NCBI RefSeq assembly: GCF_030464365.1
Contig: NZ_VCYI01000003.1
Span: 1 to 64,000, forward strand
Source of the DNA: Methanoculleus methanifontis
GTDB taxonomy: Archaea > Halobacteriota > Methanomicrobia > Methanomicrobiales > Methanoculleaceae
Length of the DNA stretch: 64,000 bases
Reading direction: 5' to 3'
The notes beneath the pieces are model-generated. The model saw only the letters and a list, made by a program, of their open reading frames with translations. It was not told the origin of the DNA and made no database searches. Of this stretch, positions 1 through 64,000 are shown piece after piece; the stretch's first letter is position 1, and every line of letters begins with the position of its first letter. Made by a program: the position numbers and the translations under genes.

Positions 1-319
1 CCATCAGGAACAGAGCTCGAGCACCGCAAGGTGTGAAGTGCGATGTTCCATCAGGAACAGAGCTCGAGCACCGCAAGGTGTGAAGTGCGATGTTCCATCA
101 GGAACCGAGCTCGAGCACCGCAAGGTGCGAAGTGCGATGTTCCATCAGGAACCGAGCTCGAGCACCGCAAGGTGTGAAGTGCGATGTTCCATCAGGAACC
201 GAGCTCGAGCACCGCAAGGTGTGAAGTGCGATGTTCCATCAGGAACCGAGCTCGAGCACCGCAAGGTGCGAAGTGCGATGTTCCATCAGGAACCGAGCTC
301 GAGCACCGCAAGGTGCGAA
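1..319. repeat. Tandem array of a 47-bp two-hairpin repeat
   Basis: Units begin at 1, 48, 95, 142, 189, 236 and 283, an exact 47-bp period; the last copy breaks off after about 37 bp. The array probably continues left of the window. Copies differ at only a few positions (for example gtgtgaa or gtgcgaa). Each unit holds two small palindromes, GTTCC-ATCA-GGAAC and GCACC-GCAA-GGTGC, joined by the self-complementary CGAGCTCG. There are no spacers, so it is not a CRISPR. Positions 320-449 hold no recognisable feature. Confidence 0.95.
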
Positions 320-449
320 ATCCGGCCACCGAGTGCTGCCAACTCCTCGTTACCGTATTGCACGAGGCCGCATTGTTTAGTCTCGGTTGCCGAAACGACT
401 GAAGTACTGGGCAGCGCCCGACGATATGCAGTATTAGAGTCAAAAAAGG

Positions 450-1205
450 TTAGATGCCGAGGATCTCGATCTCGTACTCTTTTATGACGAGTTTATCGAC
501 GTTTGGTATCTTATAGGTGTTCAGGAAGCCTTCTTCCTGTTTCATACCGACCGTCGGGCTGGTGAGGTAGTTTCTCCATGCCGTGGAGTAGTGAGCTGAA
601 GGGTCGTTGTACGTAACGGTAACGGTTCCCGGGTTATCTATGGGAAGCGTAGATGGTGTGTCCAGGCTCATCCGGACTGTTGCCATCCCCGACTTCGCCA
701 TCAAGTCGTTGGTGGTGATCTTCATGATGTAGATGACGAACGTCTTTGTAGAGTTGTCATAGAACCACCGCGGCTCGGCAAGCATCGCCGAACCCGCCGA
801 GCCTTCCTGGCGGGTCATCACCGCACCGTTCTCGAGGGTGATCACCTCGTTGCCCCGGTCGGAGCGATAGACCAGTGCTCCGGGGGAGAACTCAACGGGT
901 TCAGAACCGTCGGCGGAAATACTGAACTTCGGTGTGGCGCCGTCGGTAGCACCGATCACCTCCAGCGTCCCCCCGCTCACCTGGAGCGACGTCTCCTTGT
1001 AGGGCACGTTCTTGTAGCAGAGGCTCTTCATATCGTTCTGGATGATGATCATCGCCCGCTCCATGTTCCGTACGTCGGTGTTGCTCTGCTCCTTGACGAG
1101 CACCGGGTAGCCGTAGAGCGTGACGAGCCCGATGCCGCTGATGACGATCCCGAGGATCAGGATGAACCCGATCGCCTCGGAGACCGCCTTCTCATTCATC
1201 TTCAC
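450..1205 (-). CDS. Archaeal pilin-like protein (flagellin/pilin N-terminal segment)
   Basis: 251 aa, last gene of a six-gene minus-strand operon. The N-terminus has the class III signal-like arrangement of archaeal pilins: a short charged stretch, AVSEAIGF, then a hydrophobic helix to about residue 30. The rest is a soluble, probably extracellular domain without recognised motifs. The start used is a GTG at 1205, 9 bases after a GGAGG at 1215-1220; an ATG at 1199 (MNEKAVSEAIGF) is an alternative. It resembles the family usually called DUF7289 in haloarchaea, where it is encoded beside similar single-helix proteins. A role as (minor) pilin of a type IV pilus-like structure is inference. Confidence 0.75.
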   Translation of the reverse strand: MKMNEKAVSEAIGFILILGIVISGIGLVTLYGYPVLVKEQSNTDVRNMERAMIIIQNDMKSLCYKNVPYKETSLQVSGGTLEVIGATDGATPKFSISADGSEPVEFSPGALVYRSDRGNEVITLENGAVMTRQEGSAGSAMLAEPRWFYDNSTKTFVIYIMKITTNDLMAKSGMATVRMSLDTPSTLPIDNPGTVTVTYNDPSAHYSTAWRNYLTSPTVGMKQEEGFLNTYKIPNVDKLVIKEYEIEILGI

Positions 1206-1220
1206 GATTCTTTGCCTCCC

Positions 1221-1667
1221 CTAAAATCCCTTTGAGTCGTACTGGATCATGTTCCATCCCGCGCCGGTGGTGTTGCCGATGACACCCCTCGTCGCTCCGA
1301 TCCCGGCGATGGCGATCCTGCTCTGGATGCTGCCGCCCTGCACCTGGATCACCTGGTCGGCGCCCTCCAGATCCGCGCTCACGAAATAGCCCGCCCCGGC
1401 GACGTCGTCGGGGATATCGAACTTCGTCTCGATCGTCCCGTTGCCGGGCGCGATCACGTAGAGGTCGACGATCCGGGTGCTGACCCCGTTCCCGATATCC
1501 ACGAAGGCGTGGTGGCGGAGATTGTTCGCCGGCCCCTCCATGAAGACGGCGTTGACGGTGAACATCATGACGATCATCAGCACGAGGAGCACGCCGGTGA
1601 CGATGATGTACTCCGTCAGCCTCGTGACGCCCTCTTCGTTCGGCGGCTCAGTAATACACGGTCTCAT
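1221..1667 (-). CDS. Pilin-like single-pass secreted protein
   Basis: 148 aa with one N-terminal hydrophobic helix (about residues 20-42, after a polar stretch ending EEGVTRLTEY) followed by an exported domain. The ATG at 1667 overlaps the end of the upstream gene by 20 bp, so translation is probably coupled. It resembles the haloarchaeal small pilin-like families (DUF7266 type) found in the same gene order. No catalytic motif is visible. It is probably a minor pilin-like subunit of the same surface structure as its neighbours; the family assignment is from recall only. Confidence 0.65.
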   Translation of the reverse strand: MRPCITEPPNEEGVTRLTEYIIVTGVLLVLMIVMMFTVNAVFMEGPANNLRHHAFVDIGNGVSTRIVDLYVIAPGNGTIETKFDIPDDVAGAGYFVSADLEGADQVIQVQGGSIQSRIAIAGIGATRGVIGNTTGAGWNMIQYDSKGF

Positions 1668-2031
1668 CGTACTCCGTCACCCCGTTGTTGTAGTGGATGG
1701 TTATCGGGTGGAGATCGCGACCGGAGATGTCTTCTGGATCACCCACCGAGAAATTGACCACGGCGTTCTTTCGTTCGAGGGATATCGCGATGATGTCGTC
1801 CCGAACAGCTTTACTCTCGGTGTCCTCTTCATGGTCGAACTCATCAACATAGTCGAACACCGCCTCCCGCAGGTCCCGGATGTCGTTCTTCGGGAACTCA
1901 AGCACCCCTTCCGCGGTCGTCTGCCCGACGAGCGCCGACTGGTTGATGATCAGCGCGAGGAAGAACAGCCCCACGGCGACCAGAAGTCCCATCAGGACGA
2001 TCCACTGCCCGTCTTCGTTCATGCACGCCAT
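1648..2031 (-). CDS. Small single-helix membrane protein of the pilin-like operon
   Basis: 127 aa. The N-terminus MNEDGQWIVLMG runs into a hydrophobic helix (about residues 10-32), followed by a charged region rich in Asp and Glu. The ATG at 2031 follows a strong GGAGGTG site and overlaps the upstream gene by 13 bp. The DGQ-plus-helix N-terminus is like the DUF7261 group of haloarchaeal pilin-operon proteins. The function is unknown; a structural role beside the pilin-like proteins is inferred from context. Confidence 0.65.
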   Translation of the reverse strand: MACMNEDGQWIVLMGLLVAVGLFFLALIINQSALVGQTTAEGVLEFPKNDIRDLREAVFDYVDEFDHEEDTESKAVRDDIIAISLERKNAVVNFSVGDPEDISGRDLHPITIHYNNGVTEYDETVYY

Positions 2032-2546
2032 AGCAGCACCTCCACGAGGACGGCCTGGGGGCGGGTGGTTTCCACATCAGGGGGCATGTCACTGGGACTT
2101 CCCACCGGCAGTTGCACCCACCGGGTCACCCGCACCGTGTTCTCACGCCCGGTGAACTCCGGATCCTCTGAGGAGAGCGGGGTTGTGTCTACGCTGCCGT
2201 CCGATCTCCTGTAGGAGAGGTAGGCCTGGGCATGAAGGTTATCGTCCTCATCTCCGGCTCGCATCTTACAGTTGTCGAGGAACTCGTCCCAGAGATCATT
2301 ACCGCCGCAGGGTCCGGTTACATTCTTGACAAACCCGACCAGCTGGCTCTCTTCCCCATCTCTATCCGGCGTATCCATCATCGCCAGCACGTCGTTACCG
2401 AGCTGCTCGAGCTGCATATCCGGGATGTGGGTATCTCCGGGGGTGTAGACGCTCGTCGTGCTGATGACGATGTACGCGGTGAGGAGCATGATCAGCCCGG
2501 CCGCGACCCCCTCCATCGTGTAGAGCTGGCCTCCGTCGTTCACCAT
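2019..2546 (-). CDS. Pilin-like operon protein (DUF7288-like)
   Basis: 175 aa. N-terminus NDGGQLYTMEGVAAG followed by a hydrophobic helix (about residues 15-33) and a secreted domain. The GQLYTMEG motif before the helix is typical of the haloarchaeal DUF7288 family, as far as I recall it. The ATG at 2546 has a GGAGGTG ribosome site and overlaps the upstream gene by 7 bp. The region holds a Cys pair (KNVTGPCGGNDLWDEFLDNC) that could form a disulfide outside the cell. Proposed role: minor subunit of a pilus-like assembly. Confidence 0.7.
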   Translation of the reverse strand: MVNDGGQLYTMEGVAAGLIMLLTAYIVISTTSVYTPGDTHIPDMQLEQLGNDVLAMMDTPDRDGEESQLVGFVKNVTGPCGGNDLWDEFLDNCKMRAGDEDDNLHAQAYLSYRRSDGSVDTTPLSSEDPEFTGRENTVRVTRWVQLPVGSPSDMPPDVETTRPQAVLVEVLLWRA

Positions 2547-3556
2547 ATCGCCACCTCCAGGACGGCGGGCTTCAGGTCGGGGCGGGTGACGTTTGTCGCA
2601 TTGTAGTCGTAGTGGTGGATGCCGGTGATGTTGGTGTGCGGGTAGTCAGTATCCTCGAAGGTGAACCGGATGTCCAGGATGCTGTTCTGGTCCAGGGTGA
2701 AGAGCGAGGTGGCCGCCGGTTTCAGCACGAGCGTGATGTTCTCGGCTACTTTGGTCTCCGGCGCGAGATCAGTTGGAGTCCCGTCGAGGGAAAGGTTGTA
2801 GAGGTTCGGATCCATCGTGTTGTAGGAGAACGGGATCCGGGAGAACCTCGGCATCGGCGTCGTCGGATCCATCTTCCAGAACGTCACGTCCTTGAGTGTT
2901 GCATCGCTACAGGAACCGTTCAGGTACTCGCTGAAGTCCGTGATCGTCACGTTCACCGGCTCGGTTCGCGGGTCGATCCGGTAGGCCGGATCGATCGATG
3001 CGTTCAGCAGCCGGCTGAAATTGAGCCGGACAGTGAAATTCTGGGCTGAGGAGGACGACGTATACTGAGACGCAAAGCTGTCATTGATTACCGCCACCCC
3101 CGGCTCCTTGATCTTTACCACCCGGCGGATGTAGCCGTAGCCGGGAGGAAGTGTGTCGCCGGTCTGGTTGAGGAGTACACCGCCGCTGGAGAGCGAGAAG
3201 TTGTAAGAATAGGGGATGTCGCCGAAGATTGCCTTGCTGCGGTAGTCTTCCTCGGCGAAGAAGGAGTCGTTGAAGAAGGCGTTAACCTTCGTCGAGAGGA
3301 GGATGTTCGGGGTCTCCTTCGAGACCGCGAGCCCCATCCGCTCGATCTCGTCCTTATATGCGTCGGTCTTCATCTCCCACGGCGGATAGACCGGCCAGCC
3401 GGGATCCTCGGCGAGGATCACCCCTGTCCGGTAGGCGACCGCATCGTAATCGATGCCGCTGCTCTCCAGGCCCGCAAGCAGCCCCGGCACCATGCTCACC
3501 ACCATGATCAGCGCGAGCAGAAAGATCGTGAACCCCGCGAGGAAGTCAAGCGACAT
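2540..3556 (-). CDS. Sequon-rich secreted protein of the pilin-like operon
   Basis: 338 aa, the largest protein of the cluster. MSLDFLAGF followed by a hydrophobic helix (about residues 7-28) suggests processing or anchoring like its neighbours (compare DUF7287). The exported part contains about 14 N-x-S/T sequons (for example NFS, NQT, NFT, NGS, NLS, NIT), far above chance for this length, so it is probably heavily N-glycosylated. It lies 23 bp downstream of the lipoprotein gene and overlaps the next gene by 7 bp. No enzymatic motif is visible; it may be the large shell, tip or stalk subunit. Confidence 0.65.
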   Translation of the reverse strand: MSLDFLAGFTIFLLALIMVVSMVPGLLAGLESSGIDYDAVAYRTGVILAEDPGWPVYPPWEMKTDAYKDEIERMGLAVSKETPNILLSTKVNAFFNDSFFAEEDYRSKAIFGDIPYSYNFSLSSGGVLLNQTGDTLPPGYGYIRRVVKIKEPGVAVINDSFASQYTSSSSAQNFTVRLNFSRLLNASIDPAYRIDPRTEPVNVTITDFSEYLNGSCSDATLKDVTFWKMDPTTPMPRFSRIPFSYNTMDPNLYNLSLDGTPTDLAPETKVAENITLVLKPAATSLFTLDQNSILDIRFTFEDTDYPHTNITGIHHYDYNATNVTRPDLKPAVLEVAIW

Positions 3557-3579
3557 CAGGCCGTCGTCGGTTGCCGGTT

Positions 3580-4143
3580 TTATACGATCGCCCCCCCGGT
3601 ATCTGCCTGGAACGCGAGAACCTCCACCCCTGCATTCGAACGAACCGTGACGGTGTAGACTCCCTCCGCGAGCCCGATATCGACCGTGCTTGCATTGAGG
3701 CGCTTCATCACCGGCCGGATCGCGTCTTCCTGAGCCGTAAAGAGATCCTCCGGGGAGAGGATCGCGGTCATATTCACCTCGTCATCGGGCAGGGGAGCAC
3801 GAAGCGAGGTCTCCCTCCAGCCCGTGATGCCGGAGGTCAGCCAGCGGACCTCTTCGCCGTCCTTAAGGCCGATCGCCCAGGCGGCTGCCTGTCCATCCAG
3901 GGTTACGCGGTTCCCGAGCACCTGGTGCATCGAGGTGCCGGTGGTGTTCAAGCCGCCCTCGGCGCTGAGGATATCGAGTTCCGCGAGAGCCTCGGTGAGG
4001 GTGTAGCCCTCCGGCTCCGGCAGATCGATGGAGGTGATACCGCCGCCTGACGGCGGAGGCGAGGATGCACCGAGACAACCACACGCGGTGCAGAGGATGC
4101 AGACTGCAGCAAGCAGGGCTAGAACTCCCCCGGGAACTCTCAT
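3580..4143 (-). CDS. Secreted lipoprotein, first gene of the pilin-like operon
   Basis: 187 aa. The signal peptide MRVPGGVLALLAAVCILCTAC carries several Cys residues suited to lipid attachment (CTACGC), followed by a Ser/Pro/Gly linker (SSPPPSGGG). The mature domain has no motif that I recognise. It is first in the operon, with a TATA box and a palindrome just upstream and the pilin-like genes 23 bp downstream. It could anchor or assemble the surface structure. The function is not known. Confidence 0.6.
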   Translation of the reverse strand: MRVPGGVLALLAAVCILCTACGCLGASSPPPSGGGITSIDLPEPEGYTLTEALAELDILSAEGGLNTTGTSMHQVLGNRVTLDGQAAAWAIGLKDGEEVRWLTSGITGWRETSLRAPLPDDEVNMTAILSPEDLFTAQEDAIRPVMKRLNASTVDIGLAEGVYTVTVRSNAGVEVLAFQADTGGAIV

Positions 4144-4149
4144 GTAAAG

Positions 4150-4164
4150 CAGTCATTATGACTG
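4150..4164. promoter_or_regulatory. Palindrome upstream of the pilin-like operon
   Basis: CAGTCATTATGACTG is a perfect 7+1+7 inverted repeat. It lies between the TATA box (4168-4180) and the start codon at 4143, where a repressor would block transcription. The regulator is not identifiable. Confidence 0.45.
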
Positions 4165-4167
4165 AAG

Positions 4168-4180
4168 GCATATAAATAAC
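4168..4180 (-). promoter_or_regulatory. TATA box of the pilin-like operon
   Basis: On the minus strand this reads GTTATTTATATGC, a good archaeal TATA box 25-37 bp upstream of the lipoprotein start codon. The transcript would start almost at the ATG. Confidence 0.55.
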
Positions 4181-4376
4181 CCTCTCTCTTGTATCTTCAA
4201 AGATTTGCCCATAGATCCGGATATTGGAAACGTGCAGACAACGTATTGCAAAAATATTTCGTCCCACACGCAGACTCGCTGGATGGGACGATTCCGCTCT
4301 TATATGCCGGGGCGTACCGGGCCGCGGTTCCGGCACGCTATCGTAACATATATCCGAAAGTTCGTAACAACACCTG

Positions 4377-5033
4377 ATGCAGGGTAAACATATGTGTACT
4401 ACCATTCCCCCCGGCACGCCGGGAGATACAGGTGACCGGTTCGCCGAAGCGGCCGCCTTCCACGGCCACGTCTGCCCCGGCCTCGCGACGGGTTACCGGG
4501 CGGCAGAGGTCGCCCTCGCACGGCTCCGTTCCGGGCGCTCGGAGGACGAAGAACTCGTCACCATCGCCGAGACCGATGCCTGCGGCGTCGACGCCATCCA
4601 GGTTCTCACCGGCTGCACCGCCGGAAAGGGAAACCTCCTCTTCAAGGATCACGGCAAACACGCGTTCACGTTCATCAACCGGACAACCGGTGCCGCAATC
4701 CGCGTGGTCTCGAACCCGTCGTTCAACATCGACTCGCTCGACCCCGAGCTTGCGCCGCTCCGGGTGCGGGTGATGCAGGGGCAGGCAACCGATGCAGAGC
4801 ACGCCGAGTTCCACGAGCGCACGAAAAAGATCGTCGACGCCATCCTGGAGGCCCCCGCCGAGCACCTCTTCATCATCCACGAGGTCGACGCCGAGATCCC
4901 CGAACGGGCCCGGATTTTTTCGTCGGTGGCGTGCGCAAAATGCGGCGAGATGACCGCCGAGTCTCGCGTCAGGGTCGAAGACGGGAAGTTCGTCTGTTAC
5001 GCCTGTTCGCGGGAGTACTCCCGGCGCGGGTGA
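4377..5033 (+). CDS. fmdE: FmdE family protein (formylmethanofuran dehydrogenase subunit E-like)
   Basis: 218 aa. The N-terminal half has the FmdE signature FHGHVCPG (H29, C33) that binds a metal or cluster. The C-terminus carries a Zn-ribbon-like CxxC pair (C186/C189 and C207/C210). FmdE proteins are associated with formylmethanofuran dehydrogenase, the first step of CO2 reduction to methane, but the catalytic fmd/fwd operon is not in this window, so the role here is uncertain. A TATA-like acatatatcc ends about 25 bp before the ATG at 4377; a second ATG at 4392 is possible. It converges on hisG with only 9 bp between stops. Confidence 0.85.
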   Translation: MQGKHMCTTIPPGTPGDTGDRFAEAAAFHGHVCPGLATGYRAAEVALARLRSGRSEDEELVTIAETDACGVDAIQVLTGCTAGKGNLLFKDHGKHAFTFINRTTGAAIRVVSNPSFNIDSLDPELAPLRVRVMQGQATDAEHAEFHERTKKIVDAILEAPAEHLFIIHEVDAEIPERARIFSSVACAKCGEMTAESRVRVEDGKFVCYACSREYSRRG

Positions 5034-5042
5034 GGGTTCCCC

Positions 5043-5915
5043 TCACCGCACTATTTTTGTGATCGGGATCTCGAGGATGTCTTCGGCACCCGCGGCCTTG
5101 AGCGGTGGAATAAGGGCGTTGACGAGCCCTTTCTGCACCACCGTCTGGATACTGAAGTAATCGATGCCGTGCAGCCTGCTGACGGTGGGCTTCTTCATCG
5201 CAGGGAGGGCCTCGATAACGCGGTCGAGCGCGGTCGACGGCACGTTCATCGTCAGGAGCACCTGGTGGCGCGCCTCGATCACCCCGAGGAGGAGGGTCGT
5301 GATCTCGTCGATCTCCCGGCGCTTCTCGGGGTCATAGAGGGCTTCGCGGTTCGCGAGGAGCGCGGTGTGCGACTCCATGATCTGCCCGACGATCTTGAGC
5401 CCGTTCTTCTTGAGCGTGCTCCCCGTCTCGGTGAGATCAACGACGACGTCCATCAGGTCGGGAACCTTTGCTTCGGACGCCCCGTAGGAGGGAAAGAGGG
5501 TGACCGGAACCCCGAGGTCCGAGAAGAACCGTTCCGTGATCCGCGGGTACTCAGTCGTCACCCGGCTGCCCGGGCGGATGGCGGTGACGTCCTCGATCTG
5601 CTCATCGTGGTGAACCGCAACCACGATCTTGACGTTCCCGTCCCCCGTCTTGCTGTAAGAGAGGTTTGCAACCTCCACGACGTCGGCACCGCTTTCCTGC
5701 ACCCAGTCGAGCCCCGATATCCCGAGATCGAAGTAGCCCATCTGGACATAGAGCGGGATCTCCTGCGGCCGGAGGATCTTCACCTTCCCGATTCGGGGAT
5801 CGTTGATCCGGGGGTTGTAATCGCGGTCGGTCCGCCTGACCTCGAGATCCGCCTCCTTGAAGAGCTGGAGTGTCTGCGCCTCAAGGCTCCCCTTCGGGAG
5901 CGCAATCGTGATCAT
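5043..5915 (-). CDS. hisG: ATP phosphoribosyltransferase (long form)
   Basis: 290 aa, the normal size of the long HisG with a C-terminal regulatory domain. It catalyses the first step of histidine synthesis, joining ATP and PRPP to phosphoribosyl-ATP. Seen here: N-terminal ALPKGSL, the periplasmic-binding-protein-like fold sequence GYFDLGISGLDW, the PRPP-loop type DLTETGSTL near residue 160, and a C-terminal ACT-like histidine-binding domain. As a long form it needs no HisZ. It stands alone, without other his genes nearby. Confidence 0.93.
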   Translation of the reverse strand: MITIALPKGSLEAQTLQLFKEADLEVRRTDRDYNPRINDPRIGKVKILRPQEIPLYVQMGYFDLGISGLDWVQESGADVVEVANLSYSKTGDGNVKIVVAVHHDEQIEDVTAIRPGSRVTTEYPRITERFFSDLGVPVTLFPSYGASEAKVPDLMDVVVDLTETGSTLKKNGLKIVGQIMESHTALLANREALYDPEKRREIDEITTLLLGVIEARHQVLLTMNVPSTALDRVIEALPAMKKPTVSRLHGIDYFSIQTVVQKGLVNALIPPLKAAGAEDILEIPITKIVR

Positions 5916-5963
5916 AAGTGGTGATCGGGCAGAAAAAGAGTTAAAGGTGATGCTATGGATTTT

Positions 5964-7226
5964 TCAGTCGATCGTGTGGATGACGAGCCCCGAGAGGAGT
6001 TTCGGCTCGAACCAGGTGGACTTCGGGGGCATGACCCCGTCCGCATCGGCGATCGCGAGCACCGTCTCGACCGGCACCGGCTGCATCGCTACCGCGAGGG
6101 CATATTTGCCGCTATCCACGAGTTGTTCGAGTCCGCTGAGGGGTTGCGCTCCGCCCATGTAGTGGAGCCGGGGATCGCCCCGGGGGTCGGAGATCCCGAA
6201 CATCCCTTCGAGGACGTCTTTCTGGAGGACGGAGACGTCGAGCGACCCGATCAGGTCGTCGGGGTCCGCGACCGGCCGGGAGACCTCGTACCAGGTTCCT
6301 TCCAGGTAGAAGTGCATGACGTGCACCGGCGCATCCCGGGCCGCGAGCGGCTGGATCTGGTAACCGGCCGCTTCGACCTTCCTGTAGGGGCGGACGGTCC
6401 AGCCCGCCGTTAAGAGCGCATCGATGAGCCGCGGAAGGGTGTAGTCGCCGAGGTCGGTGACAAGCCTGCTGTAACCGTGGATGCGGACGCGGTCGTGGGC
6501 GAAGAGGACCGTCATGAACTTCCCGGCCTCTTCAGTGAACCTCCCCTCGCTTCGTCGCCGCTCCGCCACGTTCACCGCCGATTTGGCCCGGTGGTGCCCG
6601 TCCGCGATGTAGGTCTCCGGCACCGCCGCAAAAAGGCTCTCAAGGCGGGCGAGGGCGGCCTCATCGGCGATCCGGTAGACTTCGTGGAGCACGCCCGATG
6701 CGGTCGTGGTGCTCCCGTCGGGCTGCGCGCCGTCGATGAGGGAGCGGACGTGGGAGAAGATCTCGCCCGGGTCGCGGTAGAGCAGGAAGACAAGCCCGGT
6801 GTTCGCGCCGACGACGTCGATATGCCGTGTCCGGTCTTCCTCCTTGTCGTACCGGGTGAGTTCGTGCCGCCGGATCGTCCGGTTCTCGTAGTCCTCTGTT
6901 CCCACGCAGCAGACCAGCCCGACGAACTCCTCGCCGTCCTGGACCGCCCGGTAGACGTACATCCCGGGTTCGGGGTCACGCTCCATCAGGCCGTCTGCGA
7001 GCATCCCGTCAAAGACCTCCCGCGACCGCTGGTAGACCCGGTCGTCGTTCGGGGGGACGTCGGGGAGTTCGGCATCCGGCCTGCTGACCCGCAGGAAACT
7101 CATGGTGTTCTTCTCGATGCACTCCCGGGCCTCTTCCGCCGTCACCACATCGTAGGGCACGGAGGGAATTTTTTCGGAGTACGGCCGCCCCGGACGGACC
7201 GCCGCGAAACTATAGATCTGAACCAT
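5964..7226 (-). CDS. DUF1015 family conserved protein
   Basis: About 420 aa, matching the DUF1015 family from its N-terminal MVQIYSFAAVRPG, the PYDVVT motif and the conserved internal IADGHHRAKSAV, whose HHR residues look like an active or binding site. The biochemical function is not established to my knowledge. The ATG at 7226 was preferred over the GTG at 7238 because an A/T-rich TATA candidate (about 7247-7256) would start the transcript close to 7226. It diverges from rimI. Confidence 0.85.
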   Translation of the reverse strand: MVQIYSFAAVRPGRPYSEKIPSVPYDVVTAEEARECIEKNTMSFLRVSRPDAELPDVPPNDDRVYQRSREVFDGMLADGLMERDPEPGMYVYRAVQDGEEFVGLVCCVGTEDYENRTIRRHELTRYDKEEDRTRHIDVVGANTGLVFLLYRDPGEIFSHVRSLIDGAQPDGSTTTASGVLHEVYRIADEAALARLESLFAAVPETYIADGHHRAKSAVNVAERRRSEGRFTEEAGKFMTVLFAHDRVRIHGYSRLVTDLGDYTLPRLIDALLTAGWTVRPYRKVEAAGYQIQPLAARDAPVHVMHFYLEGTWYEVSRPVADPDDLIGSLDVSVLQKDVLEGMFGISDPRGDPRLHYMGGAQPLSGLEQLVDSGKYALAVAMQPVPVETVLAIADADGVMPPKSTWFEPKLLSGLVIHTID

Positions 7227-7308
7227 AAATACCGCCACTCGTATGTGCCTATTATTTTGTCCCCTGACACTATATTAGGTAAGGCACTCCAAGAGGGAGA
7301 GGCCGACT

Positions 7309-7773
7309 ATGATGCCGCTTCAACTCACCATTCGTCGGGCACAGCCCGCAGACATTCCGCAGATAGTCGCCGTCGAGAAAGCGGCCTTCGAAGACCCCTG
7401 GGACGAGAGGACGCTCCAGGAATCGCTCGCCTACTACCCGGAGACATTCTTCGTGGCCAGGAACAACGGTGACGTGGCTGGTTTCGTTGCCGGGGGCATT
7501 GAGAATACCGGAGAAGAAGTTTATGGGCATATCATGAACCTCGCCGTCGCCTCCGGATACCGGCGCCGGGGGATCGGCCAGCACCTCATCCGCCGCCTGG
7601 AGCGTGAGTATGTTATTCTCGGCGCGAGCGGCGTCCAGCTCGAGGTCCGGGTGACGAACACCGGGGCGCAGGAGTTCTACCGCCGTCTCGGCTACCGCGA
7701 GGTCTTCCAGGTTGCCGCGTATTACGCGAACGAGGAGGACGCTCTGGTCATGATGAAGTGGTTCAGGTTCTAG
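7309..7773 (+). CDS. rimI: Ribosomal-protein-alanine N-acetyltransferase-like GNAT
   Basis: 154 aa GNAT-fold acetyltransferase. It has the AFEDPW motif of RimI/Ard1 near residue 30, NLAV in beta-4, and the acetyl-CoA pyrophosphate loop YRRRGIGQHLI at about residues 82-93. In archaea this family (Ard1/Naa10-like) acetylates protein N-termini, including Alba and ribosomal proteins; the exact substrate cannot be read from sequence. A GGGAGAGG ribosome site precedes the ATG ATG start. The 3' end converges on tfrB. Confidence 0.88.
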   Translation: MMPLQLTIRRAQPADIPQIVAVEKAAFEDPWDERTLQESLAYYPETFFVARNNGDVAGFVAGGIENTGEEVYGHIMNLAVASGYRRRGIGQHLIRRLEREYVILGASGVQLEVRVTNTGAQEFYRRLGYREVFQVAAYYANEEDALVMMKWFRF

Positions 7774-7791
7774 TCCGTAAAAAAGTGAATA

Positions 7792-9255
7792 TCACGCAGA
7801 GCCTTTCCGCTCCGCGTCTTTCTTCCGATACCCTTCGAGCAGGATCGTCGTCAGGTTCTTGACGGGCACGTCCGTGCAGTCGGCGATGTGGAACTCGCAG
7901 AACGGGCAGACCGTCACCACGACGTCCGCGCCGGTTCCCTTCACGCACTCATCGCGCTTCGCCCCGAGGGCTTTTGCCTCTTCCGGCACCCCTGAGCGGA
8001 CGCCGCCGCCGGCCCCGCAGCACTGCGTCGGCATCTCCACGAACTCCCGGACCCCCAGGCGCAGGAGTTCCCGCGGCTGCTCGCTGATCCCCTGGCCGCG
8101 GAGGAGGTGGCAGGGATCGTGGTAGGTCGCCCGGACGTCGAGTTTCGACGGGAGCTCGATCCCGTACTCCGTGAGGATCTCCGTGACGTCTTTGACCGTA
8201 AACGGCGTCTCGTAATCGTTCTTCAGCGTCGCCCCGCACCCGGCGCAGATCGTCATCACGGTCTTGATCCCCCGGCTGGCGAAGGCCTCGATGTTCCTCT
8301 TCTTCAGGTCGTCGATGAATGACGTCTGCCCCGTCCGGATCAGCGGCGAACCGCAGCAGACCTGGTCGTGGGGGACGATCACCCGGATGCCGTTGCGCTT
8401 CATGACCTCCATCGCGTCGAGCGCCGTCTGCGGCACCCGGCCGTTGAACATGCACCCGACGAAGAACCCCACCTCGCCGCGGACGGGCCCGTCGGGCTCG
8501 ATCACCTCCGGCACCTGTTCGAGGAAAGTCGGTTGCGTCCGCTCCACACTCCGGCCGGTCTCCTGCACCAGCCGCGCCACCTCCTGGTGGCGGGGGAGGG
8601 TCAGCCCGCGCCGGTTCGCGATCTCGCGGAGTTTCTCGATGGCTTTGCCCGGGATATCGATCTCCTTCGGGCAGACCTCCACACAACGCTTGCAGGTCGT
8701 GCAGTAGAAGAGCCCTTTCTCGATCGCGTCGGTGATCCGGTCACCCGAGTCGCGGGGGTCGAGGGCAAGACGCATCTCCTGGCGGAGCACCGTCGGCCCC
8801 GCGAAATCCGTCACCTGGAGCGCCGGGCAGGCCGATACGCAGCAGAGACACTCAATACAGTCCCGGAACGGCTTGATCGCCTCGATCTCCTCCCGTGCCG
8901 GGAGGGCAGCGTCCGGCGCCGGGCAGATCCGGGCGATCTTTGCTATCACCGGTTCCAGGTCGATCATCAGGTCTTTTAAGACCGGGAGCGCCAGCGGCTC
9001 GACCGTCATCCCGTCACGGGCCTCCTCCATACAGGCGAGGACGGGCTTCCCGTCCACCTGGACAGCGCAGCTCCCGCACTGCCCGGACCCGCAGCAGTAG
9101 CGGTAGGCGAGGGTCGGGTCGTGCTCGTCGCGGACGGCGTGGAGGGCGTGGAGCACCCGGGCGCCCTCGTTGACCTGGACGATGTACTCCTCGAAGTGTG
9201 GCTCCGCGTCCGCGGCCGGGTCGAAACGCGAGACCCGGAGGGTGATCGTCTTCAT
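7792..9255 (-). CDS. tfrB: Thiol:fumarate reductase subunit B
   Basis: 487 aa with three parts. The N-terminal plant-type [2Fe-2S] domain has CCGSGQCGSC and a fourth Cys (about C55, C60, C63, C75). The middle holds two [4Fe-4S] motifs, CIECLCCVSACP and CTTCKRCVEVCP. The C-terminus has two CCG domains (CCGSPLIR and CCGAGGGV), as in HdrD. TfrB oxidises CoM-SH plus CoB-SH to the heterodisulfide while TfrA reduces fumarate. The ATG at 9255 overlaps the tfrA stop (ATGA) and gives the family length; a longer open frame upstream is inside tfrA in another frame. It forms an operon with tfrA. Confidence 0.95.
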   Translation of the reverse strand: MKTITLRVSRFDPAADAEPHFEEYIVQVNEGARVLHALHAVRDEHDPTLAYRYCCGSGQCGSCAVQVDGKPVLACMEEARDGMTVEPLALPVLKDLMIDLEPVIAKIARICPAPDAALPAREEIEAIKPFRDCIECLCCVSACPALQVTDFAGPTVLRQEMRLALDPRDSGDRITDAIEKGLFYCTTCKRCVEVCPKEIDIPGKAIEKLREIANRRGLTLPRHQEVARLVQETGRSVERTQPTFLEQVPEVIEPDGPVRGEVGFFVGCMFNGRVPQTALDAMEVMKRNGIRVIVPHDQVCCGSPLIRTGQTSFIDDLKKRNIEAFASRGIKTVMTICAGCGATLKNDYETPFTVKDVTEILTEYGIELPSKLDVRATYHDPCHLLRGQGISEQPRELLRLGVREFVEMPTQCCGAGGGVRSGVPEEAKALGAKRDECVKGTGADVVVTVCPFCEFHIADCTDVPVKNLTTILLEGYRKKDAERKGSA

Positions 9256-10883
9256 GCCGCCACCTCCCGCCGCTCGATCCCCTCGCGGGCGAGCGAGACG
9301 TAGGTGTGGGAGAACGGCGACGTCGCCGGTTCGGTCGCCACGTCGGCATCCCGCCGGACGTGGGCTCCCCGGTTCTCCGGCCGCAGGAGGGCGCACCGGA
9401 CGATCAGGGATGCCGTGGTGCACATGTTCCGGACGGTGCAGCATTCAAGCAGGTTCACGGTCGAGGCGGCGCAGAGCCGTTTGTCGGCAAGTCGGCGAAC
9501 GTGCCCGAGCGCCGTCCGGAGGTCGGGGGCGCTCCGGAAGATTCCGGCCTGGTTCCACATCGTGAGTTTCAGGTCCTTCCTGACATCCGCGGGGCTTATT
9601 GCCCCCTCGTAGAATCCGCCGAGCATCCGGGTCACCTCATCGATCCGGGCGGGATCGATCCGGCCGCTCCGTGCGGGCGCCTTCCCGGCAAACTCCCCGG
9701 CACGTTTTCCGAAGACCTGCGTCTCCGCGAGCGCGTTCCCGCCGAGGCGGTTTGCACCGTGCACCCCGCCGGCGACCTCCCCGCAGGCGAAGAGGCCCGG
9801 GATGGTTGTCCGGCACTCCGGGGTGATCCGGAGCCCGCCCATGATATGGTGGGCGGTCGGGGCCACTTCCATCGGCTCCCGCCGGATATCCACGCCGTAG
9901 GCGAGGAACTGCTCGAGCATCACCGGGAGCCGTGTCTCGATCGTCTCTGCCGAAAGGTGGGTCACGTCCAGGTAGACCCCGCCCCGGTTCGTCCCGCGGC
10001 CCTCCAGCACCTCGGTCGCGATCGCGCGCGCCACCACGTCCCGGGTGGAGAGTTCCATCCGGTCGGGGTCGTAGCGCTCCATGAACCGTTCCCGCCGCGC
10101 GTTTAAGAGAATGCCTCCCTCGCCCCGGACGGCTTCCGTCACCAGGCGGCCACGGGCGTCGTAGGGATAGACCGCACCCGTCGGGTGGAACTGAACCATC
10201 TCCATATCGATCAGTTCCGCACCCGCCCGGTAGGCCATCGCGAACCCGTCCCCGGTCCCGGCGGCGGAGTTCGTGGATATATCGTAGACCTGCGTCCCCC
10301 CGCCGGTCGCGAGCACCGTCGCGTCGGAGCGGAAGAGCACGACGTCCCCGTCCCGGTCGAGAGCAATCGCGCCGGCGACCGCCCCGTTCTCGTCCTTGAC
10401 GAAGTCGACGACCGAGACCTCCTGGTAGAGGTGCGTATCGGTCGCGTCGAGCCGGTCGAGGAGGGTCATGATCATCTCGTGGCCGGTCCGGTCCCCGGCG
10501 TAGCAGGTCCGGGGGAACCGCTGCCCCCCGAACGGCCGTTGCGCGACCTCTCGGTCCTCCGTGACGTCGAAGACAGCGCCCCACCGGACGAGGTCCGCCA
10601 TCCGTTCCGGCGCCTCGCGGACCAGCGCGTCCACGAGTGCCGGGTCGTTGAGATACGCCCCACCCGAGAGCGTATCCTCGCGGTGGACGTCGACTGAATC
10701 CCGGTCCCGTAGCACGGCGTTGTAGCCGCCTTCCGCCATCGTCGTGCACCCGCCTTTGCCGGCGATGGTCTTGGAGACCATGACCACGCCGCCGTACCGG
10801 GAGGCCTCGATGGCGGCCCGCACCCCGGCGCCGCCGCTTCCGACAACCAGCACGTGCGCGTCCACAATCTCGTCTACATGCAT
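9252..10883 (-). CDS. tfrA: Thiol:fumarate reductase subunit A (FAD flavoprotein)
   Basis: About 543 aa. An N-terminal FAD-binding GSGGAGVRAA loop, the HPTG motif (QFHPTGAV) and the GLFACGEVAGGVHGANRLGGNAL segment identify the fumarate reductase/succinate dehydrogenase flavoprotein family. With TfrB it makes succinate from fumarate using CoM-SH and CoB-SH. In methanogens without a complete oxidative TCA cycle this feeds 2-oxoglutarate synthesis. An in-frame ATG at 10913 exists, but ACTTTATGG there looks like the TATA box, so the ATG at 10883 was chosen. It diverges from lysC. Confidence 0.95.
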   Translation of the reverse strand: MHVDEIVDAHVLVVGSGGAGVRAAIEASRYGGVVMVSKTIAGKGGCTTMAEGGYNAVLRDRDSVDVHREDTLSGGAYLNDPALVDALVREAPERMADLVRWGAVFDVTEDREVAQRPFGGQRFPRTCYAGDRTGHEMIMTLLDRLDATDTHLYQEVSVVDFVKDENGAVAGAIALDRDGDVVLFRSDATVLATGGGTQVYDISTNSAAGTGDGFAMAYRAGAELIDMEMVQFHPTGAVYPYDARGRLVTEAVRGEGGILLNARRERFMERYDPDRMELSTRDVVARAIATEVLEGRGTNRGGVYLDVTHLSAETIETRLPVMLEQFLAYGVDIRREPMEVAPTAHHIMGGLRITPECRTTIPGLFACGEVAGGVHGANRLGGNALAETQVFGKRAGEFAGKAPARSGRIDPARIDEVTRMLGGFYEGAISPADVRKDLKLTMWNQAGIFRSAPDLRTALGHVRRLADKRLCAASTVNLLECCTVRNMCTTASLIVRCALLRPENRGAHVRRDADVATEPATSPFSHTYVSLAREGIERREVAA

Positions 10884-10943
10884 CTTATTAGTCGGTGCGT
10901 TGTATAATACCATAAAGTAATTGCAGGGGACTAGTGAGCCAGA

Positions 10944-12344
10944 ATGAGGCTTTTAATGAAATTTGGCGGCACTTCCGTCGGAGAGGCGGACTGTATCGGA
11001 AGGGTCGCAGACATCGTAGAATCGCATCGTAGCGCAGGTGACGAGGTCGCGGTAGTTGTATCGGCATGCTCCGGGATCACCGACCGGATCATCGCGGTGG
11101 CCGACGAGGTCATAGCAAGCAAGGAGCAACCCGATATCGGGACGCTTCTTGACGCCATGCGGGAGCGCCACACCCGGCTCCTCAAGGAGACGGCTCCCGA
11201 CTACACCCACGAGGTGACGGCGATCATCGACAACCGGCTCGCCCGGCTGCAGAACATCCTCTCCGCGGTGCATACCTTACGGGAGCTGACTCCCCGGTCC
11301 CGCGACTACCTCGTCTCGTTCGGGGAACGGCTCTCCGCCCCGATCGTCGCGGCCGCCCTCCGTCAGCGCGGCATCGCTTCGGTCGCCCTCGACGGTGCCG
11401 AGGCCGGGATAATCACGACGGCGAATCACGGGGACGCCCGTGCCCTCCCGGTGAGCGAGGAGAACATTCGTGCCCGGGTCGCCCCGCTGCTCGCCGACAC
11501 CGTCCCGGTGATCATGGGCTTCATGGGGGCGACCGAGCAGGGCGTCATCACCACCCTCGGGCGGAGCGGTTCCGACTACTCCGCCGCCGTCATCGGTGCC
11601 GGGGTCGATGCCGACGAGATCTGGATCTGGACCGACGTCGACGGGGTGATGACCTCCGATCCCCGGATCATCCCCGATGCCCGGGTGCTCGACGACATCT
11701 CCTATCTTGAGGTGATGGAACTCTCCTACTTCGGCGCGAAGGTTCTCCACCCGCGGTCGATCGAACCCGCGATGCAGAAGGACATCCCGATCCGGGTCAA
11801 GAACTCGTTTAAGCCCGAAGTCCCCGGCACCCTCGTCCTCCGCGACGAGCACCGGGAGTTGCGGGTGGTCAAGGCCATCGCCCTGATCGAGAAGGTGGCG
11901 CTGGTCAACATCAACGGCGCCCAGATGGTCGGCCGTCCCGGTGTCGCAAAGACGATCTTCTCCGCGCTTGCCGAGCGGGAGGTGAACGTCATGATGATCT
12001 CGCAGGGTTCGAGCGAGGCGAACATCTCCCTCATCATCGACGAGTCGCACCTGGACGCCGCGCTCGGCGCCCTCGACCCGCTCGTGGAGCAGGGCGTCGT
12101 ACGCGAGGTCACCTACGACCACGACGTCGCCGCGGTCGCGGTCGTCGGTGCGGGGATGGCCGGCACGCCCGGAACCGGCGGCCGGATCTTCTCGGCGATC
12201 GGCCGGGCCGGCATCAACATGATGATGCTCTCGCAGGGTTCAAGCGAGGTGAACGTCTCCTTCGTCGTGAAGGCCGGGGATGGAAAACGTGCCCTGCAGG
12301 TGTTGCACGACGAATTCCGATTATCGGAGAACTCAGATGACTGA
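10944..12344 (+). CDS. lysC: Aspartate kinase
   Basis: 466 aa. N-terminal MKFGGTSVG and GRSGSDYSA in the kinase domain (about 1-300), then two ACT domains in the last 160 residues (GVAKTIF...VNVMMISQGSSE and GTGGRIFSAI...INMMMLSQGSSE). It phosphorylates L-aspartate, the entry to lysine, threonine and methionine synthesis; the ACT pair implies feedback inhibition. The stop overlaps the purM start by 8 bp, so the two genes are likely co-transcribed. Confidence 0.95.
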   Translation: MRLLMKFGGTSVGEADCIGRVADIVESHRSAGDEVAVVVSACSGITDRIIAVADEVIASKEQPDIGTLLDAMRERHTRLLKETAPDYTHEVTAIIDNRLARLQNILSAVHTLRELTPRSRDYLVSFGERLSAPIVAAALRQRGIASVALDGAEAGIITTANHGDARALPVSEENIRARVAPLLADTVPVIMGFMGATEQGVITTLGRSGSDYSAAVIGAGVDADEIWIWTDVDGVMTSDPRIIPDARVLDDISYLEVMELSYFGAKVLHPRSIEPAMQKDIPIRVKNSFKPEVPGTLVLRDEHRELRVVKAIALIEKVALVNINGAQMVGRPGVAKTIFSALAEREVNVMMISQGSSEANISLIIDESHLDAALGALDPLVEQGVVREVTYDHDVAAVAVVGAGMAGTPGTGGRIFSAIGRAGINMMMLSQGSSEVNVSFVVKAGDGKRALQVLHDEFRLSENSDD

Positions 12345-13332
12345 AGGACATACTTACCGTGAAGCCGGGGTCGATATCGACCTCGAGGCCCGGGCGGTCC
12401 GGGCGCTGATCGATTCCCTCACCTACCAGAGAACCGGCGCTTTTTCGATGCTCGGGAAGGTCGGACACTTCGCCGGACTGATCGACTTTGGTCCGTATGC
12501 GCTTGCGCTCGCGGTCGACGGCGTCGGCACGAAGATGCTCGTCGCGGACACGCTCCGCGATTGGAGCACCGTCGGAATCGACTGCATCGCGATGAATGTC
12601 AACGACCTCTACGTGATGAACCTCGAACCCGTGGCGTTCGTCGACTACATAGCGACCGACGCGCTCCTGCCCGAGAAGATGGCCCAGATCGGCGAAGGGC
12701 TGAACGAGGGGGCTCGCTTAGCGAACATGAACATCGTCGGCGGCGAGACCGCGACCCTCAAGGGGCTCGTGAACGGTCTCGACCTCGCGGGAACCTGTCT
12801 CGGGGTCCAGGAGAAGGAGAAGATCGTCACCGGCGAGGGGATCGTTCCGGGCGATCTGATCGTCGGCGTCCCCTCGAGCGGCATCCACAGCAACGGCCTG
12901 ACGCTCGCGCGCAAGGTCGTCGAGGACTGTGGATCCTACGAGACCCGTCTCTCGAACGGCAAGACCCTCGGCGAAGAGCTCCTGACGCCGACCCGGATCT
13001 ATGCGGAAGTGCTCCGGGTGGCGGCGGCCTGCGAGATCCACGGGATGTGCCACATCACCGGCGGCGGCCTCCTGAACTTCAAGCGGCTCAGCGAGTACGG
13101 GTTCTCCATCACCGACCCCCTCGAAGTCCCCGAGATCTTCTCCTGGCTGCAGGAGAACGGGAAGATCAGCGATATGGAGATGTACCGGACCTTCAACATG
13201 GGCATGGGCTACGCCTTCGTCGCCCCGGAGAAGAGTGTCGCCGCGCTCCAGGCGATCGTCCCCGACGCCCGGGTGGTCGGCGAGGTGACGGAGGAGCCCG
13301 GCGTGCGGTTGAAGGGTACGGAGATCCGGTGA
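12337..13332 (+). CDS. purM: Phosphoribosylformylglycinamidine cyclo-ligase (AIR synthetase)
   Basis: 331 aa. It begins MTEGHTYREAGVDID, the YreAGVdI motif of PurM, and contains AVDGVGTKM, NDL and GGETATLKG of the ATP-binding core, then GVPSSGIHSNG and HITGGG. It makes aminoimidazole ribotide in purine synthesis. The ATG at 12337 fits the family start; the open frame runs 19 codons further upstream but lies within lysC in another frame. A hairpin and T-run follow the stop. Confidence 0.95.
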   Translation: MTEGHTYREAGVDIDLEARAVRALIDSLTYQRTGAFSMLGKVGHFAGLIDFGPYALALAVDGVGTKMLVADTLRDWSTVGIDCIAMNVNDLYVMNLEPVAFVDYIATDALLPEKMAQIGEGLNEGARLANMNIVGGETATLKGLVNGLDLAGTCLGVQEKEKIVTGEGIVPGDLIVGVPSSGIHSNGLTLARKVVEDCGSYETRLSNGKTLGEELLTPTRIYAEVLRVAAACEIHGMCHITGGGLLNFKRLSEYGFSITDPLEVPEIFSWLQENGKISDMEMYRTFNMGMGYAFVAPEKSVAALQAIVPDARVVGEVTEEPGVRLKGTEIR

Positions 13333-13351
13333 GGATTTTTTACCTCTTTTT
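13331..13351 (+). terminator. Possible purM terminator
   Basis: GAGG-ATTTTTTA-CCTC followed by TTTTT directly at the purM stop. The T-runs alone would terminate archaeal RNA polymerase. Confidence 0.5.
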
Positions 13352-13399
13352 GAATCCCTGGCCTTGTTGAAACCCCCTTGCCTGTTCCAGACGGCTGCA

Positions 13400-13655
13400 G
13401 TCAGGGGCACGGCTTTCCACCGGGTTGCGCACGTGCGGTGCTCGTGCTCCCGATGTTTTGTCCATCGCACGTCCAGGACCTTCGGTCTTCTCCTGCTCCG
13501 GTTCTTCGCACCTCACGGTGCTCACGCTCCCGGCCTCTGGCCAGTCGCGTAGCGAACCATCGCAAGTCCAGGACCTTCGGTCTTCTCCTGCTCGAAGACG
13601 CTTCCGCGTCTTCTCAAGCTCCGGACGTTGTCCGTCGCACCCTTCGGCCAGTCGC
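13400..13655. repeat. Hairpin-module array
   Basis: A run of short palindromes with tiny loops. It includes a perfect 8-bp stem at 13594-13613 (GAAGACGC-TTCC-GCGTCTTC), two copies of GACC-TTCG-GTC type hairpins, GCACC-TCAC-GGTGC and CTGG-CCAG cores. On the minus strand the copies read as GAGC...hairpin...GAGCACC..GGTGCG, the same family as the array at 1-319. Confidence 0.75.
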
Positions 13656-13656
13656 A

Positions 13657-13788
13657 TATCGCCACGCACTGCCCGCCCCCCCGGGGCGGGAGGAGCGCGA
13701 AGCGCGGGTGGTGGGGGTTACAGAGATCCGTTACAACGTGGAGACAGGGGATATTCACCCCCCGCGAGCCCCACCCGGAGTGGCGATA
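13657..13788. repeat. TATCGCCAC element, copy 1
   Basis: 132 bp bounded by TATCGCCAC (13657-13665) and GTGGCGATA (13780-13788), a perfect 9-bp inverted repeat. Its order is TATCGCCACGCACTGCC, a GC-rich hairpin, GGTTACAG, AGACAGGGG, GAGCCCCACCC, GTGGCGATA, shared with copies at 50030 and 50309. A small hairpin GCGCGAAGCGC sits between the GC-rich stem and GGTTACAG. Confidence 0.75.
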
Positions 13789-13816
13789 GTCACGAAGTTG
13801 TCCCAAAACGCTGTTA

Positions 13817-13841
13817 CCGGGAGGGGGACACCCCCTCCCGG
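13817..13841. repeat. Perfect 11-bp palindrome
   Basis: CCGGGAGGGGG-ACA-CCCCCTCCCGG forms an 11-bp GC-rich stem with a 3-nt loop. It is followed by a partial inverted match to the TATCGCC end (GGCGATAGCC near 13859). No T-run follows, so it is not an obvious terminator. Confidence 0.7.
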
Positions 13842-14184
13842 ACCCTCCCCCGCTCAGGCGATAGCCAATGGAAAGCCGTTTCACCCTCCTGGCTCAGGAT
13901 GCGGCTCAGATGGCGGATGCCTGAGAAGTAAGGGCTCCGATGAGGGTATACCGAAGGTCTGGAGATCGTTTTGGGATGACCTCCACCACAGTCCACTGCA
14001 GGAGGAGATGCCCGGGAAAAAAGGCCGGCCCGGGGACAGGCCTGGTGTGGCACCACCCGCATCAGGGACAGGATGAAGATCAAAACAGGGTTTCAACAGA
14101 GCCGAATCCTTACCGTACCGCCGGGATCCGGCACAATCCTTATCCTCCGGCAGCCAGAGAGTATCCGCAAAGGAGCATGGATCG

Positions 14185-15288
14185 ATGGCAGACGTCTATT
14201 TTGCCGGTATCAGGGCACGGGGGCACCACGAGAGCAAAGCCGCGAAGATCCGCCGTCTCTTTGATGCGGCCGGGTTTGACACGGCTATCCGGCCGGGGGA
14301 CCTTGCGGCCGTCAAACTGCATGTCGGAGAGCGCGGGTGTGACACCTACCTCCACCCGCTCTTTGCCCGGCAGGTGGTCGATAAGATAAAAGAGCGTGGA
14401 GCGCAGCCGTTCCTCACCGATACCGCCACTCTCTACGCCGGGAGCCGGGCCGACGCCGTCCGGCACACCGTCACCGCGATCGAGCACGGGTTCGCCTACG
14501 CGGTGGCCGGCGCCCCGGTAATCATTGCCGACGGCCTTAAGGGCGGTTACTGGAGGGAGGTCGCGATCGAGGCCAGCCATTTTGAACGCGTCCGGATCGC
14601 CGGGAGCATCCTCGACGCCGACAGCATGATCGTCCTCTCGCACGTCAAGGGCCACGACCTCGCCGGGTTCGGCGGCGCGATCAAGAACCTGGCGATGGGC
14701 TGCGCCCCGCCGTCCGGGAAGGCGGAACAGCACGCGGGCCGGCCGTTCGTGGAGATCGAGCGGTGCGGCGGGTGCGGGAAGTGCACCACGGTCTGCCCGC
14801 AGGCGGCGATGACCCTTGCCGACGGCCGGGCGGTGCTCAACCCGGAGCACTGTGTCGGGTGCGGCGACTGCATGCGTGCCTGTCCCGAGGGCGCGATCGA
14901 GTTCGACTGGACGACGGAGATCCGGCCGTTCATCGAGCGGCTCTGCGAGTACGCCCTCGGCGCGGTTCACGACAAACCCGGGAGGGTCGGGTACATCAAC
15001 TTCCTCCAGAACATCACCCCGGACTGCGACTGCGTCCCCTGGAGCGACGCCGCGGTCATCCCCGATATCGGGATTCTCGCCTCCACCGACCCGGTCGCGA
15101 TCGACCACGCGAGTCTGGACCTCATCAACAGCGAGCAGGGGTTCGCCCGGACGCAGCTCGGGGGGAACTTCGCTCCCGGAGAGGACAAGTTTAAAGGGAC
15201 CTGGGACTACACGGACGGCAGGTACCAGATCGAGTATGCGGCTGCCATTGGGCTCGGGGATGCCAATTACCAACTGATCGAGGTGTGA
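14185..15288 (+). CDS. DUF362 protein with two [4Fe-4S] ferredoxin motifs
   Basis: 367 aa. The DUF362 domain (about 1-190 and 260-367) includes KLHVGERG and SHVKGHDLAGFGGAIKNLAMG. Inserted in it are two ferredoxin motifs, CGGCGKCTTVCP and CVGCGDCMRACP (about 193-232). The family is widespread in anaerobes and is thought to act in electron transfer or metal-centre chemistry; no reaction is established. It sits one base upstream of an iron-sulfur flavoprotein gene, so the two probably form a redox pair. Confidence 0.9.
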   Translation: MADVYFAGIRARGHHESKAAKIRRLFDAAGFDTAIRPGDLAAVKLHVGERGCDTYLHPLFARQVVDKIKERGAQPFLTDTATLYAGSRADAVRHTVTAIEHGFAYAVAGAPVIIADGLKGGYWREVAIEASHFERVRIAGSILDADSMIVLSHVKGHDLAGFGGAIKNLAMGCAPPSGKAEQHAGRPFVEIERCGGCGKCTTVCPQAAMTLADGRAVLNPEHCVGCGDCMRACPEGAIEFDWTTEIRPFIERLCEYALGAVHDKPGRVGYINFLQNITPDCDCVPWSDAAVIPDIGILASTDPVAIDHASLDLINSEQGFARTQLGGNFAPGEDKFKGTWDYTDGRYQIEYAAAIGLGDANYQLIEV

Positions 15289-15289
15289 G

Positions 15290-15859
15290 ATGACGACCGG
15301 AAAAGTTGTGCTGCTCTGTGGGAGTCCCCGGCCCGGGGGGAACACCGCACAGGTGCTCGGGGAGTGCGCGAAGGTTCTCGAGCGCGAGGGTATCGAGACC
15401 GAGACCGTCCTGCTCGGGGAGAAGCGTATCCTCTCCTGCACCGCCTGCGGGCTCTGCACCGAAGGGGAGTGTGCCCTCGATGACGGCTTGAATGAGATCA
15501 TCGAAAAGATCCGGGAGGCCGACGGGCTCATCGTGGGAAGCCCGGTCTACTTCGGGACTGCGCGGGGCGACGTCACGGCGGCCCTGCAGCGGATCGGGAT
15601 GGTCTCGGTAGCGTCCGACGCCTTCCTCTCGCGGAAAGTGGGCGGCCCGATCGCCGTGGCACGGCGGGGTGGGCATACCGCCACGCTCCAGGAACTGCTG
15701 ATGTTCTTTTTGATGAACGATATGATCGTGCCGGGCTCGACCTACTGGAACATGGTCTTTGGGAGGACGCCGGGGGAAGCCCTGGGCGACGAGGAAGGGG
15801 TGAAGACGGTCCGGCGGTTCGCCGAGAACGTTGCGTTCCTGATCAAGAAGTTGCGCTAG
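15290..15859 (+). CDS. Iron-sulfur flavoprotein (Isf-like NADPH-dependent FMN reductase fold)
   Basis: 189 aa. N-terminal LLCGSPRPGGNT is the phosphate loop of the flavodoxin-like fold. The compact motif CTACGLCTEGEC (C-x2-C-x2-C-x4-C) near residue 47 is the [4Fe-4S] signature of archaeal iron-sulfur flavoproteins, and GSPVYFGT binds FMN. Such proteins accept electrons from ferredoxin and can reduce oxygen species or other acceptors. Its start is one base after the DUF362 stop, indicating translational coupling. Confidence 0.9.
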   Translation: MTTGKVVLLCGSPRPGGNTAQVLGECAKVLEREGIETETVLLGEKRILSCTACGLCTEGECALDDGLNEIIEKIREADGLIVGSPVYFGTARGDVTAALQRIGMVSVASDAFLSRKVGGPIAVARRGGHTATLQELLMFFLMNDMIVPGSTYWNMVFGRTPGEALGDEEGVKTVRRFAENVAFLIKKLR

Positions 15860-16184
15860 TGCACCGTGTCATCTTATTATAGAAATTTCTTGCATGTACC
15901 GGGACGGCAACCATGGTCTCACGCGAAGCCGCGAAGTGCGACTGCCAGAATGGCAGGAGCATGAGCACCGTTAGGTGTGAAGGAGTGTAACTCTCAACCA
16001 ACCGGGTCTTCGCGCTCTTCGCGGCTTCGCGTGAGTTATTAGTGTAGATGACGATACGGTCTTGCGCGAAGGACGCGCAGCCTTCGCGTTCTTCGCACCT
16101 ATCGGTGCTCAAGCAACCTGAAAGTCTTCAAGCACCGGTGCTCCGGAGAATAACCTTTTTCATCCTCTCCGATGAGGGATCAGC
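15860..16184. repeat. Gene-free island with 19-bp inverted repeat and hairpins
   Basis: CTCACGCGAAGCCGCGAAG (15918-15936) is repeated inverted and perfect at 16017-16035. Between the arms lie GCCAGAATGGCAGGAGC and GAGCACC-GTTA-GGTGTGAAG, members of the hairpin family. Further on are GCACC-TATC-GGTGC and AGCACC-GGTGCT palindromes (about 16095-16142). The part after the right arm (gtgarttayt...gacgatacggtct) resembles 21168-21205. No gene is seen. Confidence 0.7.
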
Positions 16185-16532
16185 ATGGATCTTTCGTCTG
16201 AGGCGCTCATCCCGGATGTCGCGGATACGGCACCGTTGACCCGGCGGGAGATTGCTGATCTCCTGCCGGAAGTCCCGGACTGGTCGTTCGAAGGCGGGCG
16301 GCTTGCCGCCCGGTTCGCCTGCAAAGGGTTTGACGAAGCGGTGACGTTCCTCAACGAGGTCGCCGGGTTTGCCGCGCAAGAGAACCATCCCCCGGATCTC
16401 GGCATCCACGCGGGCCGGTTTGTGGATATCGCCTGGTATACCTACGCCATCGGCGGGCTCTCCAAGAACGACTTCATCATGGCCGCACGGCTCTCCGGGT
16501 GGCTCCGGTGCCGGCAGGGCGCGTTCCTCTAG
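16185..16532 (+). CDS. Pterin-4a-carbinolamine dehydratase-like protein
   Basis: 115 aa, the usual size of the PCD/DCoH family. The family signature is present as ENHPPDLGIHAGRFVDIAWYT (His68 and the DIAWYT strand). PCD dehydrates 4a-hydroxytetrahydropterins; in methanogens the native substrate is unknown and may be a molybdopterin- or H4MPT-related pterin. The stop codon overlaps the stop of the convergent thioredoxin gene. Confidence 0.88.
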   Translation: MDLSSEALIPDVADTAPLTRREIADLLPEVPDWSFEGGRLAARFACKGFDEAVTFLNEVAGFAAQENHPPDLGIHAGRFVDIAWYTYAIGGLSKNDFIMAARLSGWLRCRQGAFL

Positions 16533-16945
16533 CCGGTGTCGAACGCCCGCATGACCCGCGATTTGATGGCCTCTTTCGGGAGCGCGCCGACCGCCCGGTC
16601 GACCAGCATGCCGTTCGCGAAGAACAGGAGCGTGGGTATCGCCGTTATGCTGAAACTGGCCGCTATCGCGGGGTTCTGATCGACGTTGCACTTACCGAAG
16701 GTCACCCTGCCGGCGAAGTCGCGGGCAAGGTCCTCGACGACCGGGGCCACCATCCGGCAGGGCCCGCACCATTCCGCCCAGATGTCGACGACCAGGGCGG
16801 GGTGCTCCTGCAGGATCTTCTGGATTACACCATCGCCGACCTCGATGACGCCCCCCGGCGTTCCTGTCAGCCGTTCCTCGAGTTTCCGGAGACGCTCTTC
16901 CCGGAGACGCTGCAATTCGTCGTTAAGCGGCCTCTCTTCTTCCAT
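16529..16945 (-). CDS. trxA: Thioredoxin with charged N-terminal extension
   Basis: 138 aa. The C-terminal 105 residues are a standard thioredoxin with WCGPC (C60, C63), ITAIPTLLFF with the cis-Pro, and GALPK. The first 30 residues are an added charged helix (EERPLNDELQRLREERLRK) likely to form a coiled coil, which could direct partner binding. It reduces protein disulfides. It converges on the PCD gene with overlapping stops. Confidence 0.93.
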   Translation of the reverse strand: MEEERPLNDELQRLREERLRKLEERLTGTPGGVIEVGDGVIQKILQEHPALVVDIWAEWCGPCRMVAPVVEDLARDFAGRVTFGKCNVDQNPAIAASFSITAIPTLLFFANGMLVDRAVGALPKEAIKSRVMRAFDTG

Positions 16946-17038
16946 ATAACGGATGTATGCCGCTCGCTCATATTAAATGATTAGTCTCGCGCCGGGCACC
17001 GGCGCCCCGGACTCGCACCGGTCCGGCCAGCACAAAGG

Positions 17039-17045
17039 TATATAA
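17039..17045 (+). promoter_or_regulatory. TATA box of initiator tRNA gene
   Basis: TATATAA, 37-43 bp before the mature tRNA, fits a promoter with a short 5' leader removed by RNase P. Confidence 0.6.
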
Positions 17046-17081
17046 CCCACGAAAGACAATGTGTATACCTCACAGGATAGA

Positions 17082-17156
17082 AGCGAGGTGGGGTAGCCAG
17101 GACATCCCGGCGGGCTCATAACCCGTAGATCGATGGTTCAAATCCATCCCTCGCTA
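17082..17156 (+). tRNA. Initiator tRNA-Met (CAT)
   Basis: 75 nt. Acceptor stem AGCGAGG/CCTCGCT, anticodon loop CTCATAA, T loop GGTTCAAATCC. The A1-U72 pair and the three G-C pairs in the anticodon stem (GGG/CCC) are the marks of an archaeal initiator tRNA. CCA is not encoded. It converges on purF. Confidence 0.95.
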
Positions 17157-17314
17157 TGAGAGACTCTTCTGCGTTCTTATGTCTTTTCTTCGTTATCCCT
17201 GCTGTCGCGGTACCTCTACCCGAATAGGATCCGTGAACTGCGCAAAAGGCTTACTCTGCAATGGTGAACGACCCCGGCATGCCGGGAAAAAGAGTGGTGA
17301 TCCGGAAAAATCGC

Positions 17315-18751
17315 TTACGTCCGTTCCTTCCCGGCCTTGAAGGTCGAGAGATCGGACTGGTGGGTGCCGGCCACGTAGTCCACGACACAGTGGCAGCTCC
17401 TCTCCCCGTTGATCTCCACCGGGTAGCACCCCGTCAGGCATCCGGTGCAGAGATTCTGCTCGCCGCACCCGATCGCCTCCACCAGATCCTCAAGTGGAAT
17501 ATAGGTGAGCGACGTCGCGCCGACGCTTTCGCGCACCGCCTCGACCTCCTTGCCGCTCGCGATCAGCTCCGTGCGGGTGGGCATATCCACCCCGAGGTAG
17601 CAGGGGGCAATGATCGGCGGGGAGCCGACCCGGAGGTGAATCTCTTCGGCCCCCGCATCCCGGATCATGTTCACGATCCGGCGGGAGGTCGTCCCCCGGA
17701 CGACACTGTCGTCGATGAGCACCACCCGTTTGTCCTTCAGGTTTCCCCGGACGGTATTGAGTTTGATCCGGACCGCCCGCTCCCGCTGCTCCTGGGTCGG
17801 CATGATGAACGTCCGGCCCATGTAACGGTTCTTCATCAGCCCCTCGATGAACGGGATCCCGGAGCGCTTGGCGTAGCCCGCGGCGTACGCGATCCCGGAA
17901 TCGGGAACCGGACAGGCCGTATCCGCTTCGACAGGATTCGCATCGTAGAGTTTCTGCCCGATCCGGCGTCGCACGTCGTAGACCAGCGTCCCGTCCATCA
18001 CCGAGTCGGCGCGGGCGAAGTAGACGTACTCGAAGATGCAGTACGCCTTCCGGTTCGCGGTCGCGATCTGGGTAGAGGTGAGCCCGGACTCGTCGATCCG
18101 GACGAGTTCACCGGGACGCACGTCCCGGATGAACGTACCGTCCAGCGCATCGATCGCCACGCTCTCCGACGCGATGATGTAGCCGTTATCGAGCTTTCCG
18201 ATGCAGAGCGGTTTGATGCCGAGCGGGTCGCGGAAGGCGTATACGGTATTGTTCAGGAGGGCCACGGTGGCGTACGAGCCGCGCAGCCGCCGCATGCAGA
18301 GCAGGACGGCGTCCTCCATGCTCTTTGATGTCCGGAGCGCATCAGCGATGATGTTGCCGATGATCTCCGTATCGGCCGTGGTGCAGAAGATCTGCCCCCG
18401 GTGTTCGTATTCCTCCCGGAGTTCGGCTGTATTGACCAGGTTGCCGTTATGGGCGATCGCGAGATCGAGTCCCCGGTACCGGAAATTGAACGGCTGAACA
18501 TTCTCGGGAACCTTTGACCCGGTTGTCGGGTAGCGGACGTGTCCGATTCCGGCGTTCCCCTGCAGATCCTGCAGGGTCTGGCTGTTGAAGACCCCGGCGA
18601 CGAGCCCCTGGGCTTTGTGCGTGTACAGGGTCCTGTCTTCAAAAGTAGAGATCCCTGCGCTCTCCTGCCCCCGGTGCTGGAGAGCATACAGGGCGTAGTA
18701 CAGCGGAAACGAGACACCGCCAGCATCGACGATGCCAACGATACCACACAT
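17315..18751 (-). CDS. purF: Amidophosphoribosyltransferase
   Basis: 478 aa. MCGIVGIVDAGG places the glutaminase nucleophile at Cys2 after Met removal; glutaminase domain about 1-230, then a PRTase domain with VVLIDDSVVRGTTS. The C-terminal CGEQNLCTGCLTGC cysteines resemble the [4Fe-4S]-containing class of PurF. It makes phosphoribosylamine from PRPP and glutamine, the first committed step of purine synthesis. It is third in the lsm-rpl37e-purF operon, 9 bp after rpl37e. Confidence 0.95.
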   Translation of the reverse strand: MCGIVGIVDAGGVSFPLYYALYALQHRGQESAGISTFEDRTLYTHKAQGLVAGVFNSQTLQDLQGNAGIGHVRYPTTGSKVPENVQPFNFRYRGLDLAIAHNGNLVNTAELREEYEHRGQIFCTTADTEIIGNIIADALRTSKSMEDAVLLCMRRLRGSYATVALLNNTVYAFRDPLGIKPLCIGKLDNGYIIASESVAIDALDGTFIRDVRPGELVRIDESGLTSTQIATANRKAYCIFEYVYFARADSVMDGTLVYDVRRRIGQKLYDANPVEADTACPVPDSGIAYAAGYAKRSGIPFIEGLMKNRYMGRTFIMPTQEQRERAVRIKLNTVRGNLKDKRVVLIDDSVVRGTTSRRIVNMIRDAGAEEIHLRVGSPPIIAPCYLGVDMPTRTELIASGKEVEAVRESVGATSLTYIPLEDLVEAIGCGEQNLCTGCLTGCYPVEINGERSCHCVVDYVAGTHQSDLSTFKAGKERT

Positions 18752-18760
18752 GATGCAACT

Positions 18761-18943
18761 CTAATGCGTCGGTACCTTTGCCTTCTTCTCCGTCCAGCGG
18801 TAACTGCGGATCCTCCGGCTCTTGCCGAATCCACAGGCCGCACAGACTTTGTGCTGTGCGTGGAACGAGATCTTGCCACATCGCCTGCAGGCGATGTGAG
18901 TGTGCTTCTGGCGTTTGCCCATCGATGGTGTGCCTTTTGACAT
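18761..18943 (-). CDS. rpl37e: Large ribosomal subunit protein eL37
   Basis: 60 aa. [23 protein letters not shown] and [17 protein letters not shown] are characteristic; the two CxxC/CxxCG pairs form the zinc site that binds 23S rRNA. It lies 14 bp after lsm and 9 bp before purF. Confidence 0.96.
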
Positions 18944-18957
18944 TTTCTCACCTAACG

Positions 18958-19185
18958 TTATTCAACTGAAGGGGTAATGTAGATCACATTATCACCGCGG
19001 ACGATCAGCGTGCCGAGTTTCTGCGCCGCGCCGTCCACTTCTTCTTCTGCCTTGTCCAATACCAGATTCATGTGAACGTCGTATCCCTGGAGGATCCCCC
19101 GGATCTCTCTCCCACCTTTTAGGCTGATGATGACGGGCTGACGATTCAGTACCTGATCTAAAATATCCAACGGTCTTGGCGTCAT
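18958..19185 (-). CDS. lsm: Sm-like (LSm) RNA-binding protein
   Basis: 75 aa. The Sm1 motif ([27 protein letters not shown]) and Sm2 motif ([10 protein letters not shown]) are complete. Archaeal Lsm proteins form rings that bind U-rich RNA. First gene of an operon with rpl37e and purF, an arrangement often seen in archaea. Confidence 0.95.
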
Positions 19186-19294
19186 ATGATTACCCTTTGC
19201 CGTCCTTTCCGGAGTAATATATTTGAGTGAGGAAGCTACTTAAATATAACCGCGCTGCTGTGCGAGAGTCAGCGTCGCCCCGAGGTTTCGAGAC

Positions 19295-19792
19295 ATGCCA
19301 AAGATTACCGTAAAAAAGCGTCACGTCATCCGGAAATCACAGATAAGCGAACTTCTCGAGCGACTCACGGACGAGATCGGTGCATCGGCCGACCTCTTCC
19401 GGTCGGAGAGGATCGAGCGGGCGGAGACGGTTGCTTCTGTCGGGATCTACCTCGTCGATAAAAAACCCCTCCTGATGGGAACCGAAGATTGGACTTTTCC
19501 GACCCTGCGTGGGCTCGTCGAGCACCCGATCCCCGAGCGGCGGGTGGTGGTCGATTCCGGCGCGGTCAGGTTTGTCGCAAACGGCGCGGATGCCATGCGC
19601 CCCGGGATCGTATCGATCTCGCCTGATGTCCGTGCGGGGCACCCGGTGCAGGTCGTCGAGGAACGGCACGGAAAACCGCTTGCCGTGGGAATTGCACTCC
19701 TTGATGCAGCCGATATGGAGCGGCAGGAGAAGGGCAAGTCCGTTAAAAGCGTCCATTATGTTGGGGACGATCTCTGGAATCTGGAGGTCTGA
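19295..19792 (+). CDS. PUA-domain RNA-binding protein (MCT-1/Tma20-like)
   Basis: 165 aa. The N-terminal domain (about 1-75) is like the pre-PUA region of MCTS1 (KKRHVIRKSQISELLERL). The C-terminal PUA domain (about 76-155) contains VVDSGAVRFVANGADAMRPGI. Eukaryotic relatives act in translation re-initiation and 40S recycling; the archaeal role is likely rRNA or tRNA binding. It diverges from lsm and is followed by sepF after 50 bp. Confidence 0.88.
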   Translation: MPKITVKKRHVIRKSQISELLERLTDEIGASADLFRSERIERAETVASVGIYLVDKKPLLMGTEDWTFPTLRGLVEHPIPERRVVVDSGAVRFVANGADAMRPGIVSISPDVRAGHPVQVVEERHGKPLAVGIALLDAADMERQEKGKSVKSVHYVGDDLWNLEV

Positions 19793-19842
19793 CGGAGAAA
19801 ATAATGGATACAATTAAATAAAATTCATTCCTCAATTTTTCT

Positions 19843-20220
19843 ATGGTTAAAAAACTCTTTGACAGCATTCTCGGCAAAAGTCCGGCACGGAACGAAGAGG
19901 ACTACATGGAACTCGATCTTGCTTCCTACGAGGGACCGAACGACGAAGAACCGGCATCCATGTACGTTAAGATCGCCACCATCGCCGACCTCAAAGATAC
20001 CCCCCGCGTCAAAGACGAGGTTTACAACGGCAATATCGTGATCGTCGACATCGGGCGGCTGAAGATGGATAAGGTGACGTTCGAGCGGGTCTTAAAGGAT
20101 CTTCGCGACGTGGCAAAGGACGTGAACGGCGACATCGTCGGCCTCGGCGAGCAGAAGTACGTCGTCATCACGCCCATGTCCGTCAAGGTCTCCCGCGAGA
20201 AGATCGGCGGGGGCCTCTAG
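19843..20220 (+). CDS. sepF: Cell division protein SepF (archaeal)
   Basis: 125 aa. It has an N-terminal amphipathic helix (MVKKLFDSILGK) for membrane binding, a charged linker with YMELDL, and the SepF core (VKIATIADLKDT to VGLGEQKYVVITP). In archaea SepF anchors FtsZ to the membrane at the division site. A/T-rich promoter DNA (acaattaaataaaa, about 19808-19822) precedes it. Its stop overlaps the GTG start of the ZPR1 gene. Confidence 0.93.
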   Translation: MVKKLFDSILGKSPARNEEDYMELDLASYEGPNDEEPASMYVKIATIADLKDTPRVKDEVYNGNIVIVDIGRLKMDKVTFERVLKDLRDVAKDVNGDIVGLGEQKYVVITPMSVKVSREKIGGGL

Positions 20221-20747
20221 TGCAGGAGTCCCATTCGGGAACCTGTCCCGCCTGCGGGAGCGAGATCCGGATCGTCCATCACCGTCTCGACATCCCTCAC
20301 TTCCCGGATCTCCTGCTCGTAGCAATCGCCTGCGAGGCCTGCGGCTACCGGCACACCGATACCATCATCCTCGGGGAGGGTGAGCCGGTCCGGTGGACGG
20401 TGCGGGTGGAGGAGCCCGAAGACCTCGCCATCCGGGTGGCGCGGAGCACGACGGGGAGGATCGAGATCCCGGAACTCGGCCTCGCGGTCGAGCCCGGCAC
20501 CGCCTGCGAGGGGTTCGTCACCAACATCGAAGGGGTTCTCCACCGCTTTGAGCAGGCGGTACAGACAGTCCTCGCGAACCCCGAGAGCGAAGACGAGCGG
20601 GCGGCCGCACTCAGGATGATGGAGACGATCGCCGCCGCACGGGAGGTGGCCTTCCCGTTCACGGTCATCCTCGAGGATCCTGCCGGAAATAGCGCGCTCG
20701 CCGGTGAGAATGCCGAAAAGATGCTCCTCGATCAGGGAGAAGACTGA
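20220..20747 (+). CDS. ZPR1-type zinc finger protein
   Basis: 175 aa, GTG start sharing one base with the sepF stop (TAGTG). The zinc finger CPACGSEIRIVHH...CEACGYRHTD (about residues 9-43) and the domain after it match archaeal ZPR1. Eukaryotic ZPR1 helps fold eEF1A; an archaeal role in EF1A folding is plausible. A T10 run follows the stop. Confidence 0.9.
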   Translation: MQESHSGTCPACGSEIRIVHHRLDIPHFPDLLLVAIACEACGYRHTDTIILGEGEPVRWTVRVEEPEDLAIRVARSTTGRIEIPELGLAVEPGTACEGFVTNIEGVLHRFEQAVQTVLANPESEDERAAALRMMETIAAAREVAFPFTVILEDPAGNSALAGENAEKMLLDQGED

Positions 20748-20750
20748 CCC

Positions 20751-20760
20751 TTTTTTTTTT
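20751..20760 (+). terminator. T10 terminator after zpr1
   Basis: Ten consecutive T residues 3 bp after the stop, enough for archaeal intrinsic termination. Confidence 0.65.
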
Positions 20761-20826
20761 AATCGCGGGGGGGTTAATCTGAAATAGGACCTCTCCCCAT
20801 ACGGCAGCGCCGTGAGGTGAAGAGCA

Positions 20827-21063
20827 ATGGCACGAACAATATCGGTGCTGAAATGGGAGAACGAAGCGGAGGTCGAGAACGCCGTTCACGACATAAGAGC
20901 GGAAATAGGCGAGCGAGGCGGTCTCACCAAGGATACCGAGCGGGCGATGCAGCACTCGTTCCTGGTGGCTGATCCCGACCTTGCGAACCATTTCCTGCGG
21001 CTGATTCGCGAACAGGTTCCCGGTGCATTGCACTACTTCGAGGAGGAAGGCGGCGGGGCGTGA
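20827..21063 (+). CDS. Small conserved-looking protein of unknown function
   Basis: 78 aa, acidic, predicted helical, no membrane segment or cysteine. The GAGGTGA site 7 bases before the ATG supports translation. The sequence (ISVLKWENEAEVENAVHDIRA...) is not recognised. A hairpin-repeat island begins at its stop codon. Confidence 0.6.
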   Translation: MARTISVLKWENEAEVENAVHDIRAEIGERGGLTKDTERAMQHSFLVADPDLANHFLRLIREQVPGALHYFEEEGGGA

Positions 21064-21331
21064 GTGGCGGCTGCCGGAACGGCAGGAGCCTGGCCCCCGG
21101 AGGTGTGACTTACGACGTTTCGTCAGGAACGGAGTTTGAGCACCGTTAGGTGCGATGAATGTCGTTCTTCGCGTGAATTACTTGCCGGGGATAACGATAC
21201 AGTCTCAGTACTTCGCTGAAATGGCTGAGGTCGTTCTCAAAAGGTCAACCCGTCGACTTCCCTTTTTTCGAAGGGAATGGAGTTTGAGCACCGGAGGTGC
21301 GAGTGCGGTGGAAGTCCGTGAGCCGCCGGGC
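21064..21331. repeat. Hairpin-repeat island
   Basis: Contains GGCTGCCGGAACGGCAGGAGCC (hairpin GCCG-GAA-CGGC), a unit like that at 1-319 (GTTTCGTCAGGAAC followed by GAGCACC-GTTA-GGTGCGATG, about 21118-21157), and a run similar to 16022-16060 (cttcgcgtgaattact...ataacgatacagtct). About 21280-21310 is another GAGCACCGGAGGTGCGAG. No gene is seen. Confidence 0.65.
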
Positions 21332-21814
21332 CTACAACAACCCGGCTCTCCTGAACATCGGCCGGACCTCGGCCCCCTCCATGTTCCCCGCGGCCCAGGT
21401 GTAACGCTCCCGGATCCCGGGCGGGAGGTCGCGTTCCGGTATCGATACGAACCTGAACTCCGCGTAAAACCCGGCGAGGCTCTCGACGGCGTACATGTAG
21501 AGATCGTCGTTGTGGCAGGCCACAACAAGGGCGGCCATCGTCGTGCGGGCATACCCCTTGTTGCGGCAGCCCTCGGGCGTGAAGACGCCGTCGACCTCCA
21601 GGCCGCCGGGATGCCTCCTGCACCGGGCGAGAGAGACGATCTGCCCGGCAAGGAAGGTCGCGAAGACCCGGTCTCGTGCAGGATCGCCGATCGTGCCATG
21701 GTAATCGCGCCAGACCTCGTCCGCGGCGGAGAACTCCGCGCTTGTCAGTTCACGAACCTCCGGTCGGATTCCGACCGCTTTTGTGCCCGATTCTGGAAGA
21801 ACGGCAGTTATCAT
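21332..21814 (-). CDS. GNAT family acetyltransferase
   Basis: 160 aa. The GNAT core is seen as GVFTPEGCRNKGYARTTMAALV, where RNKGYA is the acetyl-CoA loop, and the C-terminal YAVESLAGFYAEFRF. The start was set at the ATG at 21814 after a GAGGTGAAAG site; the longer open frame overlaps the kinase gene. It follows the PAS kinase gene by 10 bp and may be the last gene of the chemosensory operon. The substrate is unknown. Confidence 0.8.
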   Translation of the reverse strand: MITAVLPESGTKAVGIRPEVRELTSAEFSAADEVWRDYHGTIGDPARDRVFATFLAGQIVSLARCRRHPGGLEVDGVFTPEGCRNKGYARTTMAALVVACHNDDLYMYAVESLAGFYAEFRFVSIPERDLPPGIRERYTWAAGNMEGAEVRPMFRRAGLL

Positions 21815-21824
21815 CTCTTTCACC

Positions 21825-23231
21825 TCAGACAATCCTGTAGCCCTCAGACGGCACCAGGATCTCGAACCTCGCACCCGTCCCGAACGTCCCGGTCTCGCGG
21901 ATCGCGATCCCGGTGATGGCAAGTATCTCGTGGGCAAGGAAGAGCCCGTGCCCGTAACTCTCCGGCTTCTGCCCAAAAAGGCCTCTCTTCTCCGCGTCGG
22001 GGATGCCGGTCCCGTCGTCCTCGACGATGATTGCGCACCCCTCCGGGCGCAACTGGTAGGTGACAACGATCCTGCTTGCCTTCGTCGCCGGAGCGAGCGA
22101 GTTCTCAAAGAGGTGAGTAAAGACCATCGCGAGGTGGGGGTCGGCGAAGATCTCGAGCCGTTCCGTCCACGCGTCGAAGGAGACGTCCCCGAAGGAGAGG
22201 CCTGCGGCAGCTCTCCTGACGGCCTGCTGCACCGGGATCCATGCCGGCGGCGACGTCCCGATGTCGCGGAACTCGCGGGAGATCTCGATCTGCCGCCGGA
22301 TTCCGCTTGCGGCATTGTTCAGGTCGTCGATGAAGGAGAGGACCTCGGGATCGTCGAACTTCATCACGCCCAGCGAGAGATGCCCATACAGGACCGCAAG
22401 CCGGTTCGCGAGGTCAGTGCGCAGGATCCCCGTGAGGGTGTTGAGCTGGCGCCCGGTGTTCTGCAGCGCGGCCTCCGTCATGACCTCGTCGTTGACGTCC
22501 CGGATGGACTCGATCGCCCCGGTGACCCGTCCGCTCCGGTCGAGAAGCGTGGTCGCTGCGAACCTGATGTGCGCACCCCGCCCGCCCCTGAGAAGAGGGG
22601 TGTAGACCTCCGCGACAAGGACGTCGCCGCTCCTTCTGACCGACGGATACCCGGCCTCGGGATCGCCCTGGAGAATCCGGTCTGCAAGCAGCGGCCGCGC
22701 CTCACCGTAAAAGGGCACGGCGTACTCGTAGTCCCCCCGGCCGAGCATGGCCTCTTTCTTCACTCCGGTCATCTCCTCGATCGCGCGGTTCCAGGCGATG
22801 ACCCTCCCCTCGCGGTCGATGGCGAAGGTAGCGTCGGGCAGGAACTCGATGATCTGGTTCATCTGCTGCTCGGACTCACGGAGTTTCGTTGCCAGGAACG
22901 CAACCACCCAGCCGATGAGGACGAGGAGGATCGCACGGGGAAGGATGGTGTACGCGAGCAGAGGAGCCGGCGGGGAGAGGAAGTAGGTCGTGACGGCGTA
23001 GATGGATGCAAAGCAGACGGAGAAGAGGATGCCCCGGCGCGGGTACCAGTAACTCGCGAGGATGATTGGGATGGTCAGCGGGAGGGTAGGGAGGGGGAGA
23101 AGCCCTTCCGGTGCGCCGAGGACCATGGCGAGCAGGTTTCCGCCGAGGGTCAGCACGGCTAGCCCGGCGATGATCGCGATGCGGTTGCGCGTATCGGTGA
23201 TAAACGTGGTCTGGATGTCGGTGACGCTCAT
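21825..23231 (-). CDS. Membrane PAS histidine-kinase-like protein lacking the H-box His
   Basis: 468 aa. Four or five N-terminal membrane helices (about 18-125) lead to a PAS domain (about 135-260) and a kinase-like core. The ATPase domain is intact: ENSL (N box), DDGTGIP (G1) and GHGLFLA (G2). The dimerisation helix reads ILRTDLANRL where the adjacent paralogue has ITRHDLLNQL, so the phosphoacceptor His is Thr. It may be a pseudokinase or transfer phosphate elsewhere. It lies in the chemosensory operon 28 bp after the REC-kinase gene. Confidence 0.85.
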   Translation of the reverse strand: MSVTDIQTTFITDTRNRIAIIAGLAVLTLGGNLLAMVLGAPEGLLPLPTLPLTIPIILASYWYPRRGILFSVCFASIYAVTTYFLSPPAPLLAYTILPRAILLVLIGWVVAFLATKLRESEQQMNQIIEFLPDATFAIDREGRVIAWNRAIEEMTGVKKEAMLGRGDYEYAVPFYGEARPLLADRILQGDPEAGYPSVRRSGDVLVAEVYTPLLRGGRGAHIRFAATTLLDRSGRVTGAIESIRDVNDEVMTEAALQNTGRQLNTLTGILRTDLANRLAVLYGHLSLGVMKFDDPEVLSFIDDLNNAASGIRRQIEISREFRDIGTSPPAWIPVQQAVRRAAAGLSFGDVSFDAWTERLEIFADPHLAMVFTHLFENSLAPATKASRIVVTYQLRPEGCAIIVEDDGTGIPDAEKRGLFGQKPESYGHGLFLAHEILAITGIAIRETGTFGTGARFEILVPSEGYRIV

Positions 23232-23259
23232 GAGGGAAGCCTGCGGTTATGGTCTCGGT

Positions 23260-24552
23260 TCATTCGGTCTGCCGGCCGGGAGCACGGATCACTTTTGCCG
23301 GGCAGAGGAGTTCGAATCGTGCTCCGCTCCCGGGGATCCCCGTCTCCTGGATGGTGATCCCGGTTATGGCCAGGATCTCCCGCGCGAGGAAGAGGCCGAG
23401 CCCGGTATTCATGCCGTGCGCGTAGGAAAAGATCTTCTCCTTATCCCCGGCAGGAACTCCCACGCCGTCATCCTCGCAGAGGATGGTGTAGGTCTCTCCA
23501 TCCTGTTTGAGGCTGAAGGTGATGGTGGTGACCGCCTCCCCGTAGCGCAGCGAGTTTTCGATGAGGTTCGAGAAGACCTTCTCGATGAGCGGGTCGGCGA
23601 AGATCTCCACCCCCGCCGGAATGGCGTTCTCAAGGGTTACCTTGCCCGTCGAGACGTAGTTCTCCGACCGCTCCACAAGCGTCCTGATCTCCTGCCAGGT
23701 TGGAGCCGCTGCCCCCACCTTCTGGTACTCCGCCGTAAACCGGACGGTGTTGTTGATCCGGTTCACTATCTCGGCAGCGCTCTCGACGTGACGCCACGCG
23801 TTTTCCGGTTCCCGCTCGCGCAGCACCTGGGCCAGGTCGAGATACCCCCAGAGCGCCGCGAGCTGGTTTAAGAGGTCGTGACGGGTGATGCTTGCCATGA
23901 GCTGGAGTTTCCTGTTGGCTTCCGCAAGCGCTTTTTCCACGCGCCGCCGTTCCTGGTTCTCGGCGGCAAGGCTCTCGTTACTGCGCGAGAGACCCGCGAC
24001 GGCTTCCTGGAGCTGCTCGTTTAAGGAGTGCAGCTGCTCCTGCGCCTCCTGAAGTTCGGTGTTCTTCGACACCGCGATGGTATACGTCGAGAGGAGGGTG
24101 TTTAAGATCTTGAGCCGTCCTGCGCTGATGGTATAGGTGTTGCCGGCGAAGGGAATCTCCAGTTCGGCGGGAGATTCTTCTGGTTCAGGCATCTCCCGCG
24201 TCCGCATGACGGCCTCGATCTGGGAGCGGACGTGTTTGGGGTCGACAGGTTTGACGATGAAACTGTCCGCTCCCGATGCCAGCCCTTTCAGCACGTCGGC
24301 AGGATCGAAGAGGTTGGTGACCAGGATGACGGGTATATCCGGGTTCTGCTGCTTGATCCGGCGGCAGAGTTCGTACCCGTCCATCTCCGGCATCATGATG
24401 TCGGTCAGGACGATATCGGGCATATCGACCTCCATCCGCCGTATCGCCTCGATGCCGTCAGCAGCCAGAACGACGTCATACCCTTCCGTCTCAAGAACGT
24501 AGCGGATGAACTCGGCCTGTGTCCTGCTGTCCTCTACCACCAGAACGCTCAT
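23260..24552 (-). CDS. Response regulator-histidine kinase hybrid
   Basis: 430 aa. The N-terminal REC domain (about 1-120) has the acidic pair and Asp51 in VLTDIMMPEMDG. Next comes a helical linker with coiled-coil character (about 150-220), an H-box TRHDLLNQL, and a HATPase with ENSLRYG, EDDGVGVP and GLGLFLA. The ATG at 24552 starts the REC domain exactly; an upstream in-frame ATG at 24606 would overlap cheA. It probably receives phosphate from the CheA-like kinase and relays it. Confidence 0.9.
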   Translation of the reverse strand: MSVLVVEDSRTQAEFIRYVLETEGYDVVLAADGIEAIRRMEVDMPDIVLTDIMMPEMDGYELCRRIKQQNPDIPVILVTNLFDPADVLKGLASGADSFIVKPVDPKHVRSQIEAVMRTREMPEPEESPAELEIPFAGNTYTISAGRLKILNTLLSTYTIAVSKNTELQEAQEQLHSLNEQLQEAVAGLSRSNESLAAENQERRRVEKALAEANRKLQLMASITRHDLLNQLAALWGYLDLAQVLREREPENAWRHVESAAEIVNRINNTVRFTAEYQKVGAAAPTWQEIRTLVERSENYVSTGKVTLENAIPAGVEIFADPLIEKVFSNLIENSLRYGEAVTTITFSLKQDGETYTILCEDDGVGVPAGDKEKIFSYAHGMNTGLGLFLAREILAITGITIQETGIPGSGARFELLCPAKVIRAPGRQTE

Positions 24553-24583
24553 TTTGGTTCCTCCTTCATGCTTTCCTTCCATA

Positions 24584-26890
24584 TCATCCCTGGATCTCTC
24601 CCTCACGGCGATGGGTCAGGCGCCGGACTATCTTGAGAAAATCTTCTGCCTCAAAGTTCTTCTTGACGATATATGCATCCGCCCCGACCGCCTTTCCCCG
24701 TTCCCGGTCCTCGGGCGAATCGAGCGAAGTGACCAGCGCCACCCGGATCCCGGCAAGTTGTCCACCTTCGGCCCGTATCTTCTCGGTGAGCGTGAAACCG
24801 TTCATCCGGGGCATATCGACATCCGAAACGACCATATCAAACTCATGCTGCTTAAGCCTTGCGAATGCGTCGATCCCGTTAGAAGCGGTCTCAACACGAT
24901 ATCCTGCCCCTTCGAGAACGCTCCGTAGCAGGGCACGTGACGTAACCGAGTCCTCGACAACCAGGATCCGCCGCTCTGCCTCCCATGGGAGTGCTGATGT
25001 CGATACCGACCGCTCCGCCTGCATAGCGTCCTGGATCAGTTCGAGGGGATCGAGCACGAGTGCCAGACGTCCGTCCCCGAGGATCACGGCTCCGTCGATC
25101 CTCCGCACGGAGGTGAGCTGACTGCCGAGTGGTCGGACGACGATCTCCTGCACCCGGATCACCTCGTCGACCATACACGCGATCTGCCCGGCCCCGTATG
25201 CGATGATGACGAGGGGTTTCGGCCGTTCTTCCGCCATGACGGGGTCGGACGGGGGGATGCCCAGGGCATCGCTGAGCCGGATGACCTCGATCGTCTCCCC
25301 TGAGAGCCGGATCGTCGGCCGGCCCCTGGAGATGGTCAGGGAGTCCGGGCGAACCCGGAGAACCTGCTTCACCTGCTGCATCGGGAGGACATATACCTGC
25401 CGTTCAGAACGAACAAGCAGCCCGCGGAGGGTGGCCATCCTCACCGGGACGGTCAGGGTGATCGCCGTCCCCTTCCCGACGGCCGAGGAGACCGTCACCT
25501 CCCCCCCGAGACGGGAGACAGTGTCTTCCACGATTGCAAGCCCGAGCCCCCTCCCCGAGAGGTCGGTGACGATCCGGCTCGTGGTCATCCCCGAGCGGAA
25601 GATGAGCCAGATCGCCTCGCTGTCCGTGAGGCTTGCGTCCTCCTCGGGCGTGATCACCCCGTTCTCGACGGCGGTCCTCCGGATCGCTCTGCTCTCGATG
25701 CCGGCACCATCGTCGGCCACCTCGATGCCGACCCTGCTCCCCGACCGGGGGAAGACCCGGATCCGCACGGAACCGGTGGCGGATTTTTGCTCTGCTCTCC
25801 TGACCTCCGGGCTCTCGATGCCGTGATCGATGCTGTTCCTGATGAGGTGCATGACCGGCCCCTTCAACGCATCGAGGATACGGCGGTCGACTTCGATCTC
25901 TCCGCCCTCGATCGTGAGGTCGACCGATTTCCCCGAGGTGCGGGAGAACTCTCTCACGAACGCGGAGAGCGGGGCAAATGTGGTTGAAGCCGGGAGCAGT
26001 GCGGCGTCGTGGATGAGGTCGGAGATCTCAGAGGTGCTCGTCTCGAGCGCCGACCGGTCGATCTCCATGAAACGCAGGTGCGTGACGAGGTCGTGCTGCA
26101 GGTTGGTTACGAACTCGCGGTTGTAATCCAGGAACTCGACCGCCCGCTGGAACGGCAGGACGAGATCGGGGGGAATCGCCGCCTTCTCTTCCCCGAAGGC
26201 CTTCCTGCGGATCATCTGCAGGTCGTTTAACGCCTGGGAGTGGTTCCACTGCCAGAGGGAGAAACGGGTCATCATCTCCTCGAGCTCGCGTATCCTCTGC
26301 ATGATGAAGAGCCGGGTCGTGAGGAGGCTGTCGGCTCCGGCGGTGAGCCGGTCGAGCTTGTGGGCGGCAATCCGCACCGTGCTCCGGTCGGTCCCCTGCT
26401 CGCCGCCGTTATAACCTCCTGGCGCGCCGTAAGCGTGGTTCTCCCGGGGAGGCGAACCCTGTTCGGCCGGCTGATCGCCCGCAAAATCGCTCCGTTCCGT
26501 CTTTTCCCGGTCGGGGATGGCCCGGAGCGCCCCGTTAATCTCCGCCGGTGAGGTATCGGGCCGCTCTCCCTGGAGAAGACTCTTGATTACCGCCATTGTC
26601 CGGTGGAAGAGGTCGAAGTCGTCCACCCCCGGGACGAACTCGCCCCGCTTCACAAGAGAGAAGGCGGTCTCGAGGTTCTGGCAGATCGACTCGATCTCCC
26701 GGAAGTTGACCGCCCGTGCGGCACCTTTCAGGCTGTGGACCGTCCGGTAAACCCGCTCGAGCAGGTCGGGCGTCGGCCCGCTCTTCTCAAGCGCGATCAG
26801 CCCCTCGGTGATTGTTTCAAGGTACTCGTCCGCCTCCTCGCGGAACGTCTCGAGGAGACGGGCACGAAATACATCGTCCGATCCAGTCAT
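24584..26890 (-). CDS. cheA: CheA-type histidine kinase with C-terminal receiver
   Basis: 768 aa. Hpt domain with VHSLKGAARA (His52), dimerisation region, HATPase with RNSIDHG, ADDGAGI and GRGLGLAIV, a CheW-like domain (about 490-630) and a C-terminal REC domain (about 645-765) with Asp in SDVDMPRMNG. There is no clear CheY-binding P2 domain. This layout is that of hybrid CheA proteins in Wsp/Frz/Pil-type systems. It follows the MCP gene by 11 bp. Confidence 0.93.
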   Translation of the reverse strand: MTGSDDVFRARLLETFREEADEYLETITEGLIALEKSGPTPDLLERVYRTVHSLKGAARAVNFREIESICQNLETAFSLVKRGEFVPGVDDFDLFHRTMAVIKSLLQGERPDTSPAEINGALRAIPDREKTERSDFAGDQPAEQGSPPRENHAYGAPGGYNGGEQGTDRSTVRIAAHKLDRLTAGADSLLTTRLFIMQRIRELEEMMTRFSLWQWNHSQALNDLQMIRRKAFGEEKAAIPPDLVLPFQRAVEFLDYNREFVTNLQHDLVTHLRFMEIDRSALETSTSEISDLIHDAALLPASTTFAPLSAFVREFSRTSGKSVDLTIEGGEIEVDRRILDALKGPVMHLIRNSIDHGIESPEVRRAEQKSATGSVRIRVFPRSGSRVGIEVADDGAGIESRAIRRTAVENGVITPEEDASLTDSEAIWLIFRSGMTTSRIVTDLSGRGLGLAIVEDTVSRLGGEVTVSSAVGKGTAITLTVPVRMATLRGLLVRSERQVYVLPMQQVKQVLRVRPDSLTISRGRPTIRLSGETIEVIRLSDALGIPPSDPVMAEERPKPLVIIAYGAGQIACMVDEVIRVQEIVVRPLGSQLTSVRRIDGAVILGDGRLALVLDPLELIQDAMQAERSVSTSALPWEAERRILVVEDSVTSRALLRSVLEGAGYRVETASNGIDAFARLKQHEFDMVVSDVDMPRMNGFTLTEKIRAEGGQLAGIRVALVTSLDSPEDRERGKAVGADAYIVKKNFEAEDFLKIVRRLTHRREGEIQG

Positions 26891-26901
26891 GGCAAGTCGT
26901 G

Positions 26902-29283
26902 CTAGACCCGGTACTGCTGGGTGATCCTCTTTAAGCGAGCACCGAGCTCGTGCAGATCCTCGGCGGTCTTCTCCGCCTTATGGGTGGTCTCGAGGTTCTT
27001 CTGCGCCGCGTCCCGGATGTTCTCCATTGCGCTCGAGATCTGGTCTATACCTGAGGCCTGCGTCTGGATCGAGGAAGCGATCTCGATGACCTCCTGCGAG
27101 GTGTCTGCTATCGACTGGGTGAGCACCTCGATAACCTCCTGTGCGTTGCTCGTCAGCTGGGCCGCATCCGCGACGGATCGGATCCCCTGCTCGGTCGAGG
27201 TCGCGGTCGAGGAGACCCCCTGCTGGATATCCGTGAGGATAGCCCGGATGTTCGAGGTCGCTTTCTTCGACTGCTCGGCGAGGTTATGGATCTCGTTTGC
27301 GACGACGGCAAACCCTTTCCCGAACTCTCCGGCCTTCGCGGCTTCGATGGAGGCGTTCACCGCGAGCAGGTTGGACTGTTCGGAGATGTCGGTCACGGTC
27401 GCGATGATCTCGCCGACGGCCTGGCTCTGCTCAGAGAGCCGGATGACGTTCATCCGGACGACATCCATCTCCCGCTGGATCTGGTTCATACCTTCAAGGG
27501 TCTCGCGCACGGACTTCTGGCCGCCCTTCGAGACTTCCAGCGCCCGCATTGCCTTCTCGGAGACTCCTTTCGTCTTCTGATTCACGAGTTCGGTCTTCTT
27601 CCTGACGCTCTCGACCGAGTCCGAGGTCTCGTTCACCGTCGTAGCGGTCTGGGAACTGGCTGCGGCAAGTTGGGTCGTGACCGCCAGGATCTCGTTTGAA
27701 GCGAGCGAGAGAACCGAGACACCCTCATAGAGTTCCTCGCTGATCAGTTTCATCAACCGCGAGAGTTCGATCCCGATGGTGTTGAGGGCGTCGCGGTAGG
27801 CGACGAACTCCCCGGCGACCGGGATATTCTCGTCGAACCGGGCGGTGAAGTCGCCGGATGCGTAGAATCGCGCAAGCCGCATCGCCTCGTTCACCGGCTC
27901 GGTGATCGACTCGAGGGTCTTGTTGAACCCGGCGATGATCATCCGGTAGCCGCCGCGGAACGCTTTCTCGTCCCCGCGGATGGAGAGATCGCCCGCACGG
28001 GCGGCGTCGGTAAGTTTGAGCGTCTCTTTGTGGAGGTGGTCGAGTGACTGGACCATCATCGCGAGCGCGGGACGGATCTCGTCGCCTTCGTCGGCGACCG
28101 GGAACTCCTGGACATACTCGCCGAGAGCGATCTTTTTGAGGTTCCCGACGACGTTCTCCTGGAGATCGCCGGCGAACTCGTCCATCGTCCTGGCCATGAC
28201 TCCGATCTCGTCCTGGCGCCTGATGTTGAGCCGGGCGGAGAGGTGGCCGCTACGGAGCTCTTTGAGCATCAGGACGACCTGCTGCAGGGGATCGGCGATC
28301 GAGCGGCCGAAGAGGATGGCGATCGCAACGCCGATGGCGATGGAGGCAAGGACGACGAAGACGATCGTGTTCCTGATGGTGTCTATCGGCCCGGTGAAGT
28401 CGGAGAGCTCGGCACGCGAGACGATGTGCCAGTCGAGCGGTTCGAAGTAGGTGTAGGCGTCGATCATATCCGTTCCGTCGACCTGGTGGCGGATGATGCC
28501 GACCTTATCCTCGATCATCTCCTGGATATAGTCCTCGTCGGCCTTGCTCTCCCCCTCCTGGGATGGGTGTATGAGCAGCTGGCCGTTGCTATCGACGACG
28601 AACATGTAGCCGTTTTTGCCGATGACCGTCTCTTTAAGGCTCGACTTGACGACGTCGAGCGTCTCCTGCTCCTCGGTTCCGACGAAGAGAACCCCAATGA
28701 TGTTTCCGCGGCTGTCCTTTATCGGTTCGTACGCGGTGACGTAGCGCTTGCCGAAAAGGTCACGGCTCCCGTAGTAGGTCTCCCCCTGGTTCACCACGAC
28801 GTCGTAGACGTTCTGGGTCAGCTCGGTCCCGACCGCTCTCGTCCCGTCGGTTCCGATAACGTTTGTAGAGACCCTGATGGCATGGTCGTCGTAGACCTGG
28901 AAGACCGTCGCCGCCCCACCGACCAGGGACTGCACCTGGTCGACGATCTCGAAGTTGTCGTTGATGGTGTACGGGTTGCCGTTACCGTCCACCAGGGCCA
29001 ATTTCCCGTCTATGACCTCCGGGGTTCCCCGGGCGTAGAAGTTCTCCCGGAGGACGTTGAGATCGCTGTTCACCTTATTGCGGGTGAGTTTGTAGACGTC
29101 GTTGGTCCATCCCCGCGCGTCATGCACCTGTGTCTCGAGCAGCGTCTCGATCTGGTCGTTAATCACACCGCTCGAGCTGGTATACGCCACTATCCCGAGC
29201 ATAAGCGTCGGGATGATCGCCAGAAACAGGCATATGACGAGGATCTTCGTCCCGACTTTCATGTCTGAAAAAAATGTGAGCAT
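26902..29283 (-). CDS. Methyl-accepting chemotaxis protein
   Basis: About 793 aa from the ATG at 29283. It has TM1 (about 13-35), a large extracellular Cache-type sensor domain (about 36-300), TM2 (about 310-335), a HAMP domain, further HAMP-like linker repeats and a long signalling coiled coil with the conserved tip [15 protein letters not shown]. The ATG at 29334 is 6 bp from a TATA box (29341-29350), so the internal start is preferred. It should sense an extracellular small molecule and drive the CheA kinase. Confidence 0.93.
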
Positions 29284-29340
29284 GCTACTTCCGTTCCACC
29301 CGCTCTTGTACGACGACTTAATAGATTGGTGCACACCCCG

Positions 29341-29350
29341 GGATAAATAA
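29341..29350 (-). promoter_or_regulatory. TATA box before the MCP gene
   Basis: Minus-strand TTATTTATCC, about 58-67 bp before the chosen MCP start. It suggests an internal promoter below the cheW gene. Confidence 0.45.
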
Positions 29351-29413
29351 TGATCTGTCTCGCGAATGGCGTTTAAAATCTGCCTTTTCCCTTAATGGGT
29401 GGATAAAATCGGT

Positions 29414-30394
29414 TTATTTTCTTGTCTGGCCGATCATCATCGCGGGGTCGGCGAGGATCGCCGCCGCATCGAGGACGAGCACCGATCCTTCCGTGACACC
29501 CAGAAGATAACGCTGTTCGATCGGGGTCGTTTCAGGCTCTACAGGGGAGAACTGGTCGGTCGGTCGGATGTAGATGTCCGTGATATAATCCGCAAGAATT
29601 CCGAAGGTCACCGTTCCGTCGGAGAGGACGATGACCCGGTTGAGGTCGGTCAGGCCACGTTTCGGTATCGAGAAGAGTGCGCGGAGATCAACGACGGAGA
29701 TGATCTCCCCTCTGACGGCACAGATACCGACGATGAAGTCGGGCACCCCGGGAACCGGGGTGATCTCGTGCATGATGAAGACTTCGCGGATGTACTGCGT
29801 TTTGATGGCATACTCCTGGTCTGCGAGCCTGAACGTGAGGAGTTCTGAGAACGGTATCTCGCCTGTCTCCTCCTCCTCCGGCTGCGCGAACGCCCGTGCC
29901 CGTTCTGTGAGGACCTCACCGGCCTTTTCGGCGTCGTGAGGCGGTGTCCCCCCCCCGGTTCCGGCCGTGCCGGGCCGGAGGGGGTACTGCGCGGTCTCTT
30001 CTGCTGCAAGGAACGCGCCGAGGTCGTAGATGATGATCTTCCCGTCTTCGGTCAGCACCATGCCGGGAGGGGAGGAGGCGTCGGCTTCGGGCGGGAACTG
30101 GATCGGGCTCCCCTGCACCCCCTGCACCCCGTCCGCCCAGAGGGCCACGCATTCCCCGGAGAGGTGAGCGATGACGAGGACGTCGGTGGGGAGCGGAGGG
30201 CGGTCGGCAAGCCCGAGAAGTCTCCGGAGCGAGTAGACCGGGACGGTTCGGCCGCGCAGGTTCATGGTTCCCGCGCCCCCACGGCGTTTGCCGGTCGGCG
30301 GCTGGAGTTCCACCATGCCGACGACCTGCCGGGTCTCGGCAAGAGGGAGAGCGCAGGTCAGCCCCTCAACGGTGAAAAACAGAAGATGTGTCAT
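29414..30394 (-). CDS. cheW: Protein with two CheW domains
   Basis: 326 aa. The first CheW domain (about 1-135) includes GRTVPVYSLRRLLG; the second (about 180-320) includes EYAIKTQYIREVF, VPGVPDFIVGICAVRGEIISVVDLR. They are joined by a low-complexity acidic and Gly-rich linker. CheW couples receptors to CheA; a fused pair could bridge two receptors or kinases in an array. First gene of the chemosensory operon; the MCP gene follows after 130 bp. Confidence 0.9.
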   Translation of the reverse strand: MTHLLFFTVEGLTCALPLAETRQVVGMVELQPPTGKRRGGAGTMNLRGRTVPVYSLRRLLGLADRPPLPTDVLVIAHLSGECVALWADGVQGVQGSPIQFPPEADASSPPGMVLTEDGKIIIYDLGAFLAAEETAQYPLRPGTAGTGGGTPPHDAEKAGEVLTERARAFAQPEEEETGEIPFSELLTFRLADQEYAIKTQYIREVFIMHEITPVPGVPDFIVGICAVRGEIISVVDLRALFSIPKRGLTDLNRVIVLSDGTVTFGILADYITDIYIRPTDQFSPVEPETTPIEQRYLLGVTEGSVLVLDAAAILADPAMMIGQTRK

Positions 30395-30457
30395 GGCGGA
30401 TCATCGATGTTCGAAGGTTTGTCCGGAGCGATTAAAAGGTTAGGGGAGGTGCGCCGG

Positions 30458-31318
30458 TCAGGGCCCGAAGAGGTCGATCCCGGCGTTCGAGGTTTTGACG
30501 GTGACGGTCGGCCCCCCGCTGCCGAGTGTTCCCGAGACCGAGGTTCCCGTCGACTCTTCGAGCCGGAGCATAAGATCGTGAACCGTTATCCTGGCGTTCG
30601 AGGTGGTGGCGACCACCCGGGCGTCCAGATCCTCTGCGAACCTGAGCGTGATCCCGGCGTTGCTCGACGAAATCGTTACATCTTCCCGGACGGCGGGAAT
30701 CTCGGCGATGACTTCTCCGTTCGAGGTTGCGAGACCTGCGATACCCCCGCAGTCCTCCACCGTGATGGCGGCGTTGCTGGTCGTCGCGGTGACGTATCCT
30801 TCGGCCCCACGGATATCGATCCGGCCGTTCGAGGAGGTTGCCGTGAGATCCCCGCCGGGAGCGTCGTCGACGATCACCCGGCCGTTTGATGTCAGGAGTT
30901 CCGTCTCCTCGACCCGCACCCCCGAGAGTTCGATCCCGCCGTTCGAACTCTCGATCCTTCGCAGGACAACGGTCGGCGGCAGGGATATCGTGTAGTCGAC
31001 ACTCACCCGCGGGTTGAAACTGGTGTGCACCGTCTCTACCCTGAGGGGATCGCCCTCCGTCACCTCGATCCTGACCTTCTCGAGTTCGCCCCGGCCGTAG
31101 ACGGATCGCTTGACCGCCGTGATGCCGACGGCCTCCCCCTCGCGGACGTTCACGGCGACGTTTCCGTTGCGGTTGATCACGACGATACCGCTCTCCGGCT
31201 CCACCGTGACCGTCCGTTCGAACTGCTCGGTCTCCTCCGGGCCCGGCACCCCGGTGCATCCGGAAAGAGCGGTGGTGAGGACAGCGAGGGCCAGCACCGC
31301 GTATACGGTTGCCTGCAT
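30458..31318 (-). CDS. DUF4097-type beta-helix lipoprotein
   Basis: 286 aa. Signal peptide ending in the lipobox LSGC (Cys21), followed by a right-handed beta-repeat domain. The motif [TS]SN[GA]xI occurs at least seven times (SSNGGI, TSNGRV, SSNGRI, TSNAAI, TSNGEV, SSNAGI, TSNARI, TSNAGI). Proteins of this family sit on the outer face of the membrane; the function is unknown. A mobile element (31358-31650) lies about 31-40 bp upstream of its start codon and may replace or disturb the native promoter. Confidence 0.85.
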   Translation of the reverse strand: MQATVYAVLALAVLTTALSGCTGVPGPEETEQFERTVTVEPESGIVVINRNGNVAVNVREGEAVGITAVKRSVYGRGELEKVRIEVTEGDPLRVETVHTSFNPRVSVDYTISLPPTVVLRRIESSNGGIELSGVRVEETELLTSNGRVIVDDAPGGDLTATSSNGRIDIRGAEGYVTATTSNAAITVEDCGGIAGLATSNGEVIAEIPAVREDVTISSSNAGITLRFAEDLDARVVATTSNARITVHDLMLRLEESTGTSVSGTLGSGGPTVTVKTSNAGIDLFGP

Positions 31319-31357
31319 GGTCGTTCTCTCTGCTTCGATAGGAGATTACCCTTATGT

Positions 31358-31650
31358 CGGCTTTGTTGAAACCCTCTCCCGGAGGATGAATTATCTCCGG
31401 ATAATCCATGTCTCACCGACGCACGCGAAGGCGCGAAGAACGCGAAGTCTGGATGGGTATTGACTGTCTCCCTTCGCGGCTTCGCGGCTCGAAGCCTACG
31501 GCTTCTCACGCTCCCGTCCTGTGGACAGTCGCGGCTCGCACCTACGGTGCTCAAGCTCGCTGCGCTCGCACTTCGCGTGAGACCCACATCACCCGCCTCT
31601 ATCGGCAACCGAGTGTTATCCAGGGGTTGTGGAAAGCATTTCAACAGGGC
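31358..31650. mobile_element. 293-bp non-autonomous element with IS6-like ends and a direct target duplication
   Basis: Left end GGCTTTGTTGAAACCC (31359-31374); right end, complement of GGCCCTGTTGAAATGC (31636-31651). Directly repeated CCTTATGT flanks it (31350-31357 and 31651-31658), extending to 9 bp with one more C. Inside are CGCGAAGG and CTTCGCGG repeats, GAAGCC-TACG-GCTTC, GCACC-TAC-GGTGC and GCTCGC-TGC-GCTCGC hairpins. No coding frame is convincing. It fills the space between the DUF4097 gene and the ABC permease. Confidence 0.75.
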
Positions 31651-31652
31651 CC

Positions 31653-32489
31653 TTATGTTACTGCCGCTTGCTGGAACGTCCGGCGGGCAAGGAGATACAT
31701 CACCGCCGCAAAGACCGCCAGGTACGCGAACGATCCGAGAGCCTCAGCCGTGGAGGTGGTGTAGCGGGCGCCGACGGCAAAGAAATCACCTCCGAGAGCG
31801 AAGTAGCGGATCCCGGTGACCAGGTGGGTCAGGGGGTTGTAGATCGAGAGCGTCTGCAGAAACGCCGGGAACGCCTGGATCGGGTAGAGGGCGTTCGAGA
31901 CGAAGAAGAGCGGCAGGGTGAGGAGCGTCATGATCCCCTGCAGTCCTTCGGGGCTTTCGAGACGCATTGAGATGTTGGAGGAGAAGAGGAGGAACCCGAG
32001 CGAGAAGGCGCCGACGAACACGAATATCCCGAGGATCGAGAGGGCGATCCGGGAGGCGGAATACTCCGGGAAGAACTGCACCCCGAGGAGGAGACCGAAG
32101 GCCATGATGATGGATGCCTGGATGAACGATTTCGTCATCCCCGAGAGGCTGACCCCGAGCATGATGTGCGTCCGGGGCATGGGGCTTGCGAGCATCTCCC
32201 GCATCAACCCCCAGTTCTTATCGAAGAGGAGGCTCATCCCTCCAAACAGGCTCGTGAAGAGGGTCGTCATTGCGATCACCCCGGCGGCCATGAAGGTGAG
32301 GTAATCGACCGGGATGACGCCGGCCGGGGCCGGGATCGACGACGTGAACCGGTCGAGGTTCGAGGACATCGCGATGCCGAAGAACGCCATCCAGAGCGCC
32401 GGCTGCAGAAGCGACGAGAAGAGCTGCGTCCTGAACCTGACGAACCGGATCATCTCCCGCCAGTAGACGGTCAGGAACTCCCATGCCAT
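31653..32489 (-). CDS. ABC-2 type exporter permease
   Basis: 278 aa with about six membrane helices and the ABC-2 family pattern near the end (LTLPLFFVSNALYPIQAFPAFLQTLSIYNPLTHLVTGIRY). Pairs with the upstream ATPase as a DrrAB-like drug or lipid exporter. The ATG at 32489 gives a 4-bp gap from the ATPase; the ATG at 32510 would overlap it. Confidence 0.9.
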   Translation of the reverse strand: MAWEFLTVYWREMIRFVRFRTQLFSSLLQPALWMAFFGIAMSSNLDRFTSSIPAPAGVIPVDYLTFMAAGVIAMTTLFTSLFGGMSLLFDKNWGLMREMLASPMPRTHIMLGVSLSGMTKSFIQASIIMAFGLLLGVQFFPEYSASRIALSILGIFVFVGAFSLGFLLFSSNISMRLESPEGLQGIMTLLTLPLFFVSNALYPIQAFPAFLQTLSIYNPLTHLVTGIRYFALGGDFFAVGARYTTSTAEALGSFAYLAVFAAVMYLLARRTFQQAAVT

Positions 32490-32493
32490 GTGT

Positions 32494-33444
32494 TCATGCC
32501 CCCGTGTCACGCAGTTCTTTTCCCGTGTAATGGACGAAGACGTCGTCCATCGTCGGTTTCTTCAGGTTCACGTTCGAGATGGTTATCCCGGCGCCGCGCA
32601 CCCGTTCTATGATTCTTGGAAGGCAATGGCTCCCGTCGGTCGATATCGTGACCGAGAGGCCGCGGGGCGACTCCGTGATCGACCGGATCTCTTCGATCCC
32701 GCTGATGGCGTCCCTGGCCTTTCTGTCGTCTTCGGTCTCCAGGTAGACGACGTCCTCGCCGAGGGTGTTCTTCAGTTCGGCCGGGGTTCCGGAGACGACG
32801 ATCCTGCCGTGGTCGATGATGCTTATCCGGTCGGAGAGCATATCGGCCTCTTCCATGTAATGCGTCGTTAAGAATATCGTCGTCCCGGCCCCGTTCACCT
32901 GCCGGATATAGTCCCAGATCCGCATCCGCGTCTGGGGATCGAGCCCCTGCGTCGGTTCGTCCAGGAAGAGCACCTCCGGCCAGGTCATCAGGCCGCGTGC
33001 GATCTGGAGCCGCCGTTTCATGCCGCCGGAGAGGTTCTTCGTCCGTTCGTCCCGTTTGGACTCTAGTTCGACGATCCGGAGCAGGTCGTCGATTCGCCGC
33101 CGCCGTTCTTCCCGGGGGATGGTGTAGAGCCGGCCGTGGAACTCCATCGTCTCCCGGACGGTGAGGTCGCGGTCGAGCACGTCGTCCTGGAAGACAATGC
33201 CGATTGCCTTCCGGACCTTCCCGGGCTCCCGCGCGACGTCGTAGCCGGCCACCCGCACCGTACCCTTCTGGAGGGGGAGGAGCGTTGTCAGGATGTTGAT
33301 GGTGGTGCTCTTGCCGGCGCCGTTGGGGCCGAGGAACGAGAAGACTTCGCCTTTTTTGACGGTGAAACCGATGCCGCGAACCGCCGCAAAGTTGCCAAAC
33401 GTATGTTCGAGGTCACATACCTCGATGATATCGTCTCCTCCCAT
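32494..33444 (-). CDS. ABC exporter ATP-binding protein (DrrA-like)
   Basis: 316 aa. Walker A GPNGAGKST, signature LSGGMKRR, Walker B LFLDEPTQGLD and the H-loop THYMEEAD are all present, followed by the C-terminal extension typical of DrrA/NatA-type exporters. It powers the permease encoded 4 bp downstream. The TATA box at 33465-33477 implies a nearly leaderless transcript. Confidence 0.93.
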   Translation of the reverse strand: MGGDDIIEVCDLEHTFGNFAAVRGIGFTVKKGEVFSFLGPNGAGKSTTINILTTLLPLQKGTVRVAGYDVAREPGKVRKAIGIVFQDDVLDRDLTVRETMEFHGRLYTIPREERRRRIDDLLRIVELESKRDERTKNLSGGMKRRLQIARGLMTWPEVLFLDEPTQGLDPQTRMRIWDYIRQVNGAGTTIFLTTHYMEEADMLSDRISIIDHGRIVVSGTPAELKNTLGEDVVYLETEDDRKARDAISGIEEIRSITESPRGLSVTISTDGSHCLPRIIERVRGAGITISNVNLKKPTMDDVFVHYTGKELRDTGA

Positions 33445-33464
33445 CGATCGCCACTCGCTCCCGC

Positions 33465-33477
33465 GCTTTTATACTCC
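33465..33477 (-). promoter_or_regulatory. TATA box of the ABC exporter operon
   Basis: Minus-strand GGAGTATAAAAGC, a strong archaeal TATA box centred about 28 bp upstream of the start codon at 33444. Confidence 0.65.
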
Positions 33478-33790
33478 ATGCACGGTACCGTCATATCTCC
33501 TTTTCCCTCCCGGGATACGCGAGCCCGTGCGCGGACTCGCGCGATCCCCCCCTTCTCTTCCCGTTGCGTCCCCGGGGTACCGGGCGGGGCGGCAAATGCA
33601 TCCCGGGGCACCTTCGGCAGCCGGGCCGGATGGATATCCTGAAATACCAGAACCGGCTCTCCATCCTCGGAGACGGCATGTCCGGCAGGTGTTTGCTGAC
33701 CTATAATGGCGACGAGCGGGCCCGCTGCGCGTATAGGCTCGCTCCCGGGGCCGGCGTGCCTGAGCGTGAAGAGCGGGCGGGAGGAGAACG
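33478..33790. other. Intergenic region without a convincing gene
   Basis: Between divergent genes. A 54-codon frame from an ATG near 33630 ends in an ATGA overlap with the next gene at 33791, but its composition is irregular and it is not recognised. TATAAT near 33700 could serve the downstream gene. Confidence 0.4.
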
Positions 33791-34279
33791 ATGATCCCGC
33801 GGTTCTGGCCGCTCCTTCTTCTCGCGGCGCTGGCTCTCGCCGTTCCGGCGGGTGCGCTCGTGGTCGAGAACGCCGACCTGACCCCGGCGGAGGTGAACCT
33901 CCTCTTTGCGATGCGGGAGTATACCCTGACCTACAACGAGTACGCCGACCGGTTGCCGGGATGGGTGACCGGACCGTTCGCGGACGAGAAGGTCAACCTC
34001 TACGTCACATCCCCCGACGGTGTGCTGGTCATGGGGATCACGTTTCACGAAAAAAAGGTCGTCCAGTTCGACGCAAAGGGCTGCCCGGACCCGTTCGTCA
34101 CGGTGACCGCCGACGCCGCGACGGTGGAGGAGGTCATGGTCTCCGACCGGCCGTTCGACACCTTCCGTGAGGCGATGCAAAACGGCACGGCCACGATCGA
34201 AGGGGACAACCTTCTCGGCACGCTGCGGACGGGGATGGTCCGGTTCGGGCTCTGGGCGATGGATCTCATCGGGTTGTGA
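33791..34279 (+). CDS. Secreted protein of unknown function, SCP2-like tail
   Basis: 162 aa. A clear signal peptide (LLLLAALALAVPAGALV) precedes a domain of about 135 residues. The segment DPFVTVTADAATVEEVM...FREAMQNGTATIEGDNLLGTLRTGM resembles the lipid-binding SCP-2 fold in pattern (NGTATIEGD), but this is weak. It may be an exported small-molecule or lipid binder. A T-run at 34294-34300 follows. Confidence 0.7.
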   Translation: MIPRFWPLLLLAALALAVPAGALVVENADLTPAEVNLLFAMREYTLTYNEYADRLPGWVTGPFADEKVNLYVTSPDGVLVMGITFHEKKVVQFDAKGCPDPFVTVTADAATVEEVMVSDRPFDTFREAMQNGTATIEGDNLLGTLRTGMVRFGLWAMDLIGL

Positions 34280-34293
34280 TGCCCTCTTTCGCG

Positions 34294-34300
34294 TTTTTTT
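34294..34300 (+). terminator. T7 run after secreted-protein gene
   Basis: Seven T residues 15 bp after the stop codon. Confidence 0.4.
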
Positions 34301-34403
34301 CGAACTCTGTCCCGCCGGAACGTCGTTCCTGAACCGCGCAGGCTAACGGTGCAGTCTCAAGCGGAAAGAAGAAGGGGTCGTTCCGGCTCGTATTCGGAGA
34401 ACC

Positions 34404-34604
34404 TCACAGCCCCACGAGGCGCATACAGACCCCGATGGTCAGACCCGACATGGAGGCTGTCGCCGAGAGGGCCGCGAGCACGGCGATGTTCATCACCGGA
34501 CCGATATTGAGCGGGGTGTAGGTCGGGTTGCACTGCAGTCTCCGCACTGCCCGAAACGGTTTTGCAGTCGTCGAGATCGGGGGTTTGTACCGTCTGATCC
34601 TCAT
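34404..34604 (-). CDS. Small membrane protein, 66 aa
   Basis: It begins MRIRRYKPPISTTAKPF and has a basic N-terminal half and one hydrophobic segment (about residues 35-60, MNIAVLAALSATASMSGLTIG). A perfect GGAGGTG sits 7 bases before the ATG, and A/T-rich promoter-like DNA (AATAATTATC, minus strand, about 34650-34660) lies upstream, so it is probably real although short. Two Cys residues (25, 60). Not recognised; divergent from arcA. Confidence 0.6.
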   Translation of the reverse strand: MRIRRYKPPISTTAKPFRAVRRLQCNPTYTPLNIGPVMNIAVLAALSATASMSGLTIGVCMRLVGL

Positions 34605-34895
34605 GTAAACACCTCCAGAGCACTGGTTTGAGTGTTGATTGTTTCTTGAAAAGATAATTATTGTGGTTTTGTTTCCCGGCCGGGTACTGCCGGTTCCAAA
34701 ACCCCGGCCCGCGACAGGTTTATCCGTTCTCCGGGCGAGGAGACTCTTCTGATGCATCGATACGCAAAACTCCTCCTCTACGGCATTCTTGCGTTCGTCG
34801 TCTTCGCCGGCATCAGTTTCACCCTCGGCGGCGACGGCTATCGGGGTGATGATCGCGTACTTCTTCGCGGCTCCCCGGAGAGAGAGGTGAACCGG

Positions 34896-36194
34896 ATGGC
34901 GGCGGGCGTGCGGGCGGAGTGGGAGCGGCTCCGAACGGTGGTGGTTCACCGGCCGGGGATCGAGATGTTCTTCGGGCTGCTGGAGCCGTATGCGGCGCTT
35001 TATGAACGGGCGTTCAGCCGCTACGAGGCGCGGCGCGAGCACGACGCTCTCCAGCGGACGCTCAGGGACGAGTTCGGGGTCCGTGTGTTGCGGCTCAAGG
35101 AGACGGTTCTCGATGCAGCCGACCGCGACACGGCGGTGCGCCGGCGGCTCGTCGACTGGGCGCACGAGACCGTCGCCGTCCGGGGCGGCAGGAGGGAGGT
35201 GGCGGAAGCCCGGCGGAGCATGGAACAGAACGCCGATGCCCTGGACTCGCTGCACTTCTTCACCCTCCTGCTCCTGAATCCGGTCATCGACGTGGGCAGG
35301 AGGGCCGCCGTCGGTGGGGTGGACGTCCATATCCTTGAGCAGACACCGCTTGCAAACCTCTACTTCATGCGCGACCAGCAGGCGGCGACCCCCTGCGGTC
35401 TCGTCGTCGGCCGGCCGGCAAAACGGCAGCGGGCAAGGGAGCCCGAGATCACCCGGTTCCTCTGGGAGATCCTCGGCATCCCCATCGTCGGATCGGTGGA
35501 GGCGCCGGGAACGTTCGAGGGCGGCGATTTCATGCCGATGGGGGAGTTTGCCCTCGTCGGCACCGGGGACCGGACGAACCGTGATGGGGTATCCCGGTTC
35601 CTCGGTCTCACCCCGGGGTTCGACGAGATCGGCATCGTCCACCAGCCGGGCCACCCGCTCATCCCGGGCGACCGGCCCGACCCGATGGTCGACATGCATC
35701 TCGACACCTACTTCAACGTCGCGGGAAGCGGGGTGGTGCTCGGCTCGGAGCGCCTCCTCCGGAGGGCGCGCCTCGAGGTCTGTTACCGGTCGGACGGGGG
35801 TTACGAGCCGTCCGGCGAGATGACGACCCTCTACGACTACATCCGGTCGAAGGGGTTCTCCGTGATCGATCTTTCGATCCTGGAGCAGCTCTCCTACGCC
35901 GCAAACATCCTCTGCGTCCGGGACGGGAGCATCCTCGCGGTGGAGGGGGAACGGGTGATGCGGACGGTGCTCCTTAACCTGGATCGGAAAGCCGCTCTCG
36001 ACCCGCGGCGCTACGGGCGGCTTTTACGCCACGCGGAGGAGGACTATCGCCGGATCATGAACGAGGGGCAGATATTTCCGCACAAGCCGGAGTTCTCCCG
36101 GCACGGCATCGAGGTCTGCCCGCTGCACCTGGAGAACCTGACGGGAGGCTACGGCGGCCCCCACTGCATGACCTGCACGCTGGAGCGGAGGTGA
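34896..36194 (+). CDS. arcA: Arginine deiminase
   Basis: 432 aa from the ATG at 34896, chosen for the GAGAGGTGA site just before it and because homologues start near LRTVVVHRPG. Catalytic features: FMRD motif (NLYFMRDQQ), EGGDF, MHLDTYF (His and Asp) and the terminal nucleophile Cys424 in GGPHCMTC. It converts arginine to citrulline and ammonia. The frame stays open upstream to an ATG at 34752, adding 48 residues with a hydrophobic helix (LLLYGILAFVVFAGISF). That longer form would be membrane-anchored. It overlaps arcC. Confidence 0.9.
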   Translation: MAAGVRAEWERLRTVVVHRPGIEMFFGLLEPYAALYERAFSRYEARREHDALQRTLRDEFGVRVLRLKETVLDAADRDTAVRRRLVDWAHETVAVRGGRREVAEARRSMEQNADALDSLHFFTLLLLNPVIDVGRRAAVGGVDVHILEQTPLANLYFMRDQQAATPCGLVVGRPAKRQRAREPEITRFLWEILGIPIVGSVEAPGTFEGGDFMPMGEFALVGTGDRTNRDGVSRFLGLTPGFDEIGIVHQPGHPLIPGDRPDPMVDMHLDTYFNVAGSGVVLGSERLLRRARLEVCYRSDGGYEPSGEMTTLYDYIRSKGFSVIDLSILEQLSYAANILCVRDGSILAVEGERVMRTVLLNLDRKAALDPRRYGRLLRHAEEDYRRIMNEGQIFPHKPEFSRHGIEVCPLHLENLTGGYGGPHCMTCTLERR

Positions 36195-37138
36195 TGGCGG
36201 TGAGGGCAGTGGTGATCGCGCTCGGCGGCAACGCCATCCTGCAGCATGGGGAGATGGGGGCGGCCGAGGATCAGTTCGCGAACGTCCAAAAGGCATCGTG
36301 CCATATCGCGGAGATCGCGGCCGAAGGCTATGCGGTCGCCGTCACCCACGGCAACGGGCCGCAGGTGGGGGACATCCTCCTCCGAAACGAGCTCGCAAAG
36401 GAGACACTCCCGCCGATGCCGCTCGACGTCTGCGGGGCGGAGAGCCAGGGGATGATCGGCTATATGCTCCAGCAGTCGATGCAGGCGGCACTCCGGGAGG
36501 CCGGGCTCGACCACCCGGTCGCGACGGTGCTCACCCAGACCCTGGTGGACGGCGACGACCCGGCGTTTGAGAGCCCGGAAAAACCTATCGGCCCGTTCTA
36601 CACGGCAATGCAGGCGAGGAGGTTCGAAAGCGAGAAGGGCTGGCGGATGGTCCAGATCCCGGACCGGGGTTACCGGCGTGTCGTCCCCTCCCCGCGCCCG
36701 ATTGCCCTCGTGGAGGAGCGGGCGATCGCCCGCCTCGTCTCAGCCGGAGCGATCGTGATCGCCGCGGGCGGGGGCGGTGTCCCGGTGGTCGCGGACGGCG
36801 AGGGCGCCCTCCGCGGCGTCGAGGCGGTCGTGGATAAGGACTACACCGCGGCGATCCTCGCCCGGCTCGTCGGTGCCGAAGACCTCCTGATACTGACCGA
36901 CGTCGAGCGTGTGGCCTTGAACTACGGGCGGCCGGACCAGAAGGAGATCGGCGAGATGACGGTTCGTGAAGCGCAACGTCACCTCGCGGCGGGGCAGTTC
37001 CCTCCCGGGACGATGGGGCCGAAGATCGAGGCGGCCGCCGGGTTCCTCGAAGCCGGGGGGGAGCGGGCGATCATCGCATCGCTCGAAGAAGCCTCTCGTG
37101 CGCTTGCCGGGCGGGCCGGAACCTGGATTTGCCCGTGA
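36194..37138 (+). CDS. arcC: Carbamate kinase
   Basis: 314 aa. VVIALGGNAIL at the N-terminus, THGNGPQVG, AGGGGVPV and the VDKDYTAAILA segment define carbamate kinase. It makes ATP from carbamoyl phosphate, or runs in reverse. The first base is shared with the arcA stop; a GTG at 36200 is better spaced from GGAGG and may be the true start. Ornithine carbamoyltransferase, the middle step of the deiminase pathway, is not in the window. Confidence 0.93.
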   Translation: MAVRAVVIALGGNAILQHGEMGAAEDQFANVQKASCHIAEIAAEGYAVAVTHGNGPQVGDILLRNELAKETLPPMPLDVCGAESQGMIGYMLQQSMQAALREAGLDHPVATVLTQTLVDGDDPAFESPEKPIGPFYTAMQARRFESEKGWRMVQIPDRGYRRVVPSPRPIALVEERAIARLVSAGAIVIAAGGGGVPVVADGEGALRGVEAVVDKDYTAAILARLVGAEDLLILTDVERVALNYGRPDQKEIGEMTVREAQRHLAAGQFPPGTMGPKIEAAAGFLEAGGERAIIASLEEASRALAGRAGTWICP

Positions 37139-37200
37139 CCGGTCACCCGCCCCAACGCTTATATACCACGTTTCCGAAGTCCCGGCGGTGATGGAAGGAT

Positions 37201-37539
37201 ATGGCGGATAACTTCTGGACGGGAGTCATCGTCGGGTGGCTCGTGGGGCTTATTCTCGGCTTCTTGCTGCCGGTCATCGGACCCTTAATCGGCGGGTTCG
37301 TCGCCGGCTGGATGGTCAGGGGCGGGATAGGGAACGGTGCAAAAGCCGGGCTGCTTGCCGGCATCCTCGGCGCCATCGTCATCGCGGTGCTGCTTCTCGT
37401 CGGCGGCACAGTTCTCCTTGGGGCGTTCGGGTTCATCGCGGGCCTCGGGACGTCGCTCGTCATCATCGTGATGGCGTTCGTCTACCAGGGGCTTCTCTCC
37501 CTGATCGGCGGCGTCATCGCCGGGGCGCTCCGGCGGTGA
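37201..37539 (+). CDS. DUF5518-type small membrane protein
   Basis: 112 aa, nearly all hydrophobic, with about four Gly-rich helices (GWLVGLILGFLLPVIGPLIGG; GLLAGILGAIVIAVLLLVGG). The Gly-zipper pattern is typical of the archaeal DUF5518 family. Function unknown. The next gene encodes a similar protein. Confidence 0.75.
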   Translation: MADNFWTGVIVGWLVGLILGFLLPVIGPLIGGFVAGWMVRGGIGNGAKAGLLAGILGAIVIAVLLLVGGTVLLGAFGFIAGLGTSLVIIVMAFVYQGLLSLIGGVIAGALRR

Positions 37540-37576
37540 GACGGGTGGGCGACCCTCCCCGCCCCTTCTCGACCGG

Positions 37577-37957
37577 GTGACTGGCTTGGCTGAACGTGGT
37601 TCTTTCTGGGTGCCTGCGCTGGTAGGCATCATATTCATGCTCTTCATCAGCCCGTTCTTCCCGGTAGGCGGCCCGATCGTCGGAGGGATCATCGGCGGCT
37701 ACCTCGGGACCCCGGGGGTGGTTCGGGGCGCGCTCGGCGGGTTTTTCGGCGGACTCGTCGTCGCCGCGTTCTTCTCGGTCGTCGCCGTCATCGGCGGCAC
37801 AGCGCTCCTCGGCCCAATCGGCGCTCTCATCGGCCTCGGGATCGCTGTCCTCCTCTTCGCCCTTACCCTCTACTTCGGCTTCCTCGGCGCCGTCGGCGGC
37901 GCGATCGGCGGGGCGCTGAAAGCGTGGATGGTGTCGCGGCGCCGGGTTACGGGATGA
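37577..37957 (+). CDS. DUF5518-like small membrane protein
   Basis: 126 aa, GTG start, about four Gly-rich membrane helices (GGPIVGGIIGGYLGTPG, GGFFGGLVVAAFF, GAVGGAIGGALKAW). Similar in layout to the preceding protein, so the pair probably arose by duplication. Its last 11 bases overlap the convergent MFS gene. Confidence 0.72.
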   Translation: MTGLAERGSFWVPALVGIIFMLFISPFFPVGGPIVGGIIGGYLGTPGVVRGALGGFFGGLVVAAFFSVVAVIGGTALLGPIGALIGLGIAVLLFALTLYFGFLGAVGGAIGGALKAWMVSRRRVTG

Positions 37958-39161
37958 TGTCTCCGAGCCCCTCCTGAAGCCTCACCGCGATCCGGGAGCG
38001 GTACATCCAGAGATAGGCGACGACCGCCGCAGCCTCGACGGTGACGACGTACGCGACGATGTACCCGATCGATACGTCGTAGAGAGCGCCCATCACGGCG
38101 CTCCCCACGAACCACGCCGTCCCGAAGACCGCGCTCACGCTCCCGTAGACCTTCCCCCTCCGGTCGAGCGTCGTGGACTCTGCGATCGAGGCCCGGAGAA
38201 CGGGCTCGAAGATCCCGATCCCGGCTCCCCAGACAAGCGATCCCGCGACGGCTATGCCCGGTTCGGACGAGAACGCGAGCACGACCGTCGCGATGCTGAG
38301 GGCCGGGATGGCGAGGAGAACATGGGTGCCGATGCGGTCGAAGGTCCGCCCGACAAGCAGCGCCACGGCGACCGAGATCGTCATCGCGCCGGCGTAGAAG
38401 AGGGGGATGGCAGCGTCGGGGACGATCGATTGGGCTTTTAAGTGAAATGAGATGAGCGGGAAACCGGCGAACCCGGCCATCCCGAGGAATATGAACGCGG
38501 CATACGGCACGATCCCGGGATGGTCGTTCCTGTCCTCCTCCCCCTCACCTTCCAGGCATCCCGGCTTCGGCACCTCCGACCGGGCGAGGAAGAGTGCGAC
38601 TGCAACGCCGCCGAGAGGGATCCCGAGCAGAAGGAAGCCCGGAGCGTATCCGCCGGTGACGGCCAGGGCGGCGGCCATGACCAGCGGGCCGGCGACCGCA
38701 CCGACCTGGTCGAGCGCCTTGTGGACGCCGAACCCCCACCCCCTCCCGACGGCGGTCGTCGCGTGGGAAAGGATGGTGTCCCGCGCCGGCGTCCGGACGG
38801 CTTTTCCTATCCGCTCGCTGATGATGAGGGCGGCCGCGGTCTCCCACCGCCCGGCGAAGGCGAGGAGCGGGATGGCGGCGAGCAGGCCGTAGCCGGTCGT
38901 CGCCGCCGTCCAGTAGCGGTGGTTTTGGTCGACGTAGGTGCCGGTGGCCGACCGGAGGGCATACCCGATGAACTCGCCGGCTCCGGCGACCAGCCCGACG
39001 ATTGCCGCGCTCCCCCCGAGGAGGAGGATGTAGGGCCCGGTGACGCTCCGTGCGCCGTTCGAGATGAGGCTCCCGAAGAGGCTTGCCGCGCCGAGGAGCA
39101 GGATGAGCCGGATCGAGAGGTCGCGGAGATCCCGCCGGGTCTCCGGAGGAGGGTCGGGCAT
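37947..39161 (-). CDS. MFS transporter
   Basis: 404 aa, about 12 membrane helices. A charged loop in the middle (ARSEVPKPGCLEGEGEEDRNDHPG) divides the two halves. Motif RIGKAVRTPARD in the helix 4/5 region is like MFS drug-type transporters. The substrate is unknown. Confidence 0.85.
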   Translation of the reverse strand: MPDPPPETRRDLRDLSIRLILLLGAASLFGSLISNGARSVTGPYILLLGGSAAIVGLVAGAGEFIGYALRSATGTYVDQNHRYWTAATTGYGLLAAIPLLAFAGRWETAAALIISERIGKAVRTPARDTILSHATTAVGRGWGFGVHKALDQVGAVAGPLVMAAALAVTGGYAPGFLLLGIPLGGVAVALFLARSEVPKPGCLEGEGEEDRNDHPGIVPYAAFIFLGMAGFAGFPLISFHLKAQSIVPDAAIPLFYAGAMTISVAVALLVGRTFDRIGTHVLLAIPALSIATVVLAFSSEPGIAVAGSLVWGAGIGIFEPVLRASIAESTTLDRRGKVYGSVSAVFGTAWFVGSAVMGALYDVSIGYIVAYVVTVEAAAVVAYLWMYRSRIAVRLQEGLGDIIP

Positions 39162-39288
39162 ATCTTCTCCGGTGCCGTTCTCGTTAAAGTAATCCTCGGG
39201 TGGCGGCAGTGCTCTTATCTGCGCTCGCCGCGAATATCCTTATCACCTACACCCGGGCTCGCGACGTTCCGGGAACACGAGGGATACC

Positions 39289-40665
39289 GTGGAGCAGGAA
39301 GAGAGTAAGCCGTATTCGCGAAGATCCATCCTCATACTGGTCACCGTCGCCACGTTCCTGAATCCCTTCACGGGCTCCGCCATCAACCTCGCCCTGCCCG
39401 CCATCGGCGGGGAGTTCTCCGCCGACGCCGCCACGCTTGCCTGGGTAACGAGCGCCTATCTCCTCGCGTCGGTCATCTTCCTCCTCCCGGCAGGGAGGCT
39501 CGGTGACTCGCAGGGGAAGGTCACGGTCTTTTTAGCCGGGATCGTGGTCTACACCGCCGGCTCGCTCCTCACCATCTTCACGCCCACGATGAATCTCCTC
39601 CTCGTCTGCCGGTTCATCCAGGGGATGGGCGGCGCCATGATCTACGCAAACAGCGTGGCCCTGATCACCCACCTCTACCCGCCCGGCGAGCGAGGCTACG
39701 CGATCGGGCTGAATACGACGGCGGTCTACGCCGGGCTCTCGCTCGGGCCGTTCCTTGGGGGCGCCCTGACCCAGTTCCTCGGCTGGCGCAGCATCTTCAT
39801 CGTGACCGCGCTCCTCGCCGTCCCGGTCCTCTTCTACGCCGGGAAGTTCCCGGCGTTCCTGAACGAGCGGCAGCGGGAGCGCTTCGACGTCGCGGGTCTG
39901 ATCCTCTCCTCCGCCCTGATCCTCTGCCTCTTCCTGGGCCTGGCCTGGGTGACCACCCCGACCGGCGCAACGCTCCTCGCGGTATCCCTGGTGCTCGGGG
40001 TCGTCTTCTTCCGGGTGGAGCGGAGCCGCCAAAACCCGCTTCTTCCGGTTACGCTTCTCGAGAAGAACCGGGTCTTTGCCGCCTCGAACGCCGCCGCCCT
40101 GATCAACTACAGCGCAACGTTCGCGGTCGGTTTCCTCCTCTCCCTCTACCTCCAGTACATCCGGGGCTACGAACCCGTCGCCGCGGGCACTCTCCTCCTC
40201 CTCCAGCCGATCGTCCAGGTCTTCGTCGCCCCGGCGGCGGGCCGCCTTGCCGACCGGGTGCAGCCCGGGCTCGTCGCTTCGGTGGGAATGGGGATTACGG
40301 CCGTGGGCCTCTTCGGCTTCTCTCTGCTTGGCGAGACGACGCCGATCGCCGTGATCCTCGCCCTCCTGGTGCTGCTGGGCGTGGGGCTCGGGATCTTCTC
40401 GTCCCCGAACACCACCGCCATCATGGGCTGCGTGGAGAAACGCTACTACGGGAGTGCGTCGGCGATGGTGGCGATGATGCGGTCGCTTGGAATGATGCTG
40501 AGCATGGGAGCGGTTCTCGTGGTCTTTGCGGTCATCATGGGGTCGACGGTCGTCACCCCGGCAATATTCCCGGAATTCCTCGCGAGCCTGCGGCTGATAT
40601 TCCTCGCGTTCGCGGTTCTCTCGGCCTTCGGGGTCTTCCTTTCGCTCCGCAGGAACAAATGCTGA
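39289..40665 (+). CDS. MFS drug transporter, 14-helix (DHA2) type
   Basis: 458 aa, about 14 membrane helices. The N-terminal LNPFTGSAINLALPAIGGEF and WVTSAYLLASVIFLLPAGRLGD (motif A) fit the EmrB/QacA family of proton-driven multidrug exporters. A CCTTATC TATA-like sequence lies about 50 bp upstream. It diverges from the other MFS gene. Confidence 0.9.
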   Translation: MEQEESKPYSRRSILILVTVATFLNPFTGSAINLALPAIGGEFSADAATLAWVTSAYLLASVIFLLPAGRLGDSQGKVTVFLAGIVVYTAGSLLTIFTPTMNLLLVCRFIQGMGGAMIYANSVALITHLYPPGERGYAIGLNTTAVYAGLSLGPFLGGALTQFLGWRSIFIVTALLAVPVLFYAGKFPAFLNERQRERFDVAGLILSSALILCLFLGLAWVTTPTGATLLAVSLVLGVVFFRVERSRQNPLLPVTLLEKNRVFAASNAAALINYSATFAVGFLLSLYLQYIRGYEPVAAGTLLLLQPIVQVFVAPAAGRLADRVQPGLVASVGMGITAVGLFGFSLLGETTPIAVILALLVLLGVGLGIFSSPNTTAIMGCVEKRYYGSASAMVAMMRSLGMMLSMGAVLVVFAVIMGSTVVTPAIFPEFLASLRLIFLAFAVLSAFGVFLSLRRNKC

Positions 40666-40752
40666 CGAAAGGCGGTTAATTCCCCGAACAAACCCTTCTG
40701 AGATGAAAAGGAAGCGTTAAACCTCCCGCCGTCCTGTGATCTTTTTGAACGG

Positions 40753-42357
40753 ATGGAACTGGTTATCGGAAAGGACGGCGACCGCGACGTCGCCGTCGAC
40801 GCCCAGGAACTGGTCACGGGCAGAACCTGCGTCATCGCGCAGTCGGGTGCCGGGAAGAGCTGGGGCATCGCGGTTCTCTGCGAGCAGCTGTTGCAGGCCC
40901 GGGTGGGGTTCTGTCTCATCGATACGGAGGGGGAGTACTTCTCGCTCAGGGACCGGTTCCCCCTCCTCTGGATCGGTTCCAGCGACGACTGCGACGTGGA
41001 TATCGGGCGGGTGAACCTCCGGGAACTGATGCAGAACGCGATCTGCTCCCGCACGGCGGTGATCTTCGACGTCTCGGAGGTCGATATGCAGGAACGGGTC
41101 TCCTACCTTGCGGAAGTCCTCTACGACCTTGAGAGCGAGTTAAAGCAGCCGTTCCTGCTGGTCGTTGAGGAGGCGGACAAGTTCATCCCCCAGTCGGGGG
41201 AGACCATCAAGAAGATCGAGGAGATCTCCCGCCGGGGACGCAAACGCGGGCTCGGTCTCCTGGTCGCAACCCAGCGGCCGTCGCTCGTGACGAAGAACGT
41301 CCTCTCGCAGTGCAACAGCCAGATCCTCGGGAAGCTCTCGATCGAGAACGATCTTAAAGCGGTCAGTCTCTTCTTTTCGTCCCGGAAAGAGGCCGGGGAA
41401 CTCGCGGATCTCGAGCCGGGGGAGTTCTTCGTGATGGGTAAGCTCTCGAGGGAGAACGCGACGAAGATGCGGTTTGGGGCCCGGTTGTGCGAGCACCGGG
41501 GGCTGACGCCCAAACTCGTGCCCGCAGAACCGGTCGAGCCGGCCGAACCGCCCCGGGCGGAACCGGTTCACGCCGAATCGTGCGTTCCTGAGGATATTCC
41601 CCTGGAAGAGCCGGAGGTTCCGCCCGCGGTCGAGAATGCGGTGATCCCGGTACTGCTCCGCGAGGAAGCGCTCGATATCGCGAAAGCGAAGCGGAAACGC
41701 CGGTTCCGGATCCTTGAGCCGGAAGAGCGGATCGTCTCCGGGGAGCGGGTATACCGGCCGCTCCACCGGGTGGATGTCCGCTACATCGGCGGGATCCTCC
41801 GGAAGGCGACGAAGAAGACGTCGTTTGTCATTGACGGACCTACCGGCTGCATCCTCGAGGTGGATCGCGGCCTGAAAGTTCGGCCGGGGTTCTCGGAGCT
41901 CCTGGGGCTCGATGAGGCTGCGGTGAGGATCGTTGCCGGGCTCGCGAACGGCGGCTCGACCCTGACCGAGATCGAGGCTGATACCCACCTCCCGCCGGCC
42001 GTGGTGAAGAAGGCGATAAAGAGCCTTGCGGGGGCGAAACTGATCACGGAGATGAAGACGGTGGGCGATACGAAGGTCTACGTACCCCTGCTGGCAGACG
42101 AGGTGCCGGCGCTCTCCGCTCTCAGGCGGGGAGCGGATCTCCCGATGGAACCGCTCCAGGAGGAGCCCCTCGAGGCGAAGGTCACCGAATCCTCCCTCCG
42201 GATCATCTTAAAAGGGCTCGAACCCACGGCGGAGATCGTTGAGTTCGATACGATCTACTACCCGGTCTACCTGATCCGGTTCGCATCGGAGCGGGGAGAA
42301 CGCTCGCTCCTTCTCGACGGCTGCACGGGGAAGGAACTTCTCTTCCCGGTGTTATGA
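40753..42357 (+). CDS. HerA-like (DUF87) ATPase with C-terminal winged-helix region
   Basis: 534 aa. Walker A AQSGAGKSW (about 29-37), Walker B FLLVVEEADKF and the SRRGRKRGLGLLVATQRPS segment place the first 250 residues in the HerA/DUF87 group. A Pro/Glu linker (about 258-300) leads to a C-terminal part with a winged-helix look (LTEIEADTHLPPAVVKKAIKSLAGAKLI). There is no adjacent nurA, mre11 or rad50, so a DNA-end resection role is not supported by context. Confidence 0.85.
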   Translation: MELVIGKDGDRDVAVDAQELVTGRTCVIAQSGAGKSWGIAVLCEQLLQARVGFCLIDTEGEYFSLRDRFPLLWIGSSDDCDVDIGRVNLRELMQNAICSRTAVIFDVSEVDMQERVSYLAEVLYDLESELKQPFLLVVEEADKFIPQSGETIKKIEEISRRGRKRGLGLLVATQRPSLVTKNVLSQCNSQILGKLSIENDLKAVSLFFSSRKEAGELADLEPGEFFVMGKLSRENATKMRFGARLCEHRGLTPKLVPAEPVEPAEPPRAEPVHAESCVPEDIPLEEPEVPPAVENAVIPVLLREEALDIAKAKRKRRFRILEPEERIVSGERVYRPLHRVDVRYIGGILRKATKKTSFVIDGPTGCILEVDRGLKVRPGFSELLGLDEAAVRIVAGLANGGSTLTEIEADTHLPPAVVKKAIKSLAGAKLITEMKTVGDTKVYVPLLADEVPALSALRRGADLPMEPLQEEPLEAKVTESSLRIILKGLEPTAEIVEFDTIYYPVYLIRFASERGERSLLLDGCTGKELLFPVL

Positions 42358-42371
42358 CCGGAGTGCTTATC
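42355..42371 (+). promoter_or_regulatory. Promoter-like repeat before rubredoxin 1
   Basis: TGACCGGAGTGCTTATC overlaps the stop of the ATPase gene and recurs with one change at 42764-42780 before rubredoxin 2. CTTATC may be the TATA element. Confidence 0.45.
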
Positions 42372-42442
42372 CTCCCGCGGGAGTATAGGAGATCTTATGC
42401 CCTGCAGCCCTCGCGGTCGGTGGGCGGAGAGGTGAAGAAGCA

Positions 42443-42601
42443 ATGGATTCATACAAGTGTACCCTGTGCGGCTACGTTTACAGCCCTGCTGTCGGCGATT
42501 TCGACCATGGCGTTAAGGCCGGCACGGCCTTCGAAGACCTGCCCGATACCTGGAAGTGTCCCCGGTGTGGTGCGCCGAAGAGCCGGTTTAAGAAGGTGTG
42601 A
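42443..42601 (+). CDS. Rubredoxin 1
   Basis: 52 aa. [13 protein letters not shown] and [11 protein letters not shown] provide the four Cys ligands of a mononuclear Fe site, with the usual DLPDTWKCP. It carries single electrons at low potential, often in oxygen or peroxide detoxification. A GAGAGGTGAAG site precedes the ATG. It is too short for many gene finders. Confidence 0.95.
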
Positions 42602-42616
42602 GGGAGAGCCGTTCTT

Positions 42617-42640
42617 GACCGGATTCCGGTCTTCTCTTCT
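42617..42640 (+). terminator. Hairpin terminator after rubredoxin 1
   Basis: GACCGG-ATT-CCGGTC followed by TTCTCTTCT. Confidence 0.45.
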
Positions 42641-42763
42641 GGTGACACGCGCAGGTTAGCGTGTCGCTCCCCTCCCCCGAACAGGAAGGCTCTAAAAAGC
42701 GACGGAGACGGCGTTGCTCGCCCTCAATGGCTGCACCGACAGGAAACTTCACCCCCGGTCCCC

Positions 42764-42780
42764 TGACCGGAGTACTTATC
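42764..42780 (+). promoter_or_regulatory. Promoter-like repeat before rubredoxin 2
   Basis: TGACCGGAGTACTTATC, matching 42355-42371 at 16 of 17 positions. Confidence 0.45.
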
Positions 42781-42850
42781 TTCCCGGGGATACACGGGTG
42801 CCGTGCCCCGGTCGACGTTGCGGCCGGTCGGGGGGTGAGGTGGTGAAGAG

Positions 42851-43012
42851 ATGATGGATTCATACCGGTGCGGACTCTGCGGCTACGTCTACAACCCCAG
42901 GGCCGGTGAGCCCGACCATGGTGTCCAGCCCCGTACGGAGTTTGGAGACCTGCCCGAGGACTGGGCATGTTCCCGGTGCGGTGCGGAGAAGAACCTGTTT
43001 CGGAAGGCGTAA
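42851..43012 (+). CDS. Rubredoxin 2
   Basis: 53 aa. Four Cys ligands in CGLCGY and CSRCGAEKN. It is about 60 per cent identical to rubredoxin 1 by eye and shares the upstream promoter-like sequence, so it is a recent-to-moderate tandem duplicate. A GGTGGTGAAG site precedes ATG ATG. A GC-rich hairpin (43015-43036) follows. Confidence 0.95.
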   Translation: MMDSYRCGLCGYVYNPRAGEPDHGVQPRTEFGDLPEDWACSRCGAEKNLFRKA

Positions 43013-43014
43013 GG

Positions 43015-43036
43015 GGGGGTTCGGAGCCGGACCCCC
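43015..43036 (+). terminator. GC-rich hairpin after rubredoxin 2
   Basis: GGGGGTTCGG-AG-CCGGACCCCC, a 10-bp stem with one mismatch, just after the stop. Confidence 0.45.
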
Positions 43037-43119
43037 ACAACAAACCCTCTCTTTTAAGGGCGTGTGGTCTCATGAAAAGCGCTGTATAGTGTCCTATCCT
43101 CCCGGCCGCACAACCTCCC

Positions 43120-43641
43120 TCACCCGAACCGGAAGACCCTGAGCCCCTCCCCGCGGATCTCGCGCCCGGCGAGGTGCTCCATCTCGTGGTCGATCCCGTA
43201 GGCGGTGGAGCCCGAGAAGACCTCTTCCACGGCACCGAGGTCTTCGGCCCGGATCGTCTTCTCAAGCGGGTTGACAGTCATTTTAATCGCCCGGCGGGCG
43301 CCAAGCCGTACCCGGTAGGGCCGTTTTACAAGCAGCCGCGCGGGAGCGCTGCCGCATTTCTCGAGCCGGTGGACGGTTCCTTCCCGGTGCAGGAGTACCG
43401 GGTCGACGAAGAGGAAGATCTCCTCAAGCGAGTAGCCGATCAGCCGTTCATCATCGTATACGGTGGTCTTCTTCACGGCCGATATGGCGGTGAGACCCTC
43501 CGCGGCGTAGCTCCAGTCGCCCCCGTAACGGAGCGAGAAGAGGAGGGGAACGAGCGCGTCGGCGGGTATTCCGAATCGCTCGGCGAGGGCGGCCTCTTGA
43601 GCGGCAAATATGAGTTCTTCCCGGATTTCGTCGGTCTCCAT
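43120..43641 (-). CDS. Peptide deformylase-like protein
   Basis: 173 aa. Two of the three deformylase motifs are visible: EKCGS (Cys96, compare EGCLS) with the following strand RPYRVRLGA, and DHEMEHLAG (His152, Glu153, His156, compare HExDHL). These supply all metal ligands and the catalytic Glu. Motif 1 (GxGxAAxQ) is not seen and the N-terminal 75 residues differ. Archaea do not formylate initiator Met, so the substrate is unclear; it may be another metallo-amidase. Confidence 0.65.
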   Translation of the reverse strand: METDEIREELIFAAQEAALAERFGIPADALVPLLFSLRYGGDWSYAAEGLTAISAVKKTTVYDDERLIGYSLEEIFLFVDPVLLHREGTVHRLEKCGSAPARLLVKRPYRVRLGARRAIKMTVNPLEKTIRAEDLGAVEEVFSGSTAYGIDHEMEHLAGREIRGEGLRVFRFG

Positions 43642-43673
43642 CGGTCGCCCTGCGACGGGGGACCGGATAAATA

Positions 43674-44723
43674 CTACCGCTTGAAGACGTGGACCGCAGA
43701 AGCCTTGAAGGTGACACTGGCCGGCTCGCCCTCGACGAGGGCCAGGCGGGCGACGCTCTGCCGGGTCAGGACGGCGACAAAGGGCAGCCCCGCGTCCACG
43801 ACGACCCGCGAAAACATGCCGTTTCGCCGGATCTCTGTCACCGTGCCCGGAAAGGTGTTTGCCGCGCTCGACTCGAACGGCCGGCGGGAGAGGATCACCT
43901 CCTCCGGCCGGATGCCGACGCAGACGTCGCCCTCGATCGCGGTGACTGTCCGGACGACGATCTCCCCGAGGTCGATCGCCGCTTCCCCGTCCCGGACCCT
44001 GGAAATCCCGCAGTAGACGTTCTCCATGCCGGTGAAGGCAGCGACGAACTCGGTGGCGGGTCGCCGGAAGACCTCGTCGGGCGTGCCTGTCTGGACGATC
44101 CTCCCATCCTGCATCACCGCCACCCGGTCGGCGAGGGCGAATATGTCCTCGAAGTGGTGGGTGATGTGGACGACCGTCGTGCCGGTCGCCCGGTGGATCG
44201 CCTTCAGTTCCCTCCTGAGCCGTTCCCGGGTGACGGTGTCGAGCGCCGAGAGCGGTTCGTCGAGGAGCAGGACGCGCGGCTGGAGGACGAGCGCCCGGGC
44301 GATCGCCGCCCGCTGCTGCTCGCCGCCGGAGAGCGTCCCTGTCGTCCGTTCCAGGAGGTGGCCGATCCCGAGGAGGGCCGCGGTCTCCTGCACGCTCTCA
44401 CTGATGCGGGCGGGATCGGCCTTCCCCTGCTTGAGGCCGAACCCGATGTTCTCCCCGACGGTGAGGTGGGGGAAGAGCATGTAGTCCTGGTAGACCATGC
44501 CGATCCCCCGGTTTTTCGGGTCGGTGCGGGTGATATCACGGCCGTCCAGATCGATCGTCCCGGCGTCCGGGGAGTAGATTCCCGCCAGGGTCTCGAGGAG
44601 GATGGTCTTTCCCGCGCCGGTCGGCCCGAGGACGACGAAGTACTCGCCGTCGGCGACGGTCATATCCACGCCGTCGAGGGCGAAGTCCCCGAGGCGTTTG
44701 GCGAGCCCGGCAATCCTGAGCAC
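43674..44723 (-). CDS. Molybdate/tungstate ABC transporter ATPase
   Basis: 349 aa. Walker A GPTGAGKT, signature LSGGEQQR, Walker B VLLLDEPLSALD, and a C-terminal TOBE/MOP-like domain (about 250-349) as in ModC/WtpC. It powers uptake with the permease (start-stop adjacent) and the binding protein. Tungstate or molybdate is needed for formylmethanofuran and formate dehydrogenases. Confidence 0.9.
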   Translation of the reverse strand: MLRIAGLAKRLGDFALDGVDMTVADGEYFVVLGPTGAGKTILLETLAGIYSPDAGTIDLDGRDITRTDPKNRGIGMVYQDYMLFPHLTVGENIGFGLKQGKADPARISESVQETAALLGIGHLLERTTGTLSGGEQQRAAIARALVLQPRVLLLDEPLSALDTVTRERLRRELKAIHRATGTTVVHITHHFEDIFALADRVAVMQDGRIVQTGTPDEVFRRPATEFVAAFTGMENVYCGISRVRDGEAAIDLGEIVVRTVTAIEGDVCVGIRPEEVILSRRPFESSAANTFPGTVTEIRRNGMFSRVVVDAGLPFVAVLTRQSVARLALVEGEPASVTFKASAVHVFKR

Positions 44724-45536
44724 CTAGAACACCCCCCTTCCGCCGGTGTAGCGTTCGAAGACCGCGAGCGAGACCACCGATATGGCGATCAGGATGACGG
44801 ATGCGGCGACGGCAAGGTCGAGATCCCCCGTCGACATGTTCAGGAAGAGCGCGATGGGCAGGGTCTCGGTCTTCATCCGGGTGGCCCCCGCGAGCATGAG
44901 GACGGCGCCGAACTCGCCGATGGATTTCGACCACGTGATGACCAGGCCCGCGATGAGGCCGCTCTTTGCGAGAGGAAGGGTGACCTGGCGGAACGCTCCC
45001 CACTCGGTGCACCCGAGCGTCCGGGCGACGTGCTCGTACCGGGGGTTGATCGTCTCGAAGCCCGACCGGGCGACCCTGACCATGTAGGGGAGGTTGACGA
45101 AGAACTGGGCGACGATGATCCCGAGCGGGGTGTAGATGACGTCGAGCCCCCACTCCGAGAGCATCTTCCCGAACGTCGAGGGACCGTAGAAGATGAGCAG
45201 CGCCACGCCCGCAACGAGTGGCGGGAGGGCGAGCGGGATGTTGAAGATCGTGTTTGCGATCCCTCTGCCGGGAAACGAGAACCGGGCGAGGGAGTAGGCG
45301 ACCGGTACGGCGGCGACGACGCAGAAGGCGGTGGAGACCGCCGAGGTGACGAGCGAGAGTTCGACGGCAAAGAGGATCTCGGGGGAGAGCAGGCTCTCGA
45401 TGAGAGCCGGGAGCGGCGGGTAGGTCACGAGGCCGCCGATGACGACGAGCATGTAGGCGATCAGGGCGAATGAGACGGCGAGAAAGAACGCCTTGAACGG
45501 GGTGGGGCGGGGGAGAGCGGCCCGGCGCGGAAACAC
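44724..45536 (-). CDS. Molybdate/tungstate ABC transporter permease
   Basis: 270 aa, about six helices. The permease EAA-type loop is seen as EHVARTLGCTEWGAFRQVTLPLAKSGLIAG. A GTG start at 45536, 2 bp after the TrmO-like stop, fits operon spacing better than the longer frame from 45602. ModB/WtpB family. Confidence 0.88.
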   Translation of the reverse strand: MFPRRAALPRPTPFKAFFLAVSFALIAYMLVVIGGLVTYPPLPALIESLLSPEILFAVELSLVTSAVSTAFCVVAAVPVAYSLARFSFPGRGIANTIFNIPLALPPLVAGVALLIFYGPSTFGKMLSEWGLDVIYTPLGIIVAQFFVNLPYMVRVARSGFETINPRYEHVARTLGCTEWGAFRQVTLPLAKSGLIAGLVITWSKSIGEFGAVLMLAGATRMKTETLPIALFLNMSTGDLDLAVAASVILIAISVVSLAVFERYTGGRGVF

Positions 45537-45538
45537 GG

Positions 45539-46030
45539 TTAATCTACCCTGAAGGACGCGCTCTGTTTCTTGATCTGCTCGACGTGCTGCGGCGTCACCC
45601 ACCCGGAGGAAGCGTCCCCGATGCAGTCGAACGCCGGGATGTAGGGTTTGATGTCGAGGATCGGTGTCCCGTCCAGGAGGTCGATGCCCTCGACGGCGAG
45701 CGTGCCCCCGTCGATCCCGGCCAGCCGGACGACCGATATCCCGAGCATGTTCGGGCGGTTGAAGTGCCGGGTGGCGAAGATGCCGTGCGGCTCCGCCCCG
45801 TCGATGAGCGGTCGCTCGGCGATTTCTTCACCGGCGGCCCGGTGGAACCGGTAGATGAGGATGAGGTGGGAGAACCCCGCGAGCGCCGAAAGGCCGTCTC
45901 GGAACCCGGGGTAGACCTCCACTGTTCCGCGAACGGTGGAGAAGGCCGCCTGGATGGGGGTGGCGGCCGGGTCGGTGAACGGCGTCCGGGCGACACCGAT
46001 AGCCCTGCAGGGGTACTCCGTGCCGCTCAA
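45539..46030 (-). CDS. TrmO/TsaA (VirR-like) family methyltransferase-like protein
   Basis: 163 aa beta-barrel family. AIGVARTPF, GFSHLILIYRFHRA, HGIFATRHFNRPNMLGISVVRL and LDIKPYIPAFD match the TsaA/TrmO family, whose best-known member methylates N6 of t6A37 in tRNA using SAM. Here the gene lies between the substrate-binding protein (ATGA overlap) and the permease (2-bp gap) of a molybdate/tungstate transporter. A role in metal-cofactor sensing or methylation rather than tRNA modification is possible but inferred. Confidence 0.88.
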   Translation of the reverse strand: MSGTEYPCRAIGVARTPFTDPAATPIQAAFSTVRGTVEVYPGFRDGLSALAGFSHLILIYRFHRAAGEEIAERPLIDGAEPHGIFATRHFNRPNMLGISVVRLAGIDGGTLAVEGIDLLDGTPILDIKPYIPAFDCIGDASSGWVTPQHVEQIKKQSASFRVD

Positions 46031-46830
46031 GGCTCCACCCCCTCGTATGCCGGGTCGGGGTAGGCCGGGAACCCGTGGTTGACAAAGATTGCCTTCCCCT
46101 CGTCGGAGGTGACGAACTCGACGAACTGCCGGGTGGCGTCAGGCTGCCCCGTGAAGGTGGTCGCCCCTATCGGAATGATGAGGGTGAGACCGTCTTCCTG
46201 CGCCAGATCGATCCTGTCCATCGTCTCGGGGTTCACCGTGTCGAGCGTGAGGAGCGCGGCGTCGGCGGTGCCCATGTTCATCGCCACGACCACCTCGTTG
46301 ATCGTCGGCGCCCGGAGGATGACGTTTGCCTCGACGGCATCGAAGATACCGTGCGCCCGGAAGAGTTTGTCACCGGCTCTGCCGATCGCGGTGGTGTTCG
46401 CGCCACCGAGCGCGATCTTCAGCCCGGGCCGGGTGAAGTCGTCGACCGAGGTGATGTTCTTCGGGTTCCCCTTGCAGACGGCGATCACCGGGACGTGGTA
46501 GGCGGCGTATCCCGGATCTCCGACCAGCCCTTTATCCTGTGCGATCCGGTAGTCAGGCGTTCCACCGGGGATGAAGGCATCACCCTTCCGCGAGAGTTCC
46601 ATCTGGGTGATGAGCGTACCCGAACCGGCGAAGGTGTACTCGACGCCGATGCCGTATTTGTCGGCAAATACTTCCCCGATCTCGATCATCGGCTTCTTGA
46701 GGCCGGCGCCGGAGTAGACGAGCAGTGTGGCGTCGTCGCCGGCAGTGGTGTCATCCCCGGTGACGGTGGTGCATCCCGCCGCGAAGAGGAGAAGGGCGAG
46801 CGTGATCAGTGCTATGGCATTTTTTGACAT
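46027..46830 (-). CDS. Molybdate/tungstate-binding lipoprotein (ModA-like)
   Basis: 267 aa. Lipobox FAAGC (Cys20) after the signal helix; LLVYSGAGLKKPM with the oxyanion-binding Ser, and GDAFIPGGTPDY and GAT-F segments of the ModA fold. It captures molybdate or tungstate outside the cell and delivers it to the permease. First gene of a four-gene operon; a palindrome lies just upstream of the start. Confidence 0.9.
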   Translation of the reverse strand: MSKNAIALITLALLLFAAGCTTVTGDDTTAGDDATLLVYSGAGLKKPMIEIGEVFADKYGIGVEYTFAGSGTLITQMELSRKGDAFIPGGTPDYRIAQDKGLVGDPGYAAYHVPVIAVCKGNPKNITSVDDFTRPGLKIALGGANTTAIGRAGDKLFRAHGIFDAVEANVILRAPTINEVVVAMNMGTADAALLTLDTVNPETMDRIDLAQEDGLTLIIPIGATTFTGQPDATRQFVEFVTSDEGKAIFVNHGFPAYPDPAYEGVEP

Positions 46831-46840
46831 GGATACTATT

Positions 46841-46857
46841 CAGTACCCGTTATACTG
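46841..46857. promoter_or_regulatory. Palindrome upstream of the molybdate/tungstate operon
   Basis: CAGTA-CCCGTTA-TACTG, with partly matching outer arms ATACT and AGTAT-like bases. It lies 11-27 bp upstream of the modA-like start codon, next to A/T-rich promoter DNA (TTTAATACC on the minus strand). A candidate operator for a metal-responsive repressor. Confidence 0.4.
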
Positions 46858-46996
46858 GTATTAAAGCGATTTCTTTTACTTTTGAGTTGATTTAAATTGT
46901 TTTACTTGACACCGTCCCTGTTTAATCTTGCTGTTCTCAGGGTGGACTGGACCCGGGGAAACGATTATTATCGACTCGTGCGTCCAGACGCTCCTT

Positions 46997-47365
46997 ATGG
47001 AAGACCTGTTAGCTATTCTGCTGGATATCGAGAAGCGGGCCTGGAGGGCTGCCGATGTCCGGGACGTGACGTTCTACCGTGATTATCTCGCGCCGGAGGC
47101 CTTTGTCGTCACTCCTTTCGGTGTCCTGGACAGGGAAGGGATCCTCCGCGATCTCGTGGAGAACCCCAACGAGCTGCCGGCGTATACGATCACTGACCCG
47201 AAGGTGGTGTCCCTCGGTGAGGAGGGTGCCGTCCTCGCGTATACCGTCTCCTTCGGCGGGCAGACGATCTTTGTATCGACCGTGTATGCACGGAGCGACG
47301 GCCGGTGGCGGGCGGTCTTCCACCAGCGGACGCCTGTTTCCCCGGTGACCTGCCCGGCGGACTAA
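46997..47365 (+). CDS. DUF4440/SnoaL-like (NTF2-fold) protein
   Basis: 122 aa from ATG 46997. MEDLLAILLDIEKRAWRAA... FYRDYLAPEAFVVTPFGVLDREGILRDL and the C-terminal TVYARSDGRWRAVFHQRTPV follow the NTF2-like pattern. Such domains bind small ligands or have unspecified enzymatic roles. The longer frame from 46928 includes promoter DNA. It converges on thiE with 4-bp overlap. Confidence 0.8.
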   Translation: MEDLLAILLDIEKRAWRAADVRDVTFYRDYLAPEAFVVTPFGVLDREGILRDLVENPNELPAYTITDPKVVSLGEEGAVLAYTVSFGGQTIFVSTVYARSDGRWRAVFHQRTPVSPVTCPAD

Positions 47366-47997
47366 CGCCCTTCCGCTTTCGCGGCGGCGATGCGGTCGCG
47401 GAGGTTCCGTGCGGCGGCGGTGACGTTGTCCTCTCCCACGACCGCCGAGATCACCGCGACGCCGTCCGCACCCGCGGCGATGACGTCGGCGACGTTTGCT
47501 GCGGTGATCCCCCCGATAGCAACAAGCGGGAGGGATACCGCGGCACGGACCGCCGAGAGCGTTGCAAGCCCGCACCCCGGCCCCGCGTCGTCCTTCGACC
47601 CGGTCGCAAACGTCGGGCTGAGCGCCACGTAGTCGGCACCCGTTGCGGCGGCCCGGACAGCCGCATCGACCGACCCGGCCGAGGCCCCGATGACGAACCC
47701 CGGCGGGGCGATGCGCCGGGCCTCTTCCACGGGGAGGTCGCTTGCGCCGAGGTGGACACCGTCGGCACCGGCCGCGAGGGCGACGTCCAGGCGGTCGTTC
47801 ACGATGAAGAGTGCGCCGGCATCACGGGTGACCTCGCGGATAGCAAGGGCCGTATCCAAGAGCGCCCGCCCCGAGAGAGTCTTGTCGCGGAGCTGGATCA
47901 CGTCCGCGCCGCCGGCGACGGCAAGGCGGGCGAGTTCTACGTGGGATCGTCCGCGCCCGATCGCTTCGTCGGTGACTACGTAAAGGTCGTATCCCAT
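47362..47997 (-). CDS. thiE: Thiamin phosphate synthase
   Basis: 211 aa TIM barrel. YDLYVVTDE, VIQLRDKTLSGR, VNDRLDVALAAGADGVHLG, ALSPTFATGSKDD and AIGGITAANVADV are all ThiE motifs. It joins HMP-PP and hydroxyethylthiazole phosphate to thiamin phosphate. The ATG shares a base with the thiM stop (TGATG). Confidence 0.95.
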   Translation of the reverse strand: MGYDLYVVTDEAIGRGRSHVELARLAVAGGADVIQLRDKTLSGRALLDTALAIREVTRDAGALFIVNDRLDVALAAGADGVHLGASDLPVEEARRIAPPGFVIGASAGSVDAAVRAAATGADYVALSPTFATGSKDDAGPGCGLATLSAVRAAVSLPLVAIGGITAANVADVIAAGADGVAVISAVVGEDNVTAAARNLRDRIAAAKAEGR

Positions 47998-48836
47998 CAG
48001 TGCTCCTCGATCCGCGCTCCCCGTGCAAGGTCGTCGGGGGCGAGCCCGGCAAGGTCGTCGAAGAGCCCCGTCCGGAACGAGTACGGGCCACATGCCCCGC
48101 AGGCTGCCCGTTCCCCGGCCAGGCCGAAGGCCGCGAGCGCCGCGGCCGACGCGACCGTGTAATCGTCCGCGACCGCGACAAACGCCGCGGTGACCGAGGA
48201 GGCCATGCACCCCGTCCCTGAGAGCCGGTCCATCGCGGGGTTGCCGTTCCCGACGAGGTAGATCCTGCTGCCGTCGGTCACAACGTCGACCGCCCCTGTC
48301 ATCGATACGACGGTTCCGGTCGAGCGGGCGCACTCACGTGCCGTCTCGACAGGGTCCCCCGCAACGCCGCCGGAGTCCACGCCCCGGACGCTCCCGCCCG
48401 TCCCGGCAAGGACGCCGATCTCCCCGGCGTTCCCTTTCAGGACGGCGATATCGAGGGTGTCGAGGAGCTTTTGGGCGGTCTCGGTGCGGAGACGGGTCGC
48501 CCCAACGCCGACCGGGTCGAGGACGACCGGGATGCCGAGTTCGTTTGCCCGGCGGCCGGCAATCAGCATGGCCTCTACCTGCGCCGCCGAGAGCGTCCCG
48601 ATGTTCAGGACGAGGGCGCCGGCGGCCGCGACCATCTCGGCGACCTCTTCGGGGGCCTCGGCCATCACCGGGGCGGCCCCGGAAGAGATCGTTATGTTCG
48701 CGCAGTCGTTGATCGTGACGGTGTTCGTGATGTGATGCACCAGCGGCCGCTCTGACCGCACGGCGGCAAGAAGGGCGGCGGGGATCGCGCCGTCCACGAC
48801 GCGTGCCGATGAACTGTTGTTCGTGGTGTCCGGCAT
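47997..48836 (-). CDS. thiM: Hydroxyethylthiazole kinase
   Basis: 279 aa. VHHITNTVTINDCAN, LDPVGVGATRLRT, LKGNAGEI, SMTGAVDVVTDG and LSGTGCMASSVTAAF define ThiM. It salvages thiazole for thiamin. It forms an operon with thiE; thiD is not nearby. A palindrome overlaps the start codon. Confidence 0.95.
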   Translation of the reverse strand: MPDTTNNSSSARVVDGAIPAALLAAVRSERPLVHHITNTVTINDCANITISSGAAPVMAEAPEEVAEMVAAAGALVLNIGTLSAAQVEAMLIAGRRANELGIPVVLDPVGVGATRLRTETAQKLLDTLDIAVLKGNAGEIGVLAGTGGSVRGVDSGGVAGDPVETARECARSTGTVVSMTGAVDVVTDGSRIYLVGNGNPAMDRLSGTGCMASSVTAAFVAVADDYTVASAAALAAFGLAGERAACGACGPYSFRTGLFDDLAGLAPDDLARGARIEEH

Positions 48837-48850
48837 AGGTACTTACCTAT
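48835..48850. promoter_or_regulatory. Perfect palindrome at the thiM start codon
   Basis: ATAGGTA-CT-TACCTAT covers the base next to and before the ATG. Archaeal thiamin genes are known to be controlled by ThiR-type repressors; this is a candidate site, by inference. Confidence 0.4.
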
Positions 48851-48970
48851 TTCTCAGGCAGTTGCATAAAGCCGGTCGTTGCCGGGTCTGCATCGGGCCG
48901 GATTGCATGCCTGGAAGGGAACTGCTAAAGCGATCTGCACCCCACCCCTCCGTTGGGATTGGTGAGAACG

Positions 48971-49927
48971 ATGCTCAGCGTAAACCGCACGGCGATGCCC
49001 GCCGTGAGAGAGGTGATCGACCACCGGGACGAACTCGGGGTCACGGTTGCAGAACTGGAGAACGGTGCGACGTGCATCGACTGTGGCGTGCACGTTCCCG
49101 GGAGTTACCGGGCGGGCGCCCTCTTCGTGGAGATCTGCCTTGCGGGGCTTGCGACGACGGCGATAACCCTTGACCGGGTGGGGGACGTGCCGGTCCCGTT
49201 CCTGCACCTCGCCGTGAGCCATCCTGCGCTTGCGTGTCTCGGTTCGCAGAAGGCGGGATGGGTGCTCAAGGCCGGGGACTACTCCGCGATGGCCTCGGGC
49301 CCGGCGCGGGCTCTCTCCTTAAAGCCGAAAAAGACCTACAAAATGCTCGGTTACCGCGACACCTCCCGGACCGGCATCCTCGTGCTGGAGGCGGACACCC
49401 TCCCGGACGAGGAGGTCACGGGCTTCATCGCGGAGAAGTGCGGCATCGATCCCGAAAACCTCTACGTCCTCGTTGCCCCGACCCGCAGTCTCGTCGGCTC
49501 GGTGCAGATCTCCGGCCGGGTCGTCACGGCGACCCTCCACAAACTCGAGGAGAAGGGCTACGACGTCCGCCGGATCAGCCACGCGGCGGGACGGTCGCCG
49601 ATCGCGCCCGTAAAGCGAACCGGCATCGAGGCGATGGGGACGACCAACGACTGCAACATCTACTACGGCTCGGTCTCCCTCGTCACGGAGGGCTACGACC
49701 CGGTCTTTGCGACCCTCCCCTCCCGGACGTCCCCCGACTACGGGAGGCCGTTTGCCCGGGTGCTCAAAGATGCCGGCTACGACTTCCTCAAGGTGGACTC
49801 GCTGCTTGCTTTCTCGCCGGCGGAGGTCACGGTGAACGATTCGGAGAGCGGCGAGGTCCGCCGTTTCGGCAGCCTGAATGCCGACGTGCTGCTTGAGTCG
49901 TTCGGGGTTTTGCAGAGTCAGGTATGA
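48971..49927 (+). CDS. mch: Methenyltetrahydromethanopterin cyclohydrolase
   Basis: 318 aa. MLSVNRTAMPAVREVIDHRDELG, ATCIDCGVHVPGSY and LHLAVSHPALACLGSQKAGW are typical. It interconverts formyl- and methenyl-H4MPT in the CO2-to-methane pathway. The ATG at 48971 follows GGTGAG. It stands alone and diverges from thiM; a repeat island begins right after it. Confidence 0.96.
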   Translation: MLSVNRTAMPAVREVIDHRDELGVTVAELENGATCIDCGVHVPGSYRAGALFVEICLAGLATTAITLDRVGDVPVPFLHLAVSHPALACLGSQKAGWVLKAGDYSAMASGPARALSLKPKKTYKMLGYRDTSRTGILVLEADTLPDEEVTGFIAEKCGIDPENLYVLVAPTRSLVGSVQISGRVVTATLHKLEEKGYDVRRISHAAGRSPIAPVKRTGIEAMGTTNDCNIYYGSVSLVTEGYDPVFATLPSRTSPDYGRPFARVLKDAGYDFLKVDSLLAFSPAEVTVNDSESGEVRRFGSLNADVLLESFGVLQSQV

Positions 49928-50029
49928 GTCTGGGTTCAAGGGCTCTGTTGAACTCCTCTACTTTCTTCAGGAAGTATTTCAGGGCAACTCCGTTCTACTC
50001 ACATAATCCCATCAACCGATATTCCCGGG

Positions 50030-50228
50030 TATCGTCACGCACTGCCCCCGCCCTGGGGGCGGGGTGCGACGGACAGGACGTCCGGAGCTTGAGAAGACCG
50101 AAGGTCTTCGAGTGGAGGTTACAGGCGTATAGTTATCTGTAGAAATTGATTCTGGACACTGAAGACATGAGGCAGAGACAGGGAAGGGGGCGAGCCCTCT
50201 CCCCGTCAGCCCCACCCCCGTGGCGATA
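50030..50228. repeat. TATCGCCAC element, copy 2
   Basis: 199 bp from TATCGTCAC (50030-50038) to GTGGCGATA (50220-50228). Same internal order as copy 1, with two extra hairpins between the GC-rich stem and GGTTACAG: GGAC-AG-GACGTCC type and GAAGACC-GAA-GGTCTTC (50093-50109). Confidence 0.7.
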
Positions 50229-50308
50229 TCCCCACGGTCCACAGTATGGGGAGATTCCGAAAAAGAACAGAATCCCAACTCGCTCCCGGGACACGGCTTC
50301 CCACCGGC

Positions 50309-50757
50309 TATCGCCACGCACTGCCCCCGCCCCCTTGGGGGCGGGGGAGGAGGCCGGAGGCCGGGTGGGGTGGGGGTCACAGGTATAGCCTTATGGAGTA
50401 GAGACAGGGGAGGGGGGCTGCTCCCTCGAAGAACTTCGTTCTTCTCGTGTTCGCTTCGCTCCCCCCTCGAAACTCTTCGAGTTTCTCATGCTCACTCCGT
50501 TCGCACCTCGACGCCTCACGGCTTCTCGTGCTCCGCTCCTCCGGAGCATCGCACTCGCACCTCCGGTGCTCAAGCTCGCTTCGCTCGCACTCCCTGTCAG
50601 CCCCACAGCGAAGACCTTCGGTCTTCTCGTTTTCGCTTTCGCTCACACAGCGAACCCCTTCAGATTTCTCGAACTCCTGTCTCGCACCTTCGGTGCTCAC
50701 GCTCCAGTTCTAGCGAACTGTCGTGTCCTGCGGACAGTCGTTCCCCCAATGGCGATA
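50309..50757. repeat. TATCGCCAC element, copy 3, expanded by hairpin arrays
   Basis: 449 bp from TATCGCCAC (50309-50317) to ATGGCGATA (50749-50757). The core order is kept, but two blocks of hairpin modules are inserted: about 50426-50590 (for example GAAGAAC-TTC-GTTCTTC at 50428-50444) and about 50605-50745. The CAGCCCCAC core is split from its CCCCCAATGGCGATA end by the second block. Confidence 0.7.
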
Positions 50758-50936
50758 AGCGACTGGCCGAAGGGCAGGAGCTCGAGCACCATCAGGTGCG
50801 CAGCCACCACGGTCCAGCGTACTGGTAGGTGCTGTGGCCCAACACACTCTCATAGGTGTGTGTTTCAGGATGCCCTTGTTTCCATCGACAGCGAGACACC
50901 ACTCATGGAACGTAAAAAAGGAGCCTGATCCCGGAA

Positions 50937-51209
50937 TTACTCCGGGCTCGTCTTCTCGCGGTAGCGTTCGAGCGCCTTCTCGACGTAGGACGTCATCTGC
51001 ACGGCGCCGACAACGCAGGCATCGGCGCACTTCCCACAGCCGATGCAGGTCTCCGGGCACGTGATCCAGGCCTTGTCGATCTTCTTTCCCAGATCCACGA
51101 GCTCGATCGAGCCGGTCGGACAGGCCTCGACGCAGTCGCCGCACCCCTCGCATGAGAAAGGAATGATCCAGGGGAACTGTTTAGGGATCTTTTTTTCGTC
51201 GCTGCTCAT
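50937..51209 (-). CDS. Ferredoxin, 2[4Fe-4S]
   Basis: 90 aa. CEGCGDCVEACP and CIGCGKCADACV are two cluster motifs, with an insertion containing CPET between them. Last gene of the redox operon, 6 bp after the PPOX protein gene. It is probably the electron carrier of the cluster. Confidence 0.93.
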   Translation of the reverse strand: MSSDEKKIPKQFPWIIPFSCEGCGDCVEACPTGSIELVDLGKKIDKAWITCPETCIGCGKCADACVVGAVQMTSYVEKALERYREKTSPE

Positions 51210-51215
51210 CAGATC

Positions 51216-51695
51216 TCAGTCCCTCTTTCTCGGCACATCCTTCCAGCGCTGCCGCTCCCAGGCGTCAAGCTCCTCCGGCGACATGCCGTCGAGCCTCTGC
51301 CCGGCCTCGTAGCCGGGCTTCGTGCAGTAGAGTTCGGTCAGGCGGACGAGGAGCACCGATTCCGCGTCAATCCCTTTCTCCTCTTTTGCCTGTGCCGCGA
51401 TCGTGTCGAAGACCGATCCGGACCGGAGGAGTTCTCCGGTTCCCTTGAACTGGTACGCCGCGCGGATACCGCCCTGGCGCGAGACGCCGAACGCCACCCG
51501 GGGGTTCTTCGAGAGTGCGGGCGCGATCACCTTCGCTTCGTCCTGTGCAAGCGCGAACGCCACCTCGCCGTTGCCCGTCACCTCGGCATAGCGGCCCAGC
51601 ACCACGAACGGCACGCCCTCCGGCGTCGCGACGCAGAGGTGGCAACCCATCGCCTCGATCCAGGCCTTCATCCTGTCTGTAAGATTCACCGTCAT
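51216..51695 (-). CDS. PPOX-fold flavoprotein (pyridoxamine 5'-phosphate oxidase-like), copy 2
   Basis: 159 aa from the ATG at 51695. Split-barrel FMN-binding pattern: GCHLCVATPEGVPFVVLG, NPRVAFGVSRQGGIRAAYQFKGTGELL. The C-terminal tail (SPEELDAWERQRWKD) is charged. It lies 5 bp after the other PPOX gene. The two are likely to form a heteromeric or paired flavoprotein. Confidence 0.82.
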   Translation of the reverse strand: MTVNLTDRMKAWIEAMGCHLCVATPEGVPFVVLGRYAEVTGNGEVAFALAQDEAKVIAPALSKNPRVAFGVSRQGGIRAAYQFKGTGELLRSGSVFDTIAAQAKEEKGIDAESVLLVRLTELYCTKPGYEAGQRLDGMSPEELDAWERQRWKDVPRKRD

Positions 51696-51700
51696 CTCGA

Positions 51701-52192
51701 TCACCCCTCTAGAACCTTCTCTCCCACGTGCCCCGGCTCGATGGAGTAGGCCTCCTCGACATGCACGACCACGACCCCGCGCTGGACGGCTTTCGGGAAG
51801 ACGATGTCCGGCGGCACCTCGTCCGGCGGTTCGGCCTTGTTCCAGTTCCCCCACTCGTTCAGGATATCCGTCGCGTTTGCGCCGTACCAGTCGAAATCGC
51901 GTGGGAACCCGTACTCCATGTCCACGGCCTTACCTTTGAAGACCCACCACCGCCCCTCGTCGAGCGGGTGGCAGATCGTGACCGCGACGTCGGGGTTCTC
52001 CTTGATGTTCGCCTTCGTCTTCAAGAGGAACATATCGGCGATCAGGATCTTGTCGTCCATGTGGGTGGCGACGAACCGCATCGCGGCGATGTTCGGGTTG
52101 CCGTCCCTGCTCGATGTGCAGAGGTAGATCAGGCTCCCTCCCTTGCCGGGAACCCGCAGGGCTTCTTTCATCTCCTTTGTGAACTTCACCAT
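51701..52192 (-). CDS. PPOX-fold flavoprotein, copy 1
   Basis: 163 aa. VKFTKEMKEAL, YLCTSSRDGNPNIAAMRFVA and NPDVAVTICHPLDEGRWWVFKGKAVDM are typical of the pyridoxamine-5'-phosphate-oxidase-like FMN barrel. The ATG at 52192 sits after GAGGTGAG. Its long C-terminus is unlike true PNPOx, so vitamin B6 synthesis is unlikely. Confidence 0.85.
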   Translation of the reverse strand: MVKFTKEMKEALRVPGKGGSLIYLCTSSRDGNPNIAAMRFVATHMDDKILIADMFLLKTKANIKENPDVAVTICHPLDEGRWWVFKGKAVDMEYGFPRDFDWYGANATDILNEWGNWNKAEPPDEVPPDIVFPKAVQRGVVVVHVEEAYSIEPGHVGEKVLEG

Positions 52193-52210
52193 TCTTCTCA
52201 CCTCGTCTGG

Positions 52211-53299
52211 CTACTTCACCGGATACCCGAACGCGGCGGTTCCGGCAGGGCCGAGTTCCTCGCCCAGCGCCTGTTTCACGAGCTGGGTGATGTAGATCGG
52301 CTCGATCTCCATCTTCCGGCAGGTCGCCCGCATCACGGAGATGCAGGCCGGGCAGATGAAGACGAGTTCTTCGGCGCCGGCTTCAGCAGCATCGCTGATG
52401 TTTTTACGCTGGATATCGACCGCACGCTCGTGCTGGGTGTGGAAGATCCCGCACCCACAGCAGAGCCGGTCTTCTCCCGTATACGTCCGCTTCTCCTCGA
52501 CGGACTCTACACCGATCATCTCGAAGATATCCGCGATCCAGTCCGACCAGATCTCGCGATCCCCGCCTTTCGGCGCGTAGCGCGTCGTGCAGCCACCCTG
52601 CACCGCGACGCTGATGCCGAGCTGATTCGTGATCCGATCCGGATGTTCGCGCAGCCAGTTCCGGATGTACTCGAGGATGTGGACCGGCCGGAACGGCACC
52701 TCGATCCCCTGCTGCGTCGCAAGGGTCGTCGCCACGTTGTAGCAGGCGTCGTGGGTGAAGACGATCTCGTCGACCCCGAACTCTTCGGCCGCTTTCGCGA
52801 GATTCTCGATGAACTGCGGAAGGAACTTCAGCGGCCGGGACGCCCGGCCGAGATGCGTCTCGGTGAACCCGCACGCGTACGGCCCTCCCCCGATGATGGT
52901 TGCGTCCTCAAACACCTGCCCCGTGAGGAACTCCGCCTGGGGCACCACCTCGTAGATCCCGCCGGCCGAGATCAGCGGGCCGCCCGGTTCCCCCCTCCTG
53001 ATGACTGTCGCCGGCTTCGTCAGCCAGTCGCTCGACGGCTTTGCGTCCGCCGGGATGCCGAGAACACCCGTCTCCTCCTGCCGTCGCGCGATGATGTCCC
53101 ACGGGTCGGCGCCCAGGGGGCAGAAATCGTTGCATGCTGCGCAGGTGATGCACTCTTTCAGGATCGGGTGGCGTTCTCCCTTTATCAGGGATTTCATGGC
53201 TTCCTTTGCGTCGTCCTCGTCGTATGATACATACGGGCAGCGGACGAGACATTCTCCCCTGCAGCGGGAGAAGTCACATTTCGATAGATCAAATGCCAT
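52211..53299 (-). CDS. HdrD-like Fe-S protein with CCG domain
   Basis: 362 aa. Two N-terminal cluster motifs, CDFSRCRGECLVRCP and CITCAACNDFCP, then a C-terminal region with LCCGCG and CPAC like the CCG domain of heterodisulfide reductase HdrD/HdrB. It lacks a membrane part. First gene of the operon with two FMN-barrel proteins and a ferredoxin, which suggests a soluble flavin/Fe-S oxidoreductase acting on a disulfide or quinone-like substrate. The substrate is unknown. Confidence 0.85.
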   Translation of the reverse strand: MAFDLSKCDFSRCRGECLVRCPYVSYDEDDAKEAMKSLIKGERHPILKECITCAACNDFCPLGADPWDIIARRQEETGVLGIPADAKPSSDWLTKPATVIRRGEPGGPLISAGGIYEVVPQAEFLTGQVFEDATIIGGGPYACGFTETHLGRASRPLKFLPQFIENLAKAAEEFGVDEIVFTHDACYNVATTLATQQGIEVPFRPVHILEYIRNWLREHPDRITNQLGISVAVQGGCTTRYAPKGGDREIWSDWIADIFEMIGVESVEEKRTYTGEDRLCCGCGIFHTQHERAVDIQRKNISDAAEAGAEELVFICPACISVMRATCRKMEIEPIYITQLVKQALGEELGPAGTAAFGYPVK

Positions 53300-53626
53300 C
53301 GCACATCCCTCGTTTTAACCTGTGTCCATATCCTATATTTAATATGGGGATCCCGGCAAAAAGGGGTTCGAATCGATCTCCGGCTCTTTCCCGCCGGAAA
53401 ACCCTTCAGAGAGTAGATCTTGTGGGTGCGGTAGATCAGTATGTGGCCCGGGATGGGGATCGGGCATGTCAGCATCAATAGCGTTTTCTGTTAACGCTGT
53501 TAACCTTTTTGTGCGAGCCGTGCTGTACAGTCCTGTTCAGAAAGAACGATCGTATCGGCTCGCAGCTGCCTCGAAGCCGGTGAAGAACCGTATTTTTCTC
53601 CGGAGATGAGGTGTTGAGGGTACGTT
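53300..53626. other. Divergent intergenic region with paired GTTAAC sites
   Basis: Contains A/T-rich promoter-like sequence near 53330-53345 for the redox operon, and GTTAAC-GCT-GTTAAC at 53490-53504, 120 bp upstream of mrp. CTGTACAG is near 53522. No gene is seen. Confidence 0.4.
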
Positions 53627-54511
53627 ATGGCAGAAACAGGCAGTAAATCGAAAAATGTCGGAACCGGAAGCAACAACGTTCCAGATACAGGACAGCAGCA
53701 GAAAAACCCGCTTGAAAAGGTCGCCGTGAGTGTCAGGCACGTCATCCTGGTGCTGAGCGGAAAGGGGGGCGTCGGGAAGAGCACGGTGGCCGCGAACTTT
53801 GCAATGGCGCTCGCGAACCACGGCTACCAGACGGGCCTTCTCGATCTCGATATCCACGGCCCCAACATCCCCAAGATGCTGGGCATCGAGGAGACCAAAC
53901 TCACGTCGACGAACGGCACGACAATCGAACCGGTATACGTGGTGCCGGCGCTCGGCGTTGTCTCGATGGCGTTTCTCCTGCCAGACAAGCGCACTCCTGT
54001 CATCTGGCGCGGTCCCATGAAGATGCAGGCCATCAAACAGTTCCTCGCGGACGTCAACTGGGGAGACCTGGACTACCTCGTGGTGGATCTGCCCCCGGGC
54101 ACGGGAGACGAGGCGTTATCGATCATCCAGCTCGCCCCGAACGTTGCCGGTGCCGTTGTCGTGACGACGCCGCAGGAGGTTGCCGTCCTCGACTCGACCA
54201 AAGCCGTAAAGTTCGTTGAGAAAATGGATATTAAGGTTCTCGGGATAGTCGAGAACATGAGTGGCATGGTCTGCCCCCACTGCGGCAAGGAGATCGACCT
54301 CTTCGGACAGGGCGGCGGGAAGAAGGCTGCAGAAGACCTCGGTGTGCCGTACCTCGGCAACATCCCTCTGGACCCCGACATGCGCAAAGCCGGTGACGAA
54401 GGACGCCCCTTCATCGTCCGGCGTCCGGGTATGAGTGCGGATAACCTCACGTGGGAGCATGTGGACGATGTCATGCAGGCAGTTCTCCGCAGTATCGGAG
54501 AGGCGCAGTAG
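53627..54511 (+). CDS. Mrp/NBP35 family Fe-S cluster carrier ATPase
   Basis: 294 aa. Deviant Walker A GKGGVGKST (about 45-53), DLDIHGPNIPKMLG, and the C-terminal CPHC in MVCPHCGKE that binds a bridging [4Fe-4S] cluster. It transfers clusters to apoproteins. The N-terminal 35 residues are Ser/Asn/Gln-rich and probably disordered. A small protein gene follows after 42 bp. Confidence 0.93.
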   Translation: MAETGSKSKNVGTGSNNVPDTGQQQKNPLEKVAVSVRHVILVLSGKGGVGKSTVAANFAMALANHGYQTGLLDLDIHGPNIPKMLGIEETKLTSTNGTTIEPVYVVPALGVVSMAFLLPDKRTPVIWRGPMKMQAIKQFLADVNWGDLDYLVVDLPPGTGDEALSIIQLAPNVAGAVVVTTPQEVAVLDSTKAVKFVEKMDIKVLGIVENMSGMVCPHCGKEIDLFGQGGGKKAAEDLGVPYLGNIPLDPDMRKAGDEGRPFIVRRPGMSADNLTWEHVDDVMQAVLRSIGEAQ

Positions 54512-54553
54512 GATGCAAGCGGATGCTCCAATGAGACGGAGGCAAGGAGAGAC

Positions 54554-54745
54554 ATGAAAAAGTTCCATATAGAACTGACCGGGTTCATCGAGCTGGACAC
54601 CGACCAGGAGCGCGACGCACGGATACTGGCCGAGCGGATTCTTGAGGAAATTCGCTCCGTCTTTTCCGGGCACGGCGCGATACAGGACTGCGACGTCGGG
54701 ATAGGCCAGGTTACGGAGCAACCACTCACCCGGAGCTACAGGTAG
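54554..54745 (+). CDS. Small protein of unknown function downstream of mrp
   Basis: 63 aa, acidic helical middle (DQERDARILAERILEEIRSVF) with a following beta-rich end; one Cys (CDVGIGQV). AAGGAGAG directly before the ATG supports translation. Probably co-transcribed with mrp. The family is not recognised. Confidence 0.65.
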   Translation: MKKFHIELTGFIELDTDQERDARILAERILEEIRSVFSGHGAIQDCDVGIGQVTEQPLTRSYR

Positions 54746-54753
54746 GCTGGACG

Positions 54754-56622
54754 TCACTCCTGGTCGTGCCGCCGAAGGAACGCGCGAACTTCCCGCGACT
54801 CCACCCATCCCCGATCTAACTGCCTGATGTACTCGTTGATCCGCTCGACCTGATCGTGGATAACCGCCGACGTCTTCGGATCGTCGGCCAGGTCGGCCAT
54901 GCCGAGGATCACCTGCAGGGGCTGGCGTATGTGATCGCCGAGGACGGCGAACTGCTCGATGTTCCGCCCGATCTGATCGAGTACCTGCCGGTTAAGCTGC
55001 TCGTTTTGTTTCCGTTCGGTGATGTCTCTTCCCACCGCCTGGACGCCGACCACCTTTCCATGCTCAATGATCGGGGATTCGCTCAGCTCGACGAAGGCCG
55101 TCGTTCCGTCCTTTCGGCGGAACTCGACTTCGAGCCCCTCGACTGATTCGCCTCTCGCCATCTTCTTCTGCCCCTCCTCCCACGCGGCGAGCGATACGAG
55201 GGTGACGTAGTCGCGGCACTTGCAGCCGATGAGTTCGGCGGGGGTATAGCCGAGGATGCGGGTCACGGCCGGGGACATGTAGGTGATCCCCTGGTCGTGG
55301 TAGCAGGTGTAGATCATATCGAAACTCCGCTGTGCTATCTCGCGGAACTTTTCCTCGCTCTCCTCGAGCGCCTCTTCGGCCGTTTTTCGCTTGATCCCCT
55401 GCGCCAGGACGTTTGCGGCCGCCTGGACAAAGTTGATGTCGTCCTGGGTGAACCTGCGCAAAGTTCGGGTATGGACACCGAGCACCCCGTACGGTGCCTC
55501 GTCACCCTGGATGATGACGCTGATGCCGCTCAGGATCCCCTCGTTTCGCAGGAGGGCCGGGCCCTGGAACCGGGTCTCGGCGTCGAAGTCTTCGACGATC
55601 ACCGGCTTGTGGGAGAGAAGGGTGTACCCCGCCTGGGAATCCGTTCCTCCGTTCACTTTCTCGGTACCGATCCGGACACTGTCGAACCCCACCGCCGCTT
55701 CGAGGATGAAAAGATCCTCTTCTGGCAGATAGCGGAGCACTTTGGCGTACTCGACGCCCAGGTGCTCCGCCACCGCCCGGACCACGGCGTTCATCAGTTC
55801 GGGAGGCTCCACCCCTGCGAGAGCGAACTGGCCGAGGTCCGCGATGGCTGCCTGCTGCGCCGCCCGGACGGCGGTGAGCCGCTCGGCCTGTTTTCTCGCG
55901 GTGATGTCGAGATTGATTCCGGCCCAGAGGACGATGTGGTCGCTCCCGTTCCGGATGGGAGCTCCCCGGGAGAGGATGGTATGGTGCTCCCCATCGACGC
56001 CTCGAACCCTGAGTTCGCGGTCCCACCGGCACTCGGTATCGATACACTGTCTCCAGTCAGAACACGCTGCTGCAGCATCCTCGACCGGGATGCACTCCAG
56101 CCATCCGGCGTGCCGGCACTCCTCGATCGTCCTTCCCACCAGTTCGAGGAACGAGGGTGAAAGGTAAAGCACGTCGCCGTCCGGCTTGCAGATCCAGATG
56201 CCGTAGGGCACCAGTTCCCCGACGGCGGTAAAGACCGACTCGGCCCTGATCCGTGGCCTCTCCTCCTTACGTCCGGTGACATCCTGGAACCGTACAAGCC
56301 TCTCCCCGGAGCAGGGCTCGGCGGAGATTACCCGGCAAGAGAACGAGAAACGGCGCACCTCGCCGGTGGAGGTTCGCATCCGGCAGGCCTCGTGCGCCAC
56401 CTCCTCCCGGTTCCGGAGTGCGTCGATTAACCTTTCGGCGGAGTCCCTCTCCTCGAAGAGCGGTGCAAGGTGGCGGGCGATGAGGTCGCCTATCTCCATG
56501 CCACGGGCAGCGTTGTTGTCGACACCGAACGTCTCGTGAAATGATCGGTTCAGCCACACAACGGTTTTAGCCCGGTCGAGAATGGCGGCAGCATCGTCCA
56601 GATCGTCAAAGCAACGGTACAC
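54754..56622 (-). CDS. PAS/GAF sensor protein without an ATPase domain
   Basis: 622 aa: PAS (about 5-115), PAS (about 135-250), GAF (about 250-405), PAS (about 415-530) and a C-terminal helical hairpin with DHIRQPLQVILGMADLA that resembles a HisKA dimerisation domain. No HATPase domain follows; the protein ends about 75 residues later. It may act as a sensor scaffold or borrow a partner kinase. Confidence 0.85.
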   Translation of the reverse strand: MYRCFDDLDDAAAILDRAKTVVWLNRSFHETFGVDNNAARGMEIGDLIARHLAPLFEERDSAERLIDALRNREEVAHEACRMRTSTGEVRRFSFSCRVISAEPCSGERLVRFQDVTGRKEERPRIRAESVFTAVGELVPYGIWICKPDGDVLYLSPSFLELVGRTIEECRHAGWLECIPVEDAAAACSDWRQCIDTECRWDRELRVRGVDGEHHTILSRGAPIRNGSDHIVLWAGINLDITARKQAERLTAVRAAQQAAIADLGQFALAGVEPPELMNAVVRAVAEHLGVEYAKVLRYLPEEDLFILEAAVGFDSVRIGTEKVNGGTDSQAGYTLLSHKPVIVEDFDAETRFQGPALLRNEGILSGISVIIQGDEAPYGVLGVHTRTLRRFTQDDINFVQAAANVLAQGIKRKTAEEALEESEEKFREIAQRSFDMIYTCYHDQGITYMSPAVTRILGYTPAELIGCKCRDYVTLVSLAAWEEGQKKMARGESVEGLEVEFRRKDGTTAFVELSESPIIEHGKVVGVQAVGRDITERKQNEQLNRQVLDQIGRNIEQFAVLGDHIRQPLQVILGMADLADDPKTSAVIHDQVERINEYIRQLDRGWVESREVRAFLRRHDQE

Positions 56623-57014
56623 GGAAGTTCTCCCTCAGCCGGTGCGGAAGCCCCGGGTGGGGTGCCGTATATCAATACGGTTTAATCAAGTTCATAAACC
56701 TTGTCTTTTGGAAATATCCCGGGCCGGCTGTGGTACCGGCGTTTCAGGGTATGTCGGGCTCCGGGTGCGCAGTTCTGGATCTGCGCTGGAGAGCCCCGGA
56801 GGATAGGGCAAACGAATCTGAATCTCATGGGGGTGAAGCGCCGGGGGAGCTCGCCCCCGGGAGTTCCCGCCTCATCATCTATTCATGTTCGGTTAGGGGG
56901 GTCAGCGAGGATGTCGTGCAGGTGATACCGGCGATGCCGGTTCAAGAAGAAGTCTGGCATGTTGCGTACAGGGAACTGAGGTGAACTGCTTGAACATTAA
57001 ACTCTCAAAACGGA
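56623..57014. other. Intergenic region with one strong hairpin
   Basis: Holds CCGGGGG-AGCTCG-CCCCCGG at 56841-56860 and no convincing gene. A frame at 56730-56984 is not supported. Confidence 0.45.
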
Positions 57015-57099
57015 CGCCGAGGGGGAGATTTGAACTCCCGAGGTGCCGAACACCAGTGGCTTTCGAGGCCACCGCCTTCCCGGACTAGACTACCTCGGC
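57015..57099 (-). tRNA. tRNA-Ser (CGA)
   Basis: 85 nt on the minus strand. Acceptor GCCGAGG/CCTCGGC, anticodon loop CTCGAAA, long variable arm (TGGTGTTCGGCACC region), T loop GTTCAAATC. The CCA end is not encoded. Confidence 0.94.
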
Positions 57100-57150
57100 A
57101 CAGAATCAGCCTAGAGTATTTAGGCTCTACGGCTATAATAGTATCGAGTT

Positions 57151-57354
57151 ATGCTCTGTCGATTCACCCTCATCCCGGACGGCGGCGCACTGGTCTACCG
57201 CGGGCGACCGGGCGACACGTATGAGACCGCCCTCCTCTCCTTCGGGCTCAATCCGGATACGGCGCTGGTATTCTGCCGCGGCCGGAGCGTTCCGCAGGAC
57301 GAAGAAATAACGGAGGAAGAAGCCGGGATATTCCTGGCCTCTTCGCGCGGGTGA
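57151..57354 (+). CDS. Ubiquitin-like beta-grasp protein (MoaD/ThiS/SAMP type)
   Basis: 67 aa. RFTLIPDGGALVYRGRPGDTYETALLSFGLNPDTALVFCRG has the beta-grasp pattern of small archaeal modifiers or sulfur carriers. The usual C-terminal GG is RG here (ASSRG), so thiocarboxylate formation is doubtful unless it is a variant. Promoter-like CTATAATAG lies about 15 bp upstream. Confidence 0.7.
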   Translation: MLCRFTLIPDGGALVYRGRPGDTYETALLSFGLNPDTALVFCRGRSVPQDEEITEEEAGIFLASSRG

Positions 57355-57355
57355 A

Positions 57356-58945
57356 TTACTGTGCGCCCGGCTGCCCGGACTGGGTGACCATCATGTCGTC
57401 GACACGGACGAGGAGCATGGCTGTCTCGGTCGCGCTCTTGATCGCCTGGGTCTTCACCCGCTGGGGTTCGATGACCCCGGCTTCGAGCATGTCGATGATC
57501 TCGCCGGTGTAGACGTTGAGTCCGGCGTACTTCGCGCCGTCGGTGTGGGCCTTTCGGAGAGCTACGGTCTTGTCGATCGTGTCGAACCCGGAGTTCTCCG
57601 CGAGCGTCCTCGGGATGGTCTCAAACGCGTTCGCAAACGCTTCGATGGCAAGCTGAGCGCGACCTCCGACGGTTGCGGCGTAGTCGCGGAGGCGCAGCTG
57701 GAGCTCGGTCTCGACCGATCCGCCGCCGACGACGAACTTGCCGTCCTCGATGGCGTCCTGGATGACCCGGGCCGCATCGTAGACCGCGCGCTCGAGTTCG
57801 TCCAGCAGGAGCTGGGAGGTGCCCCGCAGGAGGATCGTGACGGCCTTCGGGTTTTCACACCCGGAGATGATCGTCAGGTCGGCGTTGGGAATTTCCTCGG
57901 CCGCTTCGGCGTGGCCGAGCGTCTCCTCGGTGAGTTCCTCGGGCTTGTTGACGATGCTGCCGCAGAGCGCTCTCGCGGCGAACTTCATGTCGCCCTCGTT
58001 CACGTCTTCTATGGCGTAGATGCCATTCTTTGCCAGGTAGTACTGCACCGCATCGGCGATCCCCTTCTGGCAGAGGACGACGTTCGCGCCGGCGGCAACG
58101 ATCTGCTCGGCAAGTTTCCGGAGTGACTCGCGCTCCTGCTCGGAGAACGCCTGCATCTGGTCGGAAGTGGTAATCTTGATCTTCGACTTCACCTGGGTCT
58201 TCGTGATCTCGAGCGGCTGGGCGAGCAGGGCGACTTTAGCGTCCGTGACCGCATCAGGCATCTGCTCGAAGACGCGCTTCTTGTCGATGACAATACCCCG
58301 GATCAGTTCGGCGTCTTCCATTGAGTCGCCGACCTGCTTCTTGATCTTGATGTCGTCCTCGTCCACGACGTAGGTGTCCTGACCGGTCTCGGTCGCGACC
58401 TGCCGCACCGCGTCCACCACGATGTTGGAGATCTGGTCCTTGATTCCCTCAATGGACTTTCCGGTCATGGCGGTTCCGGCGAGTTTGACGAGGTTCTCCC
58501 GGTCGTCGGCACCGACGGCGACGGACAGTTCTTCGAGGATCGCAAGAGCCCTCTCCATGCCGAGCTGGTAGCCGTTCGCGATGATGGTGGGGTGCAACTC
58601 CTGGCCGAGCAGCGTCTCCGCTTCCTCCATAAGCGACCCGACGAGCACGGTCGCGGTCGTGGTGCCGTCGCCGACCTCGTCGTCCTGGGTCTCCGCGACC
58701 TCGACGATCAGCTTGCCGCCGGGGTGCTGCACGGACATCTCGTGCAGGATGGTTGCCCCATCGTTCGTGATCACCACGTCACCGCTGGAGCTGACCAGCA
58801 TCTTGTCCATTCCCCTGGGGCCAAGCGTCGTCCGAACGGCAGCCGCAATTGCCTTTGCAGCCATGATATTCGAGCGCTGCGCCTCGAATCCACGAGTGCG
58901 CTCAACATTATCCCGTAATATATAGATGGGCTGTCCAGCAAGCAT
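57356..58945 (-). CDS. Thermosome subunit (group II chaperonin)
   Basis: 529 aa. [31 protein letters not shown] and [12 protein letters not shown] are classical. It refolds proteins with ATP in a two-ring complex. The C-terminus ends [12 protein letters not shown] and lacks the GGM repeat common in thermosomes. AAAGGAGGA and a TATA box (58986-58997) precede the start. Confidence 0.96.
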
Positions 58946-58985
58946 TGTATAATCCTCCTTTGCTCGTTAGGTTTGTTCAGAGGTT

Positions 58986-58997
58986 CTATATATACTC
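58986..58997 (-). promoter_or_regulatory. TATA box of the thermosome gene
   Basis: Minus-strand GAGTATATATAG, centred about 46 bp upstream of the ATG at 58945, giving a roughly 20-nt leader that includes AAAGGAGGA. Confidence 0.7.
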
Positions 58998-59146
58998 GTC
59001 GATAGGGCCCGGCTTTCCCGGGATGCACATGCCGTTTGGCGGCGGCGGATCGCCTACCGGGTGATGGCACACGCCGGGTACTTCTATAGGCGCACCTGGA
59101 AGGCAGGCTCCAGGAGTGTGCCGGAAAAAAAGCGTTGCCCGGGTCT

Positions 59147-59761
59147 TCACCCGAGCCTCGATATCACGAAGAGTGAATGAACCGGAACCCCGTCGACCTC
59201 CCGGACACCCCGTTTGTCGAAGAGCGACCAGACCGCCATCGGCGTGGCTCCGTGCTGCCGGAGGAACGCTATCGTCTCGGAGAGCGTCGTCCCGGTCGTG
59301 ACGACGTCGTCGACGATGATGCACCGCTGTCCGGTGATCGCGGAGAAGGTGCCCGAGAGCGACCCGGTGGGCGTTTCGCTCCGGCTGTGCTTCGCCGGGA
59401 GGTAGACCGCGAGTTTCAGCCCCTCCTCTGCGGCGATGAGGGTGGCGAGCGGGGCGCCCGACGGCGCGATGCCGACGACCGTGTCGGGGAGGTCGTCGAC
59501 GGCACGCACGACGCTTCCTTCCGCCAGGTAGAGGAAGCTTTTGAGCATCATCATCGCCATGTCGTTTAAGAGCACGCCGTGGCTCCCTACCGCCGCCCAG
59601 TCGATGTGGACGTCTTTTGGGGCCTCCATGCCCTTCTGCTGGGTGAGCAGCCAGGTGACCGTCTCCATCGAGAGACCCAGCTCGTCGGAGATCTGGCCGG
59701 GGGTGTGCCCTTCTGCCTGGAGCGCTTTTGCCTTCGTGATCAGCTCTTCGAGCGCGGACAT
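59147..59761 (-). CDS. gfcR: PRTase with N-terminal HTH (GfcR/orotate PRTase-like)
   Basis: 204 aa. N-terminal helix-turn-helix (about 1-45, ISDELGLSMETVTWLL), then a PRTase fold with the PRPP motif CIIVDDVVTTGTT. This is the archaeal PyrE-like transcription regulator family (GfcR in haloarchaea) rather than a plain orotate PRTase. Last gene of the prs-rtcA-nob1 operon. Confidence 0.9.
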   Translation of the reverse strand: MSALEELITKAKALQAEGHTPGQISDELGLSMETVTWLLTQQKGMEAPKDVHIDWAAVGSHGVLLNDMAMMMLKSFLYLAEGSVVRAVDDLPDTVVGIAPSGAPLATLIAAEEGLKLAVYLPAKHSRSETPTGSLSGTFSAITGQRCIIVDDVVTTGTTLSETIAFLRQHGATPMAVWSLFDKRGVREVDGVPVHSLFVISRLG

Positions 59762-59782
59762 GGAGAAAAGATCTCCGGTTGA

Positions 59783-60238
59783 TTATTTAAGCTTTCTTTT
59801 GATTGGTGCGCCACAGATCGCGCAGTCTCCCGGCTCCTTCCAGTAGCGCCCGCACCCGCTGCACCGGTAGCGCCACCGGATCTGCCGGGCGGGCCGTTGC
59901 CTGATGCTCCGGGTCTCGACGCCGAGACGGTGAGCGACGTTCTGGATGGCGAAATCGTCGGTGACGAGGACGGCCGAGAGTTCCAGCGCGAGTGCAAGGA
60001 TATCCCGGTCGGTTCCGGAGAGCACCCCGCTATCCCCCGTCCGGAGTGCGGCCGCATCCACCCGTGCCAGATCCTCCTCGCGCGGTTCCCGGACCCGGAG
60101 CCCCGCGGCCGTGAGAACCTCAAACCGGCACTTCGCGTGGATGTCGGAGAGTTCCGCGACGACCGACGCTGTTGTCCAGGCTTCGCTCTCGACCGGAATC
60201 TCCGCAAAAAAGAACGAGGCGTCGAGGACAAGCGTCAT
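59783..60238 (-). CDS. nob1: Endonuclease Nob1
   Basis: 151 aa. The PIN domain has Asp6 (MTLVLDAS) and further acidic residues (TDRDILALALE, VTDD); the C-terminal zinc ribbon is CSGCGRYWKEPGDCAICG. It cleaves the 3' end of 16S rRNA. ATGA overlap with rtcA sets the start at 60238. Confidence 0.94.
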   Translation of the reverse strand: MTLVLDASFFFAEIPVESEAWTTASVVAELSDIHAKCRFEVLTAAGLRVREPREEDLARVDAAALRTGDSGVLSGTDRDILALALELSAVLVTDDFAIQNVAHRLGVETRSIRQRPARQIRWRYRCSGCGRYWKEPGDCAICGAPIKRKLK

Positions 60239-61221
60239 GCAGAGAACCTCACGGTATCGTTCTTCCGGCACCGGATCGTGTACCCGAAGGTTGAAAGGAG
60301 AGAGCCTGCGGTCTCTGCGTGCATCGAGAGGGTATGAGTGCTGTACTCCCCCCCGTAGAGGGCGAGGTAGACGAGGAGCTGGTCGGCGAGGTGGACGTCG
60401 ACCGTGCCGGGGCTGCGGCATTCTTCAGCGAGGGCCCGCGCCGCCGCCCGGCCCACCTCTTCGGCGGGAAGCCCCCGCCTCCCGAGCGCGACGGCGCCCT
60501 TTGCGCCGTTCCACGCCGTGACCGAACTCCCGACGCTTGTCCCGCCTTCGCGGGGGTCGAGGTCGGCGGTGCAGGGGAGCCCGAGTTCCCGGTTCAGGAG
60601 ATCGCGCGCGGCCGTCGCCTGGCGCTCCACGACGTGCGTCGGAAGGCCGGCCGAGCAGGACACGATTCCGCAGTCTTCCTCCTCTCCCTCCGGGATCGCG
60701 ATCGGGTCCAGGCGGGCCGGTTCCACCCGGACGTGTACCCGCCCTCCTCCCCGGGGGTAATACCCCCTTTCGAGCACCGTGATCTCGATCAAGGCACCAG
60801 CGCGGCGGAGCACCGGCGCGAAGACGTGCTCCAGGTAATCGATGGTTGGGCTCCACAGCACCTCGGTTCCACCCGAGACCTTGATGCTCCCGCCGGCGGC
60901 GAGGGCGACCGGGAGCCATGCCTGGACGATCAGGGGTATGCTCCCGGCGGTGCCGGGATCGATCGCGAGGTCTCTTTGCCGGATCCGGCCGGGGGTAAAC
61001 GAGATCTCCCGGCTCCCTGGCGTTAGACCCGTGCATTCCGCGTCGCAGGTCCCGGCGACCGCCCGGACGGCAGCGACGTGCTGGGGGGCAAGCCCGGGGT
61101 TCTTCCGGTTCTGCCGGATCCTCGTCACGGTGACCGGTTCGGTGGAGATCGCCGATAGAGCGACCGCCAGGCGGAGGATCTGCCCGCCCCCCTCGAGGTG
61201 TGATCCATCAACGGTGAGCAT
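60235..61221 (-). CDS. rtcA: RNA 3'-terminal phosphate cyclase
   Basis: 328 aa. HLEGGGQILRLAVALSAIS and the histidine loop STHTLSMHAETAG near the end contain the active-site His. It converts RNA 3'-phosphate to a 2',3'-cyclic phosphate with ATP. The start at 61221 overlaps prs by 14 bp; the longer frame is unsupported. Confidence 0.93.
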   Translation of the reverse strand: MLTVDGSHLEGGGQILRLAVALSAISTEPVTVTRIRQNRKNPGLAPQHVAAVRAVAGTCDAECTGLTPGSREISFTPGRIRQRDLAIDPGTAGSIPLIVQAWLPVALAAGGSIKVSGGTEVLWSPTIDYLEHVFAPVLRRAGALIEITVLERGYYPRGGGRVHVRVEPARLDPIAIPEGEEEDCGIVSCSAGLPTHVVERQATAARDLLNRELGLPCTADLDPREGGTSVGSSVTAWNGAKGAVALGRRGLPAEEVGRAAARALAEECRSPGTVDVHLADQLLVYLALYGGEYSTHTLSMHAETAGSLLSTFGYTIRCRKNDTVRFSA

Positions 61222-62065
61222 CTTCCCTGATCGCGGTGACGATAGCGCTTGCAGCCGATATGAAACTTGAGGCGTTCTCGTAGGTGTCACTGGAGACGAC
61301 CGAAGAGACTCCCGCCGCCCGCAGGCGGGTGTAAGCGCCACTCGTGAGCACCCCGTGGACGCAGGCAGCGTGGATGGACGCGGCCCCCTGCTCCCGGAGC
61401 ATGCAGGCGGCGGTTGCGAGGGTTCCCCCGGTGGATATGATATCGTCCACGATCACGACGTCCCGTCCGGCGGCATCGATGGTCTTCGGGGCGATCCTGA
61501 CCTCCTCTCCCGAGAGCCGGGTCTTTTCGAGGTGGTCGCAGTCCCACCCGCCGACCGCCGCGACGTCCGAAGCGAAGTCGATCGCGCCCTCGTCCGGGGC
61601 GAGAACCAGGGGTTTTTTCAGGCGCAGGTCGCCGATGTACCCCCCGACGGCCGGGGCGATGGTGACGTTCTTCGCCGGGACGCCGAAGTGGCTCAGTACA
61701 CCCGGATCGTGGATGTTGACGACGTAGACTCGCTCGACGCCGGCCGAGAGGGCCCGTGCGACCGCCCGGGCGCTTATCGGTTCGCCCGGGGAGAAGCGCT
61801 TGTCCTGCCGCGAGTAGCCGAGATACGGAACCACCAGCGTGTTTCTCGATTGATCGGCGGCATCGATCGCGAGAAGGGTCTGCATGAACATATCGTTGTC
61901 TACGATGCTGCTGACGATCAGGGTCTCGTCGTCCAGTTCTCTACACTTAAGATACAGTTCCCCGTCGGGAAATCTGGTAAATTTTGTCTCGACCAGTGGG
62001 GTCCCCAGTTTTTCGGCAACGCGGGCTGCGAGAACCTGGGACCGTTCCGTGCTGATTATTCTCAT
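61208..62065 (-). CDS. prs: Ribose-phosphate pyrophosphokinase
   Basis: 285 aa, archaeal length. FPDGELYLK, LGYSRQDKRF and the PRPP loop VVIVDDIISTGGTLA define PRPP synthase. It supplies PRPP to hisG, purF and the PRTase downstream. The ATG follows AAAGGTGATCC; the promoter overlaps that of lonB. Confidence 0.94.
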   Translation of the reverse strand: MRIISTERSQVLAARVAEKLGTPLVETKFTRFPDGELYLKCRELDDETLIVSSIVDNDMFMQTLLAIDAADQSRNTLVVPYLGYSRQDKRFSPGEPISARAVARALSAGVERVYVVNIHDPGVLSHFGVPAKNVTIAPAVGGYIGDLRLKKPLVLAPDEGAIDFASDVAAVGGWDCDHLEKTRLSGEEVRIAPKTIDAAGRDVVIVDDIISTGGTLATAACMLREQGAASIHAACVHGVLTSGAYTRLRAAGVSSVVSSDTYENASSFISAASAIVTAIREDAHR

Positions 62066-62107
62066 GGATCACCTTTGCTAGAAAGTATTTGAACGAGGAT
62101 GAATAAA

Positions 62108-62116
62108 TTATATAAG
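62108..62116 (+). promoter_or_regulatory. TATA box of lonB
   Basis: TTATATAAG, 31-39 bp before the ATG, overlapping the A/T-rich promoter of divergent prs. Confidence 0.65.
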
Positions 62117-62146
62117 TACCAGCGCAGCAAAGAGGTAAACTCGACG

Positions 62147-64000
62147 ATGGATTCGACGCCAACAAAAGAAATCCCCAACATAGATCTCACGAATGACGAA
62201 CTGGAGGAGACTGAAGTCTTTTCCGGTCTTGAGATGAGCGCATCGTCGGATATCGACGTACCCTCGAATCTCATCGACCAGGTCATCGGCCAGGAGCACG
62301 CCGTCGAGGTGATCCGGAAGGCCGCCGTCCAAAGCAGGCACGTGATGATGATCGGCACCCCCGGAACCGGCAAATCGATGCTGGCGAAGGCAATGGCCGA
62401 GCTCCTCCCGAAAGAGGAACTGCAGGACATTCTGGTCTACCCGAACCCGGAGGATAACAATAATCCCATCATCAGGACCGTCCCTGCCGGCCGCGGGAAG
62501 CAGATCGTCAACGCCCACAAGGTGGAGGCACGGAAGAAGATCCAGATGCGGAGCACCCTCGTCATGCTCCTCATCATCGGTATCATCGGCTACGCGATCA
62601 TCACCTACCAGTGGCTGATGGGCATCGTCGCCGCCGCGTTCGTCTTCATAGCACTGAAGTATTCGATGCCCCGCGAGGAGGCGATGGTCCCAAAGCTCCT
62701 GATATCCCACGACACGAACACCATGGCGCCCTTTATCGACGGCACCGGTTCGCACGCGGGCGCCCTGCTCGGTGACGTCCGGCACGACCCCTTCCAGAGC
62801 GGCGGGCTTGAGACGCCTTCCCACGACCGTGTCGAGGGAGGGGCCATCCACCGTGCGCACGGGGGGGTGCTCTTCATCGACGAGATCAACACCCTCACCC
62901 CCCACTCCCAGCAGAACCTGCTGACCGCGCTCCAGGAGGGCACCTTCCCGATCACCGGACAGAGCGAGCGCTCGAGCGGCGCGATGGTTCGGACGGAGCC
63001 GGTTCCCTGCCGCTTCGTGATGATCGCGGCAGGCAACCTCGACGCCATCCAGGGGATGCACCCGGCGCTCCGGTCGCGTATCCGGGGCTACGGCTACGAG
63101 GTCTACATGCGCGAGACGATGGAGGACACCCCGGAGAACCGGAAGAAGTTCCTCCGGTTCATCGCGCAGGAGGTCAAGAACGACGGGAAGATCCCCCACT
63201 TCGACCGCGCGGCCATGCTCGAGGTGCTCCGCGAAGCCCGGCGCCGCTCGAACCGGAAGGGCCACCTGACCCTGAAACTCCGTGACATGGGCGGGCTCAT
63301 CCGGGTGGCGGGCGACCTCGCCCGGCAGGAAGGTGCAGAGTTCACCACGGCAAAGCACGTCCTTGCCGCAAAATCGGCCTCCCGCTCGATCGAGGACCAG
63401 ATCTCCGACGAGTACATCCGGCGGAGCCGCGACTACGACATCACCGTCGTCGAGGGCACCCGGGTGGGCCGGGTGAACGGGCTTGCGGTGATGGGGAGCG
63501 ACTCCGGTTCGGTGCTCCCGGTGATGGCCGAGGTGACCCCGAGCCTGGGAGCGGCCGGCACGGTCATCGCGACCGGTATGCTGAAGGATATCGCAAAAGA
63601 GTCGATAACGAACGTCAGCGCCCTCATCAAGAAGTTCACCGGCAAGGACATCAAGAACATGGACGTCCACGTCCAGTTCATCGGCACCTACGGCGGTGTC
63701 GAGGGTGATTCGGCCTCCGTGACCGTGGCGACAGCGGTGATCAGCGCCATCGAGAACATCCCGGTGCGCCAGGACGTCGCGATGACGGGTTCGCTCTCGG
63801 TCCGGGGCGACGTTCTCCCCATCGGCGGCGTTACCTACAAGATCGAGGCGGCGGCAAAAGCCGGGATCAAGAAGGTGATCATCCCGCGGTCGAACCTCGA
63901 AGATGTCCTCATCGAGGATCGTTACCGCGCGATGATCGAGGTGGTGCCGGTCGACCACATCGAGGAGGTTCTCCAGAACGCGCTCGTCCCCGAGAACCGT
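62147..64000 (+). CDS. lonB: Membrane-bound ATP-dependent protease LonB (3' end cut by window)
   Basis: 618 codons visible; the gene runs past the window end. The AAA+ domain has Walker A GTPGTGKS (about 70-77) and [12 protein letters not shown]. Two membrane helices are inserted after Walker A (about 130-168), the hallmark of archaeal LonB. The catalytic dyad is Ser522 (GDSAS) and Lys565 (TYKIEAA). It degrades unfolded and regulatory proteins at the membrane. RBS GAGGT is 10 bases before the ATG. Confidence 0.96.

Follow-up and report, generated by a model that had tools for sequence, protein, structure and literature searches.

A second chemosensory array in Methanoculleus methanifontis, with a predicted formate receptor and a linked acetyltransferase gene

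The archaeal chemosensory system for swimming comprises CheF, CheY, CheB, CheA, CheC, CheD and CheR, with CheY and CheF linking CheA to the archaellum. A different arrangement, CheW-CheR-CheW-MCP-CheA:REC-CheB-REC:kinase, is the layout known from Wsp-like operons. Little is known of what methanogen chemosensory systems sense or control, and the genome paper of Methanospirillum hungatei describes 27 MCPs that detect unknown signals (PMC4704411). Here we describe a gene cluster in a window of 64,000 nucleotides (bases 1-64000 of contig C23) from the 2.6 Mb, 99.9% complete genome of M. methanifontis. The cluster has the core MCP-CheW-CheA chemistry in common with the archaeal swimming system, but it lacks CheF, CheY, CheB, CheC, CheD and CheR, and its CheA has a receiver and no P2 domain.

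Six genes lie on the minus strand. The first (29414..30394) encodes CheWW, two fused CheW coupling domains (PF01584 twice, 158 bits). It is followed by the MCP gene (26902..29334), whose product has a transmembrane segment, a Cache_3-Cache_2 sensor (PF17201, 254 bits; PF17202, 116 bits), two HAMP units (HAMP and HAMP_2) and an MCPsignal hairpin (PF00015, 117 bits), and probably begins at Met18, since the Methanoregula orthologs begin there. By Pfam, CheA-REC (24584..26890) consists of an Hpt/P1 domain, HATPase_c/P4, P5/CheW and a receiver, with P2 not detected, and the REC-kinase (23260..24606), which likely starts at an internal ATG near 24582, of a receiver, a coiled coil, an archaeal RHD-type H-box and HATPase_c. 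Next comes a membrane PAS protein (21825..23231; PAS_4, PAS and HATPase_c) with a kinase-like C terminus, in which the H-box histidine is replaced by threonine and the N and G1 boxes are kept. The final gene (21332..21814) encodes a GNAT acetyltransferase (PF00583, 22.0 bits against a cut-off of 20.7; GNAT fold by AlphaFold2/Foldseek); it begins 10 bases after the PAS-kinase gene, and the cluster coordinates start at its stop codon. The first-pass annotation had named the first five genes, on one strand with short gaps, and had placed the CheA P1 histidine at residue 52; Pfam and the open reading frames bear out all of this, and the GNAT gene, which it had left unnamed, completes the set. No CheR, CheB, CheC, CheD, CheF or stand-alone CheY gene was found within the cluster.

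The same annotation had advised looking for the gene set in relatives, and the six genes were indeed found across Methanomicrobiales. The order CheWW, MCP, CheA-REC, REC-kinase, PAS-kinase, GNAT recurs in Methanoculleus, Methanoregula and further families of the order, and among named relatives CheA-REC is present in M. sediminis, M. chikugoensis and several Methanoregula MAGs. Chance grouping is excluded, because gene order is kept down to about 45-55% identity; the catalytic and receiver residues of CheA are kept in 34-36 of 36 orthologs. The neighbouring ABC transporter, DUF4097, SepF, ZPR1 and PurF genes were considered as members of the system and rejected, as they flank the array in Methanoculleus and not in other families. 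PUA-domain, SepF and ZPR1 genes stand in a row on the plus strand beside the array (19295-20747), an arrangement kept in Methanoculleus, and in some Methanoculleus genomes (L055, L057, L059, L061 and L066) the orientation of the PurF-PUA-SepF-ZPR1 block with respect to the array is reversed.

Profile searches of the genome for CheW, MCP, archaellin and receiver domains located a canonical swimming system on other contigs. C30 carries archaellins, ArlH/I/J-like genes, CheF, CheY, CheB, a CheA with P1-P5, CheC and CheD, and C29 carries a PAS-PAS MCP, CheW and CheR. The whole genome has two MCPs, one per array, and four receiver proteins outside the che loci. The earlier statement that CheR, CheB, CheC, CheD and CheY are missing is thus correct for the locus and wrong for the genome, and the reading of the cluster as the only array has to be given up: a genome without methylation or CheY genes is ruled out by C29 and C30, which together supply every missing che gene and the archaellum. 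Therefore, we restate the finding as an additional array in a genome whose swimming system is complete. The first-pass annotation had expected that such a second locus would make the cluster a routine accessory array; the second locus exists, yet the array, apparently derived from a Wsp-like one and recurring as a set across Methanomicrobiales, is not routine.

More distant CheA-REC loci (about 40% identity) have the Wsp-like layout given above. Like these Wsp/ACF-type operons (L130, L131, L144-L152 and L155), the cluster has an MCP, two CheW units, a CheA with a C-terminal receiver and a downstream REC protein; however, it lacks CheR and CheB, its CheWs are fused, it has no GGDEF (WspR-like) output, and it has gained the PAS-pseudokinase and GNAT genes. 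In a CheA tree, the 35 sequences of the window type form one clade (100/100) nested among Wsp-type CheA, with L152 as its sister (95/93); since only one canonical CheA, on a long branch, served as outgroup, the rooting is tentative. For the C half of CheWW, the best match in all ten Wsp-type loci is the CheW behind CheR, at 94-125 bits where the N half reaches 4-21; for the N half, the CheW upstream of CheR is the better match in seven of the ten. Neither CheR nor CheB was found in any of the 39 window-type loci. On the simplest reading, a Wsp-like operon lost CheR and CheB, its two CheW genes fused, and the present array resulted; the cluster illustrates clearly how methylation may be lost from such an array in evolution. 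By architecture alone (CheA-REC, no P2), the cluster CheA is consistent with the ACF class (PMC10782961). Four complete Wsp-type operons (L145, L146, L149 and L150) have two different REC-kinases downstream, and a gene judged by eye to be replication factor C small subunit-like adjoins the same four.

We strongly predict that the cluster MCP is a formate receptor. The best PDB sequence matches of its sensor domain, 8py1 and 8py0, are also its best fold matches, and both are chemoreceptor sensor domains with formate; 8py0 matches the sensor model with a TM-score of 0.80 by target length and 28% identity. Over the sensor domain as a whole the AlphaFold prediction was of low quality (pLDDT 59, with the proximal half under 50), and the distal half alone was used. 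In PacF, R142, T145 and T158 are reported to affect formate binding (PMC12501870), and R154, T157 and T170 of the cluster MCP have the same Arg-x2-Thr-x12-Thr spacing. This triad is kept in 35 of 36 window-type receptors, the exception (L053) having Lys for Arg, and was seen in none of the Wsp-type receptors scored. In an independent study, formate was the ligand assigned to an sCache_3_3 domain having these residues (PMC12415202); the Arg by itself contacts carboxylates in general, as it also does in CitA and DcuS (PMC8698456). The PacF, McpF, Atu0526 and 8py0/8py1 sensors all share with the cluster receptor the Cache fold, to which its PF17201 and PF17202 matches also assign it, and the Thr residues at +3 and +16 from the Arg. 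They are chemotaxis receptors or have been studied as sensor domains, whereas the cluster receptor, with its predicted formate binding, is part of an array that has a CheA-REC of its own and lacks CheY.

Sensor domain identity is 84-95% within Methanoculleus and about 70% to Methanoregula, an unusually high conservation of the kind expected for one fixed ligand. The formate dehydrogenase alpha gene fdhA, recognised by a TIGR01591 match that exceeds the cut-off or is partial where the contig ends, is present in the flanking sequence retrieved for four of 22 array loci outside Methanoculleus, and near none of 12 Wsp-type and none of 15 Methanoculleus loci; this proximity has P = 0.0003-0.007 for 2-5 copies per genome, a calculation that assumes independent loci, which here share ancestry. 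In the source genome, fdhA and an FrhB/FdhB-like gene are on C28. Our search of the literature available to us on methanogen formate sensing and on archaeal arrays in methanogens found nothing relevant. The cluster offers a concrete, testable ligand for an array present in several Methanomicrobiales families, and that ligand, formate, supports growth and also serves as a currency of syntrophy.

That the array is separate from the swimming system and that its receptor responds to formate are the parts of our reading that we hold with good confidence. From the hairpin tip to the C-terminus, the signalling arm measures 141 residues in the cluster receptor family against 156 in the swimming receptor, a difference of 15 residues, or about two heptads, that is consistent with putative 40H (cluster) and 44H (swimming) classes. 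Receptors that differ in length would not be expected in one and the same array. In F1 systems the receptors are usually of the 44H class (PMC6943060). No methylation-site consensus was found in the Methanoculleus cluster receptors, as against three sites in the swimming receptor, and Methanoregula receptors of the cluster type often keep one. A strict version of this comparison, in which CheR-bearing relatives would have methylation sites and the cluster clade none, was dropped; the strict consensus separates the groups poorly, and our argument therefore relies solely on the full absence of sites in Methanoculleus.

These observations bear on the alternative that the array is a routine accessory to taxis, whose formate receptor would act through CheA-REC to phosphorylate the CheY of C30, so that cells swim to formate and the kinase-like genes and GNAT merely tune the response. 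The source genome has the full archaellum, CheY and CheF set that this would require, CheF co-occurs with the array in 47 of 54 near-complete array-bearing genomes, and CheR is present in all 24 named genomes. However, the cluster CheA lacks P2, the CheY-docking domain, and has a receiver of its own and a REC partner in its own operon, and the shorter receptor arm and the missing methylation sites in Methanoculleus likewise speak against a shared pathway. Among the seven CheF-negative array genomes, four have a clear ArlI, and in the other three (G169, G209 and G215; 93-98% complete) neither CheF nor ArlI was detected; the array is kept there, along with MCP-CheW-CheR genes of the other system. 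CheF and ArlI lie in one operon, and their joint absence could therefore be one assembly gap; these genomes support a non-swimming role only moderately. On balance, we consider routine accessory taxis unlikely. The first-pass annotation's proposal of an alternative-function array thus gains support from the P2-less CheA, the shorter arm, the absent methylation consensus and the three CheF- and ArlI-negative relatives; its further suggestion of gene or surface control as the output does not, as no such output was found.

That suggestion corresponds to an alternative-function array of the classical kind, acting on transcription or the cell surface, in which the REC-kinase, with or without the PAS-kinase, would phosphorylate a receiver elsewhere in the genome. 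The REC-kinase has intact H, N and G1 motifs in the source genome and in most orthologs, it is present in nearly every array locus, including those without PAS-kinase and GNAT, and the four receiver proteins outside the che loci could be its partners. On the other hand, the conserved neighbours include no DNA-binding or pilus gene, and in two loci that have neither PAS-kinase nor GNAT (L068, 7147-8007; L071, 10837-11706) the REC-kinase is truncated to a receiver and a degenerate helical domain with a degenerate H-box and no ATPase, so its kinase activity is dispensable there. We regard a transcriptional or surface output as unlikely.

We favour a different end point, the acetyltransferase. In all Methanoculleus orthologs the H-box of the PAS protein is of the RTDLANRL type, with Thr for His, and N and G1 are kept; the protein thus has no phosphorylatable H-box histidine, which most paralogs in the source genome do keep. 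Some Methanoregulaceae PAS-kinases keep the His and lose the N-box Asn and G1 Asp, and L064 has lost both. A pseudokinase in every genome was nevertheless rejected, as some Methanoregulaceae copies retain all motifs; the PAS-kinases of L128, L134 and L138 keep H, N and G1 and could be active enzymes. That catalytic residues were lost more than once, and not the same ones each time, suggests a conserved role for the PAS protein other than autophosphorylation. A phosphorelay among hybrids, as first envisaged, is therefore only half right: in the source genome the H-box of the last kinase offers no site for phosphorylation, and the gene that closes the conserved set encodes an acetyltransferase.

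The GNAT model (pLDDT 82) matches the folds of GCN5, ElaA and ribosomal-protein-S18 acetyltransferase, and the acetyl-CoA loop (R/Q-x-x-G-x-G/A) is present as R84-x-x-G87-Y-A89, with R84 and G87 invariant; acetyl transfer is its predicted activity. In three genomes (L129/L062, L128 and L134) a linker of 20-30 residues joins PAS-kinase and GNAT in a single open reading frame, whose product matches the PAS, HATPase_c and Acetyltransf profiles, and the array GNAT occurs only where the PAS-kinase does. Elsewhere in the source genome, a second His-less PAS-kinase (H-box RND) is followed by USP-USP-GNAT at C28:35441-38080 (L095:5442-8081), with no che genes nearby. On the basis of the fusion, the co-occurrence and the C28 pair, we propose that the GNAT is controlled by the PAS protein, much as other GNATs under sensory control are fused to a sensory or ligand domain or encoded next to one (the PAS-kinase here, USP-USP at C28). 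Six arrays (L063, L068, L071, L132, L139 and L140) have neither PAS-kinase nor GNAT, and GNAT therefore cannot be the sole output.

We suggest that the single transmembrane receptor binds formate, a substrate of methanogenesis, in its membrane-distal Cache module and controls CheA-REC via the fused CheW pair; that CheA would phosphorylate its own receiver and that of the REC-kinase; and that the REC-kinase would act on the membrane PAS protein, a pseudokinase in the source genome, which in turn would control the adjoining GNAT, so that formate availability would set the acetylation of some target. Gene order points to the array feeding PAS-kinase and GNAT through the REC-kinase, and gene linkage and fusion point to acetylation as the output. 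Because CheR and CheB have been lost, the array would probably report the formate level without methylation-based adaptation. We judge this full chain, from formate to GNAT, to be about evenly balanced between right and wrong, and a non-adapting, formate-controlled array with acetyltransferase output acting independently of swimming is a possibility that we put forward tentatively. The genome suggests no substrate for the GNAT, and in the literature available to us we found no paper linking a GNAT to a chemosensory array and no description of acetylation via a pseudokinase as an array output.

The proposed link from the array to PAS-kinase and GNAT could be challenged if these two were an independent PAS-sensing acetyltransferase that shares just a transcript with the formate array. 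A pair of the same type does stand outside any che locus on C28, and the pair is absent from some arrays, but within the arrays it lies directly behind the REC-kinase across several families, the gaps in Methanoculleus are short, and in some Methanoregulaceae the PAS-kinase and GNAT genes overlap by 4 bases; we think an independent pair very unlikely. In one locus (L137:13365-16824), the PAS-kinase gene is interrupted by an opposite-strand open reading frame of 577 residues that looks like an insertion.
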